Positions 1 to 40,990 of a stretch of DNA of 40,990 nucleotides are shown piece by piece. The first letter of the stretch is position 1. Each line of letters opens with the position of its first letter. The DNA lies in the NCBI RefSeq assembly GCF_007988805.1, contig NZ_BJUV01000027.1:1-40990 (forward strand), written 5' to 3'. Source of the DNA: Frigoribacterium faeni. GTDB taxonomy: Bacteria; Actinomycetota; Actinomycetes; Actinomycetales; Microbacteriaceae. Both the position numbers and the translations under genes were made by a program. Below the pieces are notes generated by a model, which saw only the letters and a list, made by a program, of their open reading frames with translations, made no database searches and was not told the DNA's origin.

Positions 1-59
1 GCGCTACACCCGCTTCCGTCGGGGTGTAGCGCGGGATTCGGGGTGTGACGCGGGACGAG
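1..59. repeat. 19-bp-period inverted/direct repeat downstream of brkB
   Basis: An 11-nt arm GCGCTACACCC (1-11) is followed after 10 nt by its exact reverse complement GGGTGTAGCGC (22-32). The second arm is then repeated at 41-51 as GGGTGTGACGC. Each of these two right-hand arms carries an 8-nt spacer, giving a 19-bp period. The element lies just 3' of the leftward brkB gene, so it may act as a terminator with competing arms. It has the same 11+8 layout as the arrays at 28584 and 31314. The left edge is cut by the window. Confidence 0.6.
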
Positions 60-108
60 CGCAGCCCAGGGCGGGGCGGGCGCAGCCCGGGCGCAGCCGG
101 GGGCGGGG

Positions 109-1245
109 TCAGCGCTTGTCGGGCTCGGGGTGGTCCGCCGACGGGGCGGAGCCGCCGTCGCCGTCGGCCTCCGGCACCTCATCGCCGTTGCGGCGGATCT
201 CCGCCGCGGCGGCCTGACGCAGGCGCAGCCCCTCGAGCTCGTCCTTCGCGAGGGCCGCGGCCTTCTTCTCGGTCTGGGCCGTGTCGCGCGGCGGCAGCAG
301 GATGTCCCGCTCGGCCTTCATGCCGGCCTGCAGCTCGCGTCCGCGCTCGAGCTCGGCGTCGAATTCGGCCCCGAACAGCAGGGCGTTGTTCGTGATCCAG
401 AGCCAGAGCAGGAACACGATCACGGCGCCGAGCGACCCGTAGGTGGCGTTGTAGTTCGAGAAGTTCGCGACGTAGAAGCCGAAGCCCACCGAGGCGATCA
501 GCCAGATGACCAGGGCCACCAGCGACCCGAGGCTCATCCACTTGAACTTCGGCTGCTTGATGTTGGGCGACCAGTAGTAGAGCACGGCGACGATCACGAT
601 CGCGATCACGCCGAGCACGGGCCACTTGACGACGTTCCAGACGAAGACGGCCGAGTCGCCGAGACCGATCAGGTCTCCGACGGTACGGGCGACGGGTCCG
701 CTCAGCACCAGGATCAGGGCGGCCACGACGATCAGCACGACGGTGAACGCGGTCACGCCGAGCATCGTGGGGCGGAGCTTCCAGATCGGACGCCCCTCGT
801 CGATGCCGTAGATGCGGTTCATCGCCCGGCCGAAGCCGCCGACGTAGCCGGACGCCGACCACAGGGCGCCGAGCACACCGACGATCAGGGCGACGCCGGC
901 CGCGGGAGACTCGGTCAGGGACGTGATCGGTCCCTCGAGCAGGTCGGCGACCTGTCCGCTGCCGAGGTCGCGGACCAGCTGCAGGATCGTGTCCGACGTG
1001 GATCCGGCCTGCCCCACGACGCCGAGCAGCGAGACGATCGCCAGCAGCGCCGGGAAGATCGCGAGGACCGCGTAGTAGGTGAGGCCGGCCGCGAGGTCGG
1101 TGCACTGGTCCCGGCCGAACTCGCGCAGCGTCTTGCCGAGGACGTAGCCCCACGATCGCTTCGTGACGTCCGTCAGCTCCTGCGGCTTGCGCTGGTCGTT
1201 CTCGTCGGGAGCCTGCTGCTCGCGCTCGGTGCTCTTCTGAGCCAT
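109..1245 (-). CDS. YihY/BrkB family inner-membrane protein
   Basis: A 378-residue multi-spanning membrane protein. After a charged, polar N-terminus of about 30 residues comes the family signature around GRDQCTDLAAGLTYYAVLAI, then roughly six hydrophobic segments. The C-terminal tail of about 80 residues is charged and cytoplasmic. I chose the ATG at 1245 because an AGGA lies 6 nt upstream; a longer open frame runs upstream but through a hairpin and non-conserved sequence. The family was once annotated as ribonuclease BN, which is obsolete; its transport role is unsettled. It is last in a leftward group of envelope-related genes, but a hairpin (1289-1320) separates it from them, so it may have its own promoter. 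Confidence 0.9.
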   Translation of the reverse strand: MAQKSTEREQQAPDENDQRKPQELTDVTKRSWGYVLGKTLREFGRDQCTDLAAGLTYYAVLAIFPALLAIVSLLGVVGQAGSTSDTILQLVRDLGSGQVADLLEGPITSLTESPAAGVALIVGVLGALWSASGYVGGFGRAMNRIYGIDEGRPIWKLRPTMLGVTAFTVVLIVVAALILVLSGPVARTVGDLIGLGDSAVFVWNVVKWPVLGVIAIVIVAVLYYWSPNIKQPKFKWMSLGSLVALVIWLIASVGFGFYVANFSNYNATYGSLGAVIVFLLWLWITNNALLFGAEFDAELERGRELQAGMKAERDILLPPRDTAQTEKKAAALAKDELEGLRLRQAAAAEIRRNGDEVPEADGDGGSAPSADHPEPDKR

Positions 1246-1288
1246 CGGGTGTCCTGTCGTGGAGGGGGAGGGAGGTGAGCCCAGGAGG

Positions 1289-1320
1289 CGCGGTGCCGGC
1301 CGATCGGGCCCGGCACCGCG
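1289..1320. terminator. Hairpin between DUF3618 gene and brkB
   Basis: Perfect 11-bp arms CGCGGTGCCGG (1289-1299) and CCGGCACCGCG (1310-1320) enclose a 10-nt loop. No T-tract follows, so termination would be partial or factor-assisted. The 11-10-11 geometry matches the hairpin at 1-32. Confidence 0.45.
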
Positions 1321-1363
1321 CCGAGGCGGTCGGCTCCGTGAGCCGCACGCCGTCGAGCGACGG

Positions 1364-1735
1364 TCAGCGCCGCGCGGCCTTGACCACCCCGGCCACGATC
1401 GCGGCGACGCCGGCGGCACCGGCCGCGGCGGCCGCGACGACCGGCTTGGGGTCGTCGGCGAAGCGCTTCTTGACGCCGGCCTTCAGCCGACGAGCGTGCG
1501 CGGGCACGCTGAGCTTGTCCTCGATGGCGTCGAGCGTCGCCGCGAACTCCTCGCGGGTCCGGGCGATGTCCAACTCGATCTCGGGGATGCTCGCGCCGGG
1601 CCGTGGGCCCTTCTTCTCGTTCGAGGCCGTGTCGTCGGGCGAGGCGTCCGCGGCCTCGACCCGTGCCTCCTCGGCTCGTGCCTCGGCGAGCTCGCGCTCG
1701 GGATCCGGCTTCGGGTCAGTGCGTCGCGGAGTCAT
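1364..1735 (-). CDS. DUF3618 domain-containing protein
   Basis: A 123-residue protein. The first 49 residues are charged and low in complexity. Residues about 50-77 carry the DUF3618 helix (IPEIELDIARTREEFAATLD), and residues about 98-118 form an alanine/valine-rich membrane segment, followed by a short basic end. Its start overlaps the end of the preceding holin-X gene by 20 nt, so the two are translationally linked. DUF3618 proteins occur in actinobacteria beside holin-X and YtxH-like genes, exactly as here; their function is unknown, and a peripheral role in envelope stress is only inferred from that association. Confidence 0.85.
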   Translation of the reverse strand: MTPRRTDPKPDPERELAEARAEEARVEAADASPDDTASNEKKGPRPGASIPEIELDIARTREEFAATLDAIEDKLSVPAHARRLKAGVKKRFADDPKPVVAAAAAGAAGVAAIVAGVVKAARR

Positions 1736-2144
1736 AGGTTCCCTGGCCCTTCAGTGCGGAGACGTCGGCCTTGACGCTGGCCACGGTCTTCTCGGGCGTG
1801 GGCGGCACGCCCTTCTTCAGCGCCGAGACGCCGAGCAGGGCGAGCACGGCCGTGACGACCAGCAGCACCGCGGCCACGATCAGCGCGGCGAGCCACGGTG
1901 CGACCACGGTCGCGAGACCGAGCACCCCGGCGGTGATCAGGACGGCCAGCAGGAAGAACCCGAACAGGGCCGCTCCGACCAGCAGACCGGCGCCGACCCC
2001 GACCTCTTTGAGCTTGGCGACGAGCTCGGTCTTGGCCAGCGCGATCTCGCCGCGGATGAGACGCGAGATCAGCTCGGGCAGGCTGCCGAGCAGCGACCCG
2101 AGCGACTTCCTGGTGCTCTCTTCAGGGGCTCTGAGGTCACTCAC
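1716..2144 (-). CDS. Phage-holin-like (Actinobacterial Holin-X, DUF1469 type) membrane protein
   Basis: A 142-residue protein. An amphipathic N-terminal helix of about 50 residues (SLGSLLGSLPELISRLIRGE) is followed by two long hydrophobic segments (about 50-75 and 80-105) and a charged tail. This is the usual plan of the putative actinobacterial holin-X family. There is no lysis cassette nearby, so a phage origin is unlikely; these are chromosomal envelope proteins. It overlaps the upstream YtxH-like gene by 8 nt and the downstream DUF3618 gene by 20 nt, so all three are probably one operon. Confidence 0.85.
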   Translation of the reverse strand: MSDLRAPEESTRKSLGSLLGSLPELISRLIRGEIALAKTELVAKLKEVGVGAGLLVGAALFGFFLLAVLITAGVLGLATVVAPWLAALIVAAVLLVVTAVLALLGVSALKKGVPPTPEKTVASVKADVSALKGQGTYDSATH

Positions 2145-2580
2145 CGACGTTCACTCCCGGGAGCTTCGAGGTTCCGTTGGCGCGGTCGCCCGTGTCGGCC
2201 TCGCCGTCGTCGGTGCCGACGGCGGACGAGTCTCCGGAGTCCGAACCCGAGTCGCGGACCTTGTCGGCGGCCGTGCGCGCGGCAGCGGTGGCGTCCTCGG
2301 CGGCCGACGACGCCTTGCCACTCGCCTTGCCGGCGACGGACTTGGCCTTGCTTCCGGCGGCGGATGCGGCGTCGCCGGCGGCCTCCTGCAGCTTCTTGCC
2401 GACGACGGGGGCGTTGTCCTTGACGAAGTCCTCCGCCTGGTGGACGGTCTTCTGGACCGTGGGGTTCTCCCACAGGCTCTCGGCCTGGTCCTTGATCTTG
2501 ACGTAGGCGCCACGGCCCGCGCGGGCTCCGAGGACGTACCCGACGGCCGCCCCTGCGACGAAGAGGATCTTGCCTTTCAT
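2137..2580 (-). CDS. YtxH-like membrane-anchored protein
   Basis: A 147-residue protein with an N-terminal glycine-rich membrane segment (MKGKILFVAGAAVGYVLGARAG) followed by an Ala/Lys/Asp-rich, probably helical stretch resembling LEA/YtxH proteins, and a disordered acidic end. The ATG at 2580 has AGGAG 5 nt upstream; an ATG 42 nt further upstream lacks such a site. It is the first gene of the leftward YtxH, holin-X, DUF3618 set. YtxH-type proteins are linked with general stress in Gram-positives, but the function here is not proved by sequence. Confidence 0.8.
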   Translation of the reverse strand: MKGKILFVAGAAVGYVLGARAGRGAYVKIKDQAESLWENPTVQKTVHQAEDFVKDNAPVVGKKLQEAAGDAASAAGSKAKSVAGKASGKASSAAEDATAAARTAADKVRDSGSDSGDSSAVGTDDGEADTGDRANGTSKLPGVNVGE

Positions 2581-2704
2581 GAGTGCTCCTAGATGCTCGT
2601 TCTGGTGCTCTGGACTCTCCACGCTGGCACGACGCGGCGCAGGAGGCCCAGATTCACGGCCATGAGTCGCGTCGGGCTCGTTCGACCCGGGCGACCGGAC
2701 CTCG

Positions 2705-4102
2705 TCAGCGCACCGAGCCGGAGCGCACCCCCGCGGCCACGGTGGCCGGCAGCGCTCCGCGCCCGGCCAGTCCCAGCGCCGACATGGCCGCCGCGACCAC
2801 CCGCAGGACGCACCAGCCGAAGAGCACGACGACGACCGCGTTGCGGGCGCCGAGCACGACGACGGCGAACGGGTTGAGGTCGAGCAGCGGCAGGTAGAGG
2901 ATCGGGAACACGAGGGTGGTGAGCCCGGCCGCCCAGGCCGTCAGCACGGCCGGCACGCGGAACTCCTCGGGGCGGAGCGCCAGGCCGACCGCGACCACCG
3001 GCGCGATCCAGAGCATGTACTGCGGCGACCCGACCTTGTTCAGCACCACGAAGGTCGTCGTCAGCGTCAGGGCGCCGAGCAGCACGATGCCCGTCTGGTC
3101 GACGGCGACCGGACCCGCGCCCGCGCCCGCGCGGCGACGCAGGCCGGGGAGCCCGCCGGCGGCGACGGCGACCAGCACCGCGAGCGCCGCCAGCACGATC
3201 ATCATCAGCGCCGTGCTGCCGTTGATCACCCCGGATACCCCGGGCCCCATGACCTCGTTCGTCGCCAGGCCGACGTTCTCGTAGACCGACGCACCGGGCA
3301 CGCCGAGCATCGCCATCCAGAGCCAGGGCGTCGCGAGCGGCGCCTCCACCTGCAGCCCCCGCCCGGACTGCATGGTGACGAAGCTGCCGACGTGCGAGGC
3401 TCCGCCGCCGACGAGCACCAGACCGACGACGACGGCGCTGGTGACCAGGCCCGCGCGGACGACCGCACCGCGCTGCCGCGACGCGGCGATCACCGCGGCG
3501 ATGACGGCGGCCGGCCAGACCTTGATCCAGGTGGCGGCGGCGAGCAGCAGCCCCGCCACCCGCGGACGGGTCGCGAGCAGCAGCAGGCCGGACACGACCA
3601 TCGGCGCGCTGAACCCCTCGAGACGCAGGAACCCCACGGGGCTGAGCAGGAACAGGACGAGCAGCCACCACCAGGCGGCGGTCGCGTCGACGGTGCGGCG
3701 GCCCCGGTCGGTCAGCAGCCAGAGCCCGCCGGCATTCGCCGCCGTCAGCAGGACGAGCCAGACGAGCTGGTACAGCGACTCGCCGAGCACGTTCGAGAGC
3801 ACGATCGGCCCGAGGGCGCCGGCCGGGTACACCCAGTCGAAGTCGAGCACGGGCCACCGGCCGTCGGCCAGGGCGCCGCTCGCCCACGATCGGTAGAGGG
3901 GCAGGTCGCCCTCGACGTCGCCGGCCAGGATCAACGGGGTCAGCGCGACCAGCACCGCTCCGTGCAGCAGCCAGAAGGCCCACCAGATCGACTGCGGGTG
4001 CCGGCGGATGACCGCCCACCGCTCCTCGATCCGGTGGCCGGCGTCGTTCCAGGCACGGGCACGGCGCAGGGAGGCGGCGGATCGGCCGAAGCGGGGACTC
4101 AC
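2705..4102 (-). CDS. GT87-like (DUF2029) polyprenol-phosphate-dependent glycosyltransferase
   Basis: A 465-residue membrane protein with about ten hydrophobic segments. The early acidic loop after the first membrane helix (LAGDVEGDLPLYRSWASG) and the later LVFPILYLPLLDLNP segment fit the actinobacterial GT87/DUF2029 family, which transfers mannose or related sugars from polyprenyl phosphates on the outer face of the membrane. The start is a GTG at 4102, 7 nt after TATCTT, with no Shine-Dalgarno, so a leaderless transcript is likely. It follows crtEb by 116 nt in the same direction. It might decorate the C50 carotenoid or act on the wall; substrate cannot be read from sequence. Confidence 0.75.
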   Translation of the reverse strand: MSPRFGRSAASLRRARAWNDAGHRIEERWAVIRRHPQSIWWAFWLLHGAVLVALTPLILAGDVEGDLPLYRSWASGALADGRWPVLDFDWVYPAGALGPIVLSNVLGESLYQLVWLVLLTAANAGGLWLLTDRGRRTVDATAAWWWLLVLFLLSPVGFLRLEGFSAPMVVSGLLLLATRPRVAGLLLAAATWIKVWPAAVIAAVIAASRQRGAVVRAGLVTSAVVVGLVLVGGGASHVGSFVTMQSGRGLQVEAPLATPWLWMAMLGVPGASVYENVGLATNEVMGPGVSGVINGSTALMMIVLAALAVLVAVAAGGLPGLRRRAGAGAGPVAVDQTGIVLLGALTLTTTFVVLNKVGSPQYMLWIAPVVAVGLALRPEEFRVPAVLTAWAAGLTTLVFPILYLPLLDLNPFAVVVLGARNAVVVVLFGWCVLRVVAAAMSALGLAGRGALPATVAAGVRSGSVR

Positions 4103-4168
4103 ATCGCCGAAGATAGGGCCGCCACCTGTCACGAAGGTGAACGACAGGAGGCGCGTCCGCCATTCGAC

Positions 4169-4218
4169 GGGCCGGGCACGGGCCGGGCGCGGGCCGGCGC
4201 GGGCCGGCGCGGGCCGGG
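4169..4218. repeat. GC-only short tandem repeat at the 3' end of crtEb
   Basis: Five imperfect 10-11-bp copies of GGGCCGGSSC run up to the crtEb stop codon. The block lies between crtEb and the glycosyltransferase gene and could form slipped hairpins that weaken read-through. Confidence 0.6.
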
Positions 4219-5166
4219 TCAGGCCAGGGCCACCCACCAGATCAGCAGCATCGTCGTGACGAATCCCGACAGGAAGTTCAGGGTCAGGAACCGCTTCCAG
4301 CCCCGGTTCACCGCCTCGGCGTCCGCGTCCGCGACGTTCCACCAGGGCGCGCAGCTGATCGCGTAGACCACGGGGATCACCGCGGCGATCGGCCCGGGGA
4401 AGTCGGTGAACGTCATGAGCACGCCGGCGAGGAGGTACGCCACGACCGAGAAGCGCACGGTCGCCTTCGCGCCGATCACCGTCGCGATCGAGGCGATGCC
4501 GCCCTCGCGGTCCGCGATGACGTCCTGCACGGCGCCGAACGCGTGGCTGGCCATCCCCCAGAGGAAGAACGCCGCGAGCAGCGCGACGAGCTGCGGCGTG
4601 ACGGTCGCCCCGGCCAGCGCGAGGCCGTAGACGGCGGGGCTGACGAAGTGCGTGCTCGACGTGATCGAGTCGACGAAGGGGCGCTCCTTGAAGCGGAGCC
4701 CGGGCGCCGAGTAGGCGATCACGGCGAAGACGCTGATCGCGAGCACGAGCCAGCTGAGCGGGCTGCCCACCACGACGAGGAGCACCAGGAACGGCACGTT
4801 GGTCACCACGGCCGCCCAGAGCGTCGTGCGGTGCAGGCTGCGGTCGAGCAGCGCGCCCTCGACCCCGCCCTTGCGCGGGTTGCGCAGGTCGCTCTCGTAG
4901 TCGAAGACGTCGTTGATGCCGTACATCGCGAGGTTGTACGGCACCAGGAAGTAGAGGATGCCGACGACGGCGATCAGCCACGGGACGCCCGAGAAGTCGA
5001 AGCCGAGATCCGGGTGGAACGTCTCACCCGACAACGGGGCGTAGGCGTACCAGCCGTCCTGCGGCGTGCTCGCCGTCGCCAGGATGTACGCCGCCGCGAA
5101 CGGGAACGCGGTGTTGATCCAGCTGAGGGGCCGGGACGACCAGAACAGGGCGGTGAGCGTTCTCAT
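4219..5166 (-). CDS. crtEb: Lycopene elongase, UbiA-type prenyltransferase (C50 carotenoid)
   Basis: A 315-residue UbiA-superfamily membrane enzyme that adds two C5 units from DMAPP to lycopene, giving flavuxanthin-type C50 intermediates. The first aspartate motif is NDVFDYESD and the second is QDVIADREGG; about eight hydrophobic segments surround them. The ATG at 5166 overlaps the crtYf stop in an ATGA. Position at the end of crtE-B-I-Ye-Yf-Eb is the standard order for decaprenoxanthin-type clusters. The UbiA fold alone would not separate it from other prenyltransferases; the context does. Confidence 0.93.
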   Translation of the reverse strand: MRTLTALFWSSRPLSWINTAFPFAAAYILATASTPQDGWYAYAPLSGETFHPDLGFDFSGVPWLIAVVGILYFLVPYNLAMYGINDVFDYESDLRNPRKGGVEGALLDRSLHRTTLWAAVVTNVPFLVLLVVVGSPLSWLVLAISVFAVIAYSAPGLRFKERPFVDSITSSTHFVSPAVYGLALAGATVTPQLVALLAAFFLWGMASHAFGAVQDVIADREGGIASIATVIGAKATVRFSVVAYLLAGVLMTFTDFPGPIAAVIPVVYAISCAPWWNVADADAEAVNRGWKRFLTLNFLSGFVTTMLLIWWVALA

Positions 5167-5549
5167 GGGCGCGCCTCCTCGGCGGTGGCCTTCGGCGTGC
5201 GCGGTCCGCCGAGCAGCACCCACACCGAGGGCAGCAGCACGAGGGCGGCGAGGGAGTAGGCGAAGTCCTCGAGCGGGGCGATGCCGATCGTCACGCCGCT
5301 GATCCGGTCGGGAGCGTAGTCGACGAGGCCGACGCCGATCATGATGTTGTCGAAGACGGCGGTCATGACCAGCAGCACGACGGTCGCGAGCCCGGCGGCC
5401 CGGGCCCGTGCCGAGCGGTCGGCCGAGGAGGCGCGCGCGGCCGAGGAGGCGCGCGCGGCTCGACCACGGAACCACGCCGTCACCGCGGCGGCCCCCGCGA
5501 CCACGGCCACGAGCGCGAGGAACACCGCGTTGATCGCCCAGTAGGTCAC
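5163..5549 (-). CDS. crtYf: C50 carotenoid epsilon-cyclase subunit f
   Basis: A 128-residue lycopene-cyclase-domain protein with three membrane segments and the motif FDNIMIGVGLVDYAPDRISG, typical of the heterodimeric cyclases. With CrtYe it closes the rings of the C50 chain. The GTG start at 5549 overlaps the crtYe stop. Residues about 30-50 contain a duplicated ARASSA peptide encoded by two tandem copies of a dispersed DNA motif (about 5421-5457), placed in the loop after the first membrane segment, where the subunit is variable. A beta- or gamma-cyclising pair cannot be excluded from sequence alone. Confidence 0.9.
   Translation of the reverse strand: MTYWAINAVFLALVAVVAGAAAVTAWFRGRAARASSAARASSADRSARARAAGLATVVLLVMTAVFDNIMIGVGLVDYAPDRISGVTIGIAPLEDFAYSLAALVLLPSVWVLLGGPRTPKATAEEARP
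5421..5457. repeat. Two tandem copies of dispersed GAGGAGGCGCG motif inside crtYf
   Basis: An 18-bp unit CGGCCGAGGAGGCGCGCG occurs twice in direct tandem within the crtYf reading frame, encoding ARASSA twice. The unit length is a multiple of three, so the frame is kept. The same motif is scattered through intergenic DNA of the window. Confidence 0.75.
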
Positions 5550-5932
5550 GAGGCTCTCCCGTCGTCGACGGAGGACGACCCGGACGCGCCGGACGCGCCG
5601 GACGCGCCGGAGCGGGCGGCCCGGCGGTCGACGATCAGGCGCGTCCCCGCCAGCAGGTTCATCGTCAGGTAGCAGAGCAGCGTGAGGAAGAAGACCTCCT
5701 CGAGCGGCAGCTCGGGGGCGATCTGGACGCCCGTCATGAACGACGTCTCGCCTCGGAAGAACACGCCCGTGTCGATGCCGACGATGTCCCAGATCAGGAA
5801 GAACACCACGCCGACCAGCAGGGTGACGAACGCCCGCGGGGCGTCGCGCCAGAAGAACAGCGTGAAGCGCCGGTCGAGCATCGCCATGCCGAATAGCGAG
5901 ATGCCCAGGGCGACGAGGTACAGCACGCCCAT
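5546..5932 (-). CDS. crtYe: C50 carotenoid epsilon-cyclase subunit e
   Basis: A 128-residue lycopene-cyclase-domain protein with three membrane segments. It shows the family motifs FFLIWDIVGIDTGVFF and APELPLEEVFFLTLLCY, the latter with the conserved PLEE acidic pair. It partners CrtYf in the heterodimeric cyclase. The ATG at 5932 overlaps the crtI stop by one base. The C-terminal 20 residues are a Gly-Ala-Ser repeat encoded by three copies of a 9-bp unit (5581-5607), a slippage product outside the conserved domain. Confidence 0.92.
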   Translation of the reverse strand: MGVLYLVALGISLFGMAMLDRRFTLFFWRDAPRAFVTLLVGVVFFLIWDIVGIDTGVFFRGETSFMTGVQIAPELPLEEVFFLTLLCYLTMNLLAGTRLIVDRRAARSGASGASGASGSSSVDDGRAS

Positions 5933-7593
5933 CAGGCGGCGGGCTCCGGCAGCGGCTCGGTGCTGCGGTCGCCGCGCAGGTTCTTGAGCAGGATCTCGGC
6001 GCTGATCAGGCACATCGGCAGACCGATGCCGGGTCGCACCGAACCGCCGACGTAGAACAGGTTCTGCACGTGCTCGGACGTGTTGCCGGCTCGGAACATC
6101 GCGCTCTGGTCGAGGGTGTGGGCCGGGCCGAGCATGCTGCCGCTCCACGCGTTGACGTCGTCGACGAAGTCGCGCGGGCCGCGGGTGCGGCGCAGCACGA
6201 TGCGCTCGGCCAGGTCGGGCACGCCCGCCCAGCTCGCGATCTGGTCGATCACGAGGTCGGCGAGCCGCTCGATCAGCGTGTCGCCGTCGCCGTCGCCGTC
6301 GCCCCGGCCGAGAGCCGGGTCGGCTGGCAGCGGGACGAGCACGAAGAGGTTCGTGTGCCCCTCGGGCGCGGTGGACGGATCGACGGTGCTCGGCTTGCAG
6401 ACGTAGAGCGAGGGCGGGTCGGGGATGCGCTTGTCGGACCCGAAGATGCGGTCGAAGTTCTCGTGCCAGTCGTTCGCGAACAGCAGCGTGTGATGCTCGA
6501 GCTCGGGCACCTCGCCCTCGACGCCGAGGTACATCAGCAGGGCGCTCGGCCCCGGGTCGCGCTTCGACCAGTAGGACTCGTCGTAGGTGCGCAGCCCCGT
6601 CGGCAGCAGCTGCGTCTCCATGTGGTGCAGATCGGCCGCGCCGACGACCACGTCGGCGTCCAGCCGCTGCACCGCGCCGCGACCGTCGGCGTACTCGACG
6701 CCGGTCGCGAGGGCGCCCTTCCCGGCCGTCCCCCCCGCGGCGCGGTGGTCGGGGCCGACCGAGGTGATGACGCGGGTGACCGTGGCCTCGGTCTCGATGC
6801 GCACGCCGGCCTCGCGGGCGACGCGCTCGATGGCGTCGATCACCGCGATGAGGCCGCCGCGCGGGTAGAGCACGCCGTCGTCGAGGTCGAGGGTGCTCAT
6901 CAGGTGGTACATGCTCGGCGTGCGGAACGGCGACGACCCGAGGAACACCGCGGGGTAGCCGAGGATCTGCCGGAGGCGCGGCTCCTTGACGGTGCGCGAC
7001 GCGAACGAGTCGAGATCCTGCAGCAGCAGACGCGCGAGCTTCGGCAGCCGCACGACGACGTCGCCGCGCAGCAGCGGCCCGACGCTCTCGAAGCTCGTGT
7101 AGAGGAACCGCTGCTTGGCCATCTCGTAGGTGTCGCGAGCCGATCGGAGGTAGCCGCGCATCCGGTCGCCGCTGCCCGGCTCGATCGACTCGAACAGGGC
7201 GATGTTCTCCTCGAGGCCGCGCGGCACGTCGATGGGGGCGTCGGACGTGCCGTCGGCGGCGGGCTCGAAGAGCACGCGGTACCCGGGGTCGAGCTCGATC
7301 AGGTCGAGCTGCTCGTCGGACGAGGTGCCCATCAGTCTGAAGAAGTGGTCGAAGACCTCGGGCATCAGGTACCAGCTCGGACCGAGGTCGAAGCGGAAGC
7401 CGTCGTGGCTCCACGATCCGGCGCGACCGCCGACGGCGTCGTTCTTCTCGAGCAGGGTGACGTCGTGCCCCTCACGGGCGAGCAGCGCGGCCGACGCGAG
7501 GCCGCTGATGCCGCCGCCGATCACGACGGCCCGGCGACCGTGGCGCTCGACGGTGGTGTCTCCGGTGGCGCGGTCGAGCCAGGGTGTGCTCAC
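5932..7593 (-). CDS. crtI: Phytoene desaturase
   Basis: A 553-residue FAD-dependent desaturase converting phytoene to lycopene. Residues 23-50 form the dinucleotide-binding motif (VVIGGGISGLASAALLAREG) and the C-terminal signature YVGGSVRPGIGLPMCLISAE is intact. The start is a GTG at 7593 overlapping the crtB stop; about 20 residues precede the FAD motif. A GDGDGDGD stretch in the C-terminal third, encoded by a 6-bp repeat near 6282-6305, looks like a local expansion in a surface loop. Four-step desaturation to lycopene is inferred from the presence of crtEb and the cyclases. Confidence 0.95.
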   Translation of the reverse strand: MSTPWLDRATGDTTVERHGRRAVVIGGGISGLASAALLAREGHDVTLLEKNDAVGGRAGSWSHDGFRFDLGPSWYLMPEVFDHFFRLMGTSSDEQLDLIELDPGYRVLFEPAADGTSDAPIDVPRGLEENIALFESIEPGSGDRMRGYLRSARDTYEMAKQRFLYTSFESVGPLLRGDVVVRLPKLARLLLQDLDSFASRTVKEPRLRQILGYPAVFLGSSPFRTPSMYHLMSTLDLDDGVLYPRGGLIAVIDAIERVAREAGVRIETEATVTRVITSVGPDHRAAGGTAGKGALATGVEYADGRGAVQRLDADVVVGAADLHHMETQLLPTGLRTYDESYWSKRDPGPSALLMYLGVEGEVPELEHHTLLFANDWHENFDRIFGSDKRIPDPPSLYVCKPSTVDPSTAPEGHTNLFVLVPLPADPALGRGDGDGDGDTLIERLADLVIDQIASWAGVPDLAERIVLRRTRGPRDFVDDVNAWSGSMLGPAHTLDQSAMFRAGNTSEHVQNLFYVGGSVRPGIGLPMCLISAEILLKNLRGDRSTEPLPEPAA

Positions 7594-8483
7594 GAGGTCC
7601 TCTCGGCGGGGCGGTCGGGGATGCGGGCCGTTCGCCCGGCCGCCGAGGCGAGCGCGATGCGCACCTTGACGGGATCGGGGACGCGCACACGGGCGCGGAT
7701 CAACGAGGAGGCGGGGGTCGCCTCGAGACGGCGGTTCAACTCGGCGAACAGGCCGTGGGCCAGGGCGACGGCGCGACGCGACGACGACGGCAGCACCGGG
7801 ATGATGTCTCCGGCGACCCGGAGGTCGTCGTCGATGTCGGCGACCAGTCGCGCCTTCGTGGCCTCGTCGAACGAGCCGACGTCGACCCCGGGGAAGTAGC
7901 TGCGGCCCAGCTGCTCGAAGTCGGCGGCGAGGTCGCGGAGGAAGTTGACCTTCTGGAACGCCGCGCCCAGACGGCGGGCGCCCTCGTCGAGCTCGGCCAC
8001 GGTCGTGGCGGGGAACGCGTGCCCGAGCAGGAACGCCCGGAGGCACATCAGGCCGACGACCTCGGCCGATCCGTAGACGTAGCGCTCGAACGACTCGTCG
8101 TCGTGCTCGCGGGCGCTGAGGTCGGCGCGCATCGAGGCGAAGAACGGCCGGGTGAGCTCGGAGCCGAAGCCGGCGGTGCGCGCCGTGCGGGCGAAGGCGT
8201 GCACGACGAGGTTCGCGCTGAAGCCGGTCTCGATCGCGTGCTCGGTCTCGGCCTCGAACTCGTCGAGGCAGCGACCGGCGGCCTCGACGTCGAGCCCGGC
8301 CTCGGCGGCCGGCCCGTCGACGATCTCGTCGGCGACCCGCACGAGGGCGTAGACGTTCTCGACGTGCTGACGCACCTCGGTGCCGAGGAGGCGCGAGGCC
8401 AGCCCGAACGAGGTCGAGTAGCGACGGATCACCCCCGACGCGGTCTCGTCGGCCACCGTGTCGTAGAGCGCCAGGCCGGTCAT
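7590..8483 (-). CDS. crtB: Phytoene synthase
   Basis: A 297-residue squalene/phytoene synthase family enzyme that condenses two geranylgeranyl diphosphates to phytoene. The first aspartate motif is ADEIVD (DxxxD) and the second is NFLRDLAADF, within the family signature ending GRSYFP. The ATG at 8483 overlaps the crtE stop (ATGA), and its own stop overlaps the crtI GTG, so translation of crtE, crtB and crtI is coupled. Confidence 0.96.
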   Translation of the reverse strand: MTGLALYDTVADETASGVIRRYSTSFGLASRLLGTEVRQHVENVYALVRVADEIVDGPAAEAGLDVEAAGRCLDEFEAETEHAIETGFSANLVVHAFARTARTAGFGSELTRPFFASMRADLSAREHDDESFERYVYGSAEVVGLMCLRAFLLGHAFPATTVAELDEGARRLGAAFQKVNFLRDLAADFEQLGRSYFPGVDVGSFDEATKARLVADIDDDLRVAGDIIPVLPSSSRRAVALAHGLFAELNRRLEATPASSLIRARVRVPDPVKVRIALASAAGRTARIPDRPAERTS

Positions 8484-9550
8484 CGGACCCGCTCGAGCAC
8501 GGTGGCGACCAGCGGAGAGAGGGCCGCGCGCAGGGTGTCGGTGACCTCGGGGCCGTCGAGCACGTCGAGGGCGCGTCGGGCGTGCTGCTCGACGAGCGAC
8601 TCGGCGAACGAGCGGGCGCCGCACGACTCGAGGCGGGCGCGGACGTGGGCGGCCTCGTCGACCGAGAGGTCGGCCTTGCCGATGAACGGCTGGATCGCGA
8701 ACCACTCGTCGGTGGTCGCGGCGTGGGCGATGAGAACCGTGCGCTTGCCCTCGCGGAGGTCGCCGAGCGTGGTCTTGCCGGTGCTCTCCTCCGTGCCGAA
8801 GACGCCGAGGAGGTCGTCCACGACCTGGTAGGCGACGCCCACCTCGCGGCCGAACTCGCCCACGGCCTGCACCACGGCCTCGGGCGCGCCCGCGAGCACC
8901 GCGCCGGCCTGCAGCGGAGCCTCGAACGAGTAGACGGCCGTCTTGGCGCGCTCCATGTCGAGGATCTCGTCGACGGTGGGCACCTCGGGCGAGAGCGAGA
9001 GCTCGACGTCGACCATCTCGCCGCCGGCGCTGACGAAGATGGCCTCGTCGAGGATGTCGAGGAGGCGCGCCTGGACCCCGCCGCCGCAGCGCACCTGCAT
9101 CAGGAGGCGGCTCGCACCGGTCAGAGCGAGGTCTCCCGCGATGACGGCCGCCGACATGCCGCGGTGCTCGGCCGCGGGCGTCGACAGCCCCGCGGTCGTG
9201 GCGGTGTCGCGATAGCTGCCCGAGACGTTCGGGATGCCGCGGCGCGAGAAGTCGCGGTCGATGACGTCGTCGTGCACGATCAGGGCGGTGTGCAGCAACT
9301 CGAAGGCGGCTCCGACACCGGCGACGGCGTCGTCGTCGTCGCCGCCCAGGGCGTCGTAGGCGGTGAAGACCATCCGGGGGCGGAACCGCTTGCCGCCGGC
9401 GCTGTTGCGCTCGAGCACGGACCAGAGGTCGACGTACCGGGAGCCGACCGATTCGGCCCGCCGCTTGGCTAGGCTGAAGAAGCCGTCGAGGACGGCATCG
9501 ACACGTTCGTGTCTCTCTCGCGTTCTCGCGCGAAGATGTTCACCGTCCAC
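8480..9550 (-). CDS. crtE: Geranylgeranyl diphosphate synthase
   Basis: A 356-residue polyprenyl synthase making GGPP for the carotenoid pathway. The first aspartate-rich motif is HDDVIDRD and the second is VVDDLLGVFG; GGKRFRPRM is the usual IPP-binding signature. Two starts are possible: GTG at 9550, which lies 7 nt after a TAGTCT box, and an in-frame ATG at 9571 whose bases overlap the idi start codon. I prefer 9550 because the box and spacing fit a leaderless transcript. It heads the six-gene crt operon. Confidence 0.93.
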   Translation of the reverse strand: MDGEHLRARTRERHERVDAVLDGFFSLAKRRAESVGSRYVDLWSVLERNSAGGKRFRPRMVFTAYDALGGDDDDAVAGVGAAFELLHTALIVHDDVIDRDFSRRGIPNVSGSYRDTATTAGLSTPAAEHRGMSAAVIAGDLALTGASRLLMQVRCGGGVQARLLDILDEAIFVSAGGEMVDVELSLSPEVPTVDEILDMERAKTAVYSFEAPLQAGAVLAGAPEAVVQAVGEFGREVGVAYQVVDDLLGVFGTEESTGKTTLGDLREGKRTVLIAHAATTDEWFAIQPFIGKADLSVDEAAHVRARLESCGARSFAESLVEQHARRALDVLDGPEVTDTLRAALSPLVATVLERVR

Positions 9551-9569
9551 GCTAGGCAGACTACCGCTC
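9551..9569. promoter_or_regulatory. Minimal divergent idi/crtE control region
   Basis: Only 19 bp separate the preferred crtE GTG (9550) from the idi ATG (9570). On the minus strand TAGTCT (9563-9558) lies 7 nt before the crtE GTG and can serve as its -10 element. Any -35 element for crtE would lie inside the idi coding sequence, and any idi promoter inside crtE. No strong -35 is visible on either strand. Confidence 0.5.
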
Positions 9570-10142
9570 ATGACTTCCGAGAAGCCCGCTCCTCTCGACC
9601 CGGCCGCGCCCGTGGCGGCCGTCCCCCACGACGAGCTCGTCGTGCTGCTCGACGAGAGCGGCTCGCCCATCGGCTCGACCCCCAAGGCGACCGTGCACAC
9701 GGCCGCGACGCCCCTGCACCTGGCCTTCAGCTGTCACGTCGTCGACGAGGCCGGGCGCGTGCTCGTGACCCGTCGTGCGCTGTCGAAGAAGACCTGGCCC
9801 GGGGTGTGGACCAACTCGTACTGCGGCCACCCCGCCCCCGGCGAGACCCCGGCCGAGGCCGTGCTGCGGCGCGCCTCGCAGGAGCTGGGCATCGAGGTGC
9901 GCGACGTCGAGGTGATCCTGCCCGACTTCCGGTACATCGCGACCGACGCCTCCGGTGTCGTCGAGAACGAGATCTGCCCGGTCTTCACCGCGCGTGCGGT
10001 CGGCGTGCCCGACCCGTCGCCCGACGAGGTCGCCGAGTGGGCCTGGGTCGACCCGGCCGACCTGCGTCGAGCCGTGGCCGCCACGCCGTTCGCGTTCAGC
10101 CCGTGGCTCGGGTGGCAGCTGGAGGCCTGGCCGGCGTCGTGA
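9570..10142 (+). CDS. idi: Isopentenyl-diphosphate delta-isomerase, type I
   Basis: A 190-residue Nudix-fold enzyme that interconverts IPP and DMAPP. The catalytic cysteine is in NSYCGHPAPGE and the catalytic glutamate in the VENEICPVF segment; WAWVDPADL follows as in the family. It is divergent from crtE with almost no spacer, so it probably serves both GGPP synthesis and the DMAPP supply that CrtEb needs. An upstream in-frame extension overlaps crtE antisense and is not conserved-looking, so I used the ATG at 9570. Confidence 0.95.
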   Translation: MTSEKPAPLDPAAPVAAVPHDELVVLLDESGSPIGSTPKATVHTAATPLHLAFSCHVVDEAGRVLVTRRALSKKTWPGVWTNSYCGHPAPGETPAEAVLRRASQELGIEVRDVEVILPDFRYIATDASGVVENEICPVFTARAVGVPDPSPDEVAEWAWVDPADLRRAVAATPFAFSPWLGWQLEAWPAS

Positions 10143-10146
10143 TCGC

Positions 10147-10168
10147 GACCCGGGCCTCCTCGGCTCCG
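10147..10168. repeat. Dispersed CGCCTCCTCGGCTCCG motif, 3' of idi
   Basis: Four bases after the idi stop lies GACCCGGGCCTCCTCGGCTC, one copy of the short motif found at many sites in this window (reverse-complement consensus CCGAGGAGGCGCGGGT). Confidence 0.65.
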
Positions 10169-10237
10169 CTCTCCTGACCGCCCGACGACCGCGCGGGCGC
10201 ACAAGCTAGACCCCGGAGAGGGGCGCTGGCAAGCCCG

Positions 10238-10266
10238 TGTGACGGCGCCGTTTCCCTGCCTACAGT
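10238..10266 (+). promoter_or_regulatory. Candidate promoter of the 10317 gene
   Basis: TGTGAC (10238-10243) and TACAGT (10261-10266) are separated by exactly 17 bp, a reasonable sigma-70-type promoter about 50 bp ahead of the small downstream gene. Confidence 0.45.
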
Positions 10267-10316
10267 GATGGCGTCCCCACCGCGACCCGGGGGCGAGCGA
10301 CGGGAGGCGCGTGACC

Positions 10317-10520
10317 ATGTCGAGCATGTATCGGAGCGATCCCGCCACCGAGCCGGTCCGCATCGTCGGCTACCGCAAGCCCCGGACCTCGACCGTCGAC
10401 GACGTCGCCACACGGCGTCAACGGAACCGCCTGGCCGCCCGGCCCGATCCGATGACGGACCCCCGGATGCGCTACGTGGACTTCCTGGCGGACGACGCCG
10501 CCGACGAGGACGCCGGCTGA
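10317..10520 (+). CDS. Small hypothetical protein
   Basis: A 67-residue soluble, charged protein that I do not recognise. It starts MSSMYRSDPATEPVRIVGYRK, has a basic centre (RRQRNRLAARPD) and an acidic end (FLADDAADEDAG). The ATG at 10317 has GGGAGG 9-10 nt upstream; the GTG at 10311 is closer than usual to that site. The ribosome-binding site and a candidate promoter support a real gene. It runs head-on into the desaturase gene with a 16-nt gap. Confidence 0.6.
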   Translation: MSSMYRSDPATEPVRIVGYRKPRTSTVDDVATRRQRNRLAARPDPMTDPRMRYVDFLADDAADEDAG

Positions 10521-10536
10521 CGGCTCCCCGACCGGA

Positions 10537-11661
10537 TCAGCGAGGCCGCAGCTGCTGTGCGGCGGGGCAGTCGAACGGGTCGCGTGCGGCGAGGCCGACC
10601 CGGTTGAGGTAGCGGATCACGATCGCGTACGACTTCGTGATGGTCGTCTGCGTGTAGGGGATGTCGTGCGTCTCGCAGTGCTGCTTGACGAGTCTGCTGG
10701 CGGCGCGGAGATGCGGCCGGGCCATGCTCGGGAACAGGTGGTGCTCGACCTGGTAGTTGAGCCCGCCCATGAACGCGGTGGAGAAACGGCCGGTGATGTT
10801 GCGCGAGGTGAGCACCTGCTTGCTGAGGAAGTCGACCTTCGCGCCCTCGGGGATGATCGGCATGCCCTTGTGGTTCGGGGCGAACGACGAGCCCATGTAG
10901 AGGCCGAACACGGCCATCTGCACTCCGATGAACGCGAACGCCATGCCGAGCGGCAGGAACCAGAAGACGACGCCGAAGTACAGCGCGAGGCGCGTGGCGA
11001 TGAGGACGATCTCGAGCGCGCGGCCCTCGACCTTCTCGCGGCCGAGCAGGGTGCGGAACGACGTGACGTGCAGGTTGACGCCCTCGCCGAGCAGCAGCGG
11101 GAAGAAGAAGTAGCCCTGACGGCGCGTGATGAAGCCGAGCACGCCACGCTGCTTCGCGGCGTCCTCCTCGAGGAACGAGATGGTGTCGAAGGCGATGTCG
11201 GGGTCTTTGCCCTTGGTGTTCGGGTTGGCGTGGTGACGGCTGTGCTTCGTCATCCACCACGCGTAGCTGATGCCGACGACGCCGGCGGCGAGGACGCGTC
11301 CGACCTTGTCGTTCGTGGTGCCCGACTCGAAGACCTGACGGTGCGAGGCCTCGTGGGTCAGGAATGCGAACTGCGTCAGGATGATGCCGAGCGCCCCCGC
11401 GATCAGCAGCTGGAACCAGCTCGACCCGAGCAGGACGAACCCGGTCGCGGCGCCGCCGAGGCAGAGCACGAGCACGACGAACACGGTGATGTAGAAGCCG
11501 GTGCGGCGCTTCAGCAGCCCGGCCTCGCGCACGCTCTTCAGCAGGGCCGAGTAGGTGCTGGTGGGCTTGCTCGCCTGGCCGGGCACGGTGGGCCGGAAGC
11601 CCGCGTCGGCCAGTCGGCCGGTCGTGACGCCGGAGGCGGCGGATGGTGCGATGGAGGTCAA
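10537..11661 (-). CDS. Membrane fatty acid desaturase
   Basis: A 374-residue di-iron membrane desaturase. The three histidine boxes are HEASH, HSRHH and QVEHH, separated by two pairs of membrane segments. The glutamine in the third box (QxxHH) is typical of front-end/acyl-lipid desaturases and their bacterial relatives. It would introduce a double bond into acyl chains, which fits membrane fluidity control in the cold. The start is a TTG at 11661, supported by GGGAG 5 nt upstream. No redox partner is adjacent. Regiospecificity cannot be read from sequence. Confidence 0.88.
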   Translation of the reverse strand: MTSIAPSAASGVTTGRLADAGFRPTVPGQASKPTSTYSALLKSVREAGLLKRRTGFYITVFVVLVLCLGGAATGFVLLGSSWFQLLIAGALGIILTQFAFLTHEASHRQVFESGTTNDKVGRVLAAGVVGISYAWWMTKHSRHHANPNTKGKDPDIAFDTISFLEEDAAKQRGVLGFITRRQGYFFFPLLLGEGVNLHVTSFRTLLGREKVEGRALEIVLIATRLALYFGVVFWFLPLGMAFAFIGVQMAVFGLYMGSSFAPNHKGMPIIPEGAKVDFLSKQVLTSRNITGRFSTAFMGGLNYQVEHHLFPSMARPHLRAASRLVKQHCETHDIPYTQTTITKSYAIVIRYLNRVGLAARDPFDCPAAQQLRPR

Positions 11662-11830
11662 AGGGGCTCCCGCGGTGGTCGACTTCGCAGCCGGGTGACT
11701 TGAGCGTGTGCCCGATAGATGGTGCGAACGTAATGGCGGGGCCTGGGAGACCGTCGGGAGTCCTGGCGGATGGCTGCCAGGGGAGGGGCGGTAAACTCCT
11801 CGGGTTCCCCGACCCCCTGAAAGAGGACAC
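11662..11830. promoter_or_regulatory. Divergent region between desaturase and HdeD-like gene
   Basis: 169 bp hold the control signals of two divergent genes. On the plus strand TAAACT (11792-11797) is a plausible -10 box for the HdeD-like gene, with an AAGAGG ribosome-binding site just before the GTG. No convincing -35 and no clear operator are visible for the desaturase. Confidence 0.4.
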
Positions 11831-12493
11831 GTGTCCGCTCACCTCGACGCCGCTCGCAGCGCCCGCTACTGGCCGGTGCCCCTGCTGCGCGCGGTGCCCG
11901 CCCTGGTGCTGGGCGTGGTGATCACGTTCTCCCCCGACCACTCCCCGCGGATCGGTCTCCTCGTCTTCGGCGGCGCGACCGTGCTCATGGGCCTCGCCCT
12001 CGCGCTCGGCGCCGTCGCCCGCCTCGGCTCCGACCCGTCGAGCCGCACCCTGCAGGTGGTCCAGGGCGTCGTCGGCGTCGTCGTCGGGGCGCTCGCGCTC
12101 GTCTTCGCCCAGAGCGGCCTGCCCGTGCTCGTGGCCCTGGTCATCGCCTGGGCCCTCGTCACAGGCGCCCTCGAGCTCGTCGCCGGCCTCCGCCGCCGCG
12201 GCCGCTCACCGCTCGCCCGCGACTGGACGACCGTCGGGGCGATCACCCTCGTGCTCGGCCTGGTGTTCCTCGTCGTCCCGCCCGACTACTCCCAGCAGCT
12301 CGGCGGCATCGAGGAGATCGACGGCGTGCTGACGTCGTCGACCGTCCTGGTCGGCCTGCTCGGGGCGTACGGCGCGCTCATCGGCGTGTTCCTGGTGATC
12401 GCCGGGCTCTCGCTCAAGTGGCAGACCACGACGACCGACCCGGCCGCCACCCCCACCGACATCGGCAGCACAGACGGAGTACCCCAGAGATGA
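11831..12493 (+). CDS. HdeD-like (DUF308) multi-spanning membrane protein
   Basis: A 220-residue protein with about six hydrophobic segments in pairs, the repeat plan of HdeD/DUF308 proteins (first acid-resistance membrane proteins in enterobacteria; unknown role in actinobacteria). The N-terminus is short and polar, and the last 25 residues are hydrophilic. The GTG at 11831 is preceded by AAGAGG at 5 nt. It overlaps the next small membrane gene by 4 nt (ATGA). Confidence 0.7.
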   Translation: MSAHLDAARSARYWPVPLLRAVPALVLGVVITFSPDHSPRIGLLVFGGATVLMGLALALGAVARLGSDPSSRTLQVVQGVVGVVVGALALVFAQSGLPVLVALVIAWALVTGALELVAGLRRRGRSPLARDWTTVGAITLVLGLVFLVVPPDYSQQLGGIEEIDGVLTSSTVLVGLLGAYGALIGVFLVIAGLSLKWQTTTTDPAATPTDIGSTDGVPQR

Positions 12494-12735
12494 CCCAACC
12501 CAGCTGGCGCGAACGAGTCCGGCCCGCCGAGTTCCTCGGACTCAGCGCGGTCTTCGCCCTGTTCATCGGGGTGGTCGTCCTGCTCACCACCCGCGAGCTC
12601 GACCTGGCCCTGATCTTCCTCTGCATCGGGTTCATCGTCGCCCTCGTCGTCATCGCGATGCTGGCCCTCGCGGCCAAGCCCAACGACGACGAGCAGCACG
12701 AGCTCGACGAGTCCGACAAGCCGCGCGGGCACTGA
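12490..12735 (+). CDS. Small two-helix membrane protein
   Basis: An 81-residue protein with two hydrophobic segments (about 16-34 and 40-62) separated by a tight charged turn (TTRELDLAL), then an acidic, hydrophilic end. It is translationally coupled to the preceding HdeD-like gene. I do not recognise a named family. The same strand, overlap and hydrophobic profile support a real gene that works with its neighbour at the membrane. Confidence 0.75.
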   Translation: MTQPSWRERVRPAEFLGLSAVFALFIGVVVLLTTRELDLALIFLCIGFIVALVVIAMLALAAKPNDDEQHELDESDKPRGH

Positions 12736-12738
12736 CCG

Positions 12739-12778
12739 GGGCCGGCGCAGCGCGCCGACCCGCGCCTCCTCGGCTCCG
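12739..12778. terminator. Hairpin plus dispersed motif between convergent genes
   Basis: GGGCCGGCGC pairs with GCGCCGACCC (12739-12761, 3-nt loop, one mismatch), and directly overlapping its right arm is a copy of the dispersed motif (12757-12778). The pair sits between the convergent membrane gene and purB and probably ends transcription from both sides. Confidence 0.5.
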
Positions 12779-12789
12779 TCCCCCTGGGG

Positions 12790-14172
12790 TCAGGCCAGGC
12801 GGTCGACGAGCTCCGACGCGATGCCCGTGTAGGTGGCGGGCGTGAGCGCGGTGAGGCGGCGCTTGGCGTCGTCGCCGATGTCGAGCCCCTCGACGAACGC
12901 GACGAGGTCGGCCCGGGTGACGCGCTTGCCGCGGGTGAGCTCCTTCAGCATCGCGTACGGGTCGGCGATCGACGAGCGACCGGCGACGACCTCGGCGCGG
13001 ATCACCGTCTGGATGGCCTCGCCGAGCACCTCCCAGTTGGAGTCGAGGTCGGCCTCGAGGGCGACGGTGCCGACCGCGATCTCGCCGAGCCCGCGGCGCA
13101 GGTTGTCGAGGGCGAGCATCGAGTGGCCGAAGGCGACGCCGATGTTGCGCTGCGTGGACGAGTCGGTCAGGTCGCGCTGCTGACGCGAGGTGACGAGCGT
13201 CGAGGCCAGCGAGTCGAGCAGCGCGCAGGAGAGCTCGAGATTGGCCTCGGCGTTCTCGAACCGGATCGGGTTGATCTTGTGCGGCATCGTCGACGAGCCG
13301 GTCGCCCCGGCCTGCGGGATCTGGGTGAAGTAGCCCATCGAGATGTACGACCACACGTCGGTGGCGAGGTTGTGCAGCACGCGGTTCGCGTGGGCGATGC
13401 GCGAGTAGAGCTCGGCCTGCCAGTCGTGCGACTCGATCTGCGTCGTGAGGGGGTTCCAGGTGAGGCCGAGCGCGCCCTCGACGAAGGCCTGCGACGTCGC
13501 GGGCCAGTCGAGCGAGGGGTCCGCGACGACGTGCGCCGAGAAGGTCCCGGTCGCGCCGCTGAACTTGCCCAGGTACTCGGTCCCGACGATCTGCGCGCGG
13601 AGGCGCTGCAGACGGTGCACGAAGACCGCGAACTCCTTGCCGACCGTGGTCGGGGTGGCGGGCTGCCCGTGGGTGTGCGCGAGCATCGGGACGTCGCGGG
13701 CGTCGTGCGCCCAGGTCGACAGCGCGGCCAGCACCGCGTCGAAGGCGGGCAGCCAGACGTCGGTGACGGCGGCCTTGACGGTGACGGCGTACGAGAGGTT
13801 GTTGATGTCCTCGCTGGTGCAGGCGAAGTGCGTCAGCTCGGCGATCGAGTCGAGCCCGAGGTCGGTGAGGCGGGCGCGGACGTAGTACTCGACGGCCTTG
13901 ACGTCGTGGCGGGTGGTCGCCTCGAGCCCGGCGAGCTCGTCGATGGCGTCCTGTCCGAAGTCGGTCACGATGGCCCGCAGCGCGCGCTTCCGCTCGTCGT
14001 CGAGCGGGGTCGAGCCGAACGCCGATCGGTCGGTCTGCGCGATCAGCCACTCGACCTCGACGTGCACGCGGGCCCGGTTGAGGCCGGCTTCGCTGAGGTG
14101 GTCTCCCAGCGAGCCGACGGAGGCGCGGTACCGGCCGTCGAGCGGGCTGAGGGGCTGAGGGGGCAACGTCAT
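12790..14172 (-). CDS. purB: Adenylosuccinate lyase
   Basis: A 460-residue member of the fumarase/aspartase superfamily, of the E. coli PurB length class. It cleaves SAICAR and adenylosuccinate in purine synthesis. The superfamily signature is GSSTMPHKINPIRFENAE, with the catalytic serine in the flexible loop; THGQPATPTTVGKE and the TSEDINNLSY segment contribute the other active-site regions. The ATG at 14172 overlaps the stop of the phosphatase gene (ATGA). A longer upstream reading frame lies wholly inside that gene and is rejected. Confidence 0.97.
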   Translation of the reverse strand: MTLPPQPLSPLDGRYRASVGSLGDHLSEAGLNRARVHVEVEWLIAQTDRSAFGSTPLDDERKRALRAIVTDFGQDAIDELAGLEATTRHDVKAVEYYVRARLTDLGLDSIAELTHFACTSEDINNLSYAVTVKAAVTDVWLPAFDAVLAALSTWAHDARDVPMLAHTHGQPATPTTVGKEFAVFVHRLQRLRAQIVGTEYLGKFSGATGTFSAHVVADPSLDWPATSQAFVEGALGLTWNPLTTQIESHDWQAELYSRIAHANRVLHNLATDVWSYISMGYFTQIPQAGATGSSTMPHKINPIRFENAEANLELSCALLDSLASTLVTSRQQRDLTDSSTQRNIGVAFGHSMLALDNLRRGLGEIAVGTVALEADLDSNWEVLGEAIQTVIRAEVVAGRSSIADPYAMLKELTRGKRVTRADLVAFVEGLDIGDDAKRRLTALTPATYTGIASELVDRLA

Positions 14173-14681
14173 GAGGGTCCCTTGCGGAGTGCTGGTTCGA
14201 TCTGGCGGAAGAGGGCGGTGCACGACTGCTCGACCAGGTCGAGCACGGTGTCGAACATGGCGGCGTCGGAGTAGTAGGGGTCGGGCACGTCGGTGCCCTC
14301 GACCCCGTTGCGCGGGGCGACGGTCGGATCGAAGCTCAGCAGCAGCTGCACCTTCGACCGGTCGGCGTCGTTCGAGGCCCAGGCCCGGAGGATGCGCTCC
14401 TGACCGCGGTCGAACGCCACGACGAGGTCGTGACGCGCGAAGTCGTCGGCCCCGAACTGCTTCGCGCGGTGCCGGGAGCCATCGTAACCGCGGGCCTCCA
14501 GGGCCGTCACGGTGCGCGGGTCGGCCCCTTCGCCGACGTGCCAGTCGCCGGTGCCGGCGCTGGTGATGACGAGGTCGTCACCGTGACCGGCGGCGTCGGC
14601 GATCGACCGGAGCACGGTCTCGGCCATCGGCGACCGGCAGATGTTGCCGGTGCAGACGAAGCAGACGCTGAAGCGGTTCAC
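14169..14681 (-). CDS. Low-molecular-weight protein-tyrosine phosphatase
   Basis: A 170-residue protein with the family active-site loop near the N-terminus, VCTGNICRSP (C-x5-R-S), and the general-acid segment DPYYSDAAMF (DPYY) near residue 135. It dephosphorylates tyrosine-phosphate proteins in the cytoplasm. The GTG at 14681 overlaps the stop of the upstream membrane-protein gene, and its stop overlaps purB, giving a three-gene coupled operon. Its partner kinase is not in the window. Confidence 0.93.
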   Translation of the reverse strand: MNRFSVCFVCTGNICRSPMAETVLRSIADAAGHGDDLVITSAGTGDWHVGEGADPRTVTALEARGYDGSRHRAKQFGADDFARHDLVVAFDRGQERILRAWASNDADRSKVQLLLSFDPTVAPRNGVEGTDVPDPYYSDAAMFDTVLDLVEQSCTALFRQIEPALRKGPS

Positions 14682-15085
14682 CGCCGACGGTCGCCGGACT
14701 CGACGATCGGGCGGATCACGATGCCGATGAGCCAGGCGAGGATCGCCAGCACGAGCGCGCCGAGCACGCCCCACCAGAATCCGTCGATGTCGAGTCCGAA
14801 GCCGATCAGCCCGGAGATCCAGGCGACGATGCCGAGCAGCAGCCCGTTCACGATCAGCGAGACGAGCCCGAGCGTGAGGACGTAGAGCGGGAACGCGACG
14901 ACGCGGATGACCGTTCCGACGACGCCGTTCACGATGCCGAAGATCAGCGCCACCAGCAGGTAGGTGAGCACGGTCTCGGTGGTGCCGCCGGTGCCGTAGG
15001 CGTCGACGCTGACCCCCGACACGATCAGGGTGGTCAGCCAGAGGGCCACGGCGTTGACGAGCAGCCTCACGATGAATCGGGTCAT
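14678..15085 (-). CDS. Phage holin family IV (mycobacterial 4-TMS) membrane protein
   Basis: A 135-residue protein with four hydrophobic segments and short loops, matching the PF04020-type family of chromosomal membrane proteins found across bacteria. The signature-like parts are LLVNAVALWLT near the start and NGLLLGIVAWISGL in the middle. A CATGAT box lies 5 nt before the ATG at 15085 and there is no Shine-Dalgarno, so the mRNA may be leaderless. Function is unknown; no lysis genes are near. Confidence 0.85.
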   Translation of the reverse strand: MTRFIVRLLVNAVALWLTTLIVSGVSVDAYGTGGTTETVLTYLLVALIFGIVNGVVGTVIRVVAFPLYVLTLGLVSLIVNGLLLGIVAWISGLIGFGLDIDGFWWGVLGALVLAILAWLIGIVIRPIVESGDRRR

Positions 15086-15189
15086 GCCCCCATCATGCCG
15101 AACCCGCGACCTCCCGCGGTAGTGGAAGGAGTCCCCCGAGGAGGTGCGGTGCCGCGTCATCCGGGGGTGGCAGCCCCTAGGGTGGCCGG

Positions 15190-16260
15190 GTGACCACTCC
15201 CGTTCGACTCCGTCCCGAGATCGCCGCCCTGCCGCCGTACCGCCAGGGCAAGCAGGCGTCGCCCGATGCGTTCAAGCTGTCGTCGAACGAGAACCCGTTC
15301 GAGCCGTTGCCGGCCGTCGTCGACGCCCTCCGCGGCGCCGTCACCGTGAACCGCTACCCCGACGCGACCGCCTCGGAGCTGCGCGCGGCCCTGGCCGCCA
15401 AGTACGGCGTCACGACCGACGAGGTGCACGTGGGCGCCGGATCCGTCTCGCTCCTGCTGCAGTTCATCCAGGCCGCCGCCGCCCCCGGCGACGAGGTCGT
15501 CTACGCCTGGCGCTCGTTCGAGGCCTACCCGGGGCTCGTCACCGTCGCCGGCGCGACCAGCGTCCAGGTGCCCAACCGCGCCGACGGCAGCCACGACCTC
15601 GTGGCGATGGCCGCCGCCGTCACCGAGCGCACGCGCCTCGTGATCGTCTGCTCCCCCAACAACCCGACCGGCACCACCGTCACCACGCACGACTTCGAGA
15701 CCTTCATGGCCGCCGTGCCCGACGACCTCCTCGTCGTGCTCGACGAGGCCTACGCCGAGTTCGTCACCGACCCCGACGCCGTCGACGGCGAGTCGCTCAC
15801 GGAGCGGCACCCGAACCTCGTCGTGCTCCGCACGTTCTCGAAGGCGTACGGCCTGGCCGCACTCCGCGTCGGGTACGCGATCGGCGCCTCCTCGGTGCTC
15901 GACGCCGCCCGGGCGACCGCCATCCCGCTCTCGGTCACCGAGCAGGGCCAGGCCGCCGCGCTCGCCTCGCTCGAGCACGAGTCCGAGCTGATGACCCGGG
16001 TCGACCGCATCGCGATGCTGCGCGACCAGGTCAGGCAGGCCCTCGTCGACCAGGGCTGGGACGTCCCCGCCGCCCAGGGCAACTTCGTCTGGCTGCCCAC
16101 CGGCGAGCAGACGGCCACCGCGGCGGGCGTCTTCGCCGACCACGGGATCATCGTCCGGCCCTTCGCGCCCGAGGGGATCCGCATCACGATCGGCGAGCCC
16201 TCGTCGGTCGACAAACTGCTGCACGCGGCCCAGCAGGTGCGGCAGAACACATCACTCTGA
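15190..16260 (+). CDS. hisC: Histidinol-phosphate aminotransferase
   Basis: A 356-residue class I/II PLP aminotransferase of histidine synthesis. Visible motifs: [11 protein letters not shown] near the N-terminus, [15 protein letters not shown], and the PLP-lysine segment [14 protein letters not shown]. The GTG at 15190 lies 6 nt after TAGGGT with no ribosome-binding site, so a leaderless start is likely. It stands apart from other his genes. Some actinobacterial HisC-like enzymes act on aromatic amino acids, so a broader specificity is possible. Confidence 0.92.
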
Positions 16261-16277
16261 CGGCATGTAGCCGCGAG

Positions 16278-16290
16278 TAGATTGGTCCGC
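16278..16290 (+). promoter_or_regulatory. -10 box of a leaderless E1alpha transcript
   Basis: TAGATT (16278-16283) is followed by 7 nt and then the ATG. CTGACG at the hisC stop lies 15 bp upstream and is a weak -35 candidate, so the 2-oxoacid dehydrogenase genes probably have a promoter of their own. Confidence 0.5.
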
Positions 16291-17460
16291 ATGTCTTCCA
16301 CCGATGCGGGCCACGGCGTCACGACCGTCCAGCTGCTCACTCCGGCGGGCGAGCTGGTCGAGTCCGACGCCGCCGCCGAGCTCCGCCCCTACGTCGACGC
16401 CCTCGGCGACGACCGGCTCCGCGCCATGCACCGCGACATGGTGCTCACCCGCCGTTTCGACCGTGAGGCCGCCGCCCTCGCCCGCCAGGGTCAGCTCGCC
16501 CTCTGGGTGCCGAGCCACGGCCAGGAGGGCGCGCAGGTCGGCGTCGCGCACGCGTCGCGACCGCACGACCACCTGTTCCCGTCGTACCGCGAGCACGCCG
16601 TGGCGTTGGCCCGCGGCGTCGACCCGGTCGACATCCTGCGGCTGCTCCGCGGCCACACGCACGGCGGCTGGAACCCCGCCGAGCGCGGCAACTTCCACGT
16701 CTACACGCTGGTGATCGGCTCGCAGACGCTGCACGCCACGGGATTCGCGATGGGCCTGACCCTCGACGGCCTCAGCGGCACGGGCGACCCCGAGGTCGAC
16801 CAGGCCGTCGTCACGTTCTTCGGCGACGGGGCCACGAGCCAGGGCGACGTCAGCGAGGCGCTCGTCTTCGCCGCGAGCTTCCAGACCCCCGAGCTGTTCT
16901 TCCTGCAGAACAACCAGTGGGCGATCAGCGTGCCCGTGGCGACGCAGTCGCGCACCCCGCTGGTCAACCGCGCGGGCGGCTTCGGGATCCCCGGCACGCG
17001 GATCGACGGCAACGACGTGCTGGCCAGCTACGCCGTCAGCCGTCGCGACCTCGACGCCGCGCGCAGCGGCGGCGGGCCCCGCTTCATCGAGGCGATGACC
17101 TACCGGATCGGCGCCCACACGTCGTCCGACGACCCCACCAAGTACCGCACCGACGACGAGCTGCAGAGCTGGATCGCCCGCGACCCGATCGAGCGCTTCG
17201 AGGCGTTCCTCCGCTCGCGGGGCGAGGGCGACGCCTTCTTCGCCGGACTCGAGGCCGAGGGCGACGACCTCGGCGCCGACATCCGTCGCCGCACCCTCGA
17301 GCTGCCCCGACCCGACCCGGGGTCCATGTTCGACCACGTCTACTCCGAGCCGCACCCCGTGATGCGCGAGCAGCGCGAGTGGCTGGCGGGCTACGAGCAC
17401 AGCTTCGGCCCCGCGACCGGCGACGCGAGCACGGCCGACATCGACGGAGGACGAGCATGA
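16291..17460 (+). CDS. 2-oxoacid dehydrogenase E1 component, alpha subunit
   Basis: A 389-residue thiamin-diphosphate enzyme subunit. It has the thiamin motif GDGATSQGDVSEALVFAASFQTPELFFLQNN (starts near residue 175; GDG...NN) and the phosphorylation-loop-like YRIGAHTSSDDPTKYR. With the beta subunit it decarboxylates a 2-oxoacid. Actinobacteria usually use the single-chain AceE for pyruvate, so this two-chain form is more likely a branched-chain 2-oxoacid dehydrogenase (BkdA-like); its products would prime branched fatty acids. Substrate is inferred, not shown. Confidence 0.92.
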   Translation: MSSTDAGHGVTTVQLLTPAGELVESDAAAELRPYVDALGDDRLRAMHRDMVLTRRFDREAAALARQGQLALWVPSHGQEGAQVGVAHASRPHDHLFPSYREHAVALARGVDPVDILRLLRGHTHGGWNPAERGNFHVYTLVIGSQTLHATGFAMGLTLDGLSGTGDPEVDQAVVTFFGDGATSQGDVSEALVFAASFQTPELFFLQNNQWAISVPVATQSRTPLVNRAGGFGIPGTRIDGNDVLASYAVSRRDLDAARSGGGPRFIEAMTYRIGAHTSSDDPTKYRTDDELQSWIARDPIERFEAFLRSRGEGDAFFAGLEAEGDDLGADIRRRTLELPRPDPGSMFDHVYSEPHPVMREQREWLAGYEHSFGPATGDASTADIDGGRA

Positions 17461-18485
17461 CCGACACCGCCCTGAACCCGACCTCCGAGACCGGGCCGAC
17501 CCGCGCCTCCCTGGAGACCATGCCTCTCGGCCGTGCGATCAACGCCGGCCTGCGCAAGGCGATGTCCGACGACCCCCGCGTCCTGCTGATGGGCGAGGAC
17601 ATCGGCACCCTCGGCGGCGTGTTCCGCGTGACCGAGGGGCTGCAGGCCGAGTTCGGCGCGAACCGCGTGATCGACACCCCGCTGGCCGAGTCGGGCATCG
17701 TCGGCACCGCCATCGGGCTCGCGATGGGCGGCTTCCGCCCCGTCGTCGAGATCCAGTTCGACGGCTTCATCTACCCCGGCTTCGACCAGATCACCTCGCA
17801 GCTGGCCAAGATGACGGCCCGCCACGAGGGCACGCTGCAGATGCCCGTCGTCATCCGCGTGCCCTACGGCGGGCACATCGGCGCCGTCGAGCACCACCAG
17901 GAGAGCCCCGAGGCGTACTTCGCGCACACGGCCGGCCTCCGGGTGGTCAGCCCGAGCACGGCGCACGACGCCTACTGGATGATCCAGGAGGCCATCCGGT
18001 CGAACGACCCGGTCATGTTCTTCGAGCCTAAGAGCCGGTACTGGCCCAAGGGCGAGGTCGACCGGAGCGACCCGCAGGCGCCGCTGCACGCCAGCCGCGT
18101 CGTCCGCACGGGCACCGAGGTCACCCTGCTCGGCCACGGCGCCATGGTCAGCGCCCTGCTGCAGGCCGCCGAGATCGCCGCCGCCGAGGGGATCAGCGCC
18201 GAGGTCGTCGACCTCCGCTCGCTGTCGCCGGTCGACTACGGACCCATCCTCGAGTCGGTCCGCAAGACCGGTCGTCTCGTGATCGCGCAGGAGGCGCCCG
18301 GCTTCGTGAGCGTCGGCTCCGAGATCGCCGCGACCGTCGCCGAGAAGGCGTTCTACTCGCTCGAGGCGCCCGTGCTGCGCGTCAGCGGGTTCGACACGCC
18401 CTTCCCGCCCGCCAAGCTCGAGACCCTGTACCTGCCCGACGCCGACCGCGTGCTCGAGGCCGTCGACCGCGCCCTCGCGTACTGA
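17457..18485 (+). CDS. 2-oxoacid dehydrogenase E1 component, beta subunit
   Basis: A 342-residue transketolase-like subunit that completes the E1 alpha2beta2 enzyme. Recognisable parts are [38 protein letters not shown], and [20 protein letters not shown]. The ATG at 17457 overlaps the alpha-subunit stop (ATGA), which fits equimolar synthesis. The first 20 residues are a nonconserved extension containing TRAS, encoded by a partial copy of the dispersed motif. Confidence 0.93.
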
Positions 18486-18496
18486 GAGAGACCGTC

Positions 18497-20035
18497 ATGA
18501 CCAGCGAATTCGCTCTGCCCGACGTCGGCGAGGGCCTGACCGAGGCCGAGATCGTCGAATGGAAGGTCGCCCCCGGCGACACCGTCCAGATCAACCAGGT
18601 GCTCGTCGAGATCGAGACCGCCAAGTCGCTCGTCGAGCTGCCGTCGCCGTACGCCGGCGTCGTCGAGAGCGTGCTCGTCGCCTCGGGTGAGACGGTCGAC
18701 GTCGGCACCCCGATCATCACCATCGCCGACGGCAGCGCCCCGCGCACCCCCTCCGACCGCGCCGCCGAGGCCGAGGCCTCCGAATCGGGCGGCCTCGCCC
18801 GGACCGCGCAGATCATCTCGCAGAACGAGGAGGCCCTCTCCGAGCAGCGGGCGCGGGGTCTCGACACCGCATCGATCCCCGTCGTGGCGACCGGCGCCTC
18901 CTCGGCTCCGACCACCCCGGCGGCCGCCCCCGTCGCCCCGGCTCCGTCGGCCGACGCCGTCGCGGCGAGCGGCGGCACCGGCTCGGTCGCGTCGTCGCAC
19001 GCCGACGGCGGCGACGGCGGCTCGGGTGCCGTGCTGGTGGGCTACGGCGCCGCCGGCGGCACCGGCTCGACCCGTCGCCGCAAGCCGACCCAGACCGAGG
19101 TCGACGCCCGTCAGCTGCGCGTCGCCGAACAGGCCCGCCGTCGCCCGACGACGTCGGTCCCCGCCGCGCAGGCGCTGCCGATCATCGCCAAGCCGCCGAT
19201 CCGCAAGCTGGCCAAGGACCTCGAGGTCGACCTGTCGATCGTGCAGCCCACGGGCCTGGCCGGCGAGGTCACGCGCGACGACGTCATCCGCCACGCGCAG
19301 CAGGCCAGCGTCTTCCGCAACATCGAGACGCCCGAGTGGGGCGAGGAGCGCATCGAGCGGATCCCGGTCAAGGGCGTCCGCAAGGCGATCGCGGCGGCCA
19401 TGACGTCGTCGGCGTTCACGGCCCCGCACGTCAGCCTGTTCGTCGACGTCGACGCCACCCGCACCATGGAGTTCGTCAAGCGCCTCAAGACGTCTCCGCA
19501 GTTCGCCGGCGTCAAGGTGTCTCCGCTGCTGATCATGGCCAAGGCCATCATCTGGGCCGTGCGCCGCAACCCGATGGTCAACAGCGCCTGGACCGATCGC
19601 GAGATCCTGGTGCGGCACTTCGTCAACCTCGGCATCGCCGCCGCCACTCCCCGCGGGCTCATCGTGCCGAATGTGAAGGAGGCGCAGTCGATGAGCCTCC
19701 TCGAGCTGGCCCAGGCCCTCGAGCAGCTGACCCTGACCGCTCGCGACGGCAAGACCACGCCGGCCGACATGCAGGACGGCACCATCACCATCACCAACAT
19801 CGGCGTCTTCGGCATGGACACCGGCACCCCGATCCTCAACCCGGGCGAGGTCGCGATCGTCGCGCTCGGCACCATCAAGCAGAAGCCCTGGGTCGTCGAC
19901 GGCGAGGTGCGCAGCCGCATGGTGACCACGATCGGCGCGAGCTTCGACCACCGGGTCGTCGACGGCGACGTGGCCAGCCGCTTCGTGGCCGACGTGGCGA
20001 GCGTCATCGAGGAGCCGGCGCTGCTGCTCGACTGA
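18497..20035 (+). CDS. 2-oxoacid dehydrogenase E2, dihydrolipoamide acyltransferase
   Basis: A 512-residue three-domain protein. Residues about 4-78 are one lipoyl domain with the lipoyl lysine at about K43 ([11 protein letters not shown]). A long Ala/Pro/Ser/Gly linker (about 85-190) includes an ASSA peptide from the dispersed motif. A peripheral subunit-binding domain ([15 protein letters not shown]) lies near 233-270, and the catalytic core ends with [15 protein letters not shown] carrying the HxxxDG acyltransferase motif. It follows the E1 genes by 11 nt. No E3 gene follows, so lipoamide dehydrogenase must come from elsewhere. Confidence 0.93.
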
Positions 20036-20052
20036 GCCTCGCGACACCTCGT

Positions 20053-20097
20053 AACCGGCGCCACACCCCGTTCACTCGGGGTGTGGCGCCGGTTTTC
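20053..20097. terminator. Strong intrinsic terminator after the E2 gene
   Basis: A perfect 18-bp stem (20053-20070 with 20077-20094) with loop TTCACT is followed on the plus strand by TTTT. The core GGCGCCACACCCCG resembles the arm GCGCTACACCC at the window start. Because the opposite arm begins with AA, it could also slow leftward transcription. Confidence 0.85.
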
Positions 20098-20122
20098 GGA
20101 TGCGCGACGTCGGCGCACGGTT

Positions 20123-20158
20123 TTGACAATCATTATCAGTAGCAATAGCGTTGCGGTC
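20123..20158 (+). promoter_or_regulatory. Zur box and promoter of znuACB
   Basis: TTGACA (20123-20128), a 17-bp spacer and TAGCGT (20146-20151) form a good promoter, 7 nt before the znuA ATG. The palindrome TGACAATCATTATCA (20124-20138; TGAnAATnATTnTCA) overlaps the -35 and matches the actinobacterial Zur operator. Zinc-loaded Zur bound here would block RNA polymerase. Confidence 0.85.
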
Positions 20159-21153
20159 ATGAGAACGTCTCGCGCCCTCCCCCTGCTCGCCCTGCCCGCC
20201 GCGGCGGCACTCGTGCTGAGCGGCTGCTCGTCGAGCCACGACGCGGCCGGGGCCGACGACGGAGGCGCGATCTCGGTGGTCGCGTCCACGAACGTCTACG
20301 GCGACATCGCCCGGACCGTCGGGGGCGACGCGGTCGACGTGACCAGCATCATCAGCGACCCCTCGCAGGACCCGCACTCGTACGAGGCCGACGCCCGCAC
20401 GCAGCTGGCCGTCTCGAAGGCCGACGTCGTGATCGAGAACGGCGGCGGCTACGACGCCTTCGTCGACACGATGCTCAGCGCCGGCGACTCGTCGGCCGCC
20501 GTCGTCACCGCCGTCGACGTCTCGGGCCTCGACCCCGACGCGGAGGGCGACGCGCACTCGGATGACGAGCACGCCGACGAGTCGACCGGGTCGGCCGACG
20601 CCGAGACGGACGAGCACGACCACGACCACGGCGCCTTCAACGAGCACGTCTTCTACAGCCTGCCGAGCATGGCCGCCCTGGCCGACGAGATCGCGCACCG
20701 GCTGGGCGAGGTCGACCCCGCCCAGGCCGACGCGTTCACGGCGAACGCCGCCGCCTTCGGCGAGCGGATCACCGACCTGGAGGCGCAGGTCGAGCAGATC
20801 CACCAGGCCCACGACGGCCAGTCGGTCGCCTACACCGAGCCCGTGCCCGGCTACCTCTTCGACGACATGGGCCTGGTCAACGTGACCCCGGCGTCGTTCT
20901 CGGAGGCCATCGAGGAGGGCGACGACGTCTCGCCCGCCGTGCTGAACGAGACGCTCAAGCTCTTCACGGACGGCCGGGTCGACCTGCTCGCCTACAACGA
21001 GCAGACCTCGAGCCCCGAGACCGAGGCGGTCGAGAGCGCGGCCTCCGACGCGGGTGTCGCGATCGTGCCGGTCACGGAACTCCTCCCGGAGGGGGATGAT
21101 TACATCTCGTGGCAGCAGAGCAACATCGACGCGATCTCGGCGGCACTCGAGAA

Positions 21154-21157
<4 letters not shown>
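20159..21157 (+). CDS. znuA: Zinc ABC transporter substrate-binding lipoprotein
   Basis: A 332-residue cluster A-I metal-binding lipoprotein. The signal peptide ends in the lipobox LVLSGC (Cys at about 22). Metal ligands expected in the family are seen in DPHSYEADA and in the histidine-rich loop DEHDHDHGAFNEH after an acidic, repeat-rich insert. It captures zinc outside the membrane for ZnuB/ZnuC. The mRNA appears leaderless. Manganese is possible for this family, but the Zur box and a zur gene in the same locus favour zinc. Confidence 0.93.
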
Positions 21158-22025
<868 letters not shown>

Positions 22026-22029
<4 letters not shown>

Positions 22030-22919
22030 CCGACCTGTGGACCCAGCTGTTCTCGTTCCAGGACTTCGGCGAGCTCGTCGTGCTGGTGAAGAACTCCATC
22101 ATCGCTGGCGCCGTGCTCGGTCTCGTCGGCGGGCTGATCGGCCCGTTCGTGCTGACACGCAACATGCCGTTCGCCGTGCACGGCATCAGCGAGCTCTCCT
22201 TCGCGGGGGCGTCGGCGGCGCTGCTCTTCGGCGCGAACGTCGTCGCCGGCTCCCTGGCGGGCAGCGTCGTGGCCGCCCTGCTGATCGGGCTGCTCGGGTC
22301 GCGGGCCCGGGAGCGCAACTCGATCATCGCCGTCCTCATGCCGTTCGGCCTCGGCATCGGCATCCTCTGCCTCGCCCTGTACCAGGGTCGCTCGGCCAAC
22401 CGCTTCGGGCTGCTGACCGGCCAGATCGTCGCCGTCGACAACCCGCAGCTCGGCGCGCTGATGGTGATCTCGGCGATCGTGATCGTCACCCTGCTCGTCG
22501 TCTGGCGCCCCCTGACCTTCGCGAGCGTCGACCCCGACGTCGCGGCGGCCGCGGGCATCCCCGTTCGCTCGCTCGGTATCGTGTTCATGCTCGTGCTGGG
22601 GCTCGCGGTGGCCGTCTCGGTGCAGATCGTCGGCGCCCTGCTGGTGCTGTCGCTGCTCGTCACGCCCGCCGCGGCCGCTCTGCGCCTGACCGTCAACCCC
22701 CGACTCGTGCCGGTGCTCAGCGTCGTCTTCGCCGTCGTCTCCGTGGTCGGCGGCATCCTGCTGGCGCTGGGCGGCGGACTGCCGATCAGCCCGTACGTGA
22801 CCACCATCTCGTTCGCCATCTGGCTGATCTGCCGGCTCGTCGGCCGGCGGCGCGACGCGCGGTCGCTCAGGCCCTCCCGAGGCGCCCGGGTACCCTTGGC
22901 CGCGAAGCAGGAGGTCTGA
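22026..22919 (+). CDS. znuB: Zinc ABC transporter permease
   Basis: A 297-residue ABC-3 family permease with about eight membrane segments. Family features are VLTRNMPFAVHGISELSFAGAS near the start, and GALLVLSLLVTPAAAALRL in the second half. The ATG overlaps the znuC stop (ATGA). It forms the membrane channel for zinc with ZnuA and ZnuC. The last 20 residues are basic and disordered. Confidence 0.93.
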
Positions 22920-22937
22920 GATGGTCGGCGGTACGAG

Positions 22938-23369
22938 ATGGTAGTGCGGCGCAACACGTGGCAGCGCGAGGCGGTGCGCGAGGCGCTCGGCACGAGCGAG
23001 GGGTTCGTGAGCGCCCAGTCGCTGCACGCCCACCTGCGCGACACCGGCATCGGTCTCGCGACCGTCTACCGCGCCCTCGCCGACCTCGCCGCCGACGGCT
23101 CGGCCGACTCGCTGCAGCAGGAGGGCGAGAGCCTCTACCGGGCCTGCACCCCCGGCACGCACCACCACCACCTGATCTGCCGCACCTGCGGGACGACCGT
23201 CGAGATCGAGGCCGACGAGGTCGAGACCTGGGCGCAGCACGTCGCCGCGACGCACGGGTTCACCGAGGCGCAGCACGTCGTCGACGTGTTCGGGCGCTGC
23301 GCGGCGTGCTCGGCCGAGGTGGCCGCGGGACGGGACCCGGCGGTGACGCGGGCTCCCGCTCGGGAGTGA
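22938..23369 (+). CDS. zur: Fur-family regulator, probably Zur
   Basis: A 143-residue Fur-type repressor. The N-terminal winged helix reads RNTWQREAVREAL... and GLATVYRALADLA. The C-terminal dimer domain has the HHHHLICRTCG cluster and a second cysteine pair CAAC, which together make the structural zinc site. It follows znuB by 18 nt and, with the operator before znuA, most likely is Zur rather than Fur or PerR. The ATG at 22938 is used; the ribosome-binding site is weak, so coupled translation from znuB is plausible. Confidence 0.9.
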   Translation: MVVRRNTWQREAVREALGTSEGFVSAQSLHAHLRDTGIGLATVYRALADLAADGSADSLQQEGESLYRACTPGTHHHHLICRTCGTTVEIEADEVETWAQHVAATHGFTEAQHVVDVFGRCAACSAEVAAGRDPAVTRAPARE

Positions 23370-23416
23370 CCCGCGCCTCCCGGGCTGCGTCACCGTGACG
23401 CCGAGGAGGCACGGGT
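23369..23416. terminator. Hairpin of two inverted dispersed motifs between zur and rpmB
   Basis: ACCCGCGCCTCC (23369-23380) can pair with GGAGGCACGGGT (23405-23416), 11 of 12 bases, with an inner GTCACcGTGAC stem. The two arms are opposite-facing copies of the dispersed motif. It starts at the zur stop codon and probably separates zur from the ribosomal genes. Confidence 0.5.
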
Positions 23417-23607
23417 TGCGTGTCCCCGGGCGTGTCGCGTAAGCTTCTCGTTTGGTTGAGTGCTCTCTGCGCTCATGTGCGCCGATCCCCTGCATCACCG
23501 AGTCCGCCCGGCGGATTCACCGGGGTGACGCGCGCCGACAAGTGACCTTGGGTGAGGGTCGTCGTCCTGCGGACGACGTGCTCTCACGGTATCTACGGAG
23601 GAACATC
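23416..23607 (+). promoter_or_regulatory. rpmB promoter and structured leader
   Basis: TTGCGT (about 23416) and TAAGCT (23440-23445) with an 18-bp spacer are a plausible promoter, which leaves a leader of about 155 nt. Near its end GTCGTCC and GGACGAC form a 7-bp hairpin with a 3-nt loop, about 30 nt before the ACGGAGG ribosome-binding site of rpmB. No Zur box is visible here. The long leader could serve ribosomal-protein feedback. Confidence 0.4.
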
Positions 23608-23844
23608 ATGGCAGCAACATGCCAGGTGACCGGAGCCGTTCCCGGCTTCGGACACAACATCTCGCACTCGCACCGACGCACCAAGCGTCGTTTCGACCCG
23701 AACATCCAGAAGAAGACGTACTACGTGCCGTCGCTTCGTCGTAACGTGACCCTGCAGCTCAGCGCCAAGGGGATCAAGGTCATCGACGCTCGTGGCATCG
23801 AGTCGGTCGTGAAGGACCTGCTCGCTCGTGGGGAGAAGATCTAA
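23608..23844 (+). CDS. rpmB: 50S ribosomal protein L28, zinc-independent form
   Basis: A 78-residue bL28. It starts [28 protein letters not shown], the family signature, but contains a single cysteine and lacks the CxxC pairs of zinc-binding L28. A strong GGAGG lies 6 nt before the ATG. It overlaps rpmG by one base (TAATG). In several actinobacteria the cysteine-free copies are induced by zinc shortage; its position beside znu/zur suggests a zinc-sparing role, although no Zur operator is visible upstream. Confidence 0.95.
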
Positions 23845-24011
23845 TGGCTCGTCAGCAGGACGTCCGTCCCATCATCAAGCTCCGCTCGACGGCGGGCACC
23901 GGTTTCACGTACGTGACCAAGAAGAACCGTCGTAACAACCCCGATCGCCTCGTGCTGAAGAAGTACGACCCCGTGATCCGCAAGCACGTCGAATTCCGCG
24001 AGGAGCGCTAA
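23844..24011 (+). CDS. rpmG: 50S ribosomal protein L33, zinc-independent form
   Basis: A 55-residue bL33 beginning [20 protein letters not shown] and ending HVEFREER. It has no cysteine, so it is the zinc-free type. It is shorter than most gene-finding cut-offs. The start overlaps the rpmB stop by one base and rpsN follows after 2 nt, so the three are co-translated. Confidence 0.95.
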
Positions 24012-24013
24012 AC

Positions 24014-24319
24014 ATGGCCAAGAAGAGCAAGATCGCCAAGAACGACCAGCGCGCCGTCATCGTCGCCCGTTACGCCGAGAAGCGTCTCGAGCTCAAGAAG
24101 GCGCTCATCGACCCGAACGGCACCGACGAGAGCCGCGAGGCCGCTCGTCTCGGTCTGCAGAAGCTGCCCCGCGACGCGTCGCCGGTCCGTCTCCGCAACC
24201 GCGACCAGGTCGACGGCCGCCCCCGCGGTCACCTCAAGGCCTACGGCATCAGCCGTGTCCGCTTCCGCGACATGGCTCACCGCGGTGAGCTTCCGGGCAT
24301 CACGAAGTCTTCCTGGTAG
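24014..24319 (+). CDS. rpsN: 30S ribosomal protein S14, zinc-independent long form
   Basis: A 101-residue uS14 of the long, cysteine-free class ([13 protein letters not shown] at the start; [24 protein letters not shown] at the end). The short zinc form has CxxC...CxxC near residues 24-43, absent here. It is the last gene of the rpmB-rpmG-rpsN operon, which ends at a nested hairpin. Confidence 0.96.
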
Positions 24320-24326
24320 GTTTTAC

Positions 24327-24365
24327 GCGGTTCCACAGGGCCCTCGGGTCTCTGGCCTGTACCGC
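24327..24365 (+). terminator. Nested hairpin between rpsN and the HU gene
   Basis: GCGGT (24327-24331) pairs with ACCGC (24361-24365), and inside it ACAGG (24335-24339) with CCTGT (24356-24360). No T-tract follows. It could be a weak terminator or part of the HU leader. Confidence 0.4.
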
Positions 24366-24423
24366 ACGGACACGGTGAACGCCGCGTCTCGTCTTACGAA
24401 CGAAGTCCGAGGAGGACAATTAC

Positions 24424-24711
24424 ATGGCTGACAAGTCACTGAACCGTACCGAGCTCGTCGCAGCTGTCGCTTCCGAGTCCGGCCAGAGCCAGGCCGCCGT
24501 CAGCGGCGTCGTCGACGCGTTCTTCTCCGTCGTCTCGAAGTCCGTCGCCGACGGCACGAAGGTCACCATCCCCGGATGGATCGCCTTCGAGAAGACGCAC
24601 CGTGCCGCTCGTACCGGCCGCAACCCGCAGACGGGCGAGGCTCTCGAGATCGCTGCGAGCGACAGCGTCAAGGTCAGCGCCGGCAGCAAGCTGAAGGCCG
24701 CTGTCAAGTAG
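24424..24711 (+). CDS. hup: HU-family DNA-binding protein
   Basis: A 95-residue HU/IHF-type protein that bends DNA as a dimer. The family signature is in the arm region, GWIAFEKTHRAARTGRNPQTGE, with the proline-containing tip. It lacks the long lysine-rich tail of mycobacterial and streptomycete HupB/HupS, so it is the short form. AGGAGG stands 8 nt before the ATG, consistent with high expression. Confidence 0.95.
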   Translation: MADKSLNRTELVAAVASESGQSQAAVSGVVDAFFSVVSKSVADGTKVTIPGWIAFEKTHRAARTGRNPQTGEALEIAASDSVKVSAGSKLKAAVK

Positions 24712-24735
24712 TCCTCCGCTTCTCACGAAGCCCCA

Positions 24736-24766
24736 GGGGGTGTCGACTTCGGTCGCCACCCCCTTT
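24736..24766 (+). terminator. Intrinsic terminator of the HU gene
   Basis: GGGGGTGTCGAC and GTCGCCACCCCC form a 12-bp stem with one mismatch and a TTCG tetraloop, followed by TTT. A 19-bp tandem array begins at the next base. Confidence 0.8.
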
Positions 24767-24861
24767 CGTGCGTCTCGGGGCCTCTCGTGCGTCTCGGGGC
24801 CTTTCGTGCGTCTCGGGGCCTTTCGTGCGTCTCGGGGCATTTCGTGTGTCTCGGGGCCGAA
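24767..24861. repeat. Five tandem 19-bp repeats
   Basis: The unit CGTGCGTCTCGGGGCCTTT occurs five times without gaps, at 24767, 24786, 24805, 24824 and 24843. Copies 2 and 3 are identical; 1, 4 and 5 differ by one to four bases, mostly at the 3' end. The array fills the space between the HU terminator and the promoter of the copD-ctaG gene. The unit length equals that of the other arrays in this window, although the sequence differs. Confidence 0.9.
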
Positions 24862-24892
24862 CCATCCGTCCGTTCAGGCGGACGACCCGACC

Positions 24893-24905
24893 TAGGCTGG
24901 AACCC
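24893..24905 (+). promoter_or_regulatory. -10 box of leaderless copD-ctaG transcript
   Basis: TAGGCT (24893-24898) is followed by 7 nt and then the GTG start, with no ribosome-binding site. A -35 element is not clear; CGTTCA at 24871 is the best candidate. Confidence 0.5.
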
Positions 24906-26888
24906 GTGCCGAAACTGACCCGCATCACCGGGCCCGCGCTGCTCGTGCTGGTGGCGTTCGCCTCGCTGCTCGTCGCCCTCAAGCTGGGCGGCGCGGCCGA
25001 CGCCCCGCTCGTCGTCGACCCCGGCGAGGTCGTCCGGTACGGGCTGCCCATGGCCAAGATGCTGAACAACATCGGCGCCGCCGCGACGATCGGCACGCTG
25101 GCCCTCACCTGCTTCGCCCTGGCCCGCGATCGGCCCGAGTTCGACCGCGCCCTCGACATCGCGGCGGGCGCCGCCGGCTTCTGGGCCGTGGCCTCGGCCG
25201 TCACCACGTTCTTCACGTTCCTCAGCGTCGCCAACGTCGCCGTCACCTTCGACGACCAGTTCGGCCGCACCCTCGCGTTCTTCCTCACCGACACCGAGCT
25301 CGGCAACGCCTGGCTGATCACCACGCTGATCGCCGCCGCGGTCACGGTGCTGTGCTTCGTCGTCCGCAACATCTGGCTGCTGATCGGCGTCACGCTCCTC
25401 GCCATGGGCGGACTGATCCCCATCGCGCAGCAGGGTCACGCCGCCGGTGCGAGCGGCCACGACGCGGCCGTCACCAACCTGGCCCTGCACCTGGTCGGCG
25501 CCTCCGTCTGGCTCGGCGGGCTCCTGGCGCTGGTGCTGCTGCGCAGCACCCTCGAGAACGGCCGGCTCGGCGTCGTGCTCGCGCGCTACTCGACCCTGGC
25601 CATCGTGTGCTTCGTCGTCGTGGGGGTCTCGGGCGTGGGCAGCGCGGCCCTGCGTCTCGGCAGCTGGTCGTCGTTGACGACGGGCTACGGCGTCCTCGTC
25701 CTGATCAAGACCTTCGCGCTCGTGGCGCTCGGGCTCTTCGGCGTCGTGCAGCGGAGGTTCCTGGTCGCCCGGATGGCCACCCACCCGAAGGCCACGACCC
25801 GCCTGTTCTGGTGGTTCGTCTCGGCCGAGCTCGCCTTCATGGGCCTCGCCTCCGGCGTCGCCGCCGCCCTCGGACGGACGGCGACCCCCGTCGAGCAGGT
25901 CGCGACGACCGACCTCGCCGACCCGACCCCCGCCGAGATCCTCACCGAGGAGCTGCTGCCGCCCGAGCTCACCCCGATCCGCTGGATCACCGAGTGGAAC
26001 CCCGACATGCTCTTGGCTCTGATCTGCGCCTTCGGCGTCTTCTTCTACCTGGCCGGCGTCGCGCGACTGCGCCGTCGCGGCGACCGCTGGTCGGCCGGCC
26101 GCACCGTGTCGTGGATCGCCGGCATGGTCGTGCTCTTCTACATCACCTGCGGCGCACCCAACGTCTACGAGGAGTACCTGTTCAGCGCGCACATGCTCGC
26201 TCACATGGCTCTCGGCATGGTGGTGCCGGTGCTGCTGGTCCCGGGTGCGCCGGTGACGCTCGCCTTGCGGGCGATCCACAAGCGGACCGACGGCACGCGC
26301 GGGCCCCGCGAGTGGATCATGATCCTCGTGCACTCGGGCTACGCGCACGTCATCAGCAACCCGATCGTGTCGGCGGTCCTGTTCGCCGGCTCGCTGTTCG
26401 TCTTCTACTACACGTCGCTCTTCAGCTGGGCGACCACGACGCACCTCGGCCACTACTGGATGATCGTGCACTTCCTGATCGTCGGGTACCTGTTCGTGCA
26501 GTCGATGATCGGCATCGACCCGGTCAAGGGCCGCCTGCCCTACCCGATGCGGCTCCTCGTGCTGCTGGCGACGATGGCGTTCCACGCGTTCTTCGGGCTC
26601 AGCATCATGACGAGCACGGGGCTGTTCCTCGCCGACTGGTACGGCGCGATGGGCCGCACCTGGGGCGCCACCCCGATGGCGGACCAGTACGCCGCCGGCG
26701 GCATCGCCTGGAGCGTCGGCGAGATCCCGACGGTCTCGCTCGCGATCGCGGTGGCCATCATGTGGAGCCGCAGCGACACCCGCGAGGCCAAGCGGAAGGA
26801 CCGCAAGGCCGACCGCGACGACGACGCCGAGCTGAAGGCCTACAACGAGAACCTCGAGGCCCTGGCGCGCGCCGACCGCGGGCACTGA
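24906..26888 (+). CDS. CopD-CtaG fusion: copper/cytochrome c oxidase assembly membrane protein
   Basis: A 660-residue protein with about 15 membrane segments. The N-terminal half (to about 340) is CopD-like, with QQGHAAGASGHDAAVTNLALHLVGASVWLGG carrying histidines expected to handle copper. The C-terminal half (about 355-630) is CtaG/caa3-assembly-like, with EEYLFSAHMLAHMALGMVVPV and ATTTHLGHYWMIVHFLIVGY. Such fusions are common in actinobacteria and are thought to supply copper to heme-copper oxidase. The GTG start appears leaderless. The 40-residue tail is highly charged. Confidence 0.9.
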   Translation: MPKLTRITGPALLVLVAFASLLVALKLGGAADAPLVVDPGEVVRYGLPMAKMLNNIGAAATIGTLALTCFALARDRPEFDRALDIAAGAAGFWAVASAVTTFFTFLSVANVAVTFDDQFGRTLAFFLTDTELGNAWLITTLIAAAVTVLCFVVRNIWLLIGVTLLAMGGLIPIAQQGHAAGASGHDAAVTNLALHLVGASVWLGGLLALVLLRSTLENGRLGVVLARYSTLAIVCFVVVGVSGVGSAALRLGSWSSLTTGYGVLVLIKTFALVALGLFGVVQRRFLVARMATHPKATTRLFWWFVSAELAFMGLASGVAAALGRTATPVEQVATTDLADPTPAEILTEELLPPELTPIRWITEWNPDMLLALICAFGVFFYLAGVARLRRRGDRWSAGRTVSWIAGMVVLFYITCGAPNVYEEYLFSAHMLAHMALGMVVPVLLVPGAPVTLALRAIHKRTDGTRGPREWIMILVHSGYAHVISNPIVSAVLFAGSLFVFYYTSLFSWATTTHLGHYWMIVHFLIVGYLFVQSMIGIDPVKGRLPYPMRLLVLLATMAFHAFFGLSIMTSTGLFLADWYGAMGRTWGATPMADQYAAGGIAWSVGEIPTVSLAIAVAIMWSRSDTREAKRKDRKADRDDDAELKAYNENLEALARADRGH

Positions 26889-26937
26889 CACCGGGCTCTG
26901 ACACCGGGCTCTCACCCCGGGTTCTCACCCCGCCTGT
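26886..26937. repeat. Four tandem 13-bp repeats at the copD-ctaG stop codon
   Basis: TGACACCGGGCTC occurs twice (26886-26911), then TCACCCCGGGTTC and TCACCCCGCCTGT. The first unit includes the TGA stop codon itself. The block has no coding use and may be a slippage product. Confidence 0.8.
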
Positions 26938-27033
26938 CGCCCGGGCGCGCGTGACCCGATCGGGGGGCTGGCCGCCGCCGCACTCATGAGACACCCTCGA
27001 CAGGTGCTGCCCGAGCACGCCGAGAGGATCCCC

Positions 27034-27342
27034 GTGTCGACCACCACCTTCGCCCGCACCCGAGTCGCGTTCGTCGCGATCGCCGTGGCCGCCGGCCTGA
27101 CGCTCGGCGGCGGCGCCCCCGCCTTCGCCGCTCCCAAGACCTACGCGAACTGCACCGAGGTGCAGAAGTCGTGGTCGGGCGGCATCGCCAAGAAGGGAGT
27201 CACGGTGAACAAGGTCACGAAGTCGAACGGCACGGTCGAGAAGCGCAAGCTCAAGGGCACGGTCAAGACCGACACGGCGCTCTACAACGCCAACGCGAAG
27301 CTCGACCGCGACAAGGACGGCATCGCCTGCGAGAAGAGCTGA
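27034..27342 (+). CDS. Secreted excalibur calcium-binding domain protein
   Basis: A 102-residue exported protein. Residues 1 to about 34 are a signal peptide (VAFVAIAVAAGLTLGGGAPAFA) with cleavage after AFA. The rest is a single excalibur-type domain, beginning TYANCTEVQ and ending LDRDKDGIACEKS, with the DxDxDGxxCE calcium loop and two cysteines likely to form a disulfide. GAGAGG stands 6 nt before the GTG at 27034. It is probably extracellular; the family's partner is unknown. Confidence 0.88.
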   Translation: MSTTTFARTRVAFVAIAVAAGLTLGGGAPAFAAPKTYANCTEVQKSWSGGIAKKGVTVNKVTKSNGTVEKRKLKGTVKTDTALYNANAKLDRDKDGIACEKS

Positions 27343-27361
27343 CTCCCGTCGACGACGGAGG

Positions 27362-27411
27362 GAGCCGAGGAGGCGCGGGTCGAGACCTCTCGACCCGCGC
27401 CTCCTCGGCTC
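27362..27411. terminator. Perfect hairpin made of two head-to-head dispersed motifs
   Basis: A 23-bp arm (27362-27384) and its exact complement (27389-27411) enclose only ACCT. Each arm carries the dispersed motif CCGAGGAGGCGCGGGT in opposite orientation. It lies between the convergent excalibur and LLM genes and should form a very stable stem in either transcript, though no T-tract follows. Confidence 0.75.
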
Positions 27412-27439
27412 GGTGCGTCCGCGGCGCGGCGGTGACGCG

Positions 27440-28489
27440 TCAGGCCATCAGCTCGCGCACGCGCGGCACGACCTCGGTGCCGTAGAGCTCGATGCTGCGC
27501 ATCATGTGCTCGTGCGGCAGGCGTCCCATGCTGTAGCGCAGGTCGAACCGGCTCGCGCCGAGCAGCGTGAGGTTCTTCGCGATCTTCTGCGCGACGGTCT
27601 CGGGCGAGCCGACGTAGAGCGCTCCCGTCGGGTTCGCGCTCTGCTCGTACTGCGGGCGCGAGTAGGGCGGCCAGCCGCGCTCACGGCCGAGCTGATTGGT
27701 CTGCTCCTCCTGGTACGGGTAGAGGATCTCCTTGGCCTCGGCGTCGGTCTCGGCGATGAATCCGGGCGAGTGCATGGCGATGGGCTGCGAGGGCTTGCCG
27801 AACTCGGTCAGCGCGCGACGGTAGAGGTCGGCGTAGGGCGCGAACTGGGCCGGCTGACCGCCGATGATCGCGAGGAACAGCGGCAGCCCGTAGTGCGCGG
27901 CCCGGATCACCGACTGCGGCGAGCCGCCGACGCCGACCCAGGTCTTCAGCGTGCCGGACTCGGGGCGCGGGTAGACCCACTGGTCGCTGAGCGACCCGCG
28001 CACGCTGCCCTGCCAGGTCACGGCCTCGTCCTTCAGCAGCTCGGCGAACAGCTCGATCTTCTCCTCGAAGAGCTTCTCGTAGTCCTGGAGGTCGAGGCCG
28101 AACAGCGGGAACGACTCGGTGAACGAACCCCGTCCGAGGATCACCTCCGCGCGACCGTTCGACACGGCGTCGACGGTGGCGAAGCGCTCGTACACGCGCA
28201 CCGGGTCGTCGGAGCTGAGGACGGTGACGGCCGAGCCGAGACGGATCCGCTCGGTGCGGGCGGCGATGGCGGCGAGCACGACCTCGGGGGCCGAGACGGC
28301 GAAGTCGACGCGGTGGTGCTCGCCGACGCCGATGAAGTCGAGTCCGACGCGATCGGCGAGGACGGCCTGCTCGACGAGGTCGCGGATGGCCTGGGCGTGG
28401 GTGACCAGCGTTCCGGCGCCGTCGCCGCTGGCGGGGCGCTCGGTGACGTCGCCGAAGGTGTCGAGGCCGAACTCGAGGGGGTGTGACAT
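27440..28489 (-). CDS. LLM-class (luciferase-like) flavin-dependent oxidoreductase
   Basis: A 349-residue TIM-barrel monooxygenase of the bacterial luciferase superfamily. Typical parts are GLDFIGVGEHHRVDFAVSAPEVVLAAIAA near the start, IRLGSAVTVLSSDDPVRVYE, and GRAEVILGRGSFTESFPLFG. It would use reduced FMN or F420; LLM enzymes near this type in actinobacteria are not assigned a substrate. It has an AT-rich upstream region with an inverted repeat, and behind that lies the large repeat array. Confidence 0.9.
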   Translation of the reverse strand: MSHPLEFGLDTFGDVTERPASGDGAGTLVTHAQAIRDLVEQAVLADRVGLDFIGVGEHHRVDFAVSAPEVVLAAIAARTERIRLGSAVTVLSSDDPVRVYERFATVDAVSNGRAEVILGRGSFTESFPLFGLDLQDYEKLFEEKIELFAELLKDEAVTWQGSVRGSLSDQWVYPRPESGTLKTWVGVGGSPQSVIRAAHYGLPLFLAIIGGQPAQFAPYADLYRRALTEFGKPSQPIAMHSPGFIAETDAEAKEILYPYQEEQTNQLGRERGWPPYSRPQYEQSANPTGALYVGSPETVAQKIAKNLTLLGASRFDLRYSMGRLPHEHMMRSIELYGTEVVPRVRELMA

Positions 28490-28511
28490 GGGACTCCTGA
28501 CCGTCTCACTT

Positions 28512-28536
28512 ATTCATACGTTTGCATGAATTGTAC
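28512..28536 (-). promoter_or_regulatory. AT-rich operator/promoter candidate of the LLM gene
   Basis: In a region otherwise rich in G and C, ATTCAT (28512-28517) and ATGAAT (28526-28531) form an imperfect palindrome about 23 bp before the ATG. On the minus strand TACAAT (28535-28530) is a possible -10 or flanking element. The layout suggests control by a TetR- or MarR-type repressor; none is adjacent. Confidence 0.4.
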
Positions 28537-28583
28537 CCGTCGAGGAGGCGCGCGTCCAGTGCCCGGGCGGGTCGCGCCGGGCT

Positions 28584-29344
28584 CATCGCACCGCGTTCCG
28601 TACAGCGCACCCGGACTAGACGCGGCACCGCGCACCCCACGCGGTGCGACGCACGGCACGCCGTGCCGTGTACAAAACGCGGTGCAGTGCACGAGACGCG
28701 GTGCGACGCATCGGCGGCCCCGCCGCACTCACCGCACCGCGTTCCGAACACCGCACCCGGACTAGACGCGGTGCAGCGCACGCCACGCGGTGCGACGCCC
28801 GCGACGCAGTGCAGTGCACGGGATGCGGTGGGGCACACGGAGCCACGCGTGAGGCGTCCCGCCGCGCTCACCGCACCGCGTTCCGTACAGCGCACCCGGA
28901 CTAGGCGCGGCGCAGTGCACGGTACGCGGTGCGACGCCCGCGACGCGGTGCGACGCACGAGACCCGATGCGACGCACGAGACGCGATGCCGTGCACGAGA
29001 AGCGGTGCGGCGCGTCAGCGGCCGCACCGGGCTCACCGCACCGCGTTCCGTGCAGCACACCCGGACTAGACGCGTTGCAGCGCACGGCACGCGGTGCGAC
29101 GCCCAAAACGCGGTGCGGTGCACGAGACGCGGTGCAGTGCACGAGACGCGGTGCGGTGCACGGCACGCCCCGCCGCACCCACCGCACCGCGTTCCGTACA
29201 GGTCACCCGGACTAGACGTGGTGCGGTGCACGGGACGCGGTGCGGCGCGTCGGCGGCCGCGCCGCATCCACCGCACCGCGTTCCGTCTAGCGCACCCGGA
29301 CTAGACGTGGTGCGGTGCACGGGACGCGGTGCGGTGCAGCCGAG
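28584..29344. repeat. Six-module array of 19-bp units with an orientation flip (novel repeat family)
   Basis: About 36 units of 19 bp (11-bp arm + 8-nt spacer) fill this gene-free region. Modules begin at 28584, 28730, 28869, 29034, 29180 and 29269. Each opens with CACCGCACCGC-GTTCCGTA, then CAGCGCACCCG-GACTAGAC, then 5, 4, 6, 5, 2 and 2 units of the inverse arm GCGGTGCRRYG with spacer CACGAGAC or similar. Linkers of 13-25 nt, several GC-palindromic (GCGGCCGC), join modules. The two head arms can pair with any of the following inverse arms, so large alternative stem-loops are expected. No coding potential: 19 is not a multiple of three. The right end is directly 3' of the leftward HD gene. 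Confidence 0.9.
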
Positions 29345-29362
29345 GGTGCGGGCACGGGCGCG

Positions 29363-29983
29363 TCAGGCCGCGGGCAGCTCGTCGAGCGGATTGGCCCGGG
29401 CGCGGGCCGGCAGCCCGGCCCGCACCGACCGGCCCGCCTCGCTCGACGGCTTGCGGTGCGCCTGCTCGGCGGCGAGCGTCGCGAACACGTCGCCGAAGCG
29501 TCCGCGGGGCAGCCGGGCGACGACGGCCGAGACGAACGACGAGTCCCAGTCCCCCGGAGCCGCGCCGCTCACGTCGAGGCTCGTCGCCCGCTCGAGCAGG
29601 TGCCCCTCGACGTCGAGCTCCGCCGACACGGTCGGCCACATGTGCCGCTCGATGACCTCGGCGGTCCGCTGCTGCCGCTCGACATCCCAGCCGGCGCCCG
29701 CGGTGAAGACCCGTGCGACCTCCGCCCCCGACCGCTCGAACGCCACGGTGTGACTGTCGAACTGCGGTGCGAGGCCGACGTCGTGCAGCATCGCCGCCAC
29801 CCAGAGCAGCTCGCCGTCGACGGCGAGGCCCTCCTGCTCGCCGAGCGCCGCGGCGAAGGCGAACGACCGCAGGCTGTGGTCGACGAGGGACGGCGAGGCC
29901 TGCCCGCGCGCCACGGCGAGAGCCCGCTCGGCGGTGGGCGTCGGGGGCGTGAGCAGCCGGTCGAGGTGGGAGGCGTCGATCAT
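29363..29983 (-). CDS. HD-domain protein (cyanamide hydratase/phosphohydrolase-like)
   Basis: A 206-residue HD-superfamily metal-dependent hydrolase. The motif residues are DHSLRSFAFAAAL (first His), WVAAMLHDVGLAP (HD) and the following helix with ERHMWPTVS. The arrangement resembles the Ddi2/3 cyanamide hydratase-like group, although the closest substrate cannot be judged. The ATG at 29983 overlaps the stop of the small membrane gene upstream (ATGA). The 3' end runs into the repeat array. Confidence 0.75.
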   Translation of the reverse strand: MIDASHLDRLLTPPTPTAERALAVARGQASPSLVDHSLRSFAFAAALGEQEGLAVDGELLWVAAMLHDVGLAPQFDSHTVAFERSGAEVARVFTAGAGWDVERQQRTAEVIERHMWPTVSAELDVEGHLLERATSLDVSGAAPGDWDSSFVSAVVARLPRGRFGDVFATLAAEQAHRKPSSEAGRSVRAGLPARARANPLDELPAA

Positions 29984-30156
29984 CGGAGCCGCGCCTCCTC
30001 GGTGCCGGACGTCGTCTCGCGGTCGGCGGACGCGCGCTTCGGGTCGGTGGGCACGGGGCCGAAGCCGTCCCGCAGGACGGCGAGCATCGACGCGACGACG
30101 CCCACGAGGGCGACCGCGGCGAGAAGCAGGATCAGGACGAGCTGGACGATGGTCAT
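29980..30156 (-). CDS. Small single-pass membrane protein
   Basis: A 58-residue protein with one N-terminal membrane helix (MTIVQLVLILLLAAVALVGV) and a polar tail ending EEARLR, where the last codons carry a copy of the dispersed motif. It overlaps the HD-domain gene by 4 nt, so the two are translated together. Below the size at which a family can be recognised; the coupling is the main support. Confidence 0.55.
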   Translation of the reverse strand: MTIVQLVLILLLAAVALVGVVASMLAVLRDGFGPVPTDPKRASADRETTSGTEEARLR

Positions 30157-30192
30157 GGCAGAGAATCTATGAGTGGACAGATCCCGCCACGA

Positions 30193-30236
30193 GTGGCAGT
30201 GTTGCCACAGTTCGACGAAGTACTGCCAACACCGCA
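30193..30236 (+). promoter_or_regulatory. Operator-like palindrome upstream of the GlxA-type regulator
   Basis: GTGGCA-GTGT-TGCCAC (30193-30208) is a perfect 6-bp-arm palindrome, and a related half-site (ACTGCCAACACC, about 30222-30233) follows. They lie between the divergent small membrane gene and the glxA-type gene and are suited to autoregulation. No standard -35/-10 pair is clear. Confidence 0.5.
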
Positions 30237-30257
30237 TCCCGAACCGAGGAGACCGCC

Positions 30258-31292
30258 GTGTCGACCATGACCCCTCCGGTGCGTGCCGCCGCCGGCGCGA
30301 CTCCGCTCCCCCGGATGGTCGTCGCGACCCTGGTCGCCGACGGCATCGCTCCGTTCGAGTTCGGGGTGCTCTGCGAGGTGTTCGGCCTCGACCGCAGCGA
30401 CGACGGCGGGCCGGCCTTCGACCACCGCATCGTGACCGAGACCCCCGGCACGATCCGCACGAACCAGGGCTTCGGCATCACCGTCGAGCTCGGCCTCGAG
30501 GCGGCGGCCGAGGCCGACGTGATCTGCGTGCCCGCGCTATGGAACTACGGCATGGCCGGCGGACTCTCCGACGCCGTGCGCACGTTGCTCGTCGAGGCCG
30601 AGGCACGCGGCGCCTGGCTGATCAGCGTCTGCAGCGGCGCGTTCGTCCTCGCCGAGGCCGGCGTGCTCGACGGCCGCCGGTCGACGACGCACTGGCGCTA
30701 CAGTGACCGGCTGCAGTCGGAGTTCCCGGCCACCGAGGTCGACGCCGACGTGCTCTTCGTCGAGGACCGCCGCGTCATCACGAGCGCCGGCACCGCGGCC
30801 GGCATCGACGCGTGCCTGCACTTCGTCCGACGGGTGCACGGCGCGGCCGCCGCGAACGTGATCGCCCGGCGCATGGTCGTACCGGCCCACCGCGACGGCG
30901 GGCAGAGCCAGTTCATCGAGCGGCCGATGCCGACCGAGGTCGAGACATCGCTCGCCCCGCTCACCGACTGGATGCTGGCGCATCTCGACCGCGACCTCCC
31001 CGTGGAGGCGCTGGCCGCCCGGGCGCACATGTCGCCTCGGACCTTCGCCCGCCGATTCAAGGCCGAGCTGGGGACGACGCCGGGCGCCTGGTTGACGTCG
31101 CAGCGCCTCCTGCGGTCGCAGCAGCTGCTCGAGAGCACGAACCTCGGGCTCGACGCGATCGCCGACGAGGTCGGGTTCGGGTCGGCGGCGGTGCTGCGGC
31201 ACCACTTCGGGCGCGTGCTCGGCACGACGCCGCGGGCGTATCGGGCGGCGTTCGCGTGCCCGGCGGATGCGCCTCAGCTCGAGCTCGCCTGA
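30258..31292 (+). CDS. GlxA-family AraC-type transcriptional regulator
   Basis: A 344-residue regulator with an N-terminal DJ-1/PfpI-like amidotransferase domain (about 18-190; the nucleophile-elbow region is ISVCSGAFVLAEAG) and a C-terminal AraC DNA-binding domain (about 235-330) with two HTH units; RTFARRFKAELGTTPGAWL and DEVGFGSAAVLRHHFGRVLGTTPRAYR are the recognition parts. A GAGGAG lies 6 nt before the GTG at 30258. Divergent from the small-membrane/HD operon, which it probably controls. The ligand is unknown. Confidence 0.9.
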   Translation: MSTMTPPVRAAAGATPLPRMVVATLVADGIAPFEFGVLCEVFGLDRSDDGGPAFDHRIVTETPGTIRTNQGFGITVELGLEAAAEADVICVPALWNYGMAGGLSDAVRTLLVEAEARGAWLISVCSGAFVLAEAGVLDGRRSTTHWRYSDRLQSEFPATEVDADVLFVEDRRVITSAGTAAGIDACLHFVRRVHGAAAANVIARRMVVPAHRDGGQSQFIERPMPTEVETSLAPLTDWMLAHLDRDLPVEALAARAHMSPRTFARRFKAELGTTPGAWLTSQRLLRSQQLLESTNLGLDAIADEVGFGSAAVLRHHFGRVLGTTPRAYRAAFACPADAPQLELA

Positions 31293-31313
31293 CCGCGCCG
31301 CGGTGGCGCCGCA

Positions 31314-31402
31314 CACCGCACCGCGGAACGGGCACCGCACCGCGGAACGGACACCGCACCGCGACTAGGAGCGGTGCGGTGACCGGAACGCGGTGCAGAC
31401 CG
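31314..31402. repeat. 19-bp array with GACTAG flip between convergent genes
   Basis: Units: CACCGCACCGC-GGAACGGG (31314), CACCGCACCGC-GGAACGGA (31333), CACCGCACCGC-GACTAGGA (31352), then flipped GCGGTGCGGTG-ACCGGAAC (31371) and GCGGTGC (31390). The arms and the CTAG-bearing flip unit are those of the 28584-29344 array. Pairing of forward and flipped arms gives a stable hairpin. It lies at the 3' ends of both the glxA-type gene and the membrane gene 31415-32128. Confidence 0.88.
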
Positions 31403-31414
31403 CCCAGCGAGCCC

Positions 31415-32128
31415 TCAGCGGGCGGGTTCAGCGGCGTCATGACGACGGCGCGCGATCCGCGCGAAGAACGCCGTCGCGAGCCCGACCGCGACCAGCACGG
31501 CCGCGACGCCGCTGACCACCTGACCCACCGGGTAGGCGCCGGGCGCCACGAGGGTGACGAGCCCGAGCACGAGACGGACCAGCGCGAGCACCCCGCCCGC
31601 GGTGAGGAACGCCGAGGTCACCCGCGTGCTCGTCTGCGAGCTCCGCAGCCCGCGCGCGACGTGCGGCAGCAGCAGAGCGAAGACGTAGGCGGGGTAGGCC
31701 GTCGCCACCGTCGAGTACAGGCGGACGAGCGGCTGGTCGAGGTCGGCCGCGAGGTCCGCGGACCGGGCGCCCGCGTCGACCACGACGAAGACCACGACCT
31801 CGACCACGAACAGCCCCGCGAAGACGGCGACGCCGGGCCAGCCCGAGACGAGCCGCTGCGTGCGCGGGGCGTCGTAGGCGCGGGCGACCTGCGTGCCGGC
31901 CAGCAGCAGACCGGTGAAGAGCAGCAGCTTCGCCACGAGGTCGGTGGCGTTCACGATCGGCAGGAGGCGGTCGACGGCCTCGTAGACCGGCGCGGTGATC
32001 AGCGCGAAGGCCAGCGCGATCGCGACGGCCGATGCGGCGATGAGCGGGTTCCGTCCGCGGATGGCCCCGGGGAGGCGCGTGAGAGCCAGCGCCGCCAGCA
32101 CGACGACGATGAAGAATGCGATGGTCAT
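31415..32128 (-). CDS. Seven-helix membrane protein of unknown function
   Basis: A 237-residue protein with about seven hydrophobic segments and short polar loops. I do not recognise a catalytic motif; the profile resembles the actinobacterial seven-helix proteins that sit beside an HTH regulator. The start lies 1 nt after the stop of the HTH gene upstream (32130), so the two form one transcription unit and probably work together as a sensor/regulator pair. That role is inferred from context only. Confidence 0.65.
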   Translation of the reverse strand: MTIAFFIVVVLAALALTRLPGAIRGRNPLIAASAVAIALAFALITAPVYEAVDRLLPIVNATDLVAKLLLFTGLLLAGTQVARAYDAPRTQRLVSGWPGVAVFAGLFVVEVVVFVVVDAGARSADLAADLDQPLVRLYSTVATAYPAYVFALLLPHVARGLRSSQTSTRVTSAFLTAGGVLALVRLVLGLVTLVAPGAYPVGQVVSGVAAVLVAVGLATAFFARIARRRHDAAEPAR

Positions 32129-32129
32129 G

Positions 32130-32864
32130 TCACCCCAGGGTGTCGTGGATGCGGTGCGCCGCGTCCCGGTCGGCGGCCAGGCGACGGGCGTCGCGTTGCG
32201 CCGCGGAGAGGCGGTCGGCGACCAGGTCGTTCAGGTCGACGTCGGACAAGCGTGCCAGGGCTTCGGGTCTGGCACCGTGCCTCCATCCTGCCTCCTCCAG
32301 CGTGAGAATTCCTGCGGCGGCGAGCCCGCCCGTCCACGAGGTGCCCGCGATGCGGCTGATCTCGATCAGCTGCGAGGGGCGCAGGCGGGCCGAGGTGATG
32401 GCCGCCGACAGGTTCGAGGGCGCGATCCGCCAGCGTTCGGCGAGGGTCGCGCGCAGGGCTCCCGGGTCGACCGCGTCGAGCCAGTTGCGGACCGACCCGG
32501 GCTGCGGCGGGTCGCGCCACTCGTGCACCCCGACGAGCGCCTCGCGCGAGCCGTCGATCTGGCGACCGACGAGAGCCACGAGGGCGTCGGCGAGCTCGAC
32601 CTGCGCGAGCACCTCGGCGGTCGACGGAGCGATCGGCAGGTCGGCGAGATCGGCGTACCGGTCGAAGGCCGTGAGCGCGGCCGCCGGTGCGACCCCGGCC
32701 GCGCGGGCGGCCGTCACCACCTGGACCTCGGGCACCCGGCCCCGGAGCAGCTGCGCCTGGAGGGTGCTGCGGCTCACTCCGAGCGCGCGGGCGAGAGGCA
32801 GCGCGGCCGTGGGGAGGCCGACGAGGCGCGCCCAGTCACGGAACTCGGAGGAGGGGACGGACAT
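32130..32864 (-). CDS. HTH-type regulator paired with membrane protein
   Basis: A 244-residue soluble protein. Residues about 21-50 fit a helix-turn-helix (ARALGVSRSTLQAQLLRGRV), and a second similar motif may lie in the C-terminal half (AERWRIAPSNLSAAITSARL). No known sensor domain is visible. AGGAGG precedes the ATG at 32864 by 6 nt. It probably regulates its own operon with the membrane protein, and perhaps the divergent region upstream. Confidence 0.6.
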   Translation of the reverse strand: MSVPSSEFRDWARLVGLPTAALPLARALGVSRSTLQAQLLRGRVPEVQVVTAARAAGVAPAAALTAFDRYADLADLPIAPSTAEVLAQVELADALVALVGRQIDGSREALVGVHEWRDPPQPGSVRNWLDAVDPGALRATLAERWRIAPSNLSAAITSARLRPSQLIEISRIAGTSWTGGLAAAGILTLEEAGWRHGARPEALARLSDVDLNDLVADRLSAAQRDARRLAADRDAAHRIHDTLG

Positions 32865-33134
32865 GCACACCTCCTCTCACCACGTCGGGGGCACGCGATC
32901 GACGCGGCGCGAGCGGATCATGCTCGACTTCTGTCATTCTCGCAGGATCTATGTATTGTTGACACCGGGGAAGCGCCGCGCACGGTCGATTGCCAGAGCA
33001 ACAAGAGGGATGCGTCACGGGGGTGACGACTCGACGACAGTAGTCGAGCCGGACGGCAGGGCCGTGCGCAGGCGCTCCCGCCACTCGCTTCGCGGCCAGG
33101 GCCGCAGCCGGAGCCGGATCTACAGCACCACGCG

Positions 33135-33195
33135 ATGGGCACAGCGCCAGGCTTTCTCCTGGCGCGGTGCCCATTTCCTGGCGCCGTGCCCCAGG
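33135..33195. repeat. Hairpin followed by 19-bp direct repeat
   Basis: ATGGGCACAGCGCCAGG (33135-33151) pairs with CCTGGCGCGGTGCCCAT (33158-33174) with one mismatch and a 6-nt loop; TT follows. The right arm then repeats 19 bp later: CCTGGCGCGGTGCCCATTT (33158) and CCTGGCGCCGTGCCCCAGG (33177). This is the same plan (inverted arm, then direct 19-bp repeats of the complementary arm) as at 1-59. No gene precedes it on the plus strand, so it may end or attenuate a short transcript. Confidence 0.7.
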
Positions 33196-33281
33196 CTCGG
33201 GGCCGCGCCCCTGCATCGCGACCGCCGCCCGCTGGCGAACCGGGGCCCGCGCCCAGGCCCGCAGACGACTTGCCGCCCCTC

Positions 33282-33330
33282 TTGACAGCACGACACGAAC
33301 CTCCTAGGTTCATTAGTCAAGTAATGAACC
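33282..33330 (+). promoter_or_regulatory. GntR promoter and operator
   Basis: TTGACA (33282-33287), 17 bp, TAGGTT (33305-33310) is the best promoter in the window. A perfect operator GGTTCATTA-GTCAAG-TAATGAACC (33307-33330) overlaps the -10 and the start point. The palindrome has the long-spaced form expected for a YtrA-type GntR repressor and points to autoregulation of the whole ABC operon. Confidence 0.85.
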
Positions 33331-33345
33331 AGTGAGGAGGTGCGC

Positions 33346-33702
33346 ATGTTCGACGAGTCCACTCCGATCTTCCAGCAGCTCGCCGACCGGATCGAGCAGC
33401 GTGTGCTCGACGGCACCTACCCCGAGGACGAGCAGGTGGCCTCGACCAACGAGTTCGCCGCGTTCTACCGCATCAACCCCGCCACAGCCGGAAAGGCCGT
33501 CAACCTGCTCGTCGACCGCGGGATCCTCTACAAGCGTCGCGGCGTCGGCATGTTCGTCGCCGCCGGCGCCCGCGATCGACTGAGCGAGCAGCGGCGCGCC
33601 GCCTTCGCCGCCGGGTACGTGCGCCCCCTGATGCGCGAGGCCGCAGCCCTCGGCATCGACCTCCCGACCCTCATGAGCCTGATCGAACAGGAGAACACCT
33701 GA
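33346..33702 (+). CDS. GntR-family regulator, YtrA subfamily
   Basis: A 118-residue regulator: a winged-helix GntR domain (FQQLADRIEQRVLDGTYPEDEQVASTNEFAAFYRINPATAGKAVNLLVDRGILYKRRGVGMFV; about 9-75) and a short helical C-terminal part for dimerisation, the size of the YtrA group that controls ABC transporters. AGGAGG precedes the ATG at 33346 by 5 nt, better placed than for the GTG at 33340. The stop overlaps the ABC gene start by one base. It should repress its own operon by the palindrome at 33307. Confidence 0.92.
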   Translation: MFDESTPIFQQLADRIEQRVLDGTYPEDEQVASTNEFAAFYRINPATAGKAVNLLVDRGILYKRRGVGMFVAAGARDRLSEQRRAAFAAGYVRPLMREAAALGIDLPTLMSLIEQENT

Positions 33703-34640
33703 TGAGCACCGCGATCGAGATCACCGATCTGCACCGACGCTACGGCTCCACCCTCGCCCTCGACGGGGTCACGTTCACCGTCGCCGAGAACACCGTCTGC
33801 GGACTCCTGGGTCGCAACGGCGCGGGCAAGACCACCGTCATGGCCCACATCGCCGGTCAGGAGCGACCGTCGGGAGGCACGGTGCGCGTCTTCGGACACG
33901 ATCCGGTCGACGACGCGACGGTGCTGTCGCGGACGTCGTTCATCCGGGACGATCAGCGCTACCCCGACGACTTCCGTCTGACGCACCTGCTCTCGACCGC
34001 ACCGGCCTTCCACCGCGGGTGGGATGCCGAGCTGGCCGCATCGCTCGTCGCGGACTTCCGTCTCTCGCCGAGGACCGCGATCAAGAAGATGTCGCGAGGC
34101 CAGGCCTCGGCCGTCTCGATCGTCGTGGGCCTGGCGTCGCGCGCTCCCCTGACGATCTTCGACGAGCCCTACCTGGGCCTCGACGCGACCGCGCGGCAGA
34201 TCTTCTACGACCGCCTCCTCTCCGACTACGCCGAGCACCCGCGGACGATCCTGCTGTCGACCCATCTGATCGACGAGATGGAGCCCCTGCTCGAGCAGGT
34301 GGTGGTGCTCGACCGAGGTCGGGTCCGCCTCGACTGCGACGTCGACGAGGCACGCGCCTCGGCCTTCGCCGTCGCCGGGACCACCCGCGCCGTGCAGGGG
34401 TTCCTGGCCGGCCGACGACCTCTGTCGACCCACACGATCGGCGGTCTGATGACGGCCACGGTCGACGGTGCGGCCGATGCGGCGGTCCGCGCCGACGCCG
34501 ACCGCCTCGGCGTCGAGCTCTCGCGGGTCACCCTGCAGCAGGTCGTCGCAGCCCTCGGGGCGGACGCCGACCCCGACCCGATCGACGCGGGGGCGGACAC
34601 CACCCTTGCCACCACCGACAGCGAAGGAGCCCGGTCATGA
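33702..34640 (+). CDS. ABC transporter ATP-binding protein
   Basis: A 312-residue ATPase. Walker A is GRNGAGKTT (37-45), Walker B is LTIFDEPYLGLD and the switch histidine is in LLSTHLIDE. The signature is degenerate, MSRGQASAV in place of LSGGQ, which is frequent in the YtrB-type exporters. The last 80 residues form a C-terminal extension rich in Ala and Asp. It is coupled to both neighbours by overlaps. Substrate is unknown; related systems export or respond to cell-wall antibiotics, so a resistance role is possible. Confidence 0.9.
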   Translation: MSTAIEITDLHRRYGSTLALDGVTFTVAENTVCGLLGRNGAGKTTVMAHIAGQERPSGGTVRVFGHDPVDDATVLSRTSFIRDDQRYPDDFRLTHLLSTAPAFHRGWDAELAASLVADFRLSPRTAIKKMSRGQASAVSIVVGLASRAPLTIFDEPYLGLDATARQIFYDRLLSDYAEHPRTILLSTHLIDEMEPLLEQVVVLDRGRVRLDCDVDEARASAFAVAGTTRAVQGFLAGRRPLSTHTIGGLMTATVDGAADAAVRADADRLGVELSRVTLQQVVAALGADADPDPIDAGADTTLATTDSEGARS

Positions 34641-35398
34641 CCGCCCTGCCGTTGACCGAAGCAGCACGAGGCGCGACGCCGACGTCGAGCAGGGTGGCGG
34701 CGGTCACCCGCCTCCACCTCGCCCGACGGATCAACGTGCTCGTCGTGCCGCTGATCATCACCGCCGTCGTGTTCGTCGTGACGATCGTCATCCAGGTCGC
34801 GATCCAACGCGCCACCGCGGGTGGGTCGACCGCGGCGGACTACGCCGCCGGCGCGCGTCTGAACCCGGCCATCGCCTGGGCCCAGACGGGCTACTTCGTC
34901 GCACTCGGCGTCTCGACGGTGGCGTCGACGTTCCCCCTGGCCGCGTCCCTCGGCACCACCCGCCGTGACTTCGCGCTCGGCACGACCCTCGCCCACCTGC
35001 TGACCTCGCTCTACCTCACCGCCGTCTTCACCGCGCTGCTCGGCCTCGAGCTGCTCACCGACCACTGGTTCGGCGGGTTCTACGTCTTCGACGTCGGTCT
35101 GCTCGGAGCGGGCGACCCGGCGACGTTCGCCGCGACGATCGCCGTGAGCAGCCTGCTGTGCCTCTCGATCGGCAGCGTCTTCGGCGCCGCCTGGCTGCGC
35201 TTCGGGCCCCGCGGACCGCTCGCCATCAGTCTTGCGACGGTGCTCGTGCTCGCCGTGGTCCTGCTCGTCGCGGTGCCGTCGTTCGACGCGCTGACTACGG
35301 CCTTCCGACCGTGGTGGCTCGTCGTCGGAGCCGCCGCGCTCATCGTGCTGTCGGTCGGCGGGACGTTCGCGTTCCTGCGCCGGGCGTCCGTCCGGTAG
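34637..35398 (+). CDS. ABC transporter permease
   Basis: A 253-residue membrane protein with about six hydrophobic segments and a polar N-terminal region of 30 residues; a large outside loop between the first two helices is followed by AASLGTTRRDFALGTTLAH, a coupling-type segment of ABC-2-like permeases. The ATG overlaps the ATPase stop (ATGA). It ends in the hairpin shared with the convergent gene. One permease gene suggests a homodimer. Confidence 0.85.
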   Translation: MTALPLTEAARGATPTSSRVAAVTRLHLARRINVLVVPLIITAVVFVVTIVIQVAIQRATAGGSTAADYAAGARLNPAIAWAQTGYFVALGVSTVASTFPLAASLGTTRRDFALGTTLAHLLTSLYLTAVFTALLGLELLTDHWFGGFYVFDVGLLGAGDPATFAATIAVSSLLCLSIGSVFGAAWLRFGPRGPLAISLATVLVLAVVLLVAVPSFDALTTAFRPWWLVVGAAALIVLSVGGTFAFLRRASVR

Positions 35399-35421
35399 CC
35401 GGCCCGCGCCTCCTCGGCTAC
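35395..35421. terminator. Hairpin spanning two convergent stop codons
   Basis: GTAGCCG (35395-35401) pairs with CGGCTAC (35415-35421). Each arm contains one of the two convergent TAG stop codons, and the 13-nt loop with the right arm is a copy of the dispersed motif (CCCGCGCCTCCTCGGC). It may terminate in both directions without a T-tract. Confidence 0.55.
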
Positions 35422-36416
35422 TGGAAGCTGAGGGTGTCGTCGGGGGCGATCGTCATCGTGTAGCTCACGGTGAAGGGGACGTCCTCGTCGATCGTGTAGA
35501 CGCGGCCGTCGAAGAGCGACTGCGCCTCGACCACGAGATGGGCGGTCCCCGGCGCCTCGTCGACGAGCCACTGGCCGGGGGTCGAGGACGGCACGACGGC
35601 GACCGTGGGGTGCGTCACCATCGACCAGGCGGGCTCGCCGATCACCCGGTCGTCGACCTGGCGCCCGAAGGGGCAGCCCGCGGGCAGCAGCACCTTCTGC
35701 GTGACGCAGCTCCGGTCGAGCTGCGAGTCGAGCTGCGTCTGCAGCACCTCGGCGAACGACGCCCGGGGTCGGATGTCGACCGCCACCGCCGTCGTCGACG
35801 AGACGCTCGCGGCGCTGACCTCGACCGGCTCGGCGTGCAGATAGGTGCTGTCGTGCGAGAGCTCGAAGCGCGACGGGGCGAGCACGGTGAACCGGGTGGT
35901 CACGTCGCCGCCGGTCGTCGTCACCCGGCGACCGTCGACCTCGAAGCGCGGGTCGTTGCGCGGGGTGACGTCGATCGTGGCGGTGGGCGACTGAGCGAAG
36001 CTCCACTGGCGGAAGAACCCGAACCGCGTGCCGGCCTCGCGCACCACGAACTGCGACTCGCCCGCGACCCCGTCGAGCGTGTAGCCGAGGGTCACCGTGC
36101 GGGTGCCGTCGCCGAGCTCGAGCTCGGAGACCTGGTGCACGTCGGCGAGCCCGCCCAGCGAGGGGACGTCGAGCAGGCTGTCGTCGAGGTCGTCGGTGAC
36201 CTCGACCCCGGCGAGCGTGAGAGCGCTCGAGACGTCGCCGCGATCGACGGCGTCGACGTAGCCGCGCGCGAAGCCGCCCGCGCTGTAGACGGTCGCGTTG
36301 AGGGCGGCGACGGTCACGAGGAACGCGACGACGACGAGGACGGCCGCGCCTCCCCAGATGGCGACTAAGGGCCACCGGCGTGGAGCGGCCCTTCTCTCCC
36401 CCACAGCAGAAGACAT
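35418..36416 (-). CDS. Membrane-anchored extracytoplasmic protein of unknown function
   Basis: A 332-residue protein with one N-terminal membrane helix (about 17-39, LVAIWGGAAVLVVVAFLVTVAAL) and a large external part rich in beta-type sequence. Two cysteines (DRSCVTQKVLLPAGCPFG) probably form a disulfide. I do not recognise a named domain. TACACT (36428-36423) lies 6 nt before the ATG at 36416, again a leaderless pattern; the GTG two codons upstream would abut the box. Confidence 0.7.
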   Translation of the reverse strand: MSSAVGERRAAPRRWPLVAIWGGAAVLVVVAFLVTVAALNATVYSAGGFARGYVDAVDRGDVSSALTLAGVEVTDDLDDSLLDVPSLGGLADVHQVSELELGDGTRTVTLGYTLDGVAGESQFVVREAGTRFGFFRQWSFAQSPTATIDVTPRNDPRFEVDGRRVTTTGGDVTTRFTVLAPSRFELSHDSTYLHAEPVEVSAASVSSTTAVAVDIRPRASFAEVLQTQLDSQLDRSCVTQKVLLPAGCPFGRQVDDRVIGEPAWSMVTHPTVAVVPSSTPGQWLVDEAPGTAHLVVEAQSLFDGRVYTIDEDVPFTVSYTMTIAPDDTLSFQ

Positions 36417-36454
36417 CTGCACAGTGTAGGTCGGCCGAGGTCACGGATCGCCGA

Positions 36455-36478
36455 GGATCCGAGGAGGCGCGGGTAGAT
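36455..36478 (+). promoter_or_regulatory. Dispersed motif and -10 box before the helicase gene
   Basis: GATCCGAGGAGGCGCGGGTA (36455-36474) is a copy of the dispersed motif. It runs directly into TAGATT (36473-36478), a plausible -10 box for the rightward helicase gene about 60 nt downstream. No -35 is evident. Confidence 0.45.
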
Positions 36479-36539
36479 TGGACGCGCCCGTCACCGCCTC
36501 GCCCTCCCCCTCCCGACTCGTCGAAAGGTCGCCCCCTCC

Positions 36540-37862
36540 GTGTCCGTCGCGCTCTCCGCCGAACAGCAGGCCGTGTTCGACGCCATCGAGAACACCCGCG
36601 AGCACATCTTCGTCACCGGACGGGCCGGCACCGGCAAGTCGACCCTGCTGAACCACCTGTCCTGGAACACCGAGAAGCAGGTCGTCATCTGCGCGCCCAC
36701 CGGGGTCGCCGCGCTCAACGTCGGCGGGCAGACCATCCACTCCCTTTTCCGCCTCTCCATCGGGCTCATCGCCGACCACGACATCGACCAGAACGCCGAG
36801 CTGCGCAAGCTGCTGAACACGATCGACACCCTGGTGATCGACGAGGTCTCGATGGTCAACGCCGACCTGATGGACGCCATCGACCGGTCGCTCCGCCAGG
36901 CGCGGCAGCGCAGGTCCGAGCCGTTCGGCGGCGTGCAGGTGGTGCTCTTCGGCGACCCGTACCAGCTGCCGCCGGTGCCGGGCGACGCGGAGGAGCGCGC
37001 GTACTTCCGAGACAACTACCGGTCGATGTGGTTCTTCGACGCCCACGTCTGGAACGACGCGGCGCTGCGCATCTACGAGCTCGCCTTCATCCACCGGCAG
37101 ACCGAGGGCGACTTCAAGGAGATGCTCAACGCCGTCCGGCACGGACGCGTCACCGCCGAGATCGCCGGGCACCTCAACGCCGCCGGCGCCCGCCCCGTGC
37201 CGGCCGACGGCGACGCGATCACGCTCGCTACCCGCAACGACACCGTCAACCGCATCAACAAGGTCGAGCTCGAGCGGCTGCCGGGCAAGGTGCTGACCGC
37301 CCGGGCCGAGGTCAGCGGCGAGTTCGGCGGCCGGGCCTTCCCGGCCGACGAGGCCCTCGAGCTCAAGCGGGGCGCCCGGGTGATGTTCCTGCGCAACGAC
37401 TCCGACCAGCGCTGGGTCAATGGCACCACCGGCACCGTGACGAAGGTGCGCGACACCGTGTTCGTCGAGGTCGACGGCGAGGAGCACGAGGTGCAGCCCG
37501 CCGTCTGGGAGAAGTACAGCTACAGCTACTCCCAGTCGACCAAGCAGCTGCGCAAAGACGTCGTGGCCGAGTTCACGCAGTTCCCGCTGCGGCTGGCCTG
37601 GGCCGTCACGATCCACAAGTCCCAGGGCAAGACCTACGACAGCGCCATCGTCGACCTCGGCTCGCGGGTGTTCAGCGCCGGGCAGACCTACGTCGCCCTC
37701 AGCCGGATCACCTCGCTCGAGGGCCTCTACCTCTCTCGGCCCCTCCGGCCGGCCGACATCATCGTCGACCTCGACGTGCGGCGGTTCATGAGCCAGGCCA
37801 CGCGCGTGCCGGCGATCCGGGCGGCCGCCGACGCGACGGCGATGGCGGGCGACGGGGCCTGA
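36540..37862 (+). CDS. Pif1/RecD-like superfamily 1 DNA helicase
   Basis: A 440-residue AAA/SF1B helicase. Motif I is GRAGTGKST (27-35), motif Ia includes APTGVAALNVGGQTIHSLF, motif II is LVIDEVSMV, motif III is GDPYQLPPV, and the C-terminal motif is WAVTIHKSQGKTYD. This is the conserved Pif1 order, and the length fits the small bacterial Pif1-like enzymes. The GTG at 36540 has only a distant GAAAGG. It may unwind structured DNA; that activity is inferred from the family. Confidence 0.92.
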   Translation: MSVALSAEQQAVFDAIENTREHIFVTGRAGTGKSTLLNHLSWNTEKQVVICAPTGVAALNVGGQTIHSLFRLSIGLIADHDIDQNAELRKLLNTIDTLVIDEVSMVNADLMDAIDRSLRQARQRRSEPFGGVQVVLFGDPYQLPPVPGDAEERAYFRDNYRSMWFFDAHVWNDAALRIYELAFIHRQTEGDFKEMLNAVRHGRVTAEIAGHLNAAGARPVPADGDAITLATRNDTVNRINKVELERLPGKVLTARAEVSGEFGGRAFPADEALELKRGARVMFLRNDSDQRWVNGTTGTVTKVRDTVFVEVDGEEHEVQPAVWEKYSYSYSQSTKQLRKDVVAEFTQFPLRLAWAVTIHKSQGKTYDSAIVDLGSRVFSAGQTYVALSRITSLEGLYLSRPLRPADIIVDLDVRRFMSQATRVPAIRAAADATAMAGDGA

Positions 37863-37877
37863 GCGCGAGCGGCGCGA

Positions 37878-38537
37878 TCACGCGGCGGCGGACGCCGCCG
37901 CCTTCGCGGCGGCGAGCTCGACGAACAGCTCGGTGCTGAAGCGGTAGGCGACGGCCACCTCGTCGAGCACGCTCTCACGCGCCTCCGGACTCCAGTCGAC
38001 GGCGTCGAGCTGCCGACGGTAGGTCGACTTGAACTCCTTCGGCTCGGCGATCTCGGCGAACAGGAAGAACCCGACGCCGTTCGTGTCGAAGCCGAACCGA
38101 CGCTGCATGATGCCGCGGATCAGCTGGCCGCCCGACAGGTCGCCGAGGTAGCGCGTGTAGTGGTGCGCGATGAAGCCGCCGACCCACTCGGACGCCGACC
38201 GGATGCGGGCGCGATAGTCGCTCGTCACGGCGAGCGGCTCGATCCGCGACCGCCAGTCGTCGCCCAGCAGGAAGGCCAGGTCGGAGGTGATCGCGGGCAG
38301 CCGGGTGAGGGCCGGTGAGAGGAAGGGTGCCGCGACCTCGTCGCCGGCGAACCGCTCGGCCGCCTCCTCGAGCGCCTCGTAGACGAAGAAGTGCTGGGCG
38401 AGCATCTGGACGTAGTCGTCGCGGGTGCCGCGCCCGGTCATCAGGTCGGCCATGAACGTGCAGCCGATGTCGCCGGTGGCGCTCGACGCCGAGGTGCGCT
38501 CCCGCAGGGCCTGCGAGAAGGGGATGACGACGGACAT
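37878..38537 (-). CDS. Heme oxygenase homologue lacking the proximal histidine
   Basis: A 219-residue all-helical protein of the HmuO/HO-1 family. The distal-helix signature is YLGDLSGGQLIRG and FVYEALEEAA, GFIAHHYTRYLGD and NGVGFFLFAEI are also conserved. In the first helix, where the family has its proximal heme ligand (His20 in HmuO), this protein reads RERTSASSATGDIGCTFM: there is no histidine before residue 49. The DNA supports this directly. A DtxR/IdeR box stands 26 bp upstream, so iron control of a heme-related function is clear, but classical coordination of heme is doubtful. Confidence 0.85.
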   Translation of the reverse strand: MSVVIPFSQALRERTSASSATGDIGCTFMADLMTGRGTRDDYVQMLAQHFFVYEALEEAAERFAGDEVAAPFLSPALTRLPAITSDLAFLLGDDWRSRIEPLAVTSDYRARIRSASEWVGGFIAHHYTRYLGDLSGGQLIRGIMQRRFGFDTNGVGFFLFAEIAEPKEFKSTYRRQLDAVDWSPEARESVLDEVAVAYRFSTELFVELAAAKAAASAAA

Positions 38538-38562
38538 CGCGGGCCCCTCCGTTCCATGAGTC

Positions 38563-38580
38563 GGTTAGGTGACCCTAACC
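38563..38580 (-). promoter_or_regulatory. DtxR/IdeR-type iron box of the heme oxygenase gene
   Basis: GGTTAGG-TGAC-CCTAACC is a perfect 7-bp-arm palindrome matching the DtxR/IdeR consensus (TTAGGTTAGSCTAACC). It is 26 bp before the heme oxygenase start and points to repression when iron is plentiful. Confidence 0.85.
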
Positions 38581-38588
38581 ATAGCGAG

Positions 38589-38613
38589 GGAGGCGCGCCA
38601 CGGCTACGCCTCC
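38589..38613 (-). terminator. Hairpin 3' of the MarR gene
   Basis: GGAGGCG (38589-38595) and CGCCTCC (38607-38613) form a 7-bp stem with an 11-nt loop, 47 bp beyond the MarR stop. It has no T-tract; part of the left arm (GGGAGGCGCG) resembles the dispersed motif. Confidence 0.35.
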
Positions 38614-38659
38614 GGGCGAAACCTCAGCGGATGCTCGCGTCCGCAGGACGGATAGGACG

Positions 38660-39175
38660 CTAGGCCGTCGGGCCGACCGCCGAGTCGGCGTACCCCGACG
38701 TCACCTGCCCGAGCAGTCGGACGACGCGGTTCGACTCGCGCTCCGACAGGCCCGTGACCTGACCGAGGGCTCCGAGCCTCCCCCCTCCGGTCGCGCGCCG
38801 GACGTCGTCGTGCAGCGCCCGCGTCAGGGCCAGCACCTGGCCACGGCCGTCGTGCGGGTTCGCCTCGCGCGTGACGTATCCGCGCGACACCAGCCGCGTC
38901 ACGATGATCGACGCGGCCGAACTCGTCACTCCGAGCACCGCGGCCAACCCCTTGGGACGACCCTGGATGCCCTGCATCTCGAGCCGGGCGAGGTACTGCA
39001 CCGCCACCAGCTCGTTCGCGCCGATGTCGACCCGGGCCCTGAGCCTGGCCTGGAACAGCGCGGCGGCGTCCTGCATCGCGTAGATGGCGGCGACCACCCT
39101 CCCCGACGAGGTGTCGGCCTCGAAGACGAAGTCGTCGTCGGGGAGGAGGGCGGGTGCTGCCGGTGCGTCGCTCAT
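38660..39175 (-). CDS. MarR-family transcriptional regulator
   Basis: A 171-residue winged-helix regulator. The DNA-binding core is ANELVAVQYLARLEMQGIQGRPKGLAAVLGVTSSAASIIVTRLVSRGYVTREANPHDGRGQVLALT, with the DxRG-type wing (HDGRGQ). The first 30 residues are an extension before the dimer helix. GAGAGG precedes the ATG at 39175; an upstream ATG at 39205 lacks a ribosome-binding site. It lies between the ice-binding protein gene and the heme oxygenase homologue, either of which it might control. Confidence 0.88.
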   Translation of the reverse strand: MSDAPAAPALLPDDDFVFEADTSSGRVVAAIYAMQDAAALFQARLRARVDIGANELVAVQYLARLEMQGIQGRPKGLAAVLGVTSSAASIIVTRLVSRGYVTREANPHDGRGQVLALTRALHDDVRRATGGGRLGALGQVTGLSERESNRVVRLLGQVTSGYADSAVGPTA

Positions 39176-39275
39176 GAGGGACCTCTCGAATCGGTCCGCG
39201 AGCATCCGTCAGTCGTGTCTGAACATCCGCAGGTCACCATCGAAGCACACGAAGGTGGCCGTCAGGAGGTTCGGG

Positions 39276-40712
<1,437 letters not shown>

Positions 40713-40746
40713 GGCGGCACCTGACTAAGGAGAGGAGGCACCTGAA

Positions 40747-40765
40747 CGCACGTGTCGGACGTGCG
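40747..40765 (-). promoter_or_regulatory. Leader hairpin of the ice-binding protein mRNA
   Basis: CGCACGT and ACGTGCG (perfect 7-bp arms, 5-nt loop) lie in the predicted 5' untranslated region, about 35 nt from the ATG. GGCACCTGA occurs twice in the same leader (near 40716 and 40737). The hairpin could affect stability or temperature response. Confidence 0.4.
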
Positions 40766-40784
40766 GATGTTCCCCGTTACCTGA

Positions 40785-40814
40785 GATATACGTGGTTCCG
40801 GTGGATTGCGCAAT
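40785..40814 (-). promoter_or_regulatory. Promoter of the ice-binding protein gene with overlapping palindrome
   Basis: On the minus strand TTGCGC (40813-40808), a 17-bp spacer and TATATC (40790-40785) form a good promoter. The perfect 10-bp palindrome ATTGCGCAAT (40805-40814) covers the -35 and is a candidate operator. The region is AT-rich relative to the genome. Confidence 0.65.
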
Positions 40815-40990
40815 GATTCATCCAATTACCGCACGTTTTTAAGCAGTTTCTGAGAATCGGCCCGGCGAGAGACGATCTCGAGCGTCGGGGCCGCACAGTG
40901 ATCACAGCCGCTCGGCGCCCTTCGGGGGGCGCCGTCGATCGCCGGTCAGCGATCACGGCCTGGCGGAGCCGCACTGGGGAGTGCGGCCCC
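40815..40990. other. Non-coding end of the window with nested inverted repeats
   Basis: No supportable gene. CGGCGCCC-TTCGGG-GGGCGCCG (40913-40934) is a stable hairpin, and GGGGCCGCAC (40887-40896) is exactly complementary to GTGCGGCCCC (40981-40990), the last ten bases. TGATCA and GATCA copies lie between. This may be a terminator region or a structured RNA that continues past the window. Confidence 0.5.

Follow-up and report, generated by a model that had tools for sequence, protein, structure and literature searches.

We identified, in a window of 40,990 nucleotides from Frigoribacterium faeni (contig NZ_BJUV01000027.1, the whole stretch of DNA that was analysed), a modular array of 19-bp units at 28584-29344 that is, on balance, probably the local amplification of a dispersed, non-autonomous, REP-like palindrome. 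The boxes of this palindrome would be read by a protein, the element would be copied whole, and its copies would survive behind genes. A sequence-only reading had taken the array itself as the basic architecture; it is instead an amplified form of a single palindrome of 60-68 bp, and relatives carry the same design singly, as 60-bp palindromes that are ungapped with few exceptions. Frigoribacterium belongs to the Microbacteriaceae (Micrococcales). The finding brings dispersed palindromic repeats, in a form with clear-cut rules, to this family and to genomes outside it, and it gives an opening onto a long-standing problem, namely what moves and maintains REP-like repeats without a RAYT.

Counted by eye on the unit list, the array has six modules (Table 1) with 36 units of 19 bp between them, each module built from two head boxes, a centre with ACTAG and then inverted tail boxes (5, 4, 6, 5, 2 and 2 in modules 1 to 6, so that 12 heads and 24 tails make up the 36). 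The plan of two heads followed by two to six units of the inverse arm, as read from the letters alone, is borne out by both the unit list and a box scan, in which 32 array boxes scored at least 7 bits; degenerate tail boxes lie at 28621, 28659, 28824, 28963 and 29071. The exact 19-bp register described over 760 bp holds for the 36 units inside the modules and is reset at module borders: the module lengths are 146, 139, 165, 146, 89 and 76 bp, the first five being 13 or 6 bases away from a multiple of 19. Identity at lag 19 reached 0.558 versus 0.309 in shuffled arrays (highest among 2000 shuffles, 0.365), and TRF reported 19-bp units together with larger modules of period 89, 146 and 165. The inverse arms can pair, as had been supposed: two 60-base cores of the array folded at -30 to -37 kcal/mol (z -3.1 to -4.8), less stably than three elements that relatives carry singly (-48 to -61 kcal/mol, z -8.6 to -9.6). 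The layout of 19-bp units in inverted halves, in place of direct repeats with unique long spacers, sets the array apart from CRISPR, and its modular inverted plan sets it apart from an ordinary minisatellite, both as the sequence-only reading had argued. A simple gene caller found no genes in 28490-29362, and CRISPR, minisatellite and coding explanations were ruled out on anatomy. Rfam returned no match at gathering score in the window; in eight element-bearing loci it gave 16 matches up to E 1, but not one of these exceeded its gathering score. The scores in Table 1 come from two covariance models, R1, made from 20 sequences (16 from relatives and four from the window), and R2, built on 72 diverse rows.

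Table 1. Array modules, neighbouring genes and further element copies in the window.
Feature	Position	Strand	Remarks
Module 1	28584..28729	+	Five tails, some degenerate; 60-bp core 28588-28647; R1 51.2, R2 39.7 bits
Module 2	28730..28868	+	Four tails, last poor; core 28734-28793; R1 67.7, R2 62.2 bits
Module 3	28869..29033	+	Six tails; core 28873-28932; R1 73.7, R2 64.6 bits
Module 4	29034..29179	+	Five tails; core 29038-29097; R1 67.4, R2 57.9 bits
Module 5	29180..29268	+	Two tails, the basic four-box element; core 29184-29243; R1 74.4, R2 66.9 bits
Module 6	29269..29344	+	Two tails; core 29273-29332; R1 76.5, R2 60.3 bits
HD-domain gene	29363..29983	-	PF01966, 36.8 bits; array follows its 3' end
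Luciferase-like monooxygenase (LLM) gene	27440..28489	-	PF00296, 181.3 bits; other side of array
Sigma-70-like promoter candidate of LLM gene	28530..28558	-	9/12 matches, 0.0 expected in shuffles; consensus match only
Single four-box element	31337..31396	.	R1 53.3, R2 57.3 bits; between convergent genes 30315-31292 and 31415-32128
Element of another subfamily (GCACCACGCGATGGGCACAGCGCCA)	33125..33184	.	R1 36.4, R2 42.9 bits; divergent spacer
Weaker member or ordinary hairpin	20044..20103	.	Followed by TTTT; R1 25.8, R2 46.1 bits
Partial element at contig end	1..46	.	R2 36.2 bits; truncated 5'

The array fills the intergenic stretch that runs from the HD-domain stop codon to the LLM start, both genes being on the minus strand, with 18 bases between module 6 and the HD stop codon and the LLM promoter candidate about 25 bases outside the array. 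Homologues of the HD gene are present in 16/16 Frigoribacterium genomes (the nearest named relative of the HD protein, 81% identical, is in Frigoribacterium sp. CFBP 13712, one of 23 loci found in a search that may leave out records very close to the window itself). In 12/15 relatives the LLM orthologue is the neighbour of this gene within the flanks examined; in genome G002 it lies about 4 kb away. The HD-LLM spacers of those 12 relatives measure 74-227 bp versus 876 in the window, and the array is absent from all of them. One of the 12 (G005) contains an R2 match to an element of another subfamily, and G014, which is outside the 12, carries an element behind its HD gene that is likewise of a subfamily other than that of the array. 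The array is therefore species-specific in this sample, yet the 3' site of the HD gene has been used more than once. Elsewhere in the window, the element at 31337 adjoins a 19-bp tandem of head-like units (31313-31363, TRF), and the weaker candidate at 20044 lies between a stop codon and the gene at 20159-21157. The contig begins inside an element and many array matches of the own genome lie at contig ends; arrays probably break the draft assembly.

The element of the relatives follows a strict layout of box, box, centre, inverted box and inverted box, with 12-bp boxes of the form CRYnnnACCnnG at a distance of 19 bp. It measures 60 bp, or 68 bp when its conserved CRYC ends are counted, the longer form reading box, 7 bp, box, 6 bp, inverted box, 7 bp, inverted box. 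Many subfamilies share this core and differ at the other positions (for example, GCACCGCGTTTCGTGCAC, GAACCGCGTTCCGAACCATG, GCACCCGGTTTCGAACGATG and ACACCCCGTTCGCCGCACGA). The arrays of the own genome obey the rule [head 19]n - 18 - [tail 19]m. With boxes of 8 bits or more in 31 clusters, the step between boxes of one direction measured 19 bp in 190 of at least 237 cases, and the head-to-tail turn measured 18 bp in 57/71. The window array is one of these 31 clusters with six or more boxes, which come from 27 own-genome stretches picked for array matches. Connector lengths between modules vary among arrays and recur within several (42 and 47 in L062, 54 in L065, 24 in L076), a pattern that we read as local tandem duplication. 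The arrays of this genome would have grown in 19-bp steps, by slippage during replication or by unequal exchange, and also by tandem duplication of whole modules.

The sequence-only reading had proposed to scan the genome and related Microbacteriaceae with a profile of the 19-bp unit; scans with the array DNA and with R1 and R2 found the element dispersed throughout the genus. The array DNA matched 144 places in its own genome. In a search of 60 genomes, with 8 candidates scored in each, it matched at least 19 (the own genome, 12/15 relatives of the same genus and six others that had a single weak match apiece). R1 detected 15/16 genus genomes at E <= 1e-3 and R2 detected 16/16 at E <= 1e-4, both surveys leaning to the kin of the array because they were seeded from array matches. 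Strand-wise R2 matches, in which one site can count on both strands, ranged from 48 to at least 150 per genome, and 48 were found in G002, the genome with no R1 match. At E <= 1e-5, R2 matched at least 10/199 Microbacteriaceae genomes, four of them Frigoribacterium, in 4/85 genera, and at least 19/297 genomes of the order, the own genome among them; strict filters were applied and few candidates scored in both surveys, and the true numbers may be higher. Most genomes at the order level had one to five matches, and several of those inspected (L231, L236 and L238) were poor palindromes. The clear case outside the Microbacteriaceae is G341, a genome of another family, in which 9/10 sites start with CATGAAACCGGG, GACC recurs at +19 in 10/10 and the last G of the second box is kept in 6/10, while the variable letters of the two boxes differ. 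None of 22 loci from Curtobacterium, Microbacterium and others gave an R2 match at E <= 0.1, so R2 is not a general hairpin detector.

Arms and boxes covary. We aligned 72 rows (70 from three relatives and two of the six window modules, with 12 omitted by hand: L102, L105, L107, L109:1580, L113:3231, three of L047, L054, L134 and two of L144) and found changes on both sides in 22/26 stem pairs, with 312 double-changed cells versus 99.8 in shuffles (0/500 shuffles reached 312) and only 40-84 when the structure was slid. A scripted run on 81 of 82 rows gave the same picture. Covariation fell short of significance in a set of 20 sequences, most of them from one subfamily (87.3 versus 86.5% paired, reached by 73/500 shuffles; covariation score reached by 31/500). 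In the GAACC subfamily, 29 arm pairs contained 19 identical changes in both arms versus 3.6 shuffled (0/2000 reached 19) and 41 changes that were one-armed or different between arms, so the arms are kept alike, though imperfectly. Further, within an arm, box 1 and box 2 carry the same letter at lag 19 more often than column composition predicts (81 elements with 162 arms; mean excess 0.105; 11/15 positions with z > 3). The remaining 21 lags between 6 and 27 are a fair control, because the relatedness of the rows is retained there; they gave means of -0.020 to 0.013 and 0-3 positions above z 3, with single positions up to z 7.0. The linker positions beside the box (y 9-11) showed a weaker lag-19 excess (z 2.1-3.7). 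Hairpin pairing ties arm to arm without requiring agreement of box 1 with box 2. The covariation of the two boxes suggests that one protein may read the box, with one specificity used four times. The dimeric or oligomeric DNA-binding protein put forward from the letters alone gains support from this lag-19 signal, and no binding protein was identified.

The same data bear on a neutral account, in which template switching keeps arms alike, slippage keeps 19-bp units alike, insertion at 3' ends is tolerated and no dedicated protein takes part. Template switching homogenises the arms of inverted repeats, according to the part of PMC8604942 consulted. Both the arm-arm and the box-box likeness could partly stem from this process, off-register switching could mimic the box-box covariation, and the excess of identical changes in both GAACC arms and the growth of arrays by 19-bp steps agree with it. 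The neutral account leaves unexplained, however, the near-identical copies at many chromosomal positions, the persistence of the CRY...ACC...G core across subfamilies and in the genome of another family, and the fixed 60-bp layout, and we regard it as quite improbable.

Mapping of the copies against gene ends, a check proposed together with the first description of the array, revealed a preference for 3' ends and convergent genes. Among 82 R1 matches in the relatives G015, G007 and G012, at loci chosen for carrying an element and with three shortened matches omitted (L100, L105:2439 and L056:2819), 45 were in convergent, 24 in same-direction and 6 in divergent spacers, 6 were intragenic and 1 was at an edge. 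Counted as spacers, these were 35 convergent, 21 tandem and 6 divergent (35 versus 6, p = 5e-6). An even sample of 400 kb of G007 had an element in 7/57 convergent, 0/55 divergent and 5/237 tandem spacers (convergent versus divergent, p = 0.013), and one gene there bears three elements. Placement was similar in other Microbacteriaceae genera (15 convergent, 6 tandem, 0 divergent and 2 inside genes for the 23 with gene context, five further loci being without) and in other families (11 convergent, 8 tandem, 0 divergent and 1 edge for 20 chosen matches, with gene calls resting on the Frigoribacterium codon model). The own genome had 13 convergent, 17 tandem and 5 divergent spacers, 1 gene and 6 edges. 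Elements in tandem spacers lay closer to the upstream stop in 21/24 cases in the relatives (median 43.5 bp) and in 22/40 in the own genome (median 186.5 bp). The six intragenic elements are all in orthologous ABC-transporter-like genes of G015 and G007, and the own genome and G005 have one element each in that gene. In all copies of the gene the element sits in a linker and the frame is open throughout; the G007 subfamilies are unlike those of the other genomes.

This placement invites the explanation that the elements are functional two-way terminators or 3'-end stabilisers under selection that serve both converging genes, the array being a strengthened barrier that separates the HD gene from the next promoter. 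The array does sit between a stop codon and a promoter-like site, and in 16/35 convergent spacers of the three genomes a single element leaves <50 bp on each side, hence little room for another long hairpin. The stems nevertheless lack a T-tract, as judged from composition in 160 flanks of relatives' elements. A stem with a T-tract is found nowhere in the array (the weak member at 20044 does carry TTTT), and the sole terminator-like site in 28400-29500, at 28489, lies outside it. Nor was an excess of G.U over A.C on the sense strand significant, the counts being 19 versus 25 in tandem spacers of relatives, 82 versus 43 in related array copies of the own genome and 105 versus 78 pooled (p = 0.054). 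These counts give no clear support to the structured RNA that had been among the roles first considered. A hairpin also needs neither a conserved box nor lag-19 covariation, an element occupies only 7 of the 57 convergent spacers sampled in G007, and distant species share few sites. We therefore hold selected two-way termination to be possible but doubtful. With neither a T-tract nor a clear wobble bias, a route through RNA is not favoured by the sequence data; a role of the array or elements as a transcription barrier is possible, and the placement at 3' ends makes it directly testable.

The unit of dispersal is the whole element. The GAACC arm pattern (<=3 mismatches) had 30 forward and 30 reverse matches in G007 and G004, and 29 of the forward matches had an inverted partner at exactly +36 versus 0 for a control pattern. 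The two unpaired matches proved on inspection to be complete 60-bp elements (R2 51.7 and 62.3 bits). All 31 places in these two genomes are, thus, complete elements, and no lone GAACC arm flanks a gene in either. This matters for the proposal that the elements are MITEs consisting of terminal inverted repeats only, that is, two abutting inverted transposon ends with a transposase binding two boxes per end. The two boxes per arm, the strict arm pairing and the subfamilies with many near-identical copies fit such an origin, and the element resembles MITEs in being short and dispersed, with inverted ends and no coding capacity. It differs from them in having almost no spacer between its ends, and no parent transposon was found in a search with one subfamily in two genomes. 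No convincing target duplication was seen at 104 sites (1296 combinations of lengths 2-10 and offsets 0-11): the best row by z (3.4) had 0 full matches versus 1.4 expected, and the 15 best rows had small full-match counts (e.g., 7 versus 3.2, or 15 versus 9.6 for two bases). No transposase was recognised by eye in the 14 largest clusters of neighbour genes. With these results and no lone GAACC arm in the two genomes, we consider the MITE proposal unlikely. A RAYT-driven REP was ruled out, as the RAYT-type Y1 transposase (PF01797) was found in 0/16 genus genomes while the control was found in 5/14 named genomes. The second-largest neighbour cluster, AbiEi-like, accounted for 5/251 neighbour genes versus 2/365 background genes (p = 0.13). 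Of its members, one passes the cut-off of Pfam AbiEi_4 (27.6 bits versus 25), two match AbiEi_1 below cut-off and two match nothing. One AbiEi-antitoxin-like gene of G007 (L125, 426-1466) is flanked by two elements (359-1632) that stand 1,214 bp from each other, and two elements of G004 (C1:190317-191590) are spaced at the identical distance. Neither plasmids nor phages had an element match, and viral contigs had none to the exact pattern of one subfamily.

Sites turn over between species. Among R1-detected sites in the examined stretches, the own genome (31 sites) and G015 (29) have one spacer and one gene in common, G015 and G012 (20) have two spacers in common, and with G007 (17 sites) only the gene is common. 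Conserved position as a sign of function is, therefore, unsupported, few sites being common to distant species. Between the close genomes G013 and G015, seven locus pairs were 96-100% identical where aligned and carried the same elements in the aligned parts; five such pairs and G002 provided no clean empty site. In one comparison, L098 (1582) and L153 (1581), the sequences diverge completely about 12 bases after the common element, and L098 has a second element beyond the divergence point. Two nearly identical genomes here show a rearrangement border beside an element. On the sequences compared, the turnover pattern fits slow mobility better than a fixed function at each site.

Several known systems share features with the element. 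Integron attC sites are palindromes with two box pairs whose pairing is conserved over their sequence; the element likewise keeps its pairing while its sequence varies and has two box pairs, and it differs in that no cassette arrays were seen. The claim that no described family has this plan agrees with Rfam at gathering score and with a literature search at summary level, which found no named family or description of a four-box element. The contrast first drawn with REP/BIME was, however, overdrawn. In the portion of PMC3733652 consulted, REPs are likewise dispersed short palindromes with inverted pairing, they prefer convergent or same-direction spacers near 3' ends, and some copies are intragenic; the preference for convergent genes is also described in the part of PMC1525189 consulted. 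Like REPs, REPINs and BIMEs, the element forms several subfamilies per genome and occurs in inverted pairs and clusters, and it is REP-like in the general sense of a dispersed palindrome at gene 3' ends in convergent and same-direction spacers. It lacks the tag, size and RAYT link of REPs: a GTAG or CGTC REP is a stem-loop of 20-40 bp with an unpaired tag at one end, whereas our unit spans 60-68 bp, holds four 12-bp boxes at a spacing of 19 bp, has CRYC at both ends, where it can pair with GRYG, and occurs in 16 genus genomes without the Y1 transposase of the RAYT-linked GTAG REPs. The portion of PMC3733652 consulted describes CGTC REPs as also without a known dedicated transposase, mentions untagged REP-like repeats of M. 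tuberculosis, and neither names an actinobacterial GTAG/CGTC family nor contains the word 'actinobacteria'. Rickettsia palindromic elements (RPEs), in the part of PMC10969869 consulted, are palindromes of about 150 bp that encode a conserved peptide and are often intragenic. The element resembles them in its in-frame copies, in the linker of the ABC-transporter-like gene of four species with different subfamilies; it is unlike them in its length and in being intragenic in only 6/82 cases, all in two orthologous genes. Set against these sources, the REP-like behaviour is already known, and for the four-box grammar without REP tag, size or RAYT link we found no description.

From this grammar we infer the following mechanism for the amplified palindrome that we favour. 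The four boxes would be read by a sequence-specific DNA-binding protein, probably as a tetramer or as dimers in pairs, and its specificity would have drifted between subfamilies, so that the boxes of one element change together. This protein, or a partner, would copy or insert the whole element. The copies would survive mainly behind genes, sparing promoters, and may act there as two-way transcription barriers. Against this reading stand the facts that no mobiliser was found, no neighbour family is clearly linked and no binding protein was identified. The non-significant covariation in the set of 20 sequences, the wide spread of tandem-spacer elements in the own genome (only 22/40 nearer the upstream stop) and the differing variable letters of the two boxes in G341 also count against it. 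A bolder version, which we put forward tentatively and think less probable, is that an unrecognised oligomeric protein binds the four 12-bp boxes in 19-bp steps outward from the fixed centre, copies the element with no transposase of the classical kind and changes its specificity from one subfamily to another; such a protein could spread along arrays. Subfamilies with matched boxes should make a candidate binding protein findable.

Other repeats and signals were noted alongside the elements. A match resembling the Guanidine-I riboswitch (L114 1642-1749; 47.8 bits, gathering 63) adjoins an element, and ARAGORN called a tRNA-Glu at 27712-27805, inside the LLM gene, that is probably false. The window holds another 19-bp tandem array at 24762-24858, with about five copies of CCTTTCGTGCGTCTCGGGG in direct repeats that are non-palindromic by eye, behind an HU gene (24424-24711, PF00216). 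In G002, the spacer orthologous to 31293-31414 of the window (L148) is without the palindrome and has instead a 19-bp tandem of the unrelated GGGGCGGGTCGGGAGGCGC. A general 19-bp periodicity of intergenic DNA, suspected from these two sites, was unsupported in 400 kb of G007, where 1/109 intergenic TRF rows had period 19 and 10 had period 20. The sequence CGCGCCTCCT(G) recurs in intergenic stretches (L050, L082, L083 and others) and forms a 19-bp tandem in L050. Lastly, L189-L208 of G007 contain intergenic repeats of period 20 (10 TRF rows), many with CGGCGGGTTCCCG or ACCCGCCCTCGA, which are possibly another repeat class of similar plan.
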